Shown in pieces: positions 1-64,000 of a stretch of DNA of 64,000 nt (the stretch's first letter is position 1; each line of letters starts with the position of its first letter). The stretch is taken from NCBI GenBank assembly GCA_038093975.1, contig JBBPTG010000004.1, positions 310,001 to 374,000 on the forward strand, given 5' to 3'. A program made the translations under genes and the position numbers. The notes beneath the pieces are model-generated. The model was not told the DNA's origin, searched no databases, and saw only the letters and a list, made by a program, of their open reading frames with translations. The stretch comes from Chalciporus piperatus. Lineage: Eukaryota > Basidiomycota > Agaricomycetes > Boletales > Boletaceae.

Positions 1-265
1 TATGCAGCGAACTTGGACCTGTCAACTCGGTGGTGAAACCCTAGTAGAAGAAACGACAGATTATCATTCGGCTCTGCATCAGTGATACATTGTACATATC
101 CCACACACACACACAGATTAGTGACAAAACGAGGAACGATAACGAATGAAGAATAACGAGAATGAGGATATCGCAGTGCACAGGAATACAAGAGTTGTGA
201 CTAATGAAAGCAATGTTTGACGTACGTCGTTTGAAAATATGTTCCCTGACCAAAATTCCGCAGGA

Positions 266-2744
266 TCATGGCTCCTCCTCTGCCTCCTTCAACGCCTTCA
301 GCGCCCTGAATGCGTTGCGTATTTCCTTCTCCGCCTTCGTGGGTGGCACCATTCTCGCAAACGCAGCCCCCAAGAGCGTGCAGAGACCACCGAATCTCAA
401 CACCCATGCTACACCATTCTTCCCAAAGTAGGTCGTATGGTCTCCAAGGCCACCCGACGCCAAGGTAGTCATGAAATCACCAGGATGAGGTGAGGGAAGC
501 GACTCAGCAGGCACTGATTCGTCAACGATACGGAAAATGACGCTTGCAACAACGGCGATCTATTGCGTGTGCGTAAGTTTGGGGTCGACGGGGGTGATAC
601 AAATACGTACGATGAACTGTGGCATCACAATCGCCAGATTGTGGATTCCAAGGATCGTTCCACCTGCCACAGGCTTGTTCTCTCCTTCGTCCGGAGATTC
701 ACTGACGGTGCTCCCCCCTGCCTCTGTGTCCTCCTGACGCCGTTGCATGAGAGGATCACGTTCATCTTGGGAGCGTCTGCTTGGTTGGCGCGGAGGCGTT
801 GTTGGACATTCAGTCATCTCTTTGAGGAACTGGAACAAGGTGCTTAGGAACCATAACGCAGATAACGGAATTTGGATAACAAACCTCCATGATGATCGCA
901 AACGGCACCCAACAAGCCACACTCCAACAAATTCCGACAAGAGTGATCATGAAAATCGCTCCAGAGACTGTTGATATCCAGAACGACGAGAACATGAGCA
1001 CCGTGAACAGAAGCATCGCAGCTGTCCAAATATCCCTCAAAAGGATTGTCCGCCGAGGCAGATGGAAGGGTTTCCCGGTGGCAAGAGCTTCTTCACGCCA
1101 GCGGTGAAGGTTAAGGCGGAGGCGTTGGATGTGCATCTGTTCGTCGTCCCCTTCCTCAGGGAGCAGGTTGGGATCACGACGTGCAAGATTAGGGAGAATA
1201 ACTCCAGCAATGACGGCCGCTGGGTGACGACATTTGGTCAACCTAAATAGAAAGGAAAGCGTAAGAAACTCACCGATGCTATAGAAAAGCATTGCAAGTT
1301 CGCCGGTCCGCGTGGCAATCTCGATGTCGGGTTCTTGGCCGAGCTGGTAAGCCATAACTTGCCCAACGTACGTGGTGGAGTAAAACAGGAAGGGGAACCT
1401 GAGGTACCTTTCTAAGAAGGGGGCACATAAAAGCACAGACAACGTACCAGCCCATGAAAGCAAAGAGCTGCACAAGACAAACCCTCCTGATAGGCTTAGG
1501 AAGAGTCGTGATCGCGATATATATGTTCTCCAGTATATCATAGAACTTGTTGTGCCTTACCAGGAACAATAAATAAGTTTGACCGAAATCTGACAGCAGA
1601 GCGAACGGACCTTTCTTTCCTCTCGTCGACAGTCTCTTTCTCTTCGTGACAGAAACATGTGATCCAAACTGTAGCGACGAGGACGACCATGCTAAGAATG
1701 CAGAATTTACGGAACTGGTCTCCTCCCAAGAAATCCAAGAAAGGGAGCTTCGTGAGAGGCAAAAATCCTATCATCGCAAGCTAAGCATGATGCGAGGGAT
1801 GACGATAGGAGATAGACTCACCAAAACCATATCCAATGATATTCCCTGCTTGGCTCATACGACTATGCCATGCATTACCAGCATTGAGCTGTTCAGGGGG
1901 TGTAATGTCCAAAAGAAGGTTGCGTAGAGAGGCTTGCAGGGCGTTGAGTGCGAAATCAAGAACATAGAATGCAAAGACAGCGATGCCAATAGCGACATTG
2001 GAAACCTACGAATAAGCGATAGGCGATAAGCATAGGCGTAGTCCAATGCTTCAAAGAGATGTTGTACCTGCTTCTGCCGTTCCGGATCCCAATCTCCAGC
2101 GCCTACGCCAAAGAAGTCAACGACAACTGCAGCGACACTTTGACAGAATGCAAGAGCAGTCGTAGAGAGTACAAGAGCAACGGTTGCGATAACGACCCAG
2201 TATCTCCGTCTGTACTTGGAATGCGATGAATCAGAAATGGCGCCTATCGCAGGGATTATCTCACGCAAAATCCACGCAGAAGAGAAGGATCGACGCACCA
2301 ATGAGTGGTTGGGCAATTAACCCGCTGATAGGGCCAGCTAGCCAGACCAGGCTCGTAACCTGTTCAGATATGCCGAGAGAAAGGAGGAATGGGGTGCCAT
2401 ATCTACATAAGAATGCACAAAATGTTAATCATCACGTCCTTCCACCATGCCTCATTCATCGCTTACCCAAGTTCGACGGTCCACGCAATTTGGGCCCCTG
2501 CCATTGATATACTTAATGTTATGAGGTTCCATGTGCTCAAGAGGTGTCGGTCGTGTGTAGGAGGAACTCTCGACCGCTTTCCGTTATCCTCGGTGCTCTG
2601 GTACGAGACTCCTGTTTCAGAAGAAGGCTCAGAGCCTTGTTCGAGGTGGATACCAGAGGGGGTGCGTTGCCTGTTGCGTGCGGCAGGCCATGCTATTTGC
2701 GAGGTAGGATCGGGGTCGGCGTTAACGTCGTATGAAATGGTCAT
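266..2744 (-). CDS. GPH-family sucrose/alpha-glucoside:H+ symporter
   Basis: Multi-exon membrane transporter predicted to import sucrose or maltose-type sugars with protons at the plasma membrane. The N-terminus is hydrophilic (about 70 residues, starting MTISYDVNAD), then the first membrane segment reads LITLSISMAGAQIAWTVELG. After an intron the frame continues YGTPFLLSLG and SLVWLAGPISGLIAQPLIG, a classic signature of plant SUT and fungal Sut1-type GPH carriers. The next exon gives AISDSSHSKYRRRYWVV, the conserved charged loop between helices. Further exons supply more hydrophobic segments and a short lysine/glutamate-rich cytosolic tail ending EAEEEP and a TGA stop. Family assignment is strong; the exact sugar cannot be read from sequence. 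The start is the first Met of the open N-terminal exon. Confidence 0.85.
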
Positions 2745-3096
2745 TGTGTGAAATGCTGGGGGTCGTTACAGATGTCGGAGCGACCGCCTGTTTGGGAACA
2801 TAAACGACTAAAGTGCGAGTGGTCGAACAGCAGAACCCGAGACTGATTCTCGCGAGGTGTCTTGTCTGCAACCTCAACCGAACTTGCCTTTTGTAGCCAT
2901 CCAAGCATAACATACTCGCATTCGGCATTCTCCGGCAATGGCCCCTGATATGAGGTAAAATCTGCAGGTGCTGTGTGCTACAACTTGAATGCCATGTAGT
3001 ATGTACTGCCGTGTCCGTGCAAGCTAATCCAACAACAAATTCTTCCTACCGCAAACAACTACAGGGAAGTATACTCAGGTGCGCCTTCTCGTACGC
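2745..3096. other. intergenic spacer
   Basis: 352 bp between the transporter start codon and the stop of the next gene upstream on the same strand. It must hold the transporter promoter and the 3' UTR of the ankyrin gene. I see no clear TATA box, repeat or further gene. Confidence 0.4.
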
Positions 3097-5120
3097 TCAA
3101 CCTCGGATGGACGTCGTCGATGAATCCCTTCGATGACTGCTGTGCCCATGATTGGACTCGGGAGGTGGAGGTGGTGTTGGTTTCGAGAGTAGATTGAACG
3201 GTAGACGACGAGTTATTGCAGCCGCAGCTGAAGATGAAGCGCTCCGGTTACCCTTTCGAGGTGGTTCTGGGATCGGCGCAGATTGGGCCGATGGGCCGGT
3301 GTATATTTCTGGTTCTTCGATGAGCTTCTCTTCATATCTAGGGCAATCTGACGATGAGACCCTTGAGAGTACGGGCGTGGGTGAGAGAGAGGGCTGTCCA
3401 GGACGTGAACTACTAGGGTTAGTCCCCGCCCTGTTTCGAGAGGAATCCACCTGCGACGACTGTTGTGTGGGAACTGGGACAGTGGAGGGAGACGTTCGCA
3501 GCTGTGCAGCAGAAAAGGACGGCCGCAAAAGCTTTCGGGGAGCTGTTGATCCGGTAATTGCTAAAGAAGAGAGCTCTCCAAGCTCGTCTCCGCTACCAGT
3601 AGGCCCTGTCTGAGTGAGATTCAGACCGGCTTGCGACTTGTTATCCGTCGAAGACGTTCCGGCACTTCCACTTCGGTTCCGCCTCATGTATTTCTCCATT
3701 TCGTCGGCATCGCGTTCTCGCATCCGAGTTACGATGGGAGATAATGACGTAGCTTGGGACGGTGGATTCGGGGATAGCAATTGCGAAGGACCTGGAGAAG
3801 GAATGGAGAAAGTACCATTGCTACTTGCAGATGACACATTGTCAGGTCTCTGCGACGACGAATGCAAGAATGGAGGTTGTTGCCGAGGATAATGAGATGC
3901 CGAGGATGAGAGTGATGAGAGACTGGTGGCCATGTTAGGGGCAAGGCCAGTGCTATCGACGTCTCCGCTATCCGAAGTCGCAGTCGTGCGACTACCACCA
4001 GAGCCACTTCGCATGCGAGCAGTAATATCCCCATATTCTTTAAGCTTCATCGGCACACGAGGCGGCTGATCGACCACAAGTCCGCCACCCCATTCACTCC
4101 CTCTTGCGGCAGCTTGAGCAAAGACCATCCGCCGAGTCTTTTTGTTATTCTCGAACTGTAACCGTGCCGAATCCTGAAGCGTCTCTCTCGTGCTAAACCT
4201 AGAGACACAGGTTGGACGATGTCCGTGGAGTGATGCATAATTACTTACGAGTAAGCATAGTCCGAGGCAGTAAACCCATCATTGTTACGCGCAGCAAATT
4301 GGCAGCCTCGTTCAATCAGTAATTGGACAATCTGAATTGTTGACTGAGCGAAACTTGGGAAGAAAGTCCACTGGCTGCCATACCGGTATGTGACCCCATG
4401 AACTCGCACTGGAAAGGGAACATTTGGTTCGGCTCGGTCGTGCTCAAAGAAATAAATAGCTCACTAGTGAAGCGGGGTGTTTCCTTTGTTATCAGCCAAG
4501 TCAAAATCAGCTCCCAAATCACACAGCATCTAATAACAGACCGATGAGGCCAAAATAAGAAGACGCGAAGAGTTGAGAGGTTCAGAATCCACGCACGCGA
4601 ACGAGTTCCTCGTTTCCTTTTAGAGCTGCCATGTGGAGTGCAGTTCTTCCCTGAGAGTTGGACCAATCGAGGATCCATGGATAGCGGTCATAGTATAGCC
4701 GAGCCATGCGAAGTGCGGCGCCCATCTGGTCGACTTGAGATGGACCGGGCGCATATGGATTTGGTGGCGATGGCTTGTAGTCGGCAAGAAGCATGAGGAT
4801 CGTATTGCTCTCTGCGTCCTGGTCGCTGGGGTCTAAGCCGGGAAATATTGCGTGAAAGCGTGACGGAGACATACTCGGCTTAGTTCTTCATCATCGTGAC
4901 CGGCGGTTAGTAGAAAATCAAAGGTCTCTTCGTGACCCAGGGCAGCAGCCCATGCAATAGATGTATATCGCTTGGTGGCGGGGTCAGGATTCCGCATGTC
5001 TGTCCTTTGAATGAGTCTCTTGACGAGGAAGAGGTTGTTCTCTGCGGCGAAGTGAGTTAATGCGGCGGTCATCGCGACAAAACGTACCTTTGACCGCTCT
5101 TCGAAGTCTGGCTGTTGCAT
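3097..5120 (-). CDS. Ankyrin-repeat protein resembling TORC2 subunit AVO2
   Basis: The N-terminal half carries ankyrin repeats: LTHFAAENNLFLVKRLIQ, then SIAWAAALGHEETFDFLL, then GRTALHMAALKGNEELV, then a repeat with QIVQLLIERGCQFAARNN followed by DGFTASDYAYS. The C-terminal half (about 340 residues) is serine/proline-rich and disordered, with a basic end. Ankyrin repeats plus a Ser-rich tail match yeast Avo2, a peripheral subunit of TOR complex 2 that acts in plasma-membrane and sphingolipid homeostasis. The repeat wording fits fungal Avo2-like proteins I know, but other ankyrin proteins share this layout. The chosen start is MQQPDFEER at 5120; an in-frame Met at 5207 would add 29 unremarkable residues. 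An intron follows ELSR, whose next exon begins DAESNTILML. Confidence 0.65.
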
Positions 5121-5448
5121 CTTTCTCTGCCATGGAGTGGTGGACGTGTGTGGAGAGTAAGATGGGGATGTAACTGAGGATAATGAAGCTTTCGAGTGCA
5201 GGAACAATTAATTGTACGTATGGTTTAGATTGATCACGTGATATACTGTCAGCCAATCATCATCGCCGAAAGTCATCGCCTTTATGGCTTTGACAGCCTC
5301 CGAGTTTGGCTCGCCTGGCACTCTCCACGTCCGACATCCAGGGCTGTCCATATCACGAAATATTACTTCACAAGACTCTTTGACCGCCGTCGGATCCCCA
5401 CGTTCTGGTCGTCCTTCAAACCACTGCGAATAGCGCGTACTGCCCCAA
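5121..5448. promoter_or_regulatory. Divergent intergenic region (AVO2-like / STEEP1-like)
   Basis: About 330 bp separate the start codons of two genes pointing away from each other, so both promoters must lie here. No convincing TATA box or repeated motif was found. An antisense reading frame covers 5208-5627 but has no family resemblance and overlaps STEEP1-like exons. Confidence 0.4.
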
Positions 5449-6126
5449 ATGCCCAAGGTTGTCTCGCGCTCAGCAATTTCCTCATCCACGGACGGTGAGC
5501 CCTTGCCATTCACTAATCCATCCGGGGTCAAAAAATCTGACCCTATTACAGCCCAGCCCACCGCTTCAGCAACAGCAGCTCTCAGGGTATATTGTGAGTC
5601 ATTCGTTCCTTCTTCATGACTCGCCATTCATCCATTCCATCACCAAAGACTGTCTTTGTGGAGAATTCATCGTGCGTTCACACAGACCCTGCATCGTCTT
5701 CTCCCGCCCACGCTACTATCTTGTCAGCTCGTCATCGAGAAAAGCCTTGCTGCATTACCCAAACGTCAAACCGATGGGGCAACTATCATACGTTCCCGGG
5801 ACAGTGACGCCGGTAAAGCTGTGGTGTTTAAACTGAATGCCACCACTGTTGAGCCTGTGCTTATCGAAAGGTACGAGGTCATACCTCCGAATGACGTGAA
5901 GCGGTGTGACTGCAGAAAATTCCTGTGCAGGTCAGGAGGGCATGAGCGGCAGTATAGGTTCGCATGTCCCCGATGTAAGTTATTGGTCGGATATCAATCT
6001 ATTCCACCGCCTGTCAAATCTGCGCCGTACCTTTACATACTCAAGGGCGCGCTGACGCAAGCTCAAGGCCAAGTTCCCAAGGATGCCTTTGATCTGGAAG
6101 GCAGTGAAGTAATGTCTTATTCTTGA
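5449..6126 (+). CDS. STEEP1/CXorf56 (UPF0428) family protein
   Basis: Five exons join into one clear protein: 5449-5494, 5552-5593, 5649-5671, 5728-5870 and 5931-6126. It begins MPKVVSRSA, the invariant start of this family, and then reads RVYYCLCGEFI, the conserved CxC segment, after two exon joins. The last exon carries GGHERQYRFACPRC, matching the family's ERQYRKKCxKCGLP region, so a Cys-pair zinc site is likely. Human STEEP1 works in STING exit from the ER; the family is ancient and also associates with spliceosome material, so the fungal role is unknown. The fungal form lacks the long C-terminal coiled part of the 222-residue human protein. Splice phases agree at every join, which makes the model firm. 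Confidence 0.85.
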
Positions 6127-7756
6127 TCCGCGCTGCAATGTGTTACAAGAAATTGACGAAACCGTATGATGTACATATCTACGCTAGAGTTTCGTTTGCT
6201 ACAATCAACTATAGCACCGATTTGAAAATACAGCAGTTCTTGCAAACAGTTGATCGCACTGAAATTGCATAGTCAGTTCATCTGACGCACTCGTAACTTG
6301 AAGGCAAAGGTGCGGCTCAGCTACCGTTGTAGAAAAAACTCATGAAACGCAAGTCAATGACCAGGTTTTCATACAGTGTGAATAAAAGTGTCATCACCAC
6401 CGCAGAACAGGGAAAAAAATGTCAGAAAACGAAACACTCACGATTGGCATCAGATACTCCAGCGGATGGATAGCGAAGTGGAACATGAAGATGGAAGAAA
6501 AAGTCGGATCGGTAGGACTATCCAGTTTGTTTGGTCCTGTTTATTTCACAAGGCCCAACGAGGCAAACAGTGTACAAAGATACACAAATAATCTTAATGA
6601 TCGCATTGATTGCCTCTTCAGGTTATCTTAGCTCGATTGTTCCTTGGAGACTGCCCTCGATGTCGCGTCTTGCGTAGGTCCAAGTCATGACCGTCTAGAA
6701 ATTAGCCTTACAAGGGAAGTCTGACCACCATCTAGACGCCCGAACTCGCCGATTTCCACTTGACGGTGCATGAGGCGCCTTGAGGCACCTGCTAGACTCC
6801 AGGTACTTAAACACATCGCTTCCGTCATGGAATCGCCATCAACTACAACAGTCTTCCGCGCCGAGCCTCACAAAAGCCTCTCGTGTCATTTCTCATACCT
6901 AACAGTGATTAATAGCATCCTCTTTCGAAATGGCTTCTATAACTTCGGGACTCGGTCTTCCCCCCATCGTCCGCCTCACCCAATGCCTTTGGCATCCTCA
7001 CCCACACTCAGTCTCCGCGTGACAACCATATCGTTTATGAGGAGTGCCGCCAGGTCCTCGGTTCAACCAACGGACGTCCATCCCCGAAAAAGCACGGCTC
7101 CGGCTCGTTCATTTGTGGCCTCAAGAAGATGTTCGGGTCCGCATAGAATGCTTCCGCTCAGGTGCCTAGCGGACCCAAACCACTCGAGCAGCCGTGGGGA
7201 GGTGTTTTTCCCAATCACGGGTCGTGCTCGCTATACCTGGCTGTGTTCGCTGGATTATTCGTATCGCCTGCTGTATGTCCAGATGCGCCCTAGCTTGCTG
7301 TCACAGGTGCAGGATGGCCTATCGATTGCCTGATAACACCACTTGCCGACCATGCCCTTGATATCGGGGTGGCGTTTTCCGCTCAGCTATTTTTTACCAT
7401 TGAAGGGATCTCGGATTTGGATGAGTGCTGGGTAGCAGAAAGGGGCACTGGATGGAAATAGTTATATTGGCAAGTGTGATGAGCCAAAAACGAGTCACAC
7501 CTTTTCTGCCCTGTATACTTCTATTTCGAGCTTAAATTTCGATGAGGAGACGCAACCAGAGACGTGATGCATTGATGAACGTTTGAACCACTGATATATT
7601 GACATGAAAAACACATGTCAGCGGATACAAAGTCTTTCCGACGGTACAAATATAGAATGGATTGACGTTATGAACGAAGATCGAAGGAACGACAGACGGC
7701 ATGATCCCACATTTAGTCAGCCTCAGGCGACAACAGAACCAAGGCTACTGATCAGA
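6127..7756. other. Long stretch without a confident gene
   Basis: 1.6 kb between the STEEP1-like stop and the chitinase stop. 6127-6770 shows nothing recognisable. From 6770 to 7461 two plus-strand frames stay unusually open. One is an uninterrupted 187-codon frame (6770-7333) of low-complexity, Ser/Arg/Pro-rich character. The other (6943-7461) has more protein-like composition but contains two in-frame TAG codons. Neither resembles a family I know. A decayed gene is possible. Confidence 0.35.
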
Positions 7757-9156
7757 CTAGACGGAGGGTATCGAGTGTGGTGGAGAGACGGTGTGGGCCG
7801 AGGAGGGTCCAGGAACAGCTCCAAACGATGTCGTTTGTGGTACAGGAGTGGGGGAAAGGTTGGCAAGCACGGCGCGCGTAAGGTCATGATGGGACGTATC
7901 CCCGTGTATGTCGAACAAGATGACGCCGGCCAGGTTCATATCTCGAGCCCAGGCTGCCTTCATACCGAGCGATTCCGGGTCGTCGTACGGGATAACCTGT
8001 CTGGCGGATTCGGATGTAAGATAAGGAGTTGCAGAGCAGGTATCCCAGTGGCGATCGAAACCTCCAGAACCAACGAAGTTTCCGTCGCGATTTTGCACGA
8101 TGATCCCTTGGGCTAGGAGCGAATTGAACTGGATTTGCCCGCTAACGTCGTCTGGAACTGCCCGTGGACCAGATCGTGCAGAAAGCCTTTGGGCGGTTGA
8201 GTCGACGACGTAACCGTACGCGGGAATACCCAGCATGATTTGTGAGTGGGGAAAACCGGCCGAAGTCCACGCATTGTATCCACCGACAGCATTCTGGGTG
8301 GGTTGCGATGAGTTCCTGCAGCCGTCGTAGAGGGCGGCATTTGGCCCAGGTTGCCGAACTAAAACGACGACAGTGAATTTAAGCAGCAATGAAGCAACGG
8401 GAAATCGGCATACCTCCGTAGGTATCGTAGTTCATCAGGGTGATCCAGCTGACGAGCTTGGAGAAAGCAGATACGTCCTTCATCGGTCGGCCGTCGGGAC
8501 CTGCGAAGGTGGAATCTTGTACCGCAGCGGATATCATGGCACCATGAGGTAGCTGCTGCTGAAGAACTTTGAAAAACTCGAGCATGTTGGCGGAATCGCT
8601 CGAACTTTTGAAGTTTCCATCATCGCCAGCTTGGCCTGGATACTCCCAGTCGATGTCGATGCCGTCGAGATTGTACTGTGTGTAGGCTTTGAGGATGTTG
8701 GCCGCAAACATTTCCCTTCTCTGCGGGGTGGATACCGCGTTTGAAAAATACCTGGCAGGGGTGTGAGCACGCGCGGGTGAATGGATAGTCGACTACTTGC
8801 TTGCTTCCTGTCCAGCCACCAACGCTGAGCATGACCTTAGCGTTGTTGGCGTGAGCGCTGGGCACGAGCTTCGCGAGCAAATTGGGAGCATCGCTAGTGT
8901 CCCAACCTAAGGCGGAGTTCTGGTCTGGCATGGCGAAAGCGAAGATGATGGTGTCGAACTGCGAATAATCCATGTCCTGTGGTGGTGCCCAATCTGCGTA
9001 GTAAGTCATGAGACGGGGACGACCTGCAGTCAAGGTTTGGTCGCGGGAAAGGGAGCGATGGGATGTCCTTGAGAAGGGGGAACGGTGCAACGAAGGAATG
9101 GCAAGAGAAAGGAGCGGAAAGATCGAGCAAGCGAAAACGAAGGAAAGGAACAACAT
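7757..9156 (-). CDS. GH18 chitinase, secreted
   Basis: Glycoside hydrolase family 18 endochitinase or chitin-remodelling enzyme. A signal peptide is visible (MLFLSFVFACSIFPLLSLAIP). The catalytic motif is intact in LDGIDIDWEYPG: the DxxDxDxE arrangement with the acid/base Glu before Tyr. SVGGWTGSK upstream is the conserved SxGG motif, and SWITLMNYDTYG is the conserved MxYDxxG strand. No chitin-binding module is seen; the tail after the barrel is a short Pro/Ser stretch. Three exons; the first intron uses a rare GC-AG donor (AA|GCAAGT) near 8797, which restores the reading SKYFSNAV. The second intron joins NYDTYG to VRQPGPNA. Likely secreted for cell-wall turnover or nutrition. Confidence 0.92.
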
Positions 9157-9395
9157 CGTGATAGGGATCGTGACAGTGAAATGAGATTGATAGCGAGCAG
9201 GGAACGACGAGAATATAAAGGGTTCTCAAGGGATGTCAACCACCGACCGAGTTGTATGGGCCAGCCACGTCCAAGTCTTGGAGGCTGACGAGACCAGATC
9301 TCCGGGGTGTGTCTGTCGAGCATGATTGTGATTCAGACTGACGGAGAGCGGCGACGAGCAGCCGATCGTAGTCACATCCCGAAGGATAAATAAAA

Positions 9396-9419
9396 CATTT
9401 CACAGATCATTTCACAGAT
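9396..9419. repeat. 12-bp tandem duplication
   Basis: Two perfect adjacent copies of catttcacagat, followed by one extra base of a third copy. They sit in the divergent promoter between chitinase and the proline-rich gene. They could be a duplicated factor site or simple slippage. Confidence 0.7.
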
Positions 9420-9746
9420 CTCACGCGACTACGCCACTGTTTTGTCTCAATTGTCGGATATAAGTGGTCAGGGGTAAATGACTCACAGCGGCCGAGTCTG
9501 CTTCTTCGATGGTTCAGTATAGTGCGTTTATTTGATGGCAAATCCGGGCATGTCTACTCCTGACTCGATCCTGCCTATCGCACGCCAATATGACCCGTGT
9601 TTGGCAGGAACGACGCCGAGTCTTGGTGGGTGAACGCACGGAAAGACTGCTTGAATGTTACATAAAATGAACTTGTGACATATTAGCTAATGTTACGTCG
9701 GTGTCATATTTGTCGTCTTTCGGCAGCCTCGTGTTCGTCCTGGTGG

Positions 9747-9753
9747 TATAAAT
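9747..9753 (+). promoter_or_regulatory. TATA-like box
   Basis: TATAAAT about 60 bp upstream of the ATG of the proline-rich gene at 9812, a spacing compatible with a core promoter. It is motif-based only. Confidence 0.4.
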
Positions 9754-9811
9754 CCATCGCGCCCGACATGCTCCATCCATCCGTCCCGTCTTCGTCCTCG
9801 ACACTCCTTCA

Positions 9812-10444
9812 ATGTCTTTCCCCCGCTGTCTTTCCCCACCACCTCCGATGCCCTCCCCTGAGCTCGTCCCAACTCCCCTTCCGTCTCCGCCCCCTTTCAC
9901 AAAAAAGCCTTCCCGTCATAGGCTCACTCTGCAGCCGCAACTTTCTCCTCCGATCCCTCCCTCTCTCGTCGGGTCTCCCCTCCTTAAGAAGACCCTCAAT
10001 CACTTCCCATCTCATGATGGTTTGCAACGCGGCCCACAAGCTGGCATATTCGGAGACGACGACGATTTCGGCGCGTCCAAGGCACGCGAAAATAGGCGTT
10101 CCACTCCTCTTGCGTCTCCACGCACAATAAAACGCTCCTTTTCCCATTACCCTTCTCGCTGTCGCTCTCCACCACCAAGTCCGGCGATCCTGACGCCACC
10201 ACCCCCTGTCCCTCCGATCCCGGCCTTTGTGCCTCCTACACCGAAACATATCAGATCCTCTATTCCACCACCACCATCAGCCGAGCGACCCAATCGCTCT
10301 CCAACTTTGGATCTCTACCTGAATCGTCCAACGGAGAACAGGTCCCCTGCTGCATCGAAATGCTGTGATGCGCAGTCTGGTGGCTCTCTCACCCGCATGC
10401 AGTTTTGGGCCATGCACAATACTTCCGGTCAATGCAAGGCTTGA
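9812..10444 (+). CDS. Proline/serine-rich hypothetical protein
   Basis: A 210-codon open frame that begins MSFPRCLSPPPP and is rich in proline, serine and short PP/SP motifs, with a small acidic patch (FGDDDDFG) near residue 80. It is predicted disordered, with no membrane segment and no domain I recognise. The upstream TATA-like box and pyrimidine-rich leader support expression. The last 40 residues lose the proline bias, so an unrecognised intron may change the C-terminus. Function unknown. Confidence 0.5.
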   Translation: MSFPRCLSPPPPMPSPELVPTPLPSPPPFTKKPSRHRLTLQPQLSPPIPPSLVGSPLLKKTLNHFPSHDGLQRGPQAGIFGDDDDFGASKARENRRSTPLASPRTIKRSFSHYPSRCRSPPPSPAILTPPPPVPPIPAFVPPTPKHIRSSIPPPPSAERPNRSPTLDLYLNRPTENRSPAASKCCDAQSGGSLTRMQFWAMHNTSGQCKA

Positions 10445-11396
10445 GGATCCCCCCATTGCCTGTGCATCGCCCACTGTACTATCTTATTATCGGGTGCCGT
10501 GTGCTGCTATTGTACTCAATCATTCTCGGACGACGCTCATGCCATTCCTTGATTCTCCCCTTCTCATTACGTTGTCTAATTGCGCAAGCCAAAGTCCATC
10601 GTTTCGCCTCTCATCGCTCTTTTCTTATTGTTGCTTATCACTTTCGTACAATCATATGCTTGTACCACTACAACGCTTACCTTACACCAGTACTAGTCTT
10701 TCACCCCTACATAGTCGTGTTCCATAATACCACTACCCATCCGTGGCTTCACCAACTCACTGTCACTTTGTCTATGTTCTATTCGTGCAATTAAATGTAC
10801 TTGCCGTGTCACGAAGGATGTACTTCGGAACGTCGAAGCCAAGCGCTCCAGCAGTTTAATTACAGCAATTTGCGAAAAGAAGCACATCGACGCTTACTAG
10901 TAATCGTTTTACACCTGGCTTCCGCGGTCATTGCTACCGCAATTCGGGGTCTGGACCTGTACGATAGGGCCGCGATCTGCATGGACGGAGCTTCGTCTAC
11001 CGCCCATGGGGGATCAAGAACACGAGGGTGATTCACAGAGTCACGTCAACATGAGAGTCTCCGAGTGACGCATAGAGGGTGCTTCGGTTTTCAAAGCAAA
11101 GTATTTCCACGTGCTGACCGCTCTTTGGGGAACTCTCTTCCATGACAAGCATAGTGTCAGAATCTTCATAAATATGTATCATATATCGTATTGCCCGACT
11201 TCATGCGAATAACAAGATGGGCGGTAATTTACGGATACAGGGCTAGAGAAGAGAATTCATAATCAGCTAGCGATACAAGGCGGTACGGGGCGAGGAATTT
11301 TTCCGCACCAAATACACTATGATAGACCACAGCATAACGAGGAGACATGGTTCGACGCCCGATCCCAAGACAACAGCTTCGAAGCCTAGAGAAAAT
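10445..11396. other. Intergenic spacer between convergent genes
   Basis: About 950 bp between the stop of the proline-rich gene and the stop of the WTAP-like gene. A 129-codon plus-strand frame (10405-10794) is rich in His/Tyr/Leu without any domain and is probably 3' UTR or chance. Nothing else was recognised. Confidence 0.35.
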
Positions 11397-12570
11397 TTAG
11401 AGACCCATTCTTTCTGCCAACGTCCGATCCCCACCCGCATACGGGTGACTGAACCCACGACTCCGTCGGCCCGCACCGCTACCTCCCCCTCCCCCATTTC
11501 GACGCGAGAATCGATCTCGGTCTTTGTCCCGTTCCCGGTCCTTATCACGATCTCGATCACGCTCTCGGTCTCGGTGGCGTTCTTTGTCACGTTGGTGAGG
11601 GCGGTCTCTATCCTGGGGAGAACGCGGTCGCGTACGTGAATCTTCATCGACTTCCATCTTCGCGTTGCTCTTGGGACGAATCTCAGGTGAAGAGACACGA
11701 GGCGAATGAGAAGGCTCGTGCTTCACAGGCGCATGCGTTTTTGGCTGTGGAAGTGACACAGTTGACTGGGCTGGCGAAACCTTGACGTCTGATAGACGTG
11801 GTTTCTTGTATGCTCTAGGGCCCGTCGGTGGTTGCTTGGTTAACCCATTGGTCGTCGATGGTGGATGTGGGGGGTGAGGGAACGAATCACGAGGGGGTGG
11901 ATGATGTACATGCGAATTAATCTGTTTCTGTCGCAATGACTGGAAACCCTGATATGACTTATCCAACTCGGTCCTGCGGTCCCAACGGTGAGTGCATGCA
12001 TGAGTTGGTATCGTAGCGATGACTTACGAGAGGGAAGAGATGGCCTCGTGGGACTCTGAGAAGGATATTCTGTTAGCGTGCGCATACTCCAACGCGATGA
12101 ATGGTCACCTCGGAGAGCACTCTGTAGTCTATCCACTACACGCCTGAGTCCTCGGACCTCCTCTTTCAATTTCCCTGTTTCACCCTCCTTGAGCAGCTCG
12201 TACAATTCATCGTTTTCCTCCTGAAGCAAGCGGACACGTTGCGTCAACGCAGTATTGACTGTACTTGAGGAGGTAGAGCCAGCGGATGCACCGCGAGAGG
12301 CTGCTTCGTGGATGCGTGGCAATAGCACCGACACTAGCGAAGGAGGTAACGTGACGGGGTCCGTCGTCGTTGGTTGAGGTTGTACAGCAAGGAACCGGCG
12401 AAGACGTGAAATCTCGCTCTATGAAAGCGCCGAAAGGCGTCAACACACGACCGGGTGTGGTTGGGCTCTCTGGAGCGGCGCATCAGACCCACCGTGAGTT
12501 CAGCGATTTGTACATCTCGTTTTCTGAGAGCGGTCTCGAGTTCTATTTCTCTTGGTGAGGGTAAGTCCAT
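11397..12570 (-). CDS. WTAP/Mum2-family m6A methyltransferase complex subunit
   Basis: Coiled-coil protein likely to be the WTAP (yeast Mum2) component that anchors the mRNA N6-methyladenosine writer in the nucleus. It starts MDLPSPREIELETALRKRD with an Ile/Leu heptad pattern, then continues through SEISRLRRFLAV. A second coiled coil contains RLLQEENDELYELLKEG and LKEEVRGLRRVVDRL, comparable to the WTAP Gln-Glu-Asn-x-Glu-Leu segment. Exon joins give LRESHEAISSLSTELDKSY. The tail is basic and disordered, with RPRSP, a long run of RD/RE/DK dipeptides, Gly-rich repeats and the terminal motif DRTLAERMGL. I recall this terminal motif from other basidiomycete homologues. The RD/RE run resembles splicing-factor tails. 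Family confidence is moderate because WTAP diverges fast. Confidence 0.7.
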
Positions 12571-14437
12571 GGCCGGGTTTACGAAGGAGAGGCGCGAGCG
12601 AGCCCGCTGCGCAGGAAGGAGAGGATAGCGTCGCTCGTGGTCAGTGGCAAGACCACCATAACGCGCCTCTTCCTCTTTGAGAAGATGCCGTAAACGGCTG
12701 TGGCTGTGGGTACCGTGTCGAGCGAGTGCTCTTCATCAAAAAACGACGAGAATATAAGTTAACTTGTAAGTAACTCGGGTAGACTTTGGGGTAGACACCC
12801 AACTTGCTCAAGTACTCTCAGCGCCATTCGTCCCAGTATGCCATGTTGCAGACCGTCTATGAGTCCTGTCGCTTTCCACATGACTGGGAACAGCCTCTGA
12901 TGGACGTTTGGCACGGATGACTCTTGATGACCGATTCGCTTGACAGGAGCCGGGCTGGTGGCGATTCTAAACCCTAGAGAGGCTCGACAGCATGATGGGA
13001 GTGGTCCACTTGCCAACACGTCGCCTCATTGTACCCGCAGATCTGACTATCCTAGGACTTATTCAACACTGCAATCACCATTACCGCAAAACATGTTTGA
13101 TCGAGACCCACGTATTTGTTCTCCTGAATGGGGATGTCATCGGCCGGCTGACTCCCCCTTCTTAGACTCATTGCCCTAGATCATGAGGTATGCTACTTCC
13201 TCCGTCACGCCCTGATCTGATCTAATGACCGAGTCTTCCGCCCACCGTGACTGGCACCTGTATCTGACAGGAGCGAATCCACTGTAAAATGTCATACATG
13301 TCCGTCTGAAGTCCTTCCTGGGTCATCTCATGGACCGCGACACATTTAGTCCCCCTTGCAGTCAATCTCCCCACTTGTCTCCATGACTGCCTTGAGGCGC
13401 CGGTGCGGCGCTGAAGCAGGTTATCCCAAGTCGATTCTGTTTGACTGTAGAACCCCCGATGAGCAGGCTATGTCCGTGTTGATAGTGACAGGCACGTTCT
13501 TCGGGATCCTGTTATCCCTGGATACTATCCAGCACTCGCAACCCAGCAGAGTTTGGATGTAAGTGTCCATATTCGTGTTGTCACCAATATCCTTGATCAT
13601 CCATTCAGTTTACATCCACTGGAACTGCGTTCCTTTTTTTCCCGTGTCCCGTCGAGCTAGCTCAGCGCAGCTCTCCATGTGCCAGCTACATGTAATGACA
13701 TTTTTACTCTAGCCCACGGATTTCGTGAAGCAGTCCACTCCATTTCCCTACCTTGGCGTGGATGCGGTACATTCGGTTAGCGTTTACACTTTAGCGCCGA
13801 GTTTCTACTCGAGACCCAGACTGACTATAGCACGCACAATGTGAAATGCTGAAATGTGCTTGTGTTTACACCTGTTCAGTCCGACATTCTCTTGCGAACA
13901 AATGTGTTCCTCCAGGCGGTTTTCGATATGCGTGTAGGACTCAAAAGTATTATTTTAGGCTCGGAGACTGCCTGGTATGCCACCATCGCCGGTAAGTGAA
14001 GATGCATATAGTATCCCTCTCACTCGTCACTCGGTTCCCTTTTTCTCTTGTAGAGTGTGCGCCGACGGATTCGGCAGACACACATAATGTCCAACTGGCA
14101 AATTTGCACGACGAGGCTGCTAATGTTGTATCTCGTACTGATGATGGACCACAAGTCTCTTTCGAGGGAGCTCTGTCCCACGAAAGGAAACATTGTATGT
14201 TCAATCCCATTTCAATGACAATTTTGGGCACGCCCAGTCGTCGTGGACATCTCGCTTTGGTAGGTTTTCTTTTAGTTACAGTCAGTGTCACCGACCGCGA
14301 ATCTGGCACAGCTTTGTGACGAGGATGTGACGTCATTCGCATACTCGATCGACCGCCTCGATCGGAACCAAGTTCATGGATAAATCGTCTACGTTGTTGT
14401 CTCAGATTATAACGCACGTTCTTCTCCTCCTTCTACC
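12571..14437. other. Long region with little recognisable content
   Basis: 1.87 kb between the WTAP-like start and the photolyase start. Short frames occur at 12759-13019 (-) and 13356-13562 (+), but I recognise no domain in them. A possible set of small spliced exons sits at 13959-14263 and is listed separately. The promoters of both flanking genes must be here. No repeat or transposon end was seen. Confidence 0.3.
13959..14263 (+). CDS. Candidate exons of an unidentified small gene
   Basis: Good-looking splice signals outline three exon pieces: 13959-13991 (after tattttag, before gtaagt), 14054-14194 (after ctcttgtag, before gtatgt) and 14238-14263. Spliced, they read GSETAWYATIAECAPTDSAD onward, a polar stretch of about 65 residues, ending HFVVDISLW and TAG. 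The upstream part is not defined and no Met is assigned. It could be the 3' end of a gene starting near 13.0-13.5 kb, or non-coding RNA exons. No family match comes to mind. Confidence 0.22.
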
Positions 14438-16606
14438 ATGTCCAAGAGAGTTCGCAGTCCGAGTCCGGGCAGCATGTCAAAGAGGGGAAAGACGACTGGT
14501 CACACGTTCGCTCCTCGAAAGATCGCTACGGCGGAGGCGGCAGCGGCAATTCAAGCCAACCCACCATTCCTGAGGTTACTCAACGAAATGCGCCATGTGG
14601 TGAAAGACCCACCACCCGGTAAATCAATTGTTTACTGGATGCGAATGGGTGACCTGCGCAGTAAGTCGATACACCCGCATCGTTATCGTCAGCTAACATT
14701 GACCCATCGCTAGTCGTCGATAACACAGCGCTGGCTGAGGCGTCTAACCTGGCTGTTCAAAACAAGTTACCATTGATAGTCTTGTTCTTGCTTAGCCCAC
14801 AAGATTACATAGCTCACGATCGGAGCAGGCGCAGAATCGACTTCGTGCTGCGAAACTTGTCAGACATCAAGGTAGTTAGCTACATAATCATCTCTGTGGT
14901 ACGCTTGCTGACGGGCTCTAGCAATCGCTTGCGGAACTCGACATCCCTTTACATATAGCATCGCATACTCCTCGACATACCCTTCCTTCGAAGGTGATAT
15001 CACTTCTCGAGTCCTTCGGATGCACGAGGTTGTTTGCAAATATGGAGTACGAAGTGGATGAACTCAGGCGTGACTTGAAAGTTCTCGCTCTATCGAACGA
15101 AAAGGGTATTCAGACGCAATACTTCCATGATAGGTGTATCGTTCCTCCGGCCGTCGTCAAAACGAAAAACGGAAAGGCTCATGCAGTATGTCCGACACAT
15201 CCATTGAGTGTCCCCAGCGTATTGAATTTTTCGTATTTCTAGGTTTATTCTCCCTACCAAAAGGCGTGGATTTCCATGCTCAATGGTAGCATCAAAACTT
15301 ACCTCGCAGAGTCACCTTTGCCAAAGGCGAACCCGAGCACTGTCCGTCAAGATCCGATTTTCGGTACATTGTTCGATACGCCAGTCCCTACCTCTGTGGA
15401 CGGTTTTGAGTTAGACCCCTCAGATAGAGAGGTCATGGTCAAGGTTTGGCCAGCAGGATCAGCTACTGCTCGAGAGGTGGAGTTTTTGCCGATGCAACGT
15501 CTTCACACTGGGCTGACAGTGATGTGCGCTCTCCAGATGCTTTTGCGCTTCCTGCACACCAAGGCAAGGGCATCGCAATTAGGCACAGCAGATCCATTGG
15601 CGGACGGCGCTGAAGATTCCGACAAACGGAGTCGCATTCTACAGTATGGAGAACAGAGAGACAGAGGTGATCGAGACACCACCTCCCGGCTGAGCCCCTA
15701 CCTATCTGCAGGCGTCATATCTGCGAGGGAGTGCATCCGAGCAACGATGGCTTTGGCCGGCTCGACGAAGGTGGACGCTGGGCGGAGTACAGGGATTGGT
15801 CGCTGGGTACAGGAGCTCGGTGCGTAACAATTGACTTTATTGGACGCTTTTCCAGCTCATAGAGTCCAGCGTGGCGCGATTTCTACACTAATGTATTGGC
15901 CCACTACCCTCGAGTGTCAATGGGGCGACCATTCCAGGAGAAGCTGGCGAATGTCAAATGGGAAGTAAATGAAGAACACTTTTCTGCATGGAAGGAAGGG
16001 AAGACCGGAGTCCCCATCGTGGATGCAGCTATGCGACAGCTGAAGACAATGGGTAAACTTGAGATTGAACTCCAATGCTTGCCGACGTGCCTGACGCGTT
16101 TTTCAGGCTGGATGCACAACAGGATGCGAATGATCGTTGCAATGTTCCTAACGAAGGACTTGATGCTAGATTGGCATTTAGGCGAACAAGTGAGAGTTCG
16201 CCTACGCATCCTTGAACTTTGCCCATCTCACTCTGAAATGCAGTATTTCATGGAACAACTCATTGACGGCGACCTTGCGAGCAACAACGGTGGTTGGCAG
16301 TGGAGCGCTTCTACTGGCGTTGACCCTGCACCTTATTTCCGTATATTCAACCCCTACACCCAAAGCTCCAAGGCAGATCCCGCAGGGGATTACATCCGGA
16401 CGTATGTCCATGAGCTGGAGAACCTGCGTGGGCCAGGTGACGTCGTTAGCGCTTCGGTGGTAACCACTGACTTATTTGGTGAAATAGACATTCACAGTCC
16501 CCCCGTCAAGGTCGCTGAAAAACTTGGGTATCCGACTCCCATCGTGGTACATGCTGAGGTAAGGGATCGGGCTATCAGGAGGTATCAACATCCAGGTCAG
16601 GAGTGA
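14438..16606 (+). CDS. phr1: Class I CPD DNA photolyase
   Basis: Flavoprotein that uses blue light to split cyclobutane pyrimidine dimers in nuclear DNA. It starts MSKRVRSPSPGSMSKRGKTT, a basic leader that could act as a nuclear signal. The N-terminal antenna-binding Rossmann part includes VYWMRMGDLR and LAEASNLAVQNKLP across the first intron. The C-terminal FAD domain is complete and clear: RLSPYLSAGVISARECI, then PIVDAAMRQLKTMGWMHNRMR after an intron, MIVAMFLTKDLMLDWHLGEQ, then SNNGGWQWSASTGVDPAPYF with the FAD and electron-transfer Trp residues, and RIFNPYTQSSKADPAGDYIR. At least eight exons. Class I is chosen because these motifs match fungal Phr1 rather than class II or cryptochromes. 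An out-of-frame ATG at 14376 overlaps the start and could act as a small upstream frame. Confidence 0.93.
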
Positions 16607-16829
16607 ACGTGAAGCTTCTGAGTATGCATCGTTTGTAATCATTGAAGGGGTAGTACATATGAGCCTCGTAGTTCAATACAGGAATGTCCGCAGTCAGGTT
16701 TTCCGAAAATGGCATGATTGCAGTCCCAGTTGATCTGCTTCGTGTTTCTTGCGTGCCTCCATCCAATACCAAGCTTCAAGCCAGGTATCGCTGACGCGCT
16801 TGACCATCTGTGGTTAGTTTTCTTGGCCC

Positions 16830-17764
16830 ATGAACGCGAAGATGCACTCCCTAGCATCCCGTGTGGTCGATTCAAATCGTTCGCGAGAGGAAGAAGAGGA
16901 CGATGACGATGCCATCTTCGCGGAACTGGAGGCAGAAATCGAGAACAACGACGACGCGGTCATGAGAGAACGTGGGTTAGAGCAGCTCAGGCTACAGTAC
17001 GTATCGAATTCACTTCAAAGGATAGTTTGTCATTGATGAGATTCCGATCAGGGCGAACAAGCTGAAGGATATGCAGGCGAATGCTCATGGATCCTATATG
17101 GAAATAACGAACGAGAAGGAAGCGATCCGGATAAGTGCGTAAGTGGTGTCCTTGTGAGTGGATAAAACATGTTCTGACGCCCTGAACCCCATGCCAGCAA
17201 CGAACCCCGCTGCATAATACATTTCTACCACAACAACTTTGCAAGATGCGAGATCATGGACAAGCACCTCGCCGTGAGCAACATTCATGTCACTATTGAC
17301 GTCTTCCGTTGACAGCACGACTAGTAGAAACTTGCGCCAAAATACTTCGCTACGCGTTTTATTCGTGTGTTTGTGGAAAATGTACCATGGTTGGTTGAAA
17401 GACTAGCTATCAAAGTCCTTCCGTGCGTGATTTGCTTCGTGGACGGTGCATCAAAAGATCGGTGAGTTGGTTTCTCCCGACCTTATCTATATGCTCACGC
17501 TTCTCCAGTCTGATCGGATTCGAGGAGCTTGGAAATAGTGACGTGTTCGAAACCGCTGTTCTCGAACTCAGACTCTCACAAAGCGGTAAGAACGTCCCGT
17601 TGAACGGTGCTATCATCATCCTCATGGATATATTGGATACAGGCGTACTGCAGAAGGCAGAGAACTCGTTTAATCTCACATACTCAGTAAACGCTTCGGG
17701 TTCCGCCAGGGGTAAACTCAGAAAGGAATATGATGATGACGACGAGTTTGACTTGGATGACTGA
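16830..17764 (+). CDS. TXNDC9/PLP1-like phosducin-family thioredoxin-fold protein
   Basis: Cochaperone-like protein of the phosducin group that, in yeast and humans, binds the CCT chaperonin and helps fold actin and tubulin. The N-terminal helix is acidic (REEEEDDDDAIFAELEAEIE) and followed by MRERGLEQLRLQ. Spliced exons then give QANAHGSYMEITNEKEA, close to the family HGEYREI motif. The thioredoxin-like core follows: HFYHNNFARCEIMDKHLA, then KVLPCVICFVDGASKDRLIGFEELG, matching the IxxxPTLALLKDGxxxDYVVGFTDLG pattern. The Cys pair of true thioredoxins is absent, as usual for TXNDC9. The tail is acidic (KEYDDDDEFDLDD). The first Met at 16830 is in frame with the acidic helix; a short 5' exon cannot be excluded. 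Confidence 0.82.
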
Positions 17765-17928
17765 ACTATCCATGCTTCCCCTTGCTCCTGCGACAGGGCA
17801 CCACGGTTGACGAGTCGTTTCAGAGGATGGAGAGTCGTGATTGTACCATACCGAGTTGTAGTTGACACCTGATTTCCTAATCAAGCAAGCTCTTCCCCTC
17901 AATATTTAGCACTCTCTTCCGATCAACC

Positions 17929-19514
17929 ATGAAACTCGCCGGAAAGTACATCGATAAAGCAGGCACAGTAAGTTGTGATTCGTCGCTTTTTTGTCTAGAT
18001 GGTCTTCCACTCGGATAGGGTCATGTCACCCTTCGTCCCGAAGACGACGAAGACATGTGGCATCTGTACAATCTCATACAACAGGATGATTTAGTGAGGG
18101 CCCCTGCCATTCGGTGCGACATCACACCCATCTCCTCTTATGATGTATGAATCATGCATGCAGTCGGGTGCAGAACGTGTCGGCGACCGGTTCAACCGAC
18201 TCTCATCGGATCAGACTTAACCTCACATTACGTGTTTCCAAAGTCGAATACTCATCTTCCGGAGCACAACCATCCGCAGCAGATCAAGCACCCGCTGGAA
18301 GCGCGTCAGCGTCAACTGGACCCTCAACTACCGCCGCACTTCATATATCTGGCCGAGTGACATCCGAAAACCAACATGTCAAGTTGGGGGCTTTTCATAC
18401 CCTCGACATCGAATCAAATCGTGATGTACGAATTGAGAAGTTTGAGGGTTGGGATAGCATAGCTCTCGGGCGCGTCGAAGAGTCCTGTCTCCCAGGGCGT
18501 GGGGCGGAGGTTGGTGCGATTGTCTGCGGTGAAGGGACCGCAGCGTTCTGTTTGTTATCCCAACACCTCACTGTTATTACCCACCGACTATCCGTTCCCA
18601 TACCCCGCAAAGCTTCCACCACAGGGACGTCTCAGCACGAGAAAGCAATGTCGAAGTTTTATACGATGATCTACGATGCTTTCATCCGGCATATCCCTTA
18701 CAACAATCCAAGTTTACGTGCGATCGTATTCGCCAGTCCAGGCTGGGTCAGGGATGCCGTGTATACCAAGATGATGGACGAATCTGGGAGACGAGGCGAC
18801 AAGTTACTGGCGAAATCGTTGCGGGAAAAGGGTATCAAAGTTCACGTTAGCAGTCCACACGTTCATAGTTTGGTGGAAGTTTTAAAGAGTCCCGAGGTAC
18901 GTCTTAGTCCAGGTTTGCCCTGGCCGATTCACTGAGGTACGTGTAGATTGCCGCGCAGTTGAAGGAGACTAAGTTTGCTCGCGAAGGCATTGTCTTAGAC
19001 AGGTTGAGTCACTTCCTGTATCGTTAATGCGCGCGCTGATGTATTACAGATTCTTCAAGATGCTAGGTTCGGATGAGATGCGTGCATGGTACGGGCCCGA
19101 GCATGTATGTCTCGCTGCAGATCGAGGAGCGGTCGGAACGCTCCTGATTTCAGATGAACTCTTCCGGTAAGGCAGGTTCTTCTTGGGTCGCTTGTGGCGA
19201 GATCTGAATAGTTGAGTGCAGCGCGAGCGATCCGAAGACCAGAAAACGCTATGTGGCACTGGTGGAAAGCGTGCAGCAGAAAGGGGCAGAAGTTGTGATC
19301 TTTTCCAGCATGCACGAGTCTGGCCAACGTATGTATTCTCGGACGTGCTGCCGTTGCGCGATGTCTCACCTGTTTCACAGAATTAAATCAACTAACAGGG
19401 GTTGCTGCAATTCTCACTTTCCCACTTGACATTGAAGTTGTTGAGGCAGAGGAAAAGGAGGCAGCCGAAGAAGCGGAGAGGAAGAGGCTGGAGGAAGAGG
19501 AAGCAGCTGGATAA
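17929..19514 (+). CDS. dom34: Pelota/Dom34 ribosome-rescue factor
   Basis: Relative of translation release factor eRF1 that, with Hbs1, splits stalled ribosomes in no-go and non-stop mRNA decay. The short first exon reads [13 protein letters not shown]; the second continues [20 protein letters not shown], the conserved Pelota start. After an intron the Sm-like N-domain continues with [15 protein letters not shown] and [20 protein letters not shown]. The central and C domains show [42 protein letters not shown] and [12 protein letters not shown]. The end is Glu-rich (EEEEAAG), typical of the family. A low-complexity Ser/Ala insert of about 25 residues lies in the N-domain, which is an unusual embellishment. 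All exon joins are in phase. No GGQ motif is expected or seen. Confidence 0.95.
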
Positions 19515-19604
19515 CGATCCTTGTCATCGGCATCGGAACCGTGTCGCGTCGCGTTCACGTTCCCGATGGTTATCTTTGGAGACAAATGAATTATTGGTGC
19601 AATA

Positions 19605-20536
19605 TTATCTTGACATGCGTTTTTCATACGCTTCCCAGCCTGCGGCTTGGTATCTCTGCGCTTGCTTTTGAACCTCCCGTACATCGATGTCCCGACCAGT
19701 ACCAAACACCCCTCTGCCGACAATAATCACATCGCACCCACATTCTGTCACCACCTCAGCCGGGGTTCGGTACTGCTGTCCCATGGCATCGCCTTTCACA
19801 TCTAATCCGACCCCAGGAGAGAGGATCAGAAAGTCCTCGTCAGCAAGATCGTCGGCGTCACCCGCTCCGATGCCTTCCATTCGGTGCTGTGCAATAAATC
19901 CAATGACGAAGTCTCGTCGTGCCCTTGCCATCCGAACCGCGTCCTCAGTGTACGTGCCGGTCGCGAGTGCGCCTTTTGAGCTCATTTCGGCAAGGAGAAT
20001 TAGTCCTCTTTCGAGGGGCATGCCAACTGATGCGAGACCAGTGATTATGGAGGGGCCTGGAACAGCGTGTGCATTCGTTATGTGAGCCCAGCTTGCGATC
20101 TTGTAGACACCGCTGGAGTATTGGAAAGCGACAGTGTTACCTCGAGGGCTCGTTAGACATATAGATGGATTAGTGCCTTTGTGAAGCTTACCTATGTCCG
20201 CGAACTTGCGGTCCTCGAAGATCAAGAAATCGTGTTTCTTGCTGAGCGATTGTAATTCATCAATGACGGTTTGGTCGTAGTCCTCCAAGATATCGATGTG
20301 TGTCTTCAAGCCCGTGAGCATGATATCTGCGATAAAGGGAAACAATATGCCTTGATGAGACAGACGTAGGGCCCGACAGCATCGATGATGGCAAGGAAAT
20401 CTTTCTTTCGAGTGACATCGACGCTGACGGAGAGGTTGGTCTTTTTCTTTGCCATCAGATCCAAGAGGGCCCTCGCAGCAGGATTGTTGTGTTTCTGGGC
20501 ACGATCTTCATAACTGCGTAGATGAGGAGACGACAT
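19605..20536 (-). CDS. ura3: Orotidine 5'-phosphate decarboxylase
   Basis: Final enzyme of UMP synthesis: OMP to UMP plus CO2, cytosolic. The start [21 protein letters not shown] is typical. The catalytic Asp-Lys-Asp array is intact in [13 protein letters not shown], preceded by THIDILEDY. The phosphate-binding end is intact in [14 protein letters not shown]. About 280 residues with two or three short introns, one after VGPYVCLI and one after FADIG; the second separates the active site from [18 protein letters not shown]. It ends convergently with Pelota (stop codons about 90 bp apart) and starts 85 bp from the divergent PUS7 gene, so it shares a very short bidirectional promoter. Confidence 0.97.
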
Positions 20537-20621
20537 TGTAAAAGTTTATGGCATAGACAACGGGGATCCCGAATCGAGTACATACATACGGCGACTTTGA
20601 CCTCGACTCACAACTGTCATC
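20537..20621. promoter_or_regulatory. 85-bp bidirectional promoter (ura3 / PUS7)
   Basis: Only 85 bp separate the two start codons, so the core promoters of the decarboxylase and PUS7 genes must overlap each other or extend into the neighbouring 5' coding exons. No obvious TATA box was identified on either strand. Confidence 0.55.
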
Positions 20622-23592
20622 ATGGCTTCCATCCGCCAACGCGAGGACGACGACAACGAGGCCAGGTCCCCCAAAAGAACCAAGACCGATGACCTCAACG
20701 ACGAACAAATTCCCAGCGAAACCAGTCAAACCAAAGACCCGTCGAAGGAGACCGAGTCTATCCTTCCACCAAGTCACGTTCTTCTAGGCCTCGGTTCACC
20801 ACAGACTTCTTCAGATGGACTCCGTCAACTACTGGAACGTGACGTTGGAGTATCAGAATACATTAGTCGCGATTTTCCTCCAATAAGCGGCATCATCAAG
20901 CAGAGGTGAGTGTCTCCGTCCCACACTGTCGCAGCGAGACCTGACAGTTCTTCAGGTTTACGGACTTCTTGGTCTACGAAGTTGACTTGGACCACCAAGT
21001 AGTGCATATAAAGTCTCTTGACTTGCCGGAAGCATCTTCAAAGAGAGAGAAAACCTCTGCATCAAATCTTGCTGAAGACGTTGCCGAGGACGTGTCGACA
21101 AAGCCGAACACAGCCGCTCGCGATGATAACGCCGACGAGGGTGCAGGGCCATCAAAGCTAGTCCAACCAGACAGTTCTTTGAATGCAGACGGTGAACAAA
21201 ACGACGAGCCTGCCGACGAGATATCCTGGGACGACACTTTTGAATCCTCGCTATCGTCATTCCTCTCTGAATCTTCGATTGCCCAGCTCAAAATAATGTA
21301 CCTAGAGGGTCCAGAGCCTCCACGAGCAAGCGACAACGGCTGGGCTGGCAAAGTACCCCAAGACCCACAAAACCCTGCCGAACAGGAAGTTTCTTCCACC
21401 CCGCAGGAGAGTTCCTCTGACGCGGGTCGCGGAAAGGGTCGAAATACTCGTGGCGGGAGAGGCAGGCAAAGAGGTCGTGGTCGATCCCAGGGCAGCGAGC
21501 GAGAAGACCACCGGAAGGTCCTGAGCGAAGTGTGTCATCCAGTGGGCTTCTATGTCGCTTCTCACACGGTGGTCTTAGCCCATAAGCTCTAAAGCTACGC
21601 GGACGGCCCTACATCAGATAGTGCGAAAGCTTTTCAAAGGAAAACTTGAAAGCGAAACCGATCTGTCCGCTCCAGTCGACGAGGAAGGTTCTCGCATCGC
21701 TATCAAGTGGTCGAGAAGTGGAAGCGGTCGTGGAGGTGCACGCGGTAAGTCCAATATTGTTAGTCAGTTACTTTATTCCTGACTCATATTTCAGCTCGAG
21801 GGGAACGACCCCCCCGTGGAGAATATCCTCCATACATACACTTCACACTGCAAAAGACAAATCGTGACACACAGGATGCTCTGGCATACCTTTCTCGGAC
21901 TTGGCACGTCAACATCAAAGACCTCGGAGTTGCGGGCACAAAAGATAAACGAGGTGTCACAGTCCAGCGTGTATCACTGCGGCGTGGCAACAAAACGGTT
22001 GAAAACGTGTGGAAGGCTGTGAACCAGATTGGTCGGCGTTCTATGCGTGAAGCGGTCACCCAGAGAGGCGATCGCGGTATTCGCATTGCAGATCTGAACT
22101 ACCGCAAGGCAGGTTTAGAGCTTGGCATGCTCAAGGGCAACGAGTTTGTGATCACATTACGGTTCGTGCAATTTCCGCTCCGTGCGCTCAGGGTACATAT
22201 CTGATGCACACTTCCATTAGGAACGTGCAAGTTGATGCAGTGGATACCCTTGACCTGGTTATGAACAGCATGAAGCACCGTGGTTTCATCAATTATTATG
22301 GTATCGTACGATAACGTGATGATGCATTGTAGAATCTGACCCTCCGTAGGGATGCAGCGATTTGGTACAGCTGCAGTTCCAACACACACCATCGGCCTGG
22401 CTTTCCTCCGGTCCGATTGGCATAAAGCCGTTTCCTTGATTCTTCAGGTACGACCTGGCGAGCATCCAGACGTTGTCGTGGCTCGTGAGGCATGGCTGGT
22501 TCATCACGATCTGGACCGTGCCATTGCCCTCATGCCCCGTCGCGTTGTCGCGGAACGATGCATCTTAGAAAGTTACAAAAAGCAGGGTGGCGAGACGAGG
22601 AATGCCATGGGTGCACTCTCGACTGTGAGTTCAGCTGCACCTGAATATTCATGAGGCACATAAAGCTAATGGGTGATGCAAGATTCCGCGCAATCTCAGG
22701 CTGATGTACATCCATGCTTATCAATCTTACGTATGGAACGCCATCGTCTCTGAACGCATTCGCATGCACGGTGCGGACAAGGCGGTACCTGGTGACCTCG
22801 TATTCGAGGATGAATCGAGTAGCAAAGCAGCTCAAGATGGAGACTCCCTTGACACGAACGCAGATGAACCTACGGCAGCTGACGAGCAAGGTGAATTGTC
22901 CTAGCTTCTCTTCCACACAACTATCTCTGATATCTTCCCAGGAGAGAGCGGGAACAGCGGCCCTGCTTCCAAGAAAGTTCGTAAAGCGCCATGGGTTCCA
23001 CCCAAGGTAAAAACGCTTACCGAGGACGATGCTAACAAATACTCGATCTTTGATGTCATCATGCCTTTACCCGGCAGAGACGTCGAGTACCCCGGCGGTT
23101 CCCTTGGAGAACGATACCGCGAATTCCTGAGAAGGGATGGATTAGATCCTGACAATTTCCTTCGTAAGCAGAAGTAAGCAATTTTATCCATCATTTCGTT
23201 TTTGGTTTATTTGACTGTTACCTAGGGAGTATACACTCAATGGATCGTATCGGAAGATCCTTCAGTTACCAAAAGACTTGTCGTGGAAGGTTCTTCAGTA
23301 CACAGACCCCGACGTCGCGTTGGCACAAGCAGACGAGGACAAACTCTTGGGCTTTGATCCACCGAGCATAGTGGAAGACGGCAAATTCATGGCTTTGCAA
23401 ATCAATTTGACCCTCGGGACGGCGGCGTATGCTACAATGGCTCTACGCGAGCTGACCAAAACGGAGACCAGCTCCCATTATCAAACAGGACTCACACAAG
23501 CCTCAGAAGACCAGCAGTTTCGAGGTACAGCAGTTTCGAATACAAATGATGCAGACGATCCGGAAGAAGAAATTGCGGATATGGGGGAGTAG
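20622..23592 (+). CDS. pus7: Pseudouridine synthase Pus7 (TruD family)
   Basis: Nuclear enzyme that isomerises uridine to pseudouridine in U2 snRNA, tRNA and mRNA. It starts [22 protein letters not shown] with a basic nuclear-signal-like stretch, then [20 protein letters not shown], the conserved TruD N-terminus. The catalytic motif is intact in [20 protein letters not shown], with the Asp in KDKRG. Later motifs include [25 protein letters not shown] followed by [25 protein letters not shown] and [15 protein letters not shown] disordered acidic insert (about 150 residues, near 21060-21500) ends with RG/GR-rich repeats ([20 protein letters not shown]), a likely RNA-binding patch. About eight exons, all joins in phase. 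It ends in an acidic tail (EEEIADMGE). Confidence 0.95.
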
Positions 23593-23920
23593 ATTGAGAA
23601 AAATCACATTTGTGAAATACAGACAATAAAAATACGGTCGATGTACGAGCAGCTACCACGAGTCTGCAAGTTGTAATTATATTGCGACGCGTGACACACG
23701 AGTATTGACTAGGACTGGCGATGATGGTTTCACCTCTTCCCACCGGCATCTAACGATCTACGCAGTCGAATTTAGACTTTCATGCACACGTTCAACGTTC
23801 CCACTGGCAGGCCACGCAGTGCGCAGTGAAGGTTCAACGTTCAACCATAGTCCCCACCAACCCAACAAGTCCAGCGGACTAAAGTCTCGAGGACATACAA
23901 CCTTGTTCCTTCCCCACGAG
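23593..23920. other. Intergenic spacer
   Basis: 328 bp between PUS7 and the MFS transporter on the same strand; it must carry the PUS7 3' UTR and the transporter promoter. No repeat or further gene was recognised. Confidence 0.4.
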
Positions 23921-25791
23921 ATGGGCAAGATAGAGAAGATAGTTTTCTTGTCGCTGATCTTGGATCTTTTTGGTGAGCAACCCCTTGTGAATTCTGTCGC
24001 CGCGGGCTCTTCGAGGTTGCTGACGTGTCCGGAAGCTTTTACAATCCCTCTCCCTCTCTTTCCGCGTATTATAGAATGGTATACAGTTGTAAGTGCAATC
24101 GCGTTCATTAAAGTTACCTTCTTCCCTGACAGGACTGCACCAGAAAGAAGGGTCTGATCCCTCTGGCCTGTTACCACAAACGCTGCACACAATCTCTTCA
24201 ATTCGAGCCATATTCTATAAGCCTATTAATAACCCCCAGAGATGGGACATCGTGCTCCTAGGTGAGTTCATGCAGAATGCAGTGCGGTAGTAGTACTCAC
24301 TGGCACGCAGGTGGTCTGATGGGTTCAGCTTTCTCGTTCGTATTCCGATTGGTGGACTGGAACTACTTTTGACCCGCTCATTTCAAGAACCCTTCAATTT
24401 CTCGTCGCTCCACTGATCGGAGCACTCTCTGACAAGTATGGGCGTAGGAACGTCCTCCTCGTGACCATGGCAGGAAATATTCTCTCTGCCCTCGTGTAAG
24501 TTAGCTTCCGAATTCTCCAATACCACCGCGGCTAATTGTAGTTCGACTGCTTCGAAAGATGGATCAAAGCGACCACGTTTTCATCCTACATGCTTTCTCG
24601 CATAATTGGTGGGCTTAGCGAAGGGAACGTGCAATTAGCGACGTATGTACCTTTCACCATCCGTTCTCGGGGTCTCGTTTGGGCTAAACTGACGTGCAAC
24701 ATTGGCCACCTTCGACAGAGCCATCCTCTCGGACATCACCACGCCTGCTGAGCGTTCAAAATGTCTTGCCCAAATTGGCATCGCGTTCGCAATCTGCTTT
24801 TGTATTGGTCCCCCTATCGGAGCATACTTTGCCTCTCAGCCAGTTCCAGAGTCCGTGAGAGCCCTGGGGATCGAGTTGAACATCTACGCTGTCCCAGCGC
24901 TGATTACCCTCGTGCTCCTGTCCGCAGAGACACTCTTCTTGGCAGCGACGCTACCAGAGACGAGAGGCATTCGACACAGTGGTGACAGAGACTCTACCAA
25001 AAAGAAAGAAACCCCTAAATTGAAGTCGTCAGCAAGAACAGTTCAAGAACGATTGAACATTTTACAGACACTTCGATGGCTCCACTTCTTCTTCCTGGGC
25101 ATCTTCTCCGGTGTGGAGTTCACGCTGACCTTCCTCACTTTTGATCGTACGTTTATCTGACCCAACCAATGAACATCCACTTGACGACCTTTATACAGTG
25201 TTCGATTGGAGCAACAGCAAAAACGGTGCTCTCATCGGCTCCATTGGTATTATTAGTGCCTTGCTCCAAGGTGGATACGTCCGTCGGACGATCTCCAAAG
25301 TGGGGGAGGGCAAAATGGCAAGGCGTGGGGCAATCAGCTGCGCAGTGGCACTCATGTTCCTTGCCTTGGTTCCGCAGTTTGCTATGGAACAAACCACCAC
25401 CGCAGTTCGCCTGCTCCAAATCGCCGCAGTCTGCCTCGCTTTCACATCCGCCACCGTCGTCAGCTCACTCACAGCATTTGCATCCTTGCAATGCGACGAA
25501 GTTGTTGATGGAGTAACTGGGAAACCTATACAAGAACATCCACAACTTTCTAAAGGGGTAGCATTGGGTATGTTCCGATCTGCCGGTCAATTGGGACGTG
25601 CCATTGGTCCGTTACTTGGTACGTGGCTTTGTAATTGGCGTCGCGTGCTACTGCTGAATCTTCTGAACTTCTACCAAGCTTGTGCCTCGTATTGGACATT
25701 TGGTCCGTCAGCAACGTACGCCATCGGCGCCCTGAGTATGATTATCTTGACAGGCTCGATGGGATCGGTGGCCGAAGTTCCGAGCGCCTGA
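23921..25791 (+). CDS. MFS transporter, MFSD10/TetA-like drug:H+ antiporter
   Basis: Twelve-helix-type carrier split into eight or more exons. The first exon reads MGKIEKIVFLSLILDLF and joins to AFTIPLPLFPRIIEWY, the helix 1 signature of the eukaryotic TETRAN/MFSD10 group. The MFS motif A is present after helix 2 (GALSDKYGRRNVLLVTMAGN), and a later helix holds RIIGGLSEGNVQLAT and FAICFCIGPPIGAYFA (motif C-like). The C-half contains WLHFFFLGIFSGVEFTLTFL and GMFRSAGQLGRAIGPLLACA after the last intron (gtacgtgg to ctaccaag). Substrate cannot be predicted; plant, yeast and human relatives move organic anions or drugs. It ends SMGSVAEVPSA. Confidence 0.85.
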
Positions 25792-26069
25792 TCATGATTA
25801 TCACCCTCAGGCTTGTCACGGCGTTTGTGTGAATAAATGCATGATTTCAGAGCCCTTTTTACTAATAGAGAGAATGATTCACATCTGGAAGCTGATGCGT
25901 ACATAGCTGTATAGATAGGCTGGACCAGGTAAACTAGCAATAAATGCAGATGGGTTCCAAAGTTCCAAGTCGTGAGGTGTCGAAATAACCTCAACACGAA
26001 AGTCCTGATATATACCTACAGTTAGCTGAAGCAGTAAAATTAAGTACTATAGTATAATATGCGAAAACA

Positions 26070-27707
26070 CTATGAGTGCGACGCGGTCTCGAGGTCAATG
26101 AGGCTCTGTGATGAAGACACTCGGCTCTCAATCCGGAATGATTGTGAGCTACCTTGATGGAATAGTGAATCAGTTTCACCCGAATTGATCCCCATCCGGC
26201 CTGCGTCTGGAGGAAAACGATTCTTCTCAGGGGTAAGTTGAGTAGAAGGTTGCGGGGGTGGACTGCGTGGGGGAAGATCTGTACTCTGCGACTGAGTAAA
26301 GATCGCAGGGAGGAAAAATAACACCCCTCGTGACCGATGCCGCCCGCGCCGTGACGGGGAGCGAGGGGAGCCATTATTATCGCCTTGATTTGTCAACAAC
26401 GCAGTGGCGTTGTCTTTGATACGCCGCACGGTATCACGGAAGGGTGATGAACCACGATGAGTTACCGTGGGGAAGATATCGATGGAAGATGAAATATCAG
26501 AAGGAGCGGGGGAACCTGCGCGAACGGCGAATGGAAGAGGGAGAAGCGAGATTTGCTCTTCGAGTGGGGATTGGAGAGTGGGGGTGGTCGGAGAAGGTGG
26601 CTGGGTCGAAGGACTAGATGGAGGGAGGAAAGACCAACGCATATCGAGGTGCCAACGGCCATTGCGTTGAGTCCATCTAGGAAGCAGCACGTCATACCCT
26701 CCCATCCTCCGAAGACTATACTTTCTCGGGCTGCTTGGCATTGCGAGCCGGTATGCGCCCCACATCAAGACTATCAAGCCGACCCACATCAATGGCTTTC
26801 CCCATTTATTTAGGAACCCGATGAAAGCCGCATCGTCCGCATGCCAGCTACTACCGTAAAAGTGGGTAAAGAACGAGTGTGGAGCCTCTTCGGGTTTCGC
26901 GTTTTTGCCATATAGTGACTTTGGCAGGATGCGTACATCACCAGGTTCTTCTGGAGTTATTGGATGTGAAGAGGAGTAGATGCTGTATTGTGCGGAGAGG
27001 AACATGGGGCCGGTCGAGAACATGACTGTGGGATAGTTGAGGAACCAGTCATGATCGAAAGTGACGAGGTTGTGTATCGTCTGAGCGAAGAATGGGTGGC
27101 CCTTTGCAGCAAAGATGAGATCGTTGGAAACACCGACGGGAATAGTCTTCGGGAGAATGACGGGGTACACCAACAATGGGTCCAAAGGACGCAAACACCC
27201 GATATCGAGGTCGATATAAATCCCACCATAGTGATGGAGAACAAAATAACGTATCACGTCCGCACGTTGGATTACGTATTCGTAGTTGTCGAATGTGTCC
27301 AGAAACCAGGGATAGTGTTCTGCAATGAACTCGCGCGAACTAGCGTCTGTCCACAACATGTACTCGCTGAAGGGATTGGCTGAGATAAGGGGCGCGAAAG
27401 GAGGAGGTAAGACGACATACTAGTCGGGCATCATGTCCCTACACGCTTCAGAGACATTCTTCCATTTTGGAGGTAACGTCTCTGACTTCCATGTCTGGTG
27501 AAGGATGCGTGGAACACGTTCAATCATGCCATGTTGGGATGGATTCCAGCGGGTGGTATTGTCAAGGATGGGGACCTCCTCGTCTGACAGATATGCTGCG
27601 GTATTGATGGCAAGGTAGTAGGAGACGGAGGAGAGGACCAGGACGGTGCCGAATAGGACGAGGCCCAGCAGAACGAGGGCGACGTATACGGAGCGTCTCT
27701 TTGCCAT
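26070..27707 (-). CDS. GT32 mannosyltransferase, SUR1/CSG1-like
   Basis: Type II membrane glycosyltransferase of family 32, most like Sur1/Csh1, the Golgi enzyme that adds mannose to inositolphosphoceramide; Och1 relatives are the alternative. After the short cytosolic start MAKRRSV comes one membrane helix (VYVALVLLGLVLFGTVLVL), then RVPRILHQTWKSETLPPKW, the family entry motif. One intron follows CRDMMPD. The nucleotide-sugar/Mn site is DXD in YGGIYIDLDIGCLRPLDPLL. A second hydrophobic helix (PLMWVGLIVLMWGAYRLAM) lies after the catalytic domain, as in Sur1. The last 200 residues are Ser/Pro/Arg-rich and disordered. The start is put at 27707; an in-frame Met at 27800 would add 31 residues before the basic start, which is less likely. 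Confidence 0.85.
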
Positions 27708-27851
27708 GAACGAGACGAAGAAGAGAGAGAATCTGAGCGCAGTCTGAGTGGGTGCGGACCAGTTGAAAATGCAAATATTAATTGCCGAATTAAGCGACAA
27801 CTAAATCTGATCAAGACTGGACTGTCGCGTCATCAATATGACTCAGCGCAC

Positions 27852-29357
27852 CTACCGCCATACCCCCACTCCGGTCGGCCGCATCTCCATCCCAAACACA
27901 CCTGGAATGTGGAACTTGACCGCCGCTACTGACTCCCGAATCGCGACGTCATCCCAGAGATCTCCAATCTTGCCCAACGCACTCAGCACGACCTCCCAGT
28001 CGCGACGTGACCAATCCTGTCCTCTCCGCCATCCCTTCAATCCCTTAGGAGTATGAGGTCTCGTCAGAAATACATCCACTCTTGGCGATGATTGCAGGCA
28101 AGCCTTCTTTGTGTTCAGGAACTCCACCGAATCAGATGGCAACCAGGACTTCAGTTCCTTCCGCGCATACGATGGTGCATGGTCCGACAACATCTCCACC
28201 GTTCCAAACCTTTGTGCGTCCGGTCCGGCTACCCTCGTCGCCAAATCCAGCAACAACTGGCCAAAGTGATTTATGACGTCGAGGTGCAGTCGATCCAGCG
28301 GATTGCTCGGATGGAACACATGGGTCATCACAGGGTACTCATCCACGTCCATGCCGTCATCGTCTTCTTGTACGCTTGTGTCAGTCGTGTTCTGCTGATT
28401 CACCTCAGGTCCGCTGAATCGCGTCAGCGATACTTCGGAGCCGAAAGCTGCCTGAGCAATATCTCTGCTGCAGAACGCTCGGTCAGGGAATAATGTCGGA
28501 AGTCCTGGAACACCGTGTCACCCTCATCGTGTCACTTTTAAGACATTTCACCTACCAACGCTTTCGGCCTCCACTGCCAGAAGTTTGTCTTTGGTACACA
28601 AAAATGTGCGACGCTGTCGGATGCGAGAGAAATATTGACAGCAATCGAGAATCAACCCGTCGTTGGCTCTCTCCGTGCCATATTTCTGGGAGTTTGGGTC
28701 AGGCAAAATCATATTTGTCATTAGAAGACCCACGCACTTCTCCTGGTTCTCTCGTCTTCCAGTTCTCAGAAGGCTTGCACGTCTCATCTAGGGCTTGGCC
28801 TTTCACGCTCCTCCTCTCCTTGACCTTTTTAAGTAGCCACGTGGAGGCTCGCCGTGCAAACCACGAGAGCCCATTACGGTTCTTCTGGCTGTCAGGGTTG
28901 CTATAAGTCGGTACACCATTTAGGAGATGATTCATAGGACGTACCCATCAAGCTCATGTATCACAGCGCCCGGAATGATAATCAAGACTGGGAGTTGTTG
29001 CTGCTCAACCTCTGAGACAAATGTTTGTATGATGTCAAGAAATTCTAGTAATATATTGGTGTCAAGTACAATGATCGTCAGTTGTTCGGCGAGTGGGATC
29101 TGCACGCCAGTGGAGCGAGTGTCACGGTGAACGCACACAAAGAGTGGATGATAACGGACGCACCTGCATCTCAACATCCATGTTTGTGATCTCGTCGATA
29201 GATTGAAGCGTAGCATCGAGCTGGGTCGCCTGAAGAGCTGTCTGATCTAGTGCCTTGACAGAAACGCAGCAGGTGATGAATGCTACATACGTGCATTGTG
29301 TACGAAAACTCCATTGGCACCTGATAGAAGATTGTTGCTGGGGATCCGCATTGTCAT
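27852..29357 (-). CDS. SWT1-like PIN-domain endoribonuclease
   Basis: Likely orthologue of yeast Swt1, a nuclear-pore-associated endonuclease in mRNP quality control. The gene begins MTMRIPSNNLLSGANGVFVH and continues in a second exon with QLDATLQSIDEITNMDVEMQ. The PIN domain follows: TIIVLDTNILLEFLDII (first Asp), IIIPGAVIHELDG (Glu), an Arg/Lys-rich helix FARRASTWLLKKV, then RANDGLILDCCQYFS (later Asp) and RRTFLCTKDKLLAVEAES. This gives the full set of acidic metal ligands. The C-terminal exon (stop at 27852) starts after an intron and holds DVINHFGQLLLDLATRV and VVLSALGKIGDLW, resembling the Swt1 C-terminal helical region. At least six exons. The start is the first Met of the first exon; a second Met lies two codons later. 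Confidence 0.8.
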
Positions 29358-29619
29358 GGTGTGTTCAACCTGGTAATAAAATGGCGTTCAACTAGGCTAT
29401 GGACGAAATTTAGTAGCAGAAGGGTAAAGTTAGCGATCAAATCAATTAAAGGCGAGTGGTGTCATCAGGGTCACTTTTAGGTTGTGTGGCTCATCCAATT
29501 TTTCGAAAAATCTTGTCATCTAATTACGTTGGTGGATACGCAAATAATACAAATGATTCGACTACCCATGCTTAGTGAATAAAGTACTCCATAATCTGCG
29601 AGGAAGATCATCCACGACC

Positions 29620-32172
29620 TCAAGAAGAAAGTGCGAGCTTCTTCATAGGAGGCGTACCATCCGCCTCTCCAGCAGCATAATCATCAGAAGTCTGATCATC
29701 GTCGGCGATCTTACGTTTAAGCAGAATACGTCTCGCGTCAGGCGAGGGTGATAAGGAACTCCGAAAAGCATTTCCCTTGGGAGGTGTGGAGCGCATAGCA
29801 GACACCTCTGGGGTGCGTGAATGACTGGGACTTCGACCAGACGTACCGTCCCGCAAACGCGCAGCAAGACTTTGAGCGGACATGATAGCTTCTGAATGAC
29901 ATGTTGCATGATATAACTAATCCCAAATCAGTGACAAGAGTTGCACAAAGATCCTGAAAACATACCCGATCATCTTTCTTTACGGCGTTTCTCCAAACCC
30001 ACTCCTCGTCGTCCTCCAAGAATTCTGACTTCAGAGGTTCCTTACATATCGGACATGATATTGACTTGGCTTCATCGCCCGGTGGGACCACAACAAATTG
30101 TGCACGAAGCTCAGCATCACGCTGCGCTGCCTCAGCAGCTGCTACTGCCTTCTGGGAAACGGTGCTAGAGCCATCTGCCCGACGCTTTCCCTTCACATCT
30201 GTCGTTCCTTCGCGGATCCAATCCTAATAACCATCGCTCAGAAATATGGAAATAAAAATACATAAGATTTTCGTACCTCAATGTTGACAAACCAGCTCCG
30301 ACTGTGACCACGACCCAAATGTTGGTTGACTTTGCGGTTCTGTCTAAAATGCATGTCCAAGTGATCGTCCATGGCTTTCTTTCCAGGGGCGTCATCGCCA
30401 AAGCGGACACCGCACTGCTTACACTGGGCAGGGAGGCGGTCATATAAGAATGCCAAAACCGAAGGGCGTTTTCTACGATGAGAGTATTTAGTCAATCAAC
30501 AGAGGACAGCGTACGGCATGACCTACCTAATGATGTCCGTGGTCGTGAGTTTCATCTTCTCGGACAGAATAGCTCTTCTATAAGCGCGCGTATTGTCGCG
30601 AGTAGGACCCGCCGAAGGTGGTGGGGTCCGATCATCCTCAGTGTTCGACGAACCTGCGCCAACCGGTGTACTATCAGCGGATACGACCCCTGCCTTCAGC
30701 AGTGCATTATAAAGATTGGCTATATTGGGCCGAGGAATCGTTGGAACACCAGAAGATGGGGAACTAGCCTGTGCAGAGGAAAGAAGAGCGGACAGATTGA
30801 CAGGTTCCACCTTCACGTGTTCTGATTGATAATTGTACGTGCTAGGGGGCTGTGCTGAGGGAGCACCAGGGAATGTGGATTGAGAAGGTCGTGCGTAGGA
30901 AGGGTACTGGGAATACGTAGAGGTTGAAGCGGGATACGGAGGAGGAGGGGCTGCCAGAGCTTGGGGTTGGGGAGCCGGTTGTGGTGAGCGTGTTAATGAT
31001 CGCAGTTGGCCGAGTATCTGTCGGAGCTCCTCCTGAGAAACGCCGGCCTCAACCAGTTTGCGAAGCTAAATCGTGGAATGAGATTTGGCTGAGATGAATA
31101 CCGAAAGGGCTCACCTGTTGCAAGACTTCAACGTGCTTCTGTGATGTTGCATCCCATGGGTTGGCCTGAAGTGCTCGCTCTTTCTGGTTCAGGGTAAACT
31201 CGAGTTCGCTGAGTACTTGGCTCTTGGAGACTTGGCCAGATGGACCCTGCGAGGCGAATGCGACTGTTAGACACTGGTTGGCGACGAGAGAAGAGATACT
31301 CACATCCGACGACGAATTTGAGTTACCACCCCAAACGCCTCGTTCGATTGCGAGTTGAGCGATGACGCCGAAAAGTTCCTTACCGCTTGGTGCGCCGGTT
31401 CTCCAGGTAAGAAGCATCTCTTCCATCTTACTACGAGTCGCCTGGTCCACCTGCTGATAAGTGTCCAAGAAGAGCGGTATAGCAAATGGCGCGAAATGGC
31501 GCGCATATGGATCGAAGACATTCTTGGAGATCGCGTCGAGGAGGTAGAAGGCTGGTAGTTTCATCCATGGAGGTACCTAACAGGGATCAAACCCAAAATG
31601 GAAATATGAGTCAGCACGGAACAACAAGGCTGCGGATGTGAGAAGAGAGCAAAGGCAGGCAAACATGTTCTACAGTTGGGAGCGACATATTCTCATCGAC
31701 TCGTCCACCTCATACCGCTGTCGACAGCGGTGCCCGTTCGTAGGGGCCATGCGAGGTTATCTTTGCTCAGACTACATGACGACGTCTATATACATAGTTT
31801 GCAAGCAACAGGAAAACACTGCCAAGCAAGGGACTCGTCCACCCCATCCGCTGTAATCGAGTGAGGAGACGTTGCAATGGATCAAATGCTCACCCTTCTA
31901 ATGTGTGCGTCGATGCACAGAGCTACGACATCCGCCCACCTTGAGTATTCTTGTGCGAACATGGAGAGTGTCTGGATGATTGGTCTGGAGTTAATGGTAA
32001 GCTCTGCCAGGCGGGCGGTAAAATCACGTCGGAAAGAGTTGGGATCCACATGATATACTGGAGGAGCTGGTAGAGGCGGTTGCTGGTAGGAAAATGCTCC
32101 TAGGCCAGACTGATAAGCTGGTGCCGGGAAAGGAACTTGGCCATACGCGGGGGCCTGAGAGTACATCGACAT
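29620..32172 (-). CDS. pcf11: PCF11-like cleavage/termination factor
   Basis: Subunit of the pre-mRNA 3'-end cleavage factor that couples polyadenylation to RNA polymerase II termination. The N-terminal CTD-interacting domain is clear: FRRDFTARLAELTINSRPII, FAQEYSRWADVVALCIDAHI, PAFYLLDAISKNVFDPYA and the long helix ending with a RTGAPSGKELFG linker. A Pro/Gln/Ser-rich middle region includes IPRPNIANLYNALLKAGVV. Two zinc-finger-like pieces flank the clamp-binding region: CKQCGVRFGDD..HLDMHFRQNRK and CPICKEPLKSEFLEDDEEWVWRNAV, the latter joined by an intron to LYHATCHSEA. The C-terminus (RKIADDDQTSDDYAAG) is acidic. Order CID, linker, Zn, conserved DEEWVW motif, Zn is diagnostic. Confidence 0.93.
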
Positions 32173-32628
32173 GTCACTTCAAGCTTATAACGCCCCAAGA
32201 TCTTGTCAATGTGACACGAGTTTCACCGAGCAAGCGAGAAGACTCTGAATTTAATATTTCACTTCAAAGTGACGATGGCTGGAGCTCCCAACGAACGGTG
32301 ATGGTGGGTGAAGGTAAAGAAGCAGATGCCACATCCCAGCCCGGCAATCACCACCTTATTCTAATTCAACCTCCGCTCGCAAACAGCCGGCTGGCCTGCT
32401 CCCCACCGCGCATAGTCTACCGCGCCGAGTTCAACGACCTCAACAACAACGATCGCAAAGTAAGTCGTCCTTATGTCCTTCAGTGATCGTCTGGTCGATG
32501 TTATAATGCAAACCCGTATCACGGATGTGGCTTTCGTGCATTTCTGTAGCGTGAAACCGATGGATTCCGCTCGTCATTCCTGGATACCGAATGGAGACCG
32601 AACTCTCGGCTGACTATCTCCATCTCAG
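32173..32628. promoter_or_regulatory. Divergent promoter region of pcf11 and rpl9, with a 5' UTR intron
   Basis: 456 bp between two divergent start codons. A donor (gtaagt at 32460) and an acceptor (ctcag, ending at 32628) frame a likely 169-bp intron in the rpl9 leader, with the acceptor directly touching the ATG. Short ATG-initiated frames upstream are probably leader sequence. No TATA box was convincing. Confidence 0.45.
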
Positions 32629-33355
32629 ATGCGCGACATCCTCAAGACTGAAGAAATCGTGGTTCCCGAAGGTGTCACTGTCGAGGTCAAGTCTCGTGTC
32701 ATCAATGTTTCTGGACCTCGGGGATCCCTCACGAAAATCGTTCGTCATGTCGACATGGATATCCGAGTAGTGAAGAGCGGCAAGACCAAGAGCAAAGTTG
32801 TCCTGACTGTCTGGCAGGGTGGACGCAAGCACGTTGCTTGTCTAAACACTATCAGAAGTTTGATTAACAACATGATTATTGGTGTGACCAAGGTATGCTC
32901 TTACGACCCTCAAGCTCTACCAAGGGTGACACGATACTCAGGGCTTCCTCTACAAAATGCGCGCGGTCTACGCCCACTTCCCCATTAACACCATCATCCA
33001 AGAAAATGGGCGGAACTTGGAAATCGTCAACTTCTTGGGGGAGAAGGTGTGTCTTACGATAAGATCGCTGTAAATTATGTTCACCTGCTTTGCTAGGCTA
33101 CTCGAAATGTCGCCATGTTGGATGGTGTGACGATATCAGAGTCGAAAGCACAGAAGGATGAGCTCATCTTGGAGGGCAATGACGTTGACAACGTCTCGCA
33201 ATCAGGTATTTCGGTCAATCCCACAAGTGGAGCAGCTACTGATATTTATCGCAGCTGCGTCGATTCAGGGTAGCTGCAGAGTACGGAACAAGGATATCCG
33301 TAAATTCCTTGATGGTATCTACGTTTCGGACCGGACAACTGTGCTCAAGGATTAA
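32629..33355 (+). CDS. rpl9: 60S ribosomal protein L9 (uL6)
   Basis: Cytosolic large-subunit protein. It begins [20 protein letters not shown] and continues [20 protein letters not shown], then NMIIGVTK. After an intron [19 protein letters not shown] matches the highly conserved [13 protein letters not shown] of this family, followed by [19 protein letters not shown] and the end [20 protein letters not shown]. Four exons. The short first exon often seen in yeast is not needed: the ATG lies immediately after a 3' splice site, so the leader holds an intron. Length about 190 residues, normal for the family. Confidence 0.97.
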
Positions 33356-33505
33356 GAGGTGCTGACTTGAGGGAGGTTGGACACACTCAAAAGTCATGCT
33401 ACGTATGCGGTACTCTCCATTTCTGTATGATCACGCATGTCATGCCATGTCCATTATTTCATTCGCTTGATACACTCACAGCAAATGACTATCGCGCAAA
33501 GAGGA

Positions 33506-34504
33506 TCAAGCGATGAATGGGATCATCGTACCAACTCGACTCCGATAAACTTCGTAATCGTTACCAAAGAATCGTATTAAAGCTTTCTCCTCAGCTGTGG
33601 ATAGTGGTCAGTCGACGGAGTCTATTAAACATGATGGGAGACAGACCTCGCGTGCGTCGGTAGAAGAACCGCCAAAGGATTGTTGCAAAGCCTATGAAGC
33701 TCACTGGATTCTGCAATACCATCTGCGTGCCCAACGCCCAGTAGAAAAATCCTGCATACGATGGGTGACGGAACCACCTAGTACAACAGGTCGAAATCAG
33801 ATTGCTTTAATTTTAAGCGTATGACCTACGCATATACTCCATCGGTCACCAGTTGATGGGTGTCTCGTTTCTGGAAGGCAACTGCATGCGAGAAATTGGT
33901 AGCTGCATGCATCATCGCAGTTGTCCTCAAGGTCTGACCAACAATTACCAGGAGGATGCCTGTCTAACGTGCTCTAGTTGGCGTAAAACACCAGGCAGGA
34001 GTGACGCACCCATAGTAGAAATAAATGTGTACGACTTCGCTGAAGGCATAAAGAACAAGGTAACAAGGTATTCGACCAGCGCAGCGCCATTGGCGATATG
34101 GTACATTGCTCCGTTATCGAGCAAGAACGCTGGGGAGACCATGGTCATGAGTCACGTCGCGAGAGATCTTTGACGCACTTACAATCCACGCTACATTTCT
34201 CTAGATTCCAACCAGCCGTTACGGCGAATTCACCCCAATGAAATCCGGACCACGCTGCAACAAAGAAGCATAGCTGATACGTGGCCCACCATGGTGATGC
34301 AAGGCCTCCCTTTAAGAACAGGGCAAACCCAAGCGCAAATGTTGCGCCGAGTAAGAATGAGATAGTGGATGCAGCAAGCGGGGTATTCGGGATGTTGCCA
34401 TGCGGTTCGAAGTTGAGCGGAACTGTTGCCAAGGGGTGCTTCACACGTCTGCGTTCCTCTACACGTCGTTCGAAAGGATCTTCTTGGACATCCGAGTCTG
34501 CCAT
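33506..34504 (-). CDS. ste14: Isoprenylcysteine carboxyl methyltransferase (Ste14)
   Basis: Polytopic ER enzyme that methylates the carboxyl group of farnesylated cysteines, such as mating pheromones and Ras, using S-adenosylmethionine. It starts MADSDVQEDPFERRVEERRR, then has membrane segments including TISFLLGATFALGFALFLKG and ATYQLCFFVAAWSGFHWGEF. The next exon has SFLLDNGAMYHIANGAALVE, the conserved Ste14 loop. The catalytic C-terminal core is read after more introns: WFRHPSYAGFFYWALGTQMV (family motif RHPSYxGFF) and RFFGNDYEVYRSRVGTMIPF, ending FIA. The stop at 33506-33508 follows from the spliced last exon (acceptor ccacag). It is convergent with rpl9 (150 bp between stops). In basidiomycetes this enzyme is needed for pheromone maturation. 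Confidence 0.92.
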
Positions 34505-34650
34505 CGTGGTGTATAACAACAAGGGCGTCTCACTCTAGCGAGACAAGACCAGCTGAGTTACGCGCCAGTAGCTTTCGATCCTAATAAAGGCAAACAGCGC
34601 ACATGCAGTAACACAGTCTGACCTCTTGCACACAGTCGGCCAGCAGGGCC

Positions 34651-37188
34651 ATGCTGCGTTGGCACTTAGTCCGGAGATGTAACACCGGGCGTGCTACCTT
34701 CAACCTACCCGTACGCCGCTTTCTTGCGACAGCGACGCCAAATGAGACTTCCAACATCAGGAACATGGCACTCGTTGCCCATATTGGTTCGCTACAACGC
34801 CATCACATCATACTGACCGTCTAACATCTCATGCAGACTCCGGTAAAACTACATTGACCGAGTCGATCCTGCACAAATCTTCCTACATTCCGTCCCCTGG
34901 CTCCGTCGACACTGGGAGTACCACCACCGACTTTTTGCCTGCCGAGAGGGAACGAGGCATAACAATCCAGTCCGCGAGCATACCAGTCAAATGGAAGAGC
35001 TGGAATTTTAATCTCATTGACACTCCAGGACATGCCGACTTTGGTATGGAAGTCGAGAGTGCCAGCCGCGTGGTTGATGGTGCTGTCGTGCTCATGGACT
35101 CCGTAGAGGGTGTTGAAGCACAGACCAAGGGAGTGTGGAGGCAGCTATCCGCGTGCGTTTCTCATAAATTCTTTCATGTCACCCTATACCGATATTGATC
35201 GCTTCCAGATACGATGTCACTACTCGCATGGTATTCATGAACAAGCTTGATCGACCCGGAGCGTCTTTAAGGTCCTCACTATTATCTATATTAACCCACA
35301 AGCTACATGCGAATCCGTTGGCTATCACACTTCCAGTTGCATCTATGAACCCGGAGAACTATGCTCGAGCGGAGCCAGGCATAGAAGGCATAGTTGACCT
35401 TGTCAAGTGGGAACTTTGGAAGTGGTCCGATGGCGGAATTCACACCGTCCAGCCCCTCCCATCGGCGAAAGATACCTCAGAATTCGAGGAAATTTTCCCC
35501 AATGGACATCCAATTACCCCGCATCTTATACCCGCTCGAGCAGCGTTGCTCGAAAACCTTGCAATGTTCTCCGAGGATCTGATGGAACGACTCCTTAGTT
35601 TGCCATCAACCCCATCCTCTTATTTACAGGTACAATCCAAGGAAATAATACCCCATCTACGAAAGGCGACCTTGCAAAATCAAATTCTCCCCGTGTTATG
35701 TGGCTCTGCCATCAAGAGTATTGGGACGGAACTGGTTATGGACTACGTTGGGCATTTACTAGCGAGTCCCCTCGACGTCCGCTTGCAAGTCGAATCTCCA
35801 GATGCGCCACTGCGCTGCTTAGCCTGGAAGGTTGCTTGGGACAAGCGAAGGGGTTGGATGACATTTGTAAGGGTGTACTCAGGTGAGTTTTTGCGCTGTC
35901 TCGGGGCTCTTTTCTAACATCCTTTCGGACAGGAACTCTCAATTTGAGGCGTCAGAGAAGTATCCACAACATCAATACGGGTCAGAAAGAACAGGTCTCA
36001 AAACTCCTCCTACTTTATGCCTCAGAGGCGGAGGAGGTAGATTCTCTTCCATATGGCTCTGTCGGTGTCATTCTTGGGCTCAAACACACTCGTACTGGCG
36101 ACACCCTGGTCGACTCACGTGGCCTTGCAAAGTTTGATTCCTCTCTCCGAGGGGTCACCCCACCTCCAGCCGTTATGTCGGTCTCCGTCATGCCAAACTC
36201 GCACTCGGACCTGGCTCCGGTTCAAGAAGCCATACGCTCTTTGATGCGTACGGATCCCTCTGTTCGGATGGATAACCAGGATGGTCAAATTCTTGTTCAC
36301 GGTCTCGGAGCCTTGCATCTGGAGATCGTCGATGGTCGACTCAAGGATGAATGGGGGGCCAAATTCGAGTTCGGTAATCGTCAAGTCAGCTATCGAGAAT
36401 CGATCAGTTCAAGCATACCTGCCCAGCTGGAAGAGTGGTCGACCGAGATTGCTGGAAGACCAATGACTGCCAAGCTCGCGCTATCGATCGCCCCTCTTTC
36501 CGAGGGCGAACAAGGTGATCCAGCATTCGATGGCAATCTCGTATTGGATGAAAATGGCAAGCCACTCCAAGCCCCTGATTCTTATACGAACAAACTCAAT
36601 CCATTGGCCCACTTGGCTCGCGGCGTTGCAAGCGCGCTTTCCAGTTCCCCTCACACATCCTTACCACTCTCGCACGTCAAGGTGCAGATTAAGCAACACG
36701 TTGTTCCCGGTGATGCACCACCTTCGATTCTCATCGGTGCAAGTTCCTACATCTTACGGTGCAAGCTCAAAGAGGCGGGAATGGGTCCCGTCCTTGAGCC
36801 TTTCATCAAAATCAAAGTCTCCGTGCATGACGACTCCCTTGGAAATGTCATCAAAGACATCACCGAGAGTGGCGGCGAAGTCCTTGATCTTGCCAGTCAG
36901 ACAGATGCTGCCGACGAGGATGGGAATCCATACCCCAGTGACGGGCTATACATACCTCCGGAGGAACTTTCTCCCTCATCGTCCAGGGGGTCTTCGCTGG
37001 CACATGGGACACCTCGAGCCAAACGAACAATTCACGCCATAGCTCCTTTGAGCAGAATGCTGGATTACTCCACGCGGCTGCGTGCGTTGTCAGCGGGCCA
37101 TGGTAGCTTTGATATGGTCAACGCAGGATTCCGCGAAGTCGCAGCGTCTCGGAAGATGGAGATACTTAGAGAAATTGGACGCGCATGA
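34651..37188 (+). CDS. mef2: Mitochondrial elongation factor G2 (ribosome-recycling GTPase)
   Basis: GTPase that recycles mitochondrial ribosomes with RRF. The first exon (34651-34786) begins MLRWHLVRRCNTGRATFNLP and goes on RRFLATATP, an Arg-rich mitochondrial targeting sequence, ending NMALVAHI; intron 34787-34836 splits the G1 motif, giving AHIDSGKTTLTESIL. Further GTPase motifs are G2 RERGITIQSA, G3 LIDTPGHADFGMEVESA and G4 FMNKLDRPGA. Domain II (NLRRSIHNINTGQKE, preceded by the last intron) and domain IV/V (NRQVSYRESISSS, EPFIKIKVSVHDDSLGNVI) are present in order, with AIAPLSRMLDYSTRLRALSAG near the end. EF-G2 rather than EF-G1 is chosen because of the long inserts in domain II-IV and overall wording. 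A stop 27 bp from the next gene's stop closes the locus. Confidence 0.92.
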
Positions 37189-37215
37189 TAGACAGTTATA
37201 TCTTTATTACCTATC

Positions 37216-38753
37216 TTAGAGTAATTCCCTTGTTTCATCCGCATCGCCAAACAACACCGCTCCATCCATATCATCGTCATCGTCTGCTGCATTTGCATGC
37301 ATATGTCCCGCTGAATTGAGTAATTGACTGAAATCCATCAGGTCATCGTTGTCGTTCTCGTCGTTCTCGAACGTAAGTAACTCATCGGAGAAAGGAGGTG
37401 GAGGAGCTATCGTTCTCTCGCGTGCGAAGGGGGCCTCACTCGGTGCTCTGTCATACTCTGGGAGGAATAGCGGCGTCTTCGCTCTCCGTTCCGCGGCAAC
37501 AGGCTCGCCGGTTTGGGGTTGATACGTTCCACGTCGAGATGCCGCTCCGAGAAGACCTTGTGGCTCCAATTGAGCGACTGTACGTTGAGGAGGCCATGGC
37601 TCGACCACTACACAGAGACAATGTCCGGATATAGGGAAGGATTGGTACTTGAGTTTGAGGAGAGGCTTTGGTTTCGTTTCTTCTTCTTCCACCGTGAGGT
37701 CGATATCTGGGATATCCTTTGAGAGGTATTGTTGATCGTTTCCCTCATCTTCTATATCGTCACCGTTCTCGGGAACGGCGGGTCTTGGTTGATAGACATC
37801 AGCTTCTGCATCCACCAAAAGCTCATTCAACTGACCTATTAGAGCCACCAGAGGAGCCTTCATAGGATTCAGGTTGGAGCGACCCCATGGCGACGTCATC
37901 GTCTTCAACTTCGACTTCCTGGTACGCATTAGCGACAGCGCGGCGTCGCCTTTGCGGACGAGGTTCTCTTGCGACAGCGAAAGAATTGTCTACGCCCTCA
38001 TCCTCTTCGCTCTCCTCACCAGACCACTCGTCCTCATCCTCGTCGAGATGATTCTGGTGCGCCTTGTCTTTCCCTTTCGTCTTGGCTCGTTTGCGATCGC
38101 CCCGTTTGCGAGTCGCCTGAGATCTTGCTCTTTTCTTTGACGTGTCACGATGAACAGGTCGTGAAGGGACTGGGTCAGTCACGGGAGCGACTTGCGGGCG
38201 AGGAGGTGCAGTGGCGAAGTATCTCGACTACACAGGGTTTCCCTTAGCCATATGTAGGGACTAGTACCATCGGTTCGACACGATTGCTTACCTTGAAGAG
38301 GACGGTATGAGGCTCGGTCTTGCGGAAAAAGTAAGCAAACTGGTAGGTCTCTATGAAGTTCAGGCATCATGAATCACAACGAAGTAGCGAGCAACCATAT
38401 TACAGACCTCCTCGATGGACTTCCACTGTGCCCCGTTTACTGCCGGATGCGGTCCCCGGTCCAAAGTGGATGTCTTTCTCCGCATGGAGCTTTGGAATGA
38501 TCCTGCGGTTTCCGGTTCAACATATTCGTTGACTTTTGAAGCGAGATAGGAACGAACAAGGGTCTCAGGTCAGCAAGGACATGCTGTAGGACAACATCCG
38601 ACATCCAATCGATGTGCCTTTCATCAAGGTAAAGCTGGCCAGATTGAGGTCAGTCTGCCGTGCCAGACAGAAGGGAGAATCACTGACATATAATGGGATA
38701 ACGATATTGTTGGATATCCGCAAGTAGTATGCATTTCTCGGTTTAAAGGCCAT
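37216..38753 (-). CDS. Conserved basidiomycete nuclear protein, function unknown
   Basis: Starts MAFKPRNAYYLRISNNIVIP and continues, after introns, through LDERHIDWMSDVVLQHVLAD and KRGTVEVHRGG, then YQFAYFFRKTEPHTVLFKV. The middle is very basic (KKRARSQATRKRGDRKRAKTKGK) followed by an acidic run (DEDEDEWSGEESEEDEG), consistent with a nuclear signal and disordered linker. A third block, IDLTVEEEETKPKPLLKLKY, leads to GHCLCVVVEPWPP. The C-terminus is acidic and ends MDGAVLFGDADETREL. I recall similar proteins in Agaricomycetes, named only as hypothetical. At least five exons. The TVEEEE stretch after an Ile resembles a SUMO-interacting motif. Function cannot be stated from sequence. Confidence 0.7.
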
Positions 38754-38954
38754 GAGTGTAGCTGCACAAATTCAAGCGAAATTGCACGTGAGTTGAGTTC
38801 GCGAACCCAGTCCGAAGAGAAAGAACAAGCAAAAGGAATTTGTTTCGACGTAGCCAACCAAGAACTCCATTTCAAAGCAGTCAATAAACACTACTATACA
38901 GATATCAGCACCACAACTTCACTACCACGTGTATAATCGTCGAGCGAAAAGGTT

Positions 38955-40635
38955 TCACAGGTCATTGATATCGACACCAGGACCCGAGATGACGGCCTTA
39001 ATGACACCTTTGCCATCGTCACTCTTTCCGTTACGGGTTGTTTGGAATGCGAGAGATGCTTCAGTGAATGGGAATCTAATGTGGAAGGTCGTGAACGCAT
39101 AGTAAAAAGTGGTAAGATAGGAACTGACCGGTGGGAGACCAAAGGTTTCAAGTTTACCCTTCCTTGAGCTACTAAAGCTATAGCCAAAGGATAATCGCCA
39201 GGCTACGGCAGATTAGTTTATAACTAAAATCTTCCAATGAATGGGAACGAACCCCGTAGCGGAAGGATCCTTTCATAACCAACTCCTTCACAAGCACGAC
39301 GCTCACGTCGATGGTGATGTCGGATGGGCCCATACCAACCTAGATAGACCAGAAGTAATGAAAACATGATCGGGCGGATTGCACGTTGCAGAATTACCTG
39401 TACGTATGTTCCTCCTGTCTTGGCAATGCGGATACCAGTCTGGATGGAAACCTCAGCACCAGAGGCATCAACAACCAAGTCGATGGCAGTGGGACCACGG
39501 TCCGAGACACCAAGTTGCTGCATCAGTGCTGCTGCGGAGCGCTTGGAGTAAGCAATTCTAGTCTCGTCTGGCAACATCGCAGGAGGCTGGTAGGTGTGTG
39601 TCGCAGCATAAGATTTCGCAAACTCAAGACGACTTGGGACGATATCGACTGCGATGATGCGCGAAGCACCAAGCGCCTTTGCAACAGCCATGCAGAGGAT
39701 ACCAACGGGACCGCAGCCGAAGACAGCAATTGATTGATTCGCCCTGAGGCCACCGAGTTTGGAAACTGCGTGGACGGCGACGGACAATGGCTCCATCTTA
39801 CATACCAAGGAGTAATTTATAAGCAATGGACCAAGACATATGTTGCTCACCATTGCACCATCTTCAAGGGTGAGATGAGGAGGAAGGGGGTAAGCAAGAT
39901 CTGCAGGGACGGCGTAGTAGCGACCAAGGGTTCCATCGTAGGGAGGAGTGGCAGCGAACTTGACATCAGGACACAGCTGTTAATGAAGAACGTCAGTCAG
40001 GATTCATGACGGAAAGTAATAAGTGACCTGGTATCTACCCTCTTTGCAAGCCTCACACTTTTTGCATGTAGCGCCAGGCTCGACGGCGACACGATCACCT
40101 GGTTTAAGGTGGGTCACGGCGGATCCAACTTGACAAACCGAGGATCAGTACATATAACTCCGCAATGCAACAAACTACCTTTGGAGACAACTCCAGATGA
40201 CTCGTGGCCGAGTACCTGCGTGGTAGGAAAAAATTAGCACGCAAAACGTGGTTCATATTCTGGGACACAAACCATGTCAGTTCCTGGTTTGAGTTCATAG
40301 TCTCCAATTTTTCCGTGCACGAGGTAGTGGATCTTAGATAAAAGTGAGGTGCAATCTGATTGAATGCCCCGACCTCTAGTTTTAAGGGTGGAAGCTTACA
40401 TCAGAACCGCATATCCCTGTGATCGCGACGAATCAGGATGCGGAGACCAAGCAAGGGTTTAGACTGACCAGTCTTCTTTACTTCCACGAGAACATCGTGA
40501 GCGCCGACTGTCTCACCAGATCAACGGATGTCACAGGCCCCTCAGCGTCTGACACTCACTCTCTGGGATTGGGCGGGGCTCGAATTCAGTGTGATGGACC
40601 TTCTTGAGGACGAAGGATGTGTTGTCTGACGACAT
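38955..40635 (-). CDS. Zinc-dependent xylitol/sorbitol dehydrogenase (MDR family)
   Basis: NAD-dependent polyol dehydrogenase that oxidises xylitol to xylulose or sorbitol to fructose. It starts [20 protein letters not shown]; later exons carry the catalytic GroES domain with GHESSGVV and the structural zinc loop [15 protein letters not shown] (Cys spaced 3, 3 and 8 apart). The Rossmann fold is [20 protein letters not shown], followed by [17 protein letters not shown]: the Asp after the second strand favours NAD over [24 protein letters not shown] holds the Glu-Pro-Leu-Ser motif. The end is [14 protein letters not shown]. About eight exons. Xylitol dehydrogenase is preferred over L-arabinitol dehydrogenase by overall wording, but substrate needs assay. 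Confidence 0.87.
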
Positions 40636-41174
40636 GTTGGACGGCTGGCGGAATAATGGGAGAATGGGGCCAAAGGGGATGAAATACTTGAGGTCTATAA
40701 GTGAGCACGGATTTCACGGTCCGTGAGCCACGCTCAGATGATTCCGACCATGGAAAAATAAACCAGACTGCCTGGCCCTGTGAGTTTGAATCTGTCTATA
40801 GCATTCCGCATAGTTACGATGCGAACTTCCTCTTAAGTTCTCTTAAGTCACAGCTGTCGTCGGCGGGCGAGAATGGTGACTTCCCTGCAACTGCCACTAG
40901 GAGTTCAGTGAGCGATCCCCGAAGGTTTCCGTTTCTGGATGGTTCGCAGGTTCCGCGTTCCGTCCCAACTCAGCGCACATGCCACCATCCCTTGGGGTGT
41001 CAGGTATGAAATAGCGCGAAGGACAACCTTGCGTTGAGATCGTCGGTTAGTTCGTGACGATGATCTACTAGGGGACCGTCTCGTCGGTCTGATTCGAGTG
41101 GACTAACCACAGCAGCCAGATTCTTGTCAATATTATGCCATTTTTAAATCAGCATCGCAATACGAAGGCCTGGT
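40636..41174. other. Spacer between polyol dehydrogenase and hAT element
   Basis: 539 bp that contain the polyol dehydrogenase promoter (a TATAAG-type stretch near 40697) and end in the 8-bp target site of the hAT insertion. A 102-codon plus-strand frame (40701-41009) has no recognisable domain. Confidence 0.4.
41167..41174. repeat. hAT target-site duplication, left copy
   Basis: GGCCTGGT immediately before the left terminus of the element. The identical copy at 42866-42873 follows the right terminus. Eight base pairs is the diagnostic duplication length for hAT transposons. Confidence 0.92.
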
Positions 41175-41183
41175 TAGTGTTGC
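41175..41183 (+). repeat. hAT terminal inverted repeat, left
   Basis: TAGTGTTGC, the perfect nine-base core of the terminal inverted repeat, inverted at 42857-42865. Confidence 0.9.
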
Positions 41184-41186
41184 AGT

Positions 41187-41291
41187 CGAAGTGAAGTGAG
41201 TTCGAAGTCTACTTCACTTCGATTCACTATTCAGCACTTCGTGACAGCGAAGTGAACTATAATCCGCATCGAAGTGGCATCGAAGTGTGGC
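41187..41291. repeat. Left subterminal GAAGTG motif cluster
   Basis: Within about 105 bp the hexamer GAAGTG or its complement CACTTC occurs at least six times, in both orientations, with further partial copies (AAGTG, CGAAG). This is the pattern of hAT subterminal repeats bound by transposase. Confidence 0.75.
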
Positions 41292-41619
41292 GCTGCAACA
41301 AGCATTGAAGCAACAGATTCTCCCATCTGCAAAGCGAGAATTGGCACTGCAAGCAGGCATGTCGGACTACCATCGGCCAACTACCAAAGGTCATTCCATG
41401 TCTCCGATACTATGGCAGGTATAGCTACGAGCGAATATCATGATTAGTCCACAAGGCCCTGTTCAACAGACCTGAGATCGCGCGGATTCGCGCCTAGAAA
41501 ACGGATAAAACAGTAGCGATGCCAGCGAACGAACACCTCCATCGCCTGGCACGATGTGAGTCGTACGCTATGAACCCAGTGAAAACCCACCTCCTCATGA
41601 GAATCTCTCTACACCTGGT

Positions 41620-41967
41620 GTGTTTCCTGTTCCCGTTGGTTCGACAACATCCATTACTCCTGATCATGCGTTTTACCCCGGCGCTCCTGGCCCCAACTCG
41701 GCACCACTTTATGTGCATTATCCACCAGCCACATTTCATCCCCCCCGCATCTCATTCCGAGTCCTTTCTCCCACGAGGTTACGACCTCGTGATTTGCAGG
41801 ACAGGCTCCTCTCCAGATTGACCCAAGCCTCTCCAGCTCGGCTGCAAGTCGAAAGAAAAATCTTCAATAACCAGCAGCAAAAAAGCAAGTCCAAAACCCA
41901 CCAGCCCATACGTCAGTTTCGAGCATCGGAAAAACTGCGACAACATGTGGTGGGTCCAGTCGGGTAA
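41620..41967 (+). CDS. Proline-rich frame inside the hAT element
   Basis: A 115-codon open frame whose first half reads SITPDHAFYPGAPGPNSAPL and YVHYPPATFHPPR and then becomes basic. The proline-rich wording continues upstream of the listed Met (EPSENPPPHENLSTPGVFPV), so the Met is probably not the true start. It is not a hAT transposase domain I recognise. It may be a spacer region of the ancestral transposase gene or a captured host exon. No evidence for expression. Confidence 0.25.
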   Translation: MFPVPVGSTTSITPDHAFYPGAPGPNSAPLYVHYPPATFHPPRISFRVLSPTRLRPRDLQDRLLSRLTQASPARLQVERKIFNNQQQKSKSKTHQPIRQFRASEKLRQHVVGPVG

Positions 41968-42028
41968 GCTCTGCTGAGCCAGGCACCACTGTGGCGAAGG
42001 CAGCGCTGTCACGCAAAGGTATGGACGT

Positions 42029-42703
42029 TTGCAAGGACTCGCGACGATTCGTCGTTCTGCATCCTATTCAAGATTGAGTGCAACTGCTCCCGTATCAACA
42101 GAAACTGCAGGACATTCGACAGAGGAATATCCATCACCTCAGCCAACCCCTCCCATCCTCTCACCTGAAGAGCGCGAGCAGCAGGAGGTGTCCACTCAGG
42201 CAAATGACCGGAAGGTGGCGGAGTGCGAGCTGCTCAGGTACGAAGCGGAGGACGCAACAACTTACGGCTCGTCCGAACGCAGCAAAAATGACCTTGTACG
42301 ATTTTGGGAGGTGCGTAGTTTAATACTGGCTCAGCATCCAATCCCACTCATCTCGCAGTTGCAGCTGCATGAATATGTCTACCCTTTGCTCTTTCGTGTT
42401 GCCATGGATATCCTCCCCGCACAGGCGTCCTCGGTTCCTTGTGAACGCGTCTTTTCATCAAGCAAGGAGACTTGCACTCTCCGACGGAACAACCTCTCCC
42501 CGAAGCTGATGGAAGCACTCCAGGTCACTCTGAAGTTCAAGTACAAGCAGGAAGGTCTCTCTTTTACCTCGGATCTCGTTGCAAGCCCACTAGACTACAG
42601 TATTACTGAGATCACTGATTATGCTGCTCGTGAAGTGATTGCTACAGGAAACGTCGAGGAGCTAAATGATCTTATTACCAACCATTGTAATGACGATCTG
42701 TAG
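42029..42703 (+). pseudogene. hAT transposase C-terminal fragment
   Basis: Encodes the dimerisation end of a hAT transposase: DLVRFWEVRSLILAQHPIPL, then FRVAMDILPAQASSVPCERV, then FSSSKETCTLRRNNLSPKLM and EALQVTLKFKYKQEG. The ASSVPCERVFSSSKETCTLRR core is highly characteristic of this domain (Dimer_Tnp_hAT). The N-terminal BED finger and catalytic core are absent, removed by internal deletion of the element. The N-terminal 80 residues are Ser/Pro/Glu-rich. The frame is open from 42029 to the stop at 42703, so a short protein could still be made and might act as a dominant-negative or dimer partner, but that is speculation. Confidence 0.85.
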
Positions 42704-42759
42704 TTATCCTTACTATCTAGTCACGATGTAATTGGCTGGGAAACGCCGGCCCATTTTTC

Positions 42760-42857
42760 TCTCACTTCGAACTCACTTCGAAGTGCACTTCGTCCCACTT
42801 CACAAAATCGAAGTCAAACGAAGTGCCGCTTCGAGTTCACTTCAGTTCACTTCGCGG
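42760..42857. repeat. Right subterminal GAAGTG motif cluster
   Basis: CACTTCGAA, CACTTCGAAGTGCACTTCG and further CACTTC or GAAGTG copies, about nine in 100 bp and mostly in the orientation opposite to the left end. It mirrors the left cluster. Confidence 0.75.
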
Positions 42858-42865
42858 CAACACTA
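42857..42865 (-). repeat. hAT terminal inverted repeat, right
   Basis: GCAACACTA on the plus strand, the exact inverted complement of the left nine-base terminus. Confidence 0.9.
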
Positions 42866-42873
42866 GGCCTGGT
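42866..42873. repeat. hAT target-site duplication, right copy
   Basis: GGCCTGGT, identical to the copy at 41167-41174. Confidence 0.92.
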
Positions 42874-43626
42874 CATTCTCATCCCTTTTATAATATTTCT
42901 TATTACCATCAAGTCTTCCCTCGGAGCATACGAACTACGAGACCATCATCCCCCATACTTTCCTACGGGTGTCTGGGAATGCTCTCCGAATGGACGTCTG
43001 ATGCTGTCCATTGTGCAAGTGACAAGTCATACTTATCGTTTGGTGATAGGATGTTCCTGGCGAGAACACCCTGGTTCAGATGCTCGCTCTCTCAACCAGT
43101 TGGTGACCCGGACGCGCTCTCCCACAAATTTATTGACATGTCTCGTACTATCTATTTGAATCAAACATCTATTTCTACACAGGTGTAAGGCAGGGTGGGT
43201 AGATACATTGATCCCCCTCTCAGCCGAGAGCGCTTGGGTTGCACGTCTTCGCTCATGAATTGGCCGGGGACGCACAATTGCCATAAAGTTTCAATATCCC
43301 TTCGAGATACATATCGATCTTCAAAGGTCCCTCCAGAATGCTGCTCCAGCCGGTTTCTCAGTGGCGCAGGCGAAGCTGCAGATTTCACGCATGATTGGGA
43401 TATGTAAATGCCTTGGTCCCTCGGAAGTGCATGACGTGCTCAGGCGATGAGATGATGCTAATGTGTAGTAGTACATGACAACGTTTGATTGACATCGAAC
43501 GTGTACCTTGTACATAGGAACGCGCATGTATAGTATTCAATGTTGATCGTCGAGGAAATAATTAGATATTCGGAGGCGAATTGTGCACTTTCGTGGACAG
43601 CTCACATGAACATGAGGATGTACCAA

Positions 43627-43674
43627 GCGATGGGGTCGATGAAGTGATGGGGTCGATGAAGCGATGGGGTCGAT
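43627..43674. repeat. 17-bp tandem repeat, about 2.8 copies
   Basis: Units gcgatggggtcgatgaa, then the same with one change, then a partial third copy. It lies about 140-190 bp upstream of the methionine synthase ATG. Confidence 0.85.
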
Positions 43675-43675
43675 A

Positions 43676-43702
43676 ATTAGCAAATGATTAGCAAATGATT
43701 AG
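43676..43702. repeat. 11-bp tandem repeat (attagcaaatg)
   Basis: Two perfect copies of attagcaaatg plus a further attag directly follow the 17-bp repeat upstream of the methionine synthase gene. Confidence 0.8.
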
Positions 43703-43813
43703 ATGCGATAGATAGCCGTTGACTCAGGGCAGGCGCCTCGAATATCTCAAAATCACGACCCAGCTCATCTCGCATCCCCGTATCCCTCTTTTTCTTCTTC
43801 TGCATTCATCACC

Positions 43814-46489
43814 ATGGTCTTGTCCAGCGTACTTGGTTTCCCTCGCATCGGTACACTTCTCCTCTGTCATTATCTCATCCACACAAACTAACTTCATCCA
43901 GGTGCAAACCGCGAGGTCAAAAAGGCCGTCGAGGCCTACTGGGGTGGCAAGTCCTCTGCTCAAGATCTTCAGAAGGCCGCCGCAGATGTCCGCAAGGCCA
44001 GCTGGACCAGCATCAGTGAACGCAAGGTTGACTCGATCCCCAGGTTAGCACCCCACGTCATCACCCGTCTTTAAACTTATCTGATATCTGATCTCCGATC
44101 AGCGGAGAGTTCACCCTCTACGATCACGTCCTTGATCACTCTGCAGCTTTCAATGTCATCCCTAAGCGTTACGTCGGACTCGGTCTGTCCGACCTCGACG
44201 TGTTCTTCGCCATGGGCCGTGGTCGTCAGGCGGCCGGTGTCGATGTCCCTGCATGTGAAATGAAGAAATGGTCAGCCATTCCATTTAGATCTATCCAGCG
44301 CGAGGACTGAGTCGCATCGTCTTACCAGGTTCGATTCTAACTACCACTACGTCGTCCCCGAGCTCTCCGAAGAGACCGACTTCAAGTTGTTGTACAACAA
44401 AGTCCTCCAGGAATACAACGAAGCCAAAGCGCTCGGAATTGTCACTCGTCCAGTGATTCTGGGACCTGTCTCTTACCTCGCCCTCGGAAAACCGGGAAAG
44501 GAAGCATCTGCCAACTTCCAGCCCATCTCCCTCCTCTCCAAGATCCTGCCTGTCTACAAGCAACTGCTTTCTGAGCTCAAGACCGCGGGTGTTGAATCAG
44601 TTCAGGTCGACGAACCAGTCCTTGTCCTCGACAAGGCCAAGGATCTCGACAAGCAGTACGCTACCGCATACGCTGAACTTGTACCGGTCGCGCCCAAGAT
44701 TATGTTGACGACTTACTTCGCACGTCTTGATTCCAACATCGACTTCATCGCGAAGCTCCCTATCGCTGGTCTCCACATCGACCTGACTCGCGCACCCGAA
44801 CAGCTTGATGATGTCATCGCAGCAATCAAATCCACCCCCATCGTTCTCTCCCTCGGTGTTGTTTCTGGGCGAAACATTTGGAAGTGCGACTTCAACGCTG
44901 CAATCAAACAGGGTCAGAAAGCTATCTCTGCTCTTGGTGCAGACCGCGTCATGATCGCAACCTCTTCATCACTTCTGCACACCCCTGTTACCTTGGCCAA
45001 CGAGAAGAAGTTGACTGCCGAGCAGCAAGATTGGTTTTCATTCGCCTTGGAAAAGGCGGCTGAGGTTTCAACCATCGCTGCCGTTCTCTCTGGGTCACAG
45101 GATGCTCAGGTGACCGCTGCCCTCGAGGCAAACAGGGCCTCCATCGCTAAGCGCCGTGAATTCGAGCACCAATCTGATGACGTCGTCCGCAAGCGTGTCG
45201 CTCTCATCACACCCGATATGTACCACCGCAAGAGCCCATTCGCCACTCGCAAGGAGGTGCAGGCTAAGAGGCTTCAACTCCCCAAGTTCCCCACGACTAC
45301 CATCGGGTCGTTCCCTGTAAGTGCTCCCACGAATATTAGTAGGCTACTTTCCGATGCATCCGATAGCAAACGAAGGAGATCCGTAACGCTCGCGCAAGAC
45401 TTGGCAAGGGTGAAATCACTGCGGAGAAGTACGAGGAGTTCATCAAAAAGGAGATCGAGTTAGTCGTCAGCTTCCAGGAGGAGGTTGGCCTCGACCTTCT
45501 TGTTCACGGTGAACCAGAGAGAAACGACATGGTTCAATACTTCGGCGAGCGGCTGAACGGATTCGTCTTCACCCAGAACGGCTGGGTCCAGTCTTATGGC
45601 TCTCGGTAGGTGGCGTGGCCAGTGTTGTATTGGTGGCATGATCTGATCATTTCTGTCAGTTACGTTCGCCCTCCGATTATCGTCTCTGATGTCAGCCGTC
45701 CGGCTGCTATGACCGTGAAATGGAGCAGCTATGCTCAGAGCATCACCAAGAAGCCCATGAAGGGCATGCTTACTGGCCCCGTCACAATCTTGAACTGGTC
45801 ATTCCCTCGTGAGGATGTTCCCCGCAAGTTGCAATCCCAACAGTTGGCATTGGCCCTTCGTGACGAAGTCGTCGATCTCGAGAACGCAAAAATTGCTGCT
45901 ATCCAAGTCGACGAGCCAGCCATCCGTGAGGGTGTAAGTCGATTTACGAATCAGATGAGAGAGGCGTCTGATGGACCACATTTTTAGTTGCCTCTCCGTC
46001 GCTCGGACTGGGACGAGTACTTGGGATGGGCTGTTGACACTTTCAAGCTTTCAACTGCTGGTGTCCGCGACGAGACTCAGACGCACTCTCACTTCTGCTA
46101 CTCCGACTTCGGCGACATCTTCCCGTCCATCAAGCGCCTCGATGCGGATGTTATTTCCATCGAGTTCTCGAAGAGTGACATGAAGTTGTTGGAGACGTTC
46201 AAGCAGTACGGCTACTCGAACGAGATCGGCCCTGGTGTCTACGACATCCACTCTCCTCGTATCCCCAGCGAAGAGGAGATCAAGGATCGTCTCAAGGCCA
46301 CCCGTGCCATCATCCCTGACCACTTGATGTTCGTCAACCCTGACTGTGGTCTGAAGACCCGTGGATGGGAGGAGACCAAAGGTATGTCTTTTCCTTCTTG
46401 ATACCTGGACAGAGTTAACGGTGTAAACAGCTTCCTTGAAGAACCTTGTCGCCGCCGCTCGCTGGGCCCGCGACTCGGCGAGTTCTTAA
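43814..46489 (+). CDS. met6: Cobalamin-independent methionine synthase
   Basis: Transfers the methyl group of 5-methyltetrahydrofolate to homocysteine to make methionine, in the cytosol. It begins [20 protein letters not shown] after splicing of a 5' intron, the invariant MetE start. The N-terminal barrel contains [20 protein letters not shown] and [18 protein letters not shown]; the linker and C-terminal barrel contain [57 protein letters not shown] joined to [11 protein letters not shown], and FCYSDFGDI. Zinc ligands are visible in the HGEPER His region and in [11 protein letters not shown] (Cys). Seven or eight exons with consensus donors (gtaagt). It ends [10 protein letters not shown]. 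About 770 residues, full length. Confidence 0.97.
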
Positions 46490-47054
46490 TTTCCCATCAT
46501 TGCGCTTCAACAGCGCCCATGGAGTGGTTAATTTATCAGGACCTTCCCGTTTGGGAGGGCTTTGCACTTGACCTTGGGTAGTTGTGTTGCGATCTTATCA
46601 TGTCCGGCCCGGTGTGAGCATCGAGAGGACAGTGCGGATGGATGCTGCTTTGTGGGCCCGCCAGGTGTCTCGTTGGGGAGGCAGGAACTTCGCGTGGCTT
46701 GAGCATAGTAATCGGATTTCAACAATCCTTAATTGTAGCGTATTTATGTCAATGAAAATGATTGTCAGGAAGAGACTTGTAGGTCAATGACTTGAATGAT
46801 TGTATCATCCATTTGCTCAAGTTGGGCGAAATATTCACCATTCCCGTTTTCATAGAATAGCCTATTAATAGCACGCCCATGATTGTCCATTGGATCAGAG
46901 TGTTTACAGCCAAAGAAAGGTGTCCTGAAATATGTTTCAGATAAATTAATGATGCATGTGTGTCTAGTGTTTATGATGTGAGATTGAGAACGAAAGCGAT
47001 GCAAAGCGAACCCGATATTGAGAGTGAGTGAATTGTATGGTAAATAAGTTGGGG
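46490..47054. other. Spacer between convergent genes
   Basis: 565 bp between the methionine synthase stop and the BLTP2 stop. It must contain two 3' UTRs. AT-rich stretches occur from 46730 to 46960, but no gene or repeat was recognised. Confidence 0.4.
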
Positions 47055-50000
47055 TCAAGAACCGTCGAGCGATCCACCGCGCATTGTGGACCTATTATCT
47101 TGGGAATCCTCCGAGGAGCGGTACTCTCCCTATTCATGCAATTAATGCCGAGTTGAGGAGAAAACGAGAAGTTACTCACGAGTTGGTATGGTAGGCCGGG
47201 TTTCTCGTTTTTTCCTCGGCTAAAAACATGGAGCAACCTTGGTCGACTTCGTGTTTTACTCGTGTCCTCTCGTTCAGATGGTCCTGGCTCCAAAGATTCT
47301 GGCTCGTCCGTGAGCATGGCCCCAGTCAGGCTGTTTCCAGGAGAGAGGACACCAGCGACGCTACCACTGGAGGAAGATCTTCGCGTTCTCTTCTCCGTGA
47401 TTGTCATGTCAGTAGCCTGCCTTTTCCCACGAAGAGTAAACTTCTTCTGCGGAGGGCGGGGTTCCCCTTGAGGAGTGTTTTTGGACTGAATAAGTTTCGT
47501 CTTTGAAAAGAGTTCGCGGGCGACCGGAAGGACTGGAACGAGTGGTTGATGAAACGCCATGCGGACCCAACCTCTCCAGGTAAGATCACTGGGAATGAAT
47601 TGATCGACTAATTCCTCGAACTATAGGACGGATGAATGGCAGTCAAGTAAGATGTCGAAGGCCACTTACACTCCAAGTCTGATTGCGAATCTCCAAGGGA
47701 TGGGTACGGATACGTGCATCGCGACACTCAAACGATTCCGCCTTCATTATGCTCAACAAAAGTTCGATGCTGATTCGTAGAGTTTGAGCCAAGAAAGGCA
47801 AAATGAGATGCGACTAACCTTGAAATCTTCACCAAAATGAATGTCTTCTGGTAAGAACGCGTCTTCATTTCCACGGCATCGTCTTTTCCAGGACGGCCTT
47901 CTCGAGCGACCTTCTTGACGCTCCGGGAGTCCTCATTGAGGTTCAGATCTGGTGTGGCAGCTCGGGGAGTGGTTTCAAGAGGTGTCCGCGGCGATTCAGC
48001 AGCTGCGCTGCGCAAATCGGTGAATGATCGTGACGTTCCCAGCCGTCTTGGCGCAAGTCTGTTGAAATCCAGCGAGTTACGTGGCTTATGCAACACCCGC
48101 GGTGAGTCCAAGGACGATCTGGGAGGGGCGTGCTCCAAAAGGTGGTGTGTTTCGTGTGTTTCTTGGGTTATTGACTGTGCCTTCGCCTGGTTTCTTGCCC
48201 GCCGGGCAGGCCAAACATATTCCATGATACATTGGCCAAGGTGGGCATCCAGTTGCAGGCGAATAGGATGAAAATCGAGTTGGAACTTCTCGAAAATCGT
48301 AATTCCTCCCACAGGTGCAAGAATTGTCCAATCAGCTTCAAGGAAGAGATCTCTCTGAGTGAAGGATGAGAACTGTTCAGGATACGTGACTGGGGAAATA
48401 CCTTGAAAAGAGGGTGATTGGAAGGTTCCTCGTATTTTGAGACAATTTCCGTCCACACCGCATTCGGAGACCCATCAAAAGCCTGCAGGTCACCAACCGT
48501 CAGGCTATTGACAGTCGAACTATCCTGCTTGTTTAGCCAGGAGAAGTCTATTTTGCGGACAGCAAGCTTGGCAAGAAGTTGCCGATTATCGTCTAGCATC
48601 CTCCATGAGATTTCTGAAGAAGATGCTTCTAGCAGAAGAGCAGATTTGTGGTCCGCCCGTCCATCGGTCCTACTCTGCGCCAACCTGATTGCATCAAAAA
48701 TCAGGCTGAGCTCCTCCGCGAGCATGAAGATGTGGGCCTTCAGCTTGAGGGTCTGTAGTTGCGTGTGAGAACGGTTATTCGGCACTTGGCGGCAAAGGTC
48801 GTTGTGGGTCTCGATTACACTCCTGAGGCGGCTTTGAAGATCGGAGACGACGATGGCTGCAGATCTTAGATCTGTGAAGTCGTACGAGAACAGTAAAGTT
48901 TCTAGCTTTTCTAGTCTTGACTTGTGAGCAACGTCCGAGAACAGGATGAGCTGCGTGATAATGGTGGAAATGAACTGGAAGTGTAGATCGTTTGCTGAGA
49001 CTGTGAATCGTGGAACGTGAACTTGAACCAAGTCCTAGTTTGCAATGGTTAAAGATATTTATCAAAGGCATGCTCGAATACTCAACAGTATCATTTTGCA
49101 AATGAGCTTGCCTGCCTTTGCCCGCATGCTCTGGTTTTGACGGAATGGCCGAAGTAATATTGTTGCGAAGTCTGAGCCGATTGAACTGGTCATACTGACA
49201 ATTAGCGTTGGTCTGGGGAACAATACGGTCGAAGCAGTTGTTTTCGCAGAGATAATCGAGTAACACTTCCAGAGGGACTGAGCAGCTATTGGATGTATCC
49301 TGGCCAGCGGGACAGAAAGTCTGAAGACCGTCCAACGACAGATAACTCCTTTCAATAAAATGAGAATCAGCAAGTCTTGGTATGTACGAAAGGGGTGTAC
49401 CTGCGCATGATGTTGCCGCTGATAGGATCTTCCAGGTTAGAAGCATCCATGATTTTGAATGCTTGCAGCTTCGCCTGCACCGCGGCAAGGATTACAACGG
49501 ATACAGTGCTGACGTCGGGGGAGGGGTCGCCGCTACGGAGAATAATTTGTGGCTTCATCAACAGGCAGAAATGCCGTTTCCGAAGAACGACACCATCATC
49601 CCATCCATCCAATGGATTGACTTCAGTAGGATCAGATGTGACATCAGCTTGGATATCCAGTGATGTGCTGCCTCGTCCTCCGGCTAGCATCCTGCGCAAA
49701 GCTGAGGCCGCTGCTTGCGCAGCGCCGACGGAACTCCTGGACTTCTCAGCACCCATATCGACTGCCTGAGCAGCCATGGCTTCAGCTTGGTCTCGGATGA
49801 ACTTCACAGCACTGCCGGAGCATAGTCAGAAGAGGGCATATGCGTTCGCTGAAGTCACTCACCGAGTTGCCATGTGGTACTCGTACCCCCGTCGAGCATT
49901 GGAACAGTTATAGTATCGTATCAAAACCTAGTGACATCGTGAATCTTCATATGTGGACAGAAGTGGGTCATAACGTACATCGCGCACAGCGTCACACATG

Positions 50001-53000
50001 AACAGGTTCGGGGAATGCACCTGGTAGACGTTCTCAAAATCGGCCCATTCACTGGCTGAGACCATTTCGGTTGGCATGTAATAGCTCTCAACATTACTCT
50101 TCCGTACACCCTCCGGGCATTCGTCCACTGCCTTTAGATGATTAACGTAGTTTTGCAAAAGCGAAATCATTTTCTCCGGAGGGTATTGCTGCTGGATATC
50201 GATAAGCAACACCTTTCCTATATCATCACTAGAGCGCACCTGAGCGGCTTGGTCTAATTTCGCCTCCTCCTGGGCCATACGTTGTAGGATTGCAATTCGC
50301 TTTTCTGTCAGAGAGATCTCTACTTGCGGGACAGCTAGAGAAACGTGATTCAGCAAAGGGAAACAGAGATACGGGAGATCTTTACAGGGTTCACCGCCAA
50401 GCAAGCACGCATGAGTGTCCTCGTCGCCAAATTTGCTATTTTCAGCGTGAATCTGGGAAACCGGCGTGTTCTTCTTGAGGTACGTCAGCTTAGGGCATGA
50501 AAGCACAGAAAAAGCCTGTATTTCCGGAAGATTTTGCGAAGATGACCAGTCTGTCTCGACGAAATCATCGCTGTCTAGCCAGGGCAAGGGAATTTCGGAG
50601 CCTGAGGTAGCCTTGTGTTGTTCACCACCGCCAGCATCGATGGACATAGACACTGATTGTTTGAGGGGCTCGGGGAAAACGGCCAATATTGCTCGAAGAT
50701 CCACGTCCTTGAGGACGACCTCAGCAGCGTAGAATGGCTTGTGGCGCACAACCTGAATGCTGTCAGGGACTTTACCCGGAGCAATTGTTTCCTGGTCCCT
50801 TTGATGCATGTCGGCTTGGAAGTGGCTCACTTTAGCCTTCAAGCCAACGATGGTGGTGGTCCCGTTCTCCCATGACTCTCTCGTGTCATCAATATATGCA
50901 TGCGTAATGAATAGCTGGGGTACTGAAATTCGATACTTGATGGTTGCGAGGTGTCGCGAAAACTTTGGCGATGATGTCCGCTGAGGGTAGAGGACACCCT
51001 GTCTGATTGGCAGGGATAAACCGTTGTCGAATAGTCCCCACCATGACCAGAAGTTGGCAAATGCCTTGGGGGTAAGATGAAAGCTACTGGGTGAGGCATC
51101 TGAGTCGGGTAGTTCTCGTCGAAGTGCGGATGTTAGGGAGATCGAGAGATGGATAAAGTCCGATCGGAATCCTCGGTAAGAGTCATGGTCAACCTGACTA
51201 GGATGAGTACAAGTAGGGAAAATGATCGAGGCAGACCTACATGCGATTCGGGAGGGTCGCCTTTCTGAAGCTGTACTGCGTAGTGTGGTCGAAATTGGAA
51301 GAACCGACACTGGCGGTCAAAGGCCAAGCCTGTGCACTTGCGACACTCTGCGCCGCTACACGTGCGTTCGAACAGAGCTCCCACGCCAAAACGGACTCCA
51401 GAGCACAACTTGGCGCATATTTTGACACAATCATTCCTAGCGACAAGATGGCCTTGAGCGTGAATGCCCCCAGAGCCGGGCATTGGCTCGAACCTAACAT
51501 GGCATAAGTTATACTAGAGCCGACAGCACCACTGGCAACTCACTTCGGTATGATGATGGACATGGTGTCACTGGCAACCTGCACGAGCTCCTGGTCCTTG
51601 TTTCGGAAACCAATGTGGAGTTGGGGTTCACCTTGCCAACAAAGCGCAAACCCAGCGCCGTCATTGTCCAAGATGTATGGATCGCCGCTGCCTAGCGAAG
51701 CGTCAATTTTTCGTGAAGAAATAATATCCGAACACCACTACCTTTGAGGTATAGACGGACTTCTTCCCTGAAAGAAACTTCAATCGTCCAATGAAAAATC
51801 AACCGCAACTGACAAGGACCGCGTAAGACAAGGACCCCTCGGGCATGCAATTTTCTTACCTTGTCCCAGAACCCTAGATGTGGGGATGGATCTCGTGTCT
51901 CAGGAGTCAGACTATCCAAGATCCTAACAACGTCCTGGATTGCTGGACTATAGCTAACTCCCCAGGCAAAGGCGGTTGTCTGATCGGTCAAGACTGATAC
52001 AAGTGGTCGAGCGTATGTCTTCACAGGCATGATAGTCTTCGGGACGTGAACGACGAAAGGGTTGGTATCGATGTAACCCTCCTCGAGGCCAGTCACGCGG
52101 CAAGGGATCCAATCAACAGACTGTGAAGACCCCATTTCCTCGGCAATGACAAGGTTGGAGTCAAATACGAGCGAAGGAGAGCCGCTATCCTTAGCCCTAG
52201 GAGGAATATACAGCAGCGGCAAGGGATAGTCACGGAGTGAAGCCTGGAGCGATGTGACGGCGACATTCAGGTGCATGGGAATAAGCAAAGAATAAGTGGT
52301 TTCGTGAGGAAGCCCGTTTCCCTGTTCGTGCAAAAAGGAAGATAGGTGCCCGGGAGGAAAGGTGGGAGGTTGAACATTGAGATGAAAACCAGACAAGATG
52401 ATACGAAGCAGTGGAGGTACGCGCGAGACCTTCGCAGGTTTCACGAGATCTGGGGTCTTCGTTGGGCGTTTTAACGGTATTGAGCCGTGGAGCTCCCGAT
52501 ATACTATGTCCTCCTGAGCTACCCGCTCTCGGCTGTGTTGATGAACCCTCGTCATCCAGTCCAGACTATGAGCGACATCCAAACGCTGGCGGGCTTCTTG
52601 GATGGAGACCGAATGCTCTTTAGTAAACTGGTAGTCTGCATTCCCGACCGAATGATCCGCAGTTGCTGAACCCCCTGACACGATTGCTGCCGCCTTGGCG
52701 TCGAAAGCTTCCTCCCGGTGAAGTCTCGCTTTAGCTGCAGCGAGGCCGACCCTAAAGTTGAATCCTAGCTGGCTTTCAAAGGGGTCGTCTGCAGCTTCCA
52801 AGCAGAACATTCGACAAGTGAAGGTGATATCGGGTACATGTTTCGCGGACTCTGCATCTGGATTAGGGAAAGGTCCAAACCTCCCGCTTTGTACAATGTG
52901 CGATAGATGTTTGACGGCTTTCAGGGTGACGACTACGGCGAGCTGGAGTTCAGCGAAAACGTAGCCAGAAGGGATACGGATTCGCAAACTGTCGCTATCA

Positions 53001-56000
53001 ACCAGAATCGGGCTCTTCAGGGTCGGAGTGAGAGACACGGTGCATTTGTGCAAACGACCAAGCTCCTCCCATGTCTCTCCGACCGCTTCACCAACCAGAT
53101 GGCGTTGAGTTACTGGAACCCATACGAAGAATGAATTGATGGAACAGCGAAGGTTACTAGGAGTCAAGTGAAGATTGAGATGATTGAGCCGCACAACCAC
53201 GTTCTGATCCAACAGTCGGAGACGTATCCGAATGCATTTGACCGACCCATGAACGGTGGGCGTGGAGGACGGAGAAGAAGGCGGCTGAGCTTGTTCCATG
53301 CTTGATGAGGTCGCGCATTGTTGGAGAGTTTGAAGAGTCCTTAGTGCCAGGAGAGTCGAATATATGAATCCGATTTCAACGCATATCAGGGCATCGTCCA
53401 CGGTGAATGTAGTGTCATAGGCTCCCTCGGATTTTGCAGATGCTCTTGGAGTGATGTCCACGTTAACAGTCTTGATACCCAAGATCTGCCTAGTCTCCAA
53501 GAGGGGACTGTCTCTTTCTGTGATGTGTGGATCGTCCATCGAAAATTCATCAGCAGCGGCGACGCGCACGGTCGTATTCCAGAGCATTAGTGTTCCGAGG
53601 ACCATATATTCCCCAGTCGCCTCGGAGACACTATCCAGAAACGTGGAATCACCATGTCTATCGACCGGGAGGGTCAATTTCTCCCGGTTCTGATGATGAG
53701 CCTGAGAGACTGAGAAAGCATGCCGTTGTTCTGTGCGTGCAGAACAGTGGCGCAGTGAGAGGCCTGTGCTGAAAGCGACTCCACGTGTAATGTCTTTGTC
53801 TGCGTCGGGATTGACGTCGGAACCCGTGACGAACAACACGATTCGTGCTGCCGAGAGCGAGACAGCCCAACCAATAGGTGGTGGCGATGAGGCGCGAGGT
53901 GATGTTGACGCAGAGGGTGCCGAATGGGCCGAAAGAACGGCCAACAATACGCTCAGGAACCTGAGCCTCTTGGGGTGCCACAGTTCAACCAGCCCGGCCT
54001 CCGTGCGACAATGAAGGTCAACAAAAAGCGTGCGGGTGTTCAACACTGGGCAAAATGACGAGTCACCGTCATCCACCTCTCCGGTTCCCGTTAGAGATCC
54101 GTTCGCTTCCACAGCCTCCAATGAGAAGATCGTTTCGCCGCCCGTGCATTCAGAACCCCATCTGGATATCCTCCTGGTGGCAGCAGTTCCGCAATGCGTG
54201 CCCAGTCGGAGGAACAATGGGTGTAAAAGGAAGGTGAAAGGACAGGTCATGTGGAACGGAAGGTGGCCATCGAGTGGGCAGTGGGGAGCAATAGCCATTC
54301 CCGTACGAATCTCGGTCGAGGATGAAAAGATCATGCCCTCCGTCTCCAGTTCAACTGAGAATGGGTCCTTGATCCCGGAAAGATCGGCGCATGTAAGGCG
54401 CGCAAGAACACGTCCTACACTTATACTGGTAACAATCTTTGGCATGGGGGAGAGGTTGGTGGGGAAGAGCGGTTCCGACTCGCTGGACGGCGCGTGTTTC
54501 GAGTGCTTCGAGTTAAGCTCCGAGACTAGGGCCAATAACATATCGTGCCGATCCGTTAACTCGATGGAAGCCATGCGGAGTCCGAATAGCACAGACGGTA
54601 GATTGGTATCGCAGGAAAGAGCTAGGGTGACTGGTAATATCGACGACCAGTCCGAGACTGTAAGGTCGACCGACGTGTGACCGATCTTGAGAACCGGAGA
54701 AGCAAGCCGATCACCCAGCCTACGCAAGGAAATATCCGGGAAGTTGAAGCCAAACGAGAATGGCTTGGAAGAGCTGACTGGTTGCTTTCCCAGCCAGGCA
54801 CAATGAATCGGATTCTTCGTAGCTTCGCTGGGCTCGCAGGAGCCAGATAAGGCCCGCAAAACAACGGTGTACTTGCAACGGCCAATCGACATTGTTGTTG
54901 TGATCGCACCCAGATCGAACTGAACCGCTGCAATGAAGTCGAGGGGCTTGGTAGATCATTCAGACAGCGCCGATATGCATGTAGAGTACTACTAACCTTG
55001 AAAGGTTTCTTTCGTGGCTTGGGTAACATATCAAAACGAGGACCTAGCACTGTGGAGGACTGTTCAAGGTCAGAGGGATACCTGGGAATTTCACTCGATG
55101 ACTCACTGCGCTAAAGGGACTCTTCAGCAGCCATGGAGTGGTAGCCGAACTAGATAAGCCAGTGCTGGAGGGTGGAGCGAGAGCGGGAACATTGTTGCTG
55201 AGAGCCTTGAATTGCGATAACCATGACAGAAAATTGTCGGCATCGACATGGATTGCCCCAACCTTGACCTGATTGTGAACGCTGGCCGACTCGACGGTAC
55301 CATCCCTTGGGCTGAAGCGGGCCGAACCATTGATGTTGAAAGGTTCAGGAGAGCGAAAGATCGCCTCGTTTTCTGGAGAGCACGCGATTTCTAGTCAGAA
55401 ATCGACCCGTCGTAGGTTGTTTTAACCTACCGGTTTGTACCAAACCCGTCGCGGGGACAAACCCATGAACCTGTTGTACCACGAGATCATAGGCAACGGA
55501 ACCCGTCATCTGTCCTAGAGTATTATTCCAGGTGTGGCTCCAAGTGCGCTGAAACCCTTTAGCAAGACGCGACTTCCAGGCGCCCATTGCGAGGGCCGTA
55601 GCCGTCAACGTTTGATGCCTCGGAGTAGCATGCTCTCCGACCGGTTGTGACTGAGCGCCCTGGGCAAAGGACACATGAGCCTCGAACGCGACATTTTCCA
55701 CAACTAGCCGGATTTGAGGTGCAGCAGTGTACGAGACAACCGCTCGGTCGACGTCCACTTGAATGGTCTCCGTGAGCCTGGGTATGAAACGGAAAACTTG
55801 CTGAAGTCCAGCGGTTACGACTAGGCGAATCACAGGTCGAACTACAGGATCAAATATGACGTACACTCTCGATATCACGGACCACAAGTAGAGTGCCAGA
55901 GGAGATGGCGAAAAGTCCGCAAGTGTGAGACCGCGTCTATGAGACGGACGAGGTGGGGGAGCCGGGGGAGGTTCGATATCTAACTTGAGGCCTTCGATCC

Positions 56001-56328
56001 TAAACGACAATTTTCTGGGTCCGTTGTCTGTGGAAGAACGGTAGGAATACACGAAACGGTCGATTTGCAAGGTTCGGCCGCCTCTTCTGAAGTAGAGACC
56101 GCGAATAGAGCGCAAGCTAACGCTCCGGACGCGAATCTGACTGGAGAAGCGCATGAGTACGTAGGGCGCGATATAGATGCGAGCAATGCATGAGAATAAA
56201 AGAGCGCCGAGAGGCCAGCAGGCGATGAATATCCAAGACGATGGGCTTGTCGGCCATTTAAGCAGCAGCGCCAGGCCGACGGCAAGACTAGCAAGAAGCA
56301 ATTTCGGGTTGAATTGCATGGAAGCCAT
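47055..56328 (-). CDS. Bridge-like lipid transfer protein 2 (Fmp27/Hobbit/BLTP2 family)
   Basis: Very large tube-like lipid-transfer protein that spans membrane contact sites, about 2,800 residues in a dozen or so exons. The N-terminus has hydrophobic anchors (LLASLAVGLALLLKW and WIFIACWPLGALLFSCIARI), then a basic region and the beta-rich chorein-like RBG start (VRSVSLRSIRGLYFRRGGRT). Large exons at 54892-51692 and 51310-49928 supply the body; LHARGVLVLRGPCQLRLIFH and FWSWWGLFDNGLSLPIRQG are typical of the family's middle part. Near the C-terminus, VYQVHSPNLFMCDAVRDV, KFIRDQAEAMAAQAVDMGAE and RKRHFCLLMKPQIILRSGD match the Fmp27 C-terminal region. The final exon is predicted to be spliced after PGLPYQL and to end at a TGA at 47055. 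Yeast has two paralogues (Fmp27, Ypr117w). Confidence 0.88.
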
Positions 56329-56619
56329 TCTCGTAGAGTAAAGCAGTTGAGGCGCGTGGTGGATAAACCACGGCTCAGATTAGATGTGGTCGAATAGAGA
56401 AGAAGTGTTGAGAACGGTTTGCAGTCAGTGCTGTCGAGGACAACGTCATGACTTCACGTGATCCAATAATATATGAGTTTGCGCAGTCGACCATCCAAGT
56501 GCAGAAGCCAGAATGCATAGAAAAAAACGAGAAAGTATATCATGTAGTGCAGTGTAGCATATCATAGTTTTACATAGCACACGGCGCCATATCTTTCCCC
56601 CAGAGTAACCGTCATATCA

Positions 56620-57359
56620 TCAGAACACCATCTGATGAGGGTACTGGCCCTTCGTGAGGCCGAAGCTGCCTTTGAGGTACTTGGTCAAGTTCTCTTCCTT
56701 CTGAACAGCCGCAACGACAACCTTGTCAACCTCCTTTTGGTCGGCTGACTTGGATTCTGGGAAAGACTCCTTTGGCTTGGGCTTGCCCTCATCGAAGAAC
56801 TCTGCCTCTGCCGACCCAGCGCCCTTCACAGCAGCCTTGGCGAAGTAAGCATCGTTGATCTTGGGGTCGACCTATCGCAATAGTAAGACCCGAGCGTCGA
56901 ATATCGTATACGTCGGTGAAGACCCACCTCGAAGCTTCCAAGGTCGACCTTTGTCGACGTAGCAATGACGTATGCCTGGTTTACCCTCCGTAGGGGGACA
57001 CCGTTGATCTTGTAGGGACCCGTCACCAACAACAGACCGCTTTCCAACTGCTTCAGGAACACCACTCTCTTCCCCCTGAAACGACCGGCAAGCAAAATGA
57101 GGACGGAGCCGGGAATGATAGATGAGCGGAGCTGGGTAGGTTTGGGTGATTTGCGGCTTTTCTTAGGTTGACGGACATCCTCTGCGGGGTAGTAGCGGGG
57201 TGCCTTTGATGTAGGGACGATACGAGTGCTGCCATTCAGCTCGCCGCCGACCTTGACCTCCTTGGTTGCAGGAGCATCTTCGGATTTTTTGGAGCCCTTG
57301 TTCAGACCACGGCGAGCAACGGCTTGGGGGCGCCGTGGGACTTCTTTGCTGCGGGCCAT
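56620..57359 (-). CDS. rpl6: 60S ribosomal protein L6 (eL6)
   Basis: Cytosolic large-subunit protein. It starts [20 protein letters not shown]; the KOW-like core reads [20 protein letters not shown] and [20 protein letters not shown], then [20 protein letters not shown], matching eL6 closely. One intron separates this from [12 protein letters not shown] and a Lys/Glu-rich tail; the end is [17 protein letters not shown], again typical. A 3' splice-site-like cttcag sits directly before the ATG on this strand, suggesting a leader intron, as in rpl9. The intact transposon's left end lies only 215 bp upstream of this ATG, inside what should be promoter or leader. Confidence 0.97.
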
Positions 57360-57565
57360 CTGAAGACGTAGGTGTCAGCTAGGAGACCAGATACATCCAG
57401 AGTGTAAGCGAGCCATCCAACGGAATCCAACCTCTCAATCCAACGAACGGTGGACATGGGAACGAAGACTGGTATCTGTTGGCTCTGGCATGAGTGAAAT
57501 CACACTTACGGGTCGTTAGTCTTGAGGATTTTGCTGTGGAGGACGTCGATCACCACGGCGAGGTA

Positions 57566-57573
57566 TACAGCGA
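57566..57573. repeat. Target-site duplication of the large element, left copy
   Basis: TACAGCGA, directly before the left terminal inverted repeat; an identical copy is at 63207-63214. Eight bp fits hAT, KDZ or Mutator-like transposition. Confidence 0.9.
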
Positions 57574-57596
57574 GGCAGTTGGTCTATAGGTGTAGG
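57574..57596 (+). repeat. Terminal inverted repeat, left
   Basis: 23 bp starting GGCAGTTGGT; its partner at 63184-63206 differs only at position 11 (C here, T on the other side). Confidence 0.9.
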
Positions 57597-57599
57597 CCA

Positions 57600-57612
57600 G
57601 TTAGGTCCTAAC
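57600..57612. repeat. 13-bp palindrome near left end
   Basis: GTTAGGTCCTAAC is a perfect inverted repeat around a central T, 3 bp inside the left terminal repeat. Related half-sites (CCTAACCTAG) lie about 20 bp further in. Possible transposase or regulatory site. Confidence 0.55.
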
Positions 57613-57785
57613 CGGAGTTTGAAACCTAACCTAGCACGGGCCGGACGGGCCGACGTAAAACAATTCGGGGGAGCAGCCACTCGAAGGTAGCGCGATCCGC
57701 GTCCTCGTCAGAGAGTTCGTTCCGCGCCCTAAATTCAGCGCACAACACAGAGAGTCACGCAAGTTACAACACAGGAAAACGAAGT

Positions 57786-60700
57786 ATGGAGTCAGCCGAA
57801 CCTACACCGCCCGTCAAACGGGCGCGCGGTCGTCCTAAGGGCAGCAAGAACAAGGCGACGGCGGGCAATGTTGGCAGGCCGCGCAAAGATGGGCGCCCCC
57901 CTCAGAAAACGGATGTACAAGAAGCTACCATCCGACGTTCAGGTGTGCAGTCCCGTCGTAAATTACTTTCCGGCAGGTCATCCATGCTTATCTCTGATTT
58001 TCTTTCTCAGCGCCTGTTCGTGACGTCGGTCCATCCCGAGCGCCCGTTGATACCCCCCCGCGGGGGCAATCTGCCACTGATAGCGGTCCACGAGAAAGCA
58101 GCACGGTGTCCACGTGCAGCACGCAACCAGCTCTCTCGAAGAGCTTGTCTCAATCCCCCACGGCCAGCGGCTCTCTCGAGCCATACAACTCCGTAGTACC
58201 CAACGTACCCGTAGTACCCAACGCCGACTCGCGAGGTGCTGAAAGTAAGTCAGTCAAAATTCGGCTACTCTAATGAACTAACAGACGTGGTGGGATCATA
58301 GCACCCTCTGTGACTGGGCACAATGCGGAAAATGTCCAGACGTCTGAGTCCCCTCTGCCCATTTCCGTTCCGAGTCCATCGGCACCTGCTGAGACATCTC
58401 GACCAACCCATGACCAAGTTCATCCCCTCCGAGTCCTGTCTGATCTGTTTACGGGGCCCGTCGAACGTGGCGGTGCAACAAACCCTGCCCGGCCTGCCAC
58501 AACGACTCACAAACAGCCATGGCGGCACGACATCAATGTTCCTGCACGACCGCCATCTCCGATCGCTCCTGATCAACCTCAATCTCACCAATGGCAGGAT
58601 GAATTCGCACGTGAGTGTTTCGACCTTTTTAGTCGCGTAATGTCGCTTACCGTTTCAATACTTAGATATCGGAAACATCCATGGCTCCGACCTGGCATCG
58701 GACGTTGATGATCCCACCACGGCGGAGGTTGATGAAGACAAGGACGAGCTGGACGAGGAGTTCCGACTGCGAGACGGCGAAGACGACATGGCAGAGGATG
58801 GCCTATCGTCGTTACCTACGGGGGAAACAGGACCGCGGCTTCACCGTGGCACACTTCCCTCGTGGTTGGACAACCACTACAAGACCGTCGAGACCATGCT
58901 CAAGAATGAGATCGAGAAGAGCAAGTGTAATCCCGCGCGACCCAAGTGCTACGAGGAGGGGCGATTCTCCGTGTGGGACATGTCGCCCGTGTTGACTTTG
59001 GTCACCCAGCCGAACATGATACTGGAACCGAACATATTCCACCGTCCATCGTTCTTCGTCTGGCTGCCCCATTGCCTGCTTGGGGACCGCATCCCGTGTC
59101 CCCATTGCAAAGCAAACAGTCGGCGTGCATCAAACGGGCGGCCGGTATTCCTTCAGAAGCTCGGATGGGTTGGAAAGCCACGTCGGGTGGTAGATCTCGA
59201 CCGGAATGTATATATCATAGGCTACCGCTATCGCTGTGGAGTGGCTGAATGTCGCAAAACGTACCGCAGCTGGAGCCGCCCCATTCTTGACGTCCTTCCC
59301 CCAGCAATTTCATCGCAATTTCCATTTCAGCTCACGTACCGCAGTGGACTTTCGAATCGTGTTGCTGAGCTGCTTCGTAGCTCGATCCGAGCAGGCACGG
59401 GTCCTGCTTTATTCACTGAAATGCTCCAGTCATTCCATTATCAGCACTTCGATGAACTCCATCTGCAGTACCTCGAGATGGTCCATGACCGTTACAAAGG
59501 CTGCCCAAATCCAAGGCACTTCTGGGTCCAGAAGCCATCGTTCGGGTCCTTCTCCGATCGGGATGGATACAGTGGCTTCATTCCTAGCCAGGGCTATTTC
59601 CGTCGTTTCTACGACATGCTCATTGAGCGGCACACGCGCGAGATGAAGCAATGTATTTCTATGCTTCCTGCGCAAGTTCTCGCAATTGACCATAGCTTCA
59701 AGGTCTGTGAACATCTTGATTGCTGATACAGGGGACTGACTCAGATCTGCCGGCAGATAATCAAGAGGCTTGGAAGGGTCGGGAACGCACCCCTATTTGC
59801 AGCATTGCACACGGTCACGAACGAGTATGCTGAAATTCGGTCGATGCTCTTCACGATGACCAAGGGTCATGACCAATACATCCCGAATCTACATGAAATC
59901 AACTCCTCGCTCAAGATGTTTGGCCATCCCGAGGTTCAGGCTGTGTTTACGGACAATGTACGGGCCGACAAGGATGAAGTTCAGCGTGCCTTCCCGTCAC
60001 TGTTGAAGGATGTTGTTCCAGTTCCTACTCACAGTGAGCTGCCTCCCCTCGAGTTTCCACGTCAATCATGGAGCGTCGTTGAACTGTCGACTGCCCATCA
60101 AGTCAACTTGCGCTTCGACATCATCATGAACAACCGATCTCCGGAGAATCCCTCGGTTGCTGTGGCATTTGATATGGAATGGCCTGTCGACCTTTCGACT
60201 GGCATCCAGGGGCTGGTAGCTGTCATTCAGATTGCTTATCTTAATACGGTCTATCTTGTTCGGGTCAGTGAAGACTGTGTCATATGTTGTTAGTGCTGAC
60301 TTGAGAATTATACTAGACAATCAACTTCATCCGTGATGGTTATATCCATCTTCCCCACTCCTTCCTCGCTTTCATGCGGTCACCTTGCTTCCTGAAGGCA
60401 GGCGTGAACATCCACGCCGACTTCAAGAGGCTCCAGCGAGACTGCGGCCTCAGTTCAGCTGCTCAGCCTTTTGTTGGTCAGGTTGAGCTTGGGGGTATGG
60501 CGAAAGCACGAGGTGTGCAGATCAAGAGGAATGCAAGTCTTGCTGATTTGGTTGCACTCCTCCTCCAGAAGTATCTGCCCAAGGATCCACAGATTCGTGT
60601 CAGTCCCCGATGGGGGGATAGTGTGCTTGTGCCCGAGTTCATCCAATATGCCACCCTCGATGGATTTGCCACCCTCGCTGTCTACCTCCACCTTTCCACC

Positions 60701-63079
60701 ATGCAACCTGTCTCGGCTGTTACTTCTCACACGCCATGTGGTACACGTGTTGTACTTGTCTCTCCCGATGGGAGGCAAGTTGCCCGTGGAATCATTGCCA
60801 CTGAGCAGCCAGCTGCTGTTGATGGTGTCAATGTGACCTCGGCAAGAACGGTGATGACGGTGTCTCATGTCCTTGTTCCAGGCTTCCTCATCTCTGCTAG
60901 TCTATGCAAAACCCATCGTGCCTCGCCACTTTCATCCTTCGGCAGTCCTCCCTTCAACCTTGTCACCACTTACAGCAGTCTTCGCATATGTGCTATTTCT
61001 GGTAACGACACTGGGAGCGTTACACCTGCCCTTACCCTCACCCCTGCATTGGAACCACAGGAACTGTCCACGTTACCACTTTCTGCTGATGCTCCTCAAA
61101 TCCCAGACTTGACAACTCCAGAGACCATGCCAGATTACTCCGAGTCCGACCTGGTCACCATGGATGATGGCCGTGAAGCTGATACTAGTAGTGGCGAAGA
61201 TGATAGTGGCGAAGCTCCTGATGCCCCTGAGCAGTCACTTGAGGGCTCTGTTCGAGACCCAGTTGCGGAAGTCATGTTGGGTCAGCTGATGGAGACTTAT
61301 GCAAACTCTTCCGGGCTCCCAAATCCAGTCATCCGAACTCGTGTCGTATATGACAACTTCCACTGTCATCACCAATTTCCGATCTCCCATCAGCATGGGC
61401 TCCGTCGACCATTCCACCGAGCTCTCACCTCCGCATTTTTCATCCCTGTGGCTGAGGATAAGGCAGCTGTCGAGACAGTATTGAAGAAGTACCAGACATC
61501 CTATGAGTCGCAGATGCTATCGAAGCCCAAGTGGATGTTGGCCCGCATGCGACGTCACGTTCCGCCACCGGAGATCCTTCTTCCCCGAGTTGCAGATGTC
61601 CTTAACACATACGGGCCATTGAAGGATGCGAAAACAGGAGAGCCTCTTTTCAACACTCGCGCGTGGGAGGTTGCGAAGAACGTGATGGAGAACGTTCGAC
61701 TCGGTTACTATTCCGATCCTTTGGGTGTCGAGCTCTATTTCAAGACGGGACAAGATCGCGACGGATTGACGCTGTACCGTTGCTGTCGTGGGACAAACAG
61801 TGTTGAAGGCGGTGTCCATCAGAACCTCATTCGCCGCTACAACTCCTTCAATTCATCACCCGAACACGCGATCAATGTACTACTCGATTACGCTGTGCGG
61901 CACAACATGGTGGTCAGGCTTTTGCATTATCAATCTGTGATGTTGCATCTGATTTTCGATCCAGGTCGGGACGTTGAATCGCACAGGCAAAGCATATGTC
62001 GGCCATTTCCATGTCGCCCTCAAGAACCGCATCACGAGGATGCTCGACCTCACGCGGGATGCAATGAAGCCCAACCCAACTGTCCGGGGTGGTTGGGTGA
62101 ATGGCGATGACTATGCACCCGTGAACGAGACGTTCGGCATGATTAGGCTTCCCTCAACCTTCTTCAAGCCACTCGGGATGTTCGATTTCAGTGCTCAATA
62201 CGCCCTTGATCAGAAAATCCGCTATCGCTACATCGCCGAGCATCAAGGCACACTTCTTCCCGTTCTCCCGGTTCATACTCGTGAAGAACGTGATCTCTTT
62301 CAGCTTCTCGCCAGCTCATCTCCTCACTTCTCGGATTCTCGCCTGCAACCGAACTGGAGCGCGCTCGCAAGTGTCTGGTCAGGGCATGCCGACGGAAAGA
62401 CGATATTCTACAAGGTATGTGGTACTACTAGTGTCTACTATACTCCAGCACTCGTGATTGATGCTCGGGGACCCTGCAGCTTCCTGAGCACCTCAAGGCC
62501 TATTACAAGATATGGACCGACTTTTGCAACGAACACAATACCGTTGCACTCAATGCAGATGCCAGCCGACGCATCCGCGCACTCGTCCGCAGCGCGAGTA
62601 GCTCATCCAATGTCCAAGTGCCAACTGCACTGCCGCTTACCGTGCGCGATTCCTTGACGGTCTCGCCAAGTGTCGACATCGAAGAAATCAACTCTTGGCA
62701 GATTACGAACCTCCTCAACAGCCATTCCCTCCAACAGTCGGCTCTACTCTATCTGTATGCAGATACAGTGGCACCTCAAACATCGAGCACAAAACCTACA
62801 GCCAAGCAAAGTACTAGTAGTACGAACCCGAAGAAAAGAAAGTCCCCGCCAGCGGCCGAAGCAAGTACCACCAACACCGACCCCGGACCCTCTAATTCGA
62901 AGCGCGCGCGCGTGCGTCATTGCGTCAACTGTCGTAGTGCCGAATGTCCAGGGCGGTGGAGCTCGAGCAAGTGCCGTCTTCCTCGCAGACCGGTAGTAAG
63001 TGCTCGTTCGTATGTTCTCGCTGTTCACTCCAAACTGAATAAGGTCAGGATTTACGGTGACTTGCAGATTTGTCTTTAG
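57786..63079 (+). CDS. DDE transposase fused to DEDDy 3'-5' exonuclease, with AT-hooks and Zn region
   Basis: Spliced product of about 1,600 residues from roughly nine exons, with no premature stop. (1) Two AT-hook-like motifs at the start: RARGRPKGSKNK and VGRPRKDGRPP. (2) A disordered Ser/Pro region with a six-residue repeat (VVPNVPVVPNA), then an acidic block. (3) A conserved DUF6729-like region: LPSWLDNHY, then IPCPHCK and YRCGVAECRKTYRSW (paired Cys, likely zinc). (4) RNase H-fold Asp in VLAIDHSFK, joined by a 42-bp intron (59703-59744) to ICRQIIKRLG; second Asp in AVFTDNVRADK. (5) A complete exonuclease: VAFDMEWPV (DxE), GVNIHADFKRL (D), QYATLDGFATL (YxxxD). (6) CCRGTNSVEGGVHQNLIRRY, the presumed final Glu. 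(7) A Cys-rich basic tail. Catalytic assignments are inferred by motif. Confidence 0.87.
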
Positions 63080-63125
63080 GTCACGCCTGTGGGATCGAGA
63101 ACGAGCGTACAGATTGTGTTTGATG

Positions 63126-63146
63126 GTAGGGAGCTTCGCTCCCTAC
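63126..63146. repeat. Perfect hairpin near right end
   Basis: Nine-base-pair stem (GTAGGGAGC with GCTCCCTAC) around a TTC loop, just after the transposase gene stop and before an AT-rich run of TTAATTAA-like sequence. It may be a transcript 3' structure or a transposase recognition feature. Confidence 0.75.
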
Positions 63147-63183
63147 AAATTAATTTTAATTAATTTTTTAAATTTTTGTCGTA

Positions 63184-63206
63184 CCTACACCTATAAACCA
63201 ACTGCC
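63184..63206 (-). repeat. Terminal inverted repeat, right
   Basis: Inverted partner of 57574-57596, 22 of 23 bases identical. Confidence 0.9.
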
Positions 63207-63214
63207 TACAGCGA
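63207..63214. repeat. Target-site duplication of the large element, right copy
   Basis: TACAGCGA, identical to 57566-57573. Confidence 0.9.
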
Positions 63215-63351
63215 TAGTGGGTCGGTCGGAGTTTACATCGTGAGAAATACCTTCTTGATTTATCTCAATGACCTCGCCTACTGCTCTCGGATGCTAACTT
63301 GTTAAATATCCCCACACCACACCGATACCCCCCGCCCCCCGCTCAGTAACA

Positions 63352-64000
63352 ATGTCTCCGGACGGAATTTTGGAAGGTGGGCAACCTCTGAAGCTACTCA
63401 TAAATCCTGTTCTCAGGTTCCTCTGAAAGATCCCCGAATGGTCATTTGGTTCGACATCGACAACACGCTGTACTCCGCGAGTACCAAGATATCCCATGCG
63501 ATGGGCGAGCGGATCCACGGTAAGTTCCTTCACTGTGACTCATCAACTAGTATCAAAGGCTTCCTGCAGCATATTTTGTCTCTCTCGGCCTTGACGAGGA
63601 TGAAGCATCGGATCTGCATCACAAATACTATACACAGTACGGACTTGCTCTTCGTGGCCTCACAAGGCACCATGACGTAGGTAATTGTCCCAAGCAACCG
63701 CACTTGGCTTTCTATCATCGACTGCTGGATTACAGACCCTCTGGATTTCGATCGGAAATGTGATGGCACGCTTCCTTTAGAGGAGTGTATCAAACCAAAC
63801 CCCAAGCTGAGGAGACTATTCGAGGATCTGGATAGAACCAAAGTGCGCGTATGGGCGTTAACAAATGCATACAAAAATGTACGTTCCAAAAGCCCACGGG
63901 AGGTCCAGCAATGACCAAGATATCCAGCATGCGAATCGGGTGCTCAAGATTTTGAATCTCCAAGACCAAATAGAAGGACTCGTTTACTGCAATTACGAGC
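63352..64000 (+). CDS. HAD-family pyrimidine 5'-nucleotidase (SDT1/PHM8-like), partial
   Basis: HAD hydrolase that dephosphorylates pyrimidine mononucleotides or, in Phm8, also lysophosphatidate. The gene is cut by the window's right edge. The proposed start is MSPDGILE at 63352, joined by an intron to DPRMVIWFDIDNTLYSASTK: motif I is DIDNT, with the nucleophile Asp and the acid/base Asp. The next exon reads LDEDEASDLHHKYYTQYGLA, then LRGLTRHHDV, the Sdt1 cap-domain wording. After another intron come CDGTLPLEECIKPNPKLRRL and VRVWALTNAYKN, whose Thr is motif II. The last visible piece, HANRVLKILNLQDQIEGLVY, is where motif III should follow. An alternative start is the internal Met at 63438. 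Confidence 0.85.

What the first reader, a model, noticed from the sequence alone, without database searches (positions are those of the whole stretch)
57574..63206. Intact DNA transposon whose transposase carries a built-in proofreading-type exonuclease
Seen directly: 23-bp inverted termini, a perfect 8-bp duplication and one long open spliced gene. Established: DxE / D / YxxxD motifs mark DEDDy 3'-5' exonucleases of the WRN/Mut-7 group, and a DDE-type RNase H fold marks cut-and-paste transposases. I recall similar predicted fungal proteins labelled only as DUF6729 or 3'-5' exonuclease, not as transposases. Inference: these are transposases of a family not widely recognised as mobile, whose exonuclease might trim ends or gaps during excision.
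Basis: partly seen in the sequence, partly recalled or inferred. Interest (0 to 1): 0.88.

Follow-up and report, generated by a model that had tools for sequence, protein, structure and literature searches.

The report
Fungal jumping gene with built-in exonuclease
This is an intact jumping gene in a fungus, probably a mushroom-former, whose transposase carries a DNA-trimming exonuclease inside its cutting domain; that layout was already reported in 2013 for "Dada" transposons, but its ends, its insertion sites and a group of relatives with a disabled exonuclease look new.

Summary

The central idea is not new: Kojima and Jurka (2013) described Dada transposases from Laccaria and Ectocarpus with a DEDDy exonuclease at exactly that place, and proposed that it processes cleaved 3' ends. 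This element shares that layout but departs from Dada with defined ends: 23-bp TIRs (Dada: none), 8-bp duplication (6-7), no small RNA gene detected at the insertion.

New, as far as my searches reach: the link to Pfam DUF6729; ends, duplication and an empty site for such an element; and a 14-row Mycena branch in which every row has lost at least two exonuclease catalytic residues while D, D, E remain and the domain stays about as conserved as in intact rows.

The parts
57566..57573 (.). left target-site duplication TACAGCGA
57574..57596 (+). 5' terminal inverted repeat, 23 bp
   Evidence: 22 of 23 match the 3' TIR
57786..63079 (+). transposase gene, 1609 aa; predicted exons 57786-57942, 58011-58244, 58302-58610, 58666-59702, 59745-60263, 60317-61912, 61965-62414, 62480-62995, 63068-63079
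   Evidence: open spliced frame, GT..AG introns
57825..57905 (+). AT-hook-like repeats (GRPKGSKNK, GRPRKDGRPP; label recalled)
   Evidence: sequence; present in the majority consensus of 19 relatives
58965..59504 (+). DUF6729 domain with C378/C381/C424/C429 (zinc-finger-like)
   Evidence: Pfam E 1.3e-15; Cys columns
59688..59690 (+). first catalytic Asp, D575 (AIDHSFK)
   Evidence: D in 51 of 60 rows (7 gaps, 1 E, 1 C); codon
59952..59954 (+). second catalytic Asp, D649 (FTDN)
   Evidence: D in 57 of 60 rows (2 gaps, 1 C); codon
60159..60700 (+). DEDDy 3'-5' exonuclease domain (aa 718-880; D722, E724, D787, Y863, D867), interrupted by intron 60264-60316
   Evidence: Pfam PF01612; WRN exonuclease; fold of a relative
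61352..61363 (+). DxxH motif (DNFH, aa 1098-1101)
   Evidence: D in 36 and H in 39 of 40 full-DDE rows; codons
61805..61807 (+). catalytic Glu, E1249 (TNSVEGG)
   Evidence: E in 48 of 60 rows, 12 gaps; codon
62921..62974 (+). C-terminal CxxCx4Cx8C zinc-knuckle-like motif
63184..63206 (-). 3' terminal inverted repeat, 23 bp
63207..63214 (.). right target-site duplication TACAGCGA

Best explanation
An intact, autonomous-looking DNA transposon of the exonuclease-bearing Dada-type lineage. One spliced gene makes a transposase that binds the 23-bp TIRs through its N-terminal AT-hook/DUF6729 parts (inferred) and cuts and joins DNA with a D-D-E RNase H core of IS256/hAT type. It inserts at 8-bp staggered sites, here 214 bp upstream of the start codon of a gene that looks like ribosomal protein L6 (name recalled). 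A WRN-like DEDDy exonuclease and a beta-rich domain are threaded between strand beta-4 (second D) and the DxxH strand, next to the active site. Shown: anatomy, mobility of the family in this genome, both folds (in relatives), conservation. Inferred: the exonuclease holds and trims 3' ends at the donor break or the junctions; in the Mycena branch it only holds them or acts as a spacer.
Against: Only two copies bear this TIR (a third hit with 3 mismatches on C49 is at the level of the reversed-pattern control), and copy 2 is broken; its 3' junction was not seen, so its duplication is unproven. TIRs, 8-bp duplication and no RNA-gene target differ from published Dada with defined ends. Neither the window's spliced protein nor Dada-1/2_LB could be modelled or aligned here. 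P0063 may be a faulty gene model. Nothing shows exonuclease activity. A Marasmius oreades genome paper searched for Dada with HMM profiles and found no well-supported multiple hits (PMC8290104, passage).
Confidence: 0.87

Rival explanations
1. A host gene for a WRN-like repair exonuclease (domesticated or never mobile) that happens to lie between short repeats.
For: Automatic annotation calls several relatives '3'-5' exonuclease'.
Against: Perfect TSD and TIR, second copy, empty site, decayed kin in the same genome; D/D/E conserved more strictly than the exonuclease site.
Confidence: 0.03
2. A separate superfamily, not Dada, that independently put a DEDDy exonuclease at the same place of an IS256/hAT-like core.
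For: 23-bp TIRs, 8-bp duplication, and insertion sites without Rfam or tRNA matches differ from Dada with defined ends (no TIR, 6-7 bp, small RNA genes).
Against: Same order of parts, with N-terminal four-Cys and C-terminal Cys motifs and the exonuclease between second D and DxxH, as stated for Laccaria Dada; Ganoderma leucocontextum is reported as rich in Dada sequences (PMC8955403, passage) and holds a relative, P0011.
Confidence: 0.1
3. The exonuclease is a passenger with no role in transposition.
For: All 14 rows of one branch have lost at least two catalytic residues, and 4 rows elsewhere have lost one or more (P0005, P0017, P0019, P0020); one protein, P0063, lacks the domain.
Against: All five residues are intact in 22 of 40 full-DDE rows; at equal DDE divergence the domain is about as conserved in the inactive branch as in intact rows.
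Confidence: 0.15

Closest known systems
Dada-1_LB, Dada-2_LB (Laccaria bicolor) and Dada-1_ES (Ectocarpus siliculosus), Kojima and Jurka 2013, PMC3706591
   Same: DDE transposase with DxxH; DEDDy exonuclease between second D and DxxH; N-terminal CCCC and C-terminal Cys-rich motif; introns
   Different: Their ends, duplication and targets are not given in the parts I read; their sequences could not be aligned here
Target-specific Dada (Dada-U6, -U1, -tL, -tA and others)
   Same: D-D-DxxH-E order; D-to-D spacing 68 in Dada-U6_DR against 74 here; zinc motifs; spacer-free tandem copies, also seen in a related family here
   Different: No TIRs, 6-7 bp duplications, insertion in snRNA/tRNA genes; the paper names an exonuclease only for Laccaria and Ectocarpus
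ISCth4 transposase (IS256 family, recalled) and Hermes (hAT)
   Same: RNase H core with helical insertion; ISCth4 is the best structural match, Hermes a middling one
   Different: No exonuclease domain (recalled); ISCth4 is bacterial
KolobokD (DEDDh exonuclease), KolobokE (lambda-exonuclease-like), ISL2EU (separate YqaJ exonuclease)
   Same: DNA transposons that encode an exonuclease (passages)
   Different: Other nuclease types, or a separate protein; the passages do not place them inside the DDE core

Membership tests
Dada superfamily | DDE triad with DxxH between second D and E | tested here: met
   D575, D649, DNFH 1098-1101, E1249
Dada superfamily | N-terminal CCCC zinc finger | tested here: met
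   C378, C381, C424, C429 in DUF6729; Cys in 20, 28, 34 and 35 of 40 rows (gaps 11, 11, 6, 4); spacing differs from Dada-U6_DR
Dada superfamily | C-terminal CCHC zinc finger | tested here: inconclusive
   CxxCx4Cx8C (four Cys, no His) at 1582-1599; the pattern was found in 11 of 60 rows, some of which are partial proteins
Dada superfamily | 6-7 bp target-site duplication | tested here: not met
   8 bp here; one complete insertion only
Dada superfamily | no TIRs, only sub-terminal inverted repeats | tested here: not met
   23-bp TIR, 22 of 23
Dada superfamily | insertion in multicopy snRNA/tRNA genes | tested here: not met
   no Rfam match at E<=5 in three flanks, no tRNA in the joined site (no positive control run); window flanks found once each in the genome; copy 2's flank is partly repetitive, 20 matches
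Exonuclease-bearing Dada (Laccaria, Ectocarpus) | DEDDy exonuclease between second D and DxxH | tested here: met
Exonuclease-bearing Dada (Laccaria, Ectocarpus) | sequence kinship with Dada-1/2_LB, Dada-1_ES | not testable with these tools
   Repbase and Dataset S1 of the paper were not available
hAT | hAT transposase domain in Pfam; hAT-type ends (recalled) | tested here: inconclusive
KDZ (Kyakuja-Dileera-Zisupton) | KDZ transposase domain in Pfam (recalled); 7-8 bp TSD | tested here: inconclusive
   no KDZ match at E<=1; 8-bp TSD would fit Zisupton or Dileera (PMC12730594)

The most novel reading that the evidence does not exclude
Exonuclease-bearing Dada-like elements are a pan-fungal lineage that gave up (or never had) RNA-gene targeting and uses TIRs with 8-bp duplications. 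Its inserted exonuclease is at root a DNA-end-holding module of the transposition complex whose catalytic activity is an optional extra: the Mycena branch turned it into a conserved pseudo-exonuclease while keeping an intact D-D-E core.
Probability: 0.4. Interest if true: 0.6.

Novelty: new variant of a known kind. Interest (0 to 1): 0.42.

Why it matters
It ties dozens of proteins (72 found) filed as hypothetical, DUF6729 or '3'-5' exonuclease' to a mobile element family. It gives an exonuclease-bearing Dada-like element defined ends, a duplication length and an empty site, and it points to a natural set of intact and inactive versions of the inserted nuclease. That makes an open question testable: what does a proofreading-type exonuclease do inside a DDE transposase?

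Tried and rejected
Host-gene reading: set aside because of the empty site. KDZ and hAT: no Pfam support. A stretch at the window insertion site that recalled histone H2A looked like a possible target; copy 2's flank gave no support, so I dropped it. Ends of related families in this genome: C12 (two abutting copies) and C240 gave no clean TSD; C249 has TIR-like ends but no matching TSD; C9 ends in a 1972-bp inverted duplication at a contig end and was not used. Fold search of the whole P0042 model listed exonucleases in the rows shown; the transposase core needed the exo-less P0063. phmmer of P0063 against PDB: none at E<=10. A weak Pfam link of the D-D region to ZSWIM1-3_RNaseH-like in chytrid P0072 (E 1.2e-4, below the curated cut-off) is only suggestive. 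In print: DUF6729 in 0 papers of the library; 'Dada', 'transposase', 'fungi' and 'exonuclease' together in 5 papers, of which I opened PMC3706591 and PMC9587614. Other paper searches; not every listed paper was opened. Repbase was not available. Each of the three protein searches scored only about 8000 candidates, so relatives may be missing.

Full report
What is there. The element runs from 57574 to 63206 (5633 bp) between two copies of TACAGCGA. Its two ends match at 22 of 23 positions. A scan of the whole window for 8-bp duplications joined to inverted ends found this pair and one weaker one; 20 Markov shuffles gave 4 weak pairs in all and none as good. The single gene needs 8 short GT..AG introns and gives 1609 aa. 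It is predicted, not seen in RNA.

Mobility. The host genome (G000, 35.5 Mb, 484 contigs, unnamed; taken for an agaricomycete because the nearest protein relatives are Boletales) holds a second copy on contig C34. It is 99.6% identical over 3258 bp and 98.8% over 1066 bp, with a different 5' flank, an in-frame stop, an inserted piece of about 800 bp and no 3' end before the contig stops. Its 5' flank recurs on contig C222: 1121 bp at 99.8% identity that overruns the element's first base by 9 bp; C222 then goes on into other sequence. This is an empty site, allelic or paralogous. The flanks of the window copy were found once each, so no empty site was found for it. More distant kin lie on C12 (two), C240, C16, C249, C9, C317 and C47. 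Seven DUF6729 matches in this genome pass the Pfam cut-off; 0 of 14 control genomes have one.

The protein. Pfam lists only DUF6729 (aa 334-513) and DNA_pol_A_exo1 (aa 718-880); among PDB sequences the latter is nearest to WRN. Three protein searches gave 22, 38 and 14 hits, 72 different proteins. DUF6729 is in the precomputed list of 18 of the 22 and 31 of the 38. The hits with an organism name are fungi: Agaricomycetes, Mucoromycota such as Circinella, and the chytrid Phlyctochytrium; others are unnamed metagenome proteins. Over 60 aligned rows (P0001-P0059 and the window protein) the first D is D in 51 (7 gaps, 1 E, 1 C), the second D in 57 (2 gaps, 1 C) and E in 48 (12 gaps). The exonuclease residues vary more: first D 32, E 48, second D 34, Y 52, last D 33 of 60.

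An inactive exonuclease branch. Forty of the 60 rows have D, D and E all present; the other 20 were left out of this count. Of the 40, 22 keep all five exonuclease residues, 4 keep three or four (P0017, P0019, P0020, P0045) and 14 keep two or fewer. In a tree built without the exonuclease, 14 rows, all from Mycena by name, form one branch (support 100/100): 13 with two residues or fewer, and P0045 with three. Their usual pattern is Ser or Ala for the first D, Asn or Thr for the second (kept in P0045 and P0048) and Asn for the last. One more inactive row, P0005 from Boletus, lies elsewhere in the tree. At equal divergence of the DDE parts, mean exonuclease identity in the inactive branch (13 of its 14 rows: 0.487 over 5 pairs at 50-60%, 0.557 over 47 at 60-70%, 0.646 over 13 at 70-85%) is close to that of intact rows (21 of 22: 0.498 over 54, 0.536 over 25, 0.609 over 12); pairs outside these bins are not compared, and the 35-50% bin has intact pairs only. 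So the domain is still constrained without its active site. Cautions: the second search began from a Mycena protein, so Mycena is over-represented; gene models are automatic; and one Mycena row without the E region, P0055, has an intact-looking exonuclease apart from its Tyr.

What is known. Kojima and Jurka 2013 (PMC3706591; parts 1-3 of 4 of the text read) define Dada: DDE with DxxH, N-terminal CCCC and C-terminal CCHC fingers, 6-7 bp duplications, no TIRs where ends are defined, insertion in snRNA or tRNA genes. [quoted passage not shown] The finding's central idea is therefore in print. In the follow-up on fish Dada (PMC8869645, passages) the word exonuclease does not occur. A Ganoderma genome paper (PMC8955403, passage) reports many Dada sequences in G. 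leucocontextum, from which P0011 comes; a Marasmius oreades paper found no well-supported multiple Dada hits (PMC8290104, passage). KolobokD, KolobokE and ISL2EU are other transposons with exonucleases (PMC9587614 and PMC4482050, passages).

How this one differs. It has TIRs and an 8-bp duplication. No Rfam match at E<=5 was found on either side of the window copy or on the 5' side of copy 2, and no tRNA in the joined window site (no positive control). The window copy lies 214 bp upstream of the RPL6-like start codon (gene name recalled from the sequence); the first ATG after the C222 empty site is 72 bp downstream. Two sites are too few to claim a promoter preference. Sequence kinship with Dada-1/2_LB could not be tested.

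Mechanism. Shown: a mobile element, an IS256/hAT-like DDE core, and an exonuclease threaded into that core after the second catalytic Asp. Inferred: the transposase pairs the TIRs and cuts and joins at 8-bp staggered positions; the exonuclease holds and perhaps trims 3' ends at the donor break. A 3'-5' exonuclease that freely attacked the transposon's own 3' ends would destroy the joining strand, so its access must be restricted, or its substrate is the flanking strand. The Mycena branch fits a main role in holding DNA or shaping the complex.

Noticed in passing
window 41175-42865: A second candidate element: 8-bp duplication GGCCTGGT and TIRs starting TAGTGTTGC, with a 241-aa open stretch that holds a motif like the hAT dimerisation region (recalled); probably a non-autonomous hAT.
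   Followed up: partly
G000 contig C12 (L044, L045): Two 99.7% identical copies of a related family lie head to tail and abut without spacer or clear TSD; spacer-free Dada-U1A tandem copies are described in PMC3706591.
   Followed up: partly
L005:5255-6053 (C34): About 800 bp inserted in copy 2, with TGTTACG..CGTAACA ends and a 5-bp GATGG repeat, looks like a solo LTR (label recalled).
   Followed up: partly
L049 (C9:399500-407885): A perfect 1972-bp inverted duplication at the contig end; biology or assembly artefact not settled.
   Followed up: no
P0030, P0031 (Mycena): Two predicted proteins list PF00012 (HSP70 family, recalled) together with DUF6729; may be gene-model fusions.
   Followed up: no
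P0063 (Apophysomyces ossiformis): A protein with DUF6729 and full D, D, E but no exonuclease: about 50 residues between second D and DxxH; real loss or model error unknown.
   Followed up: partly
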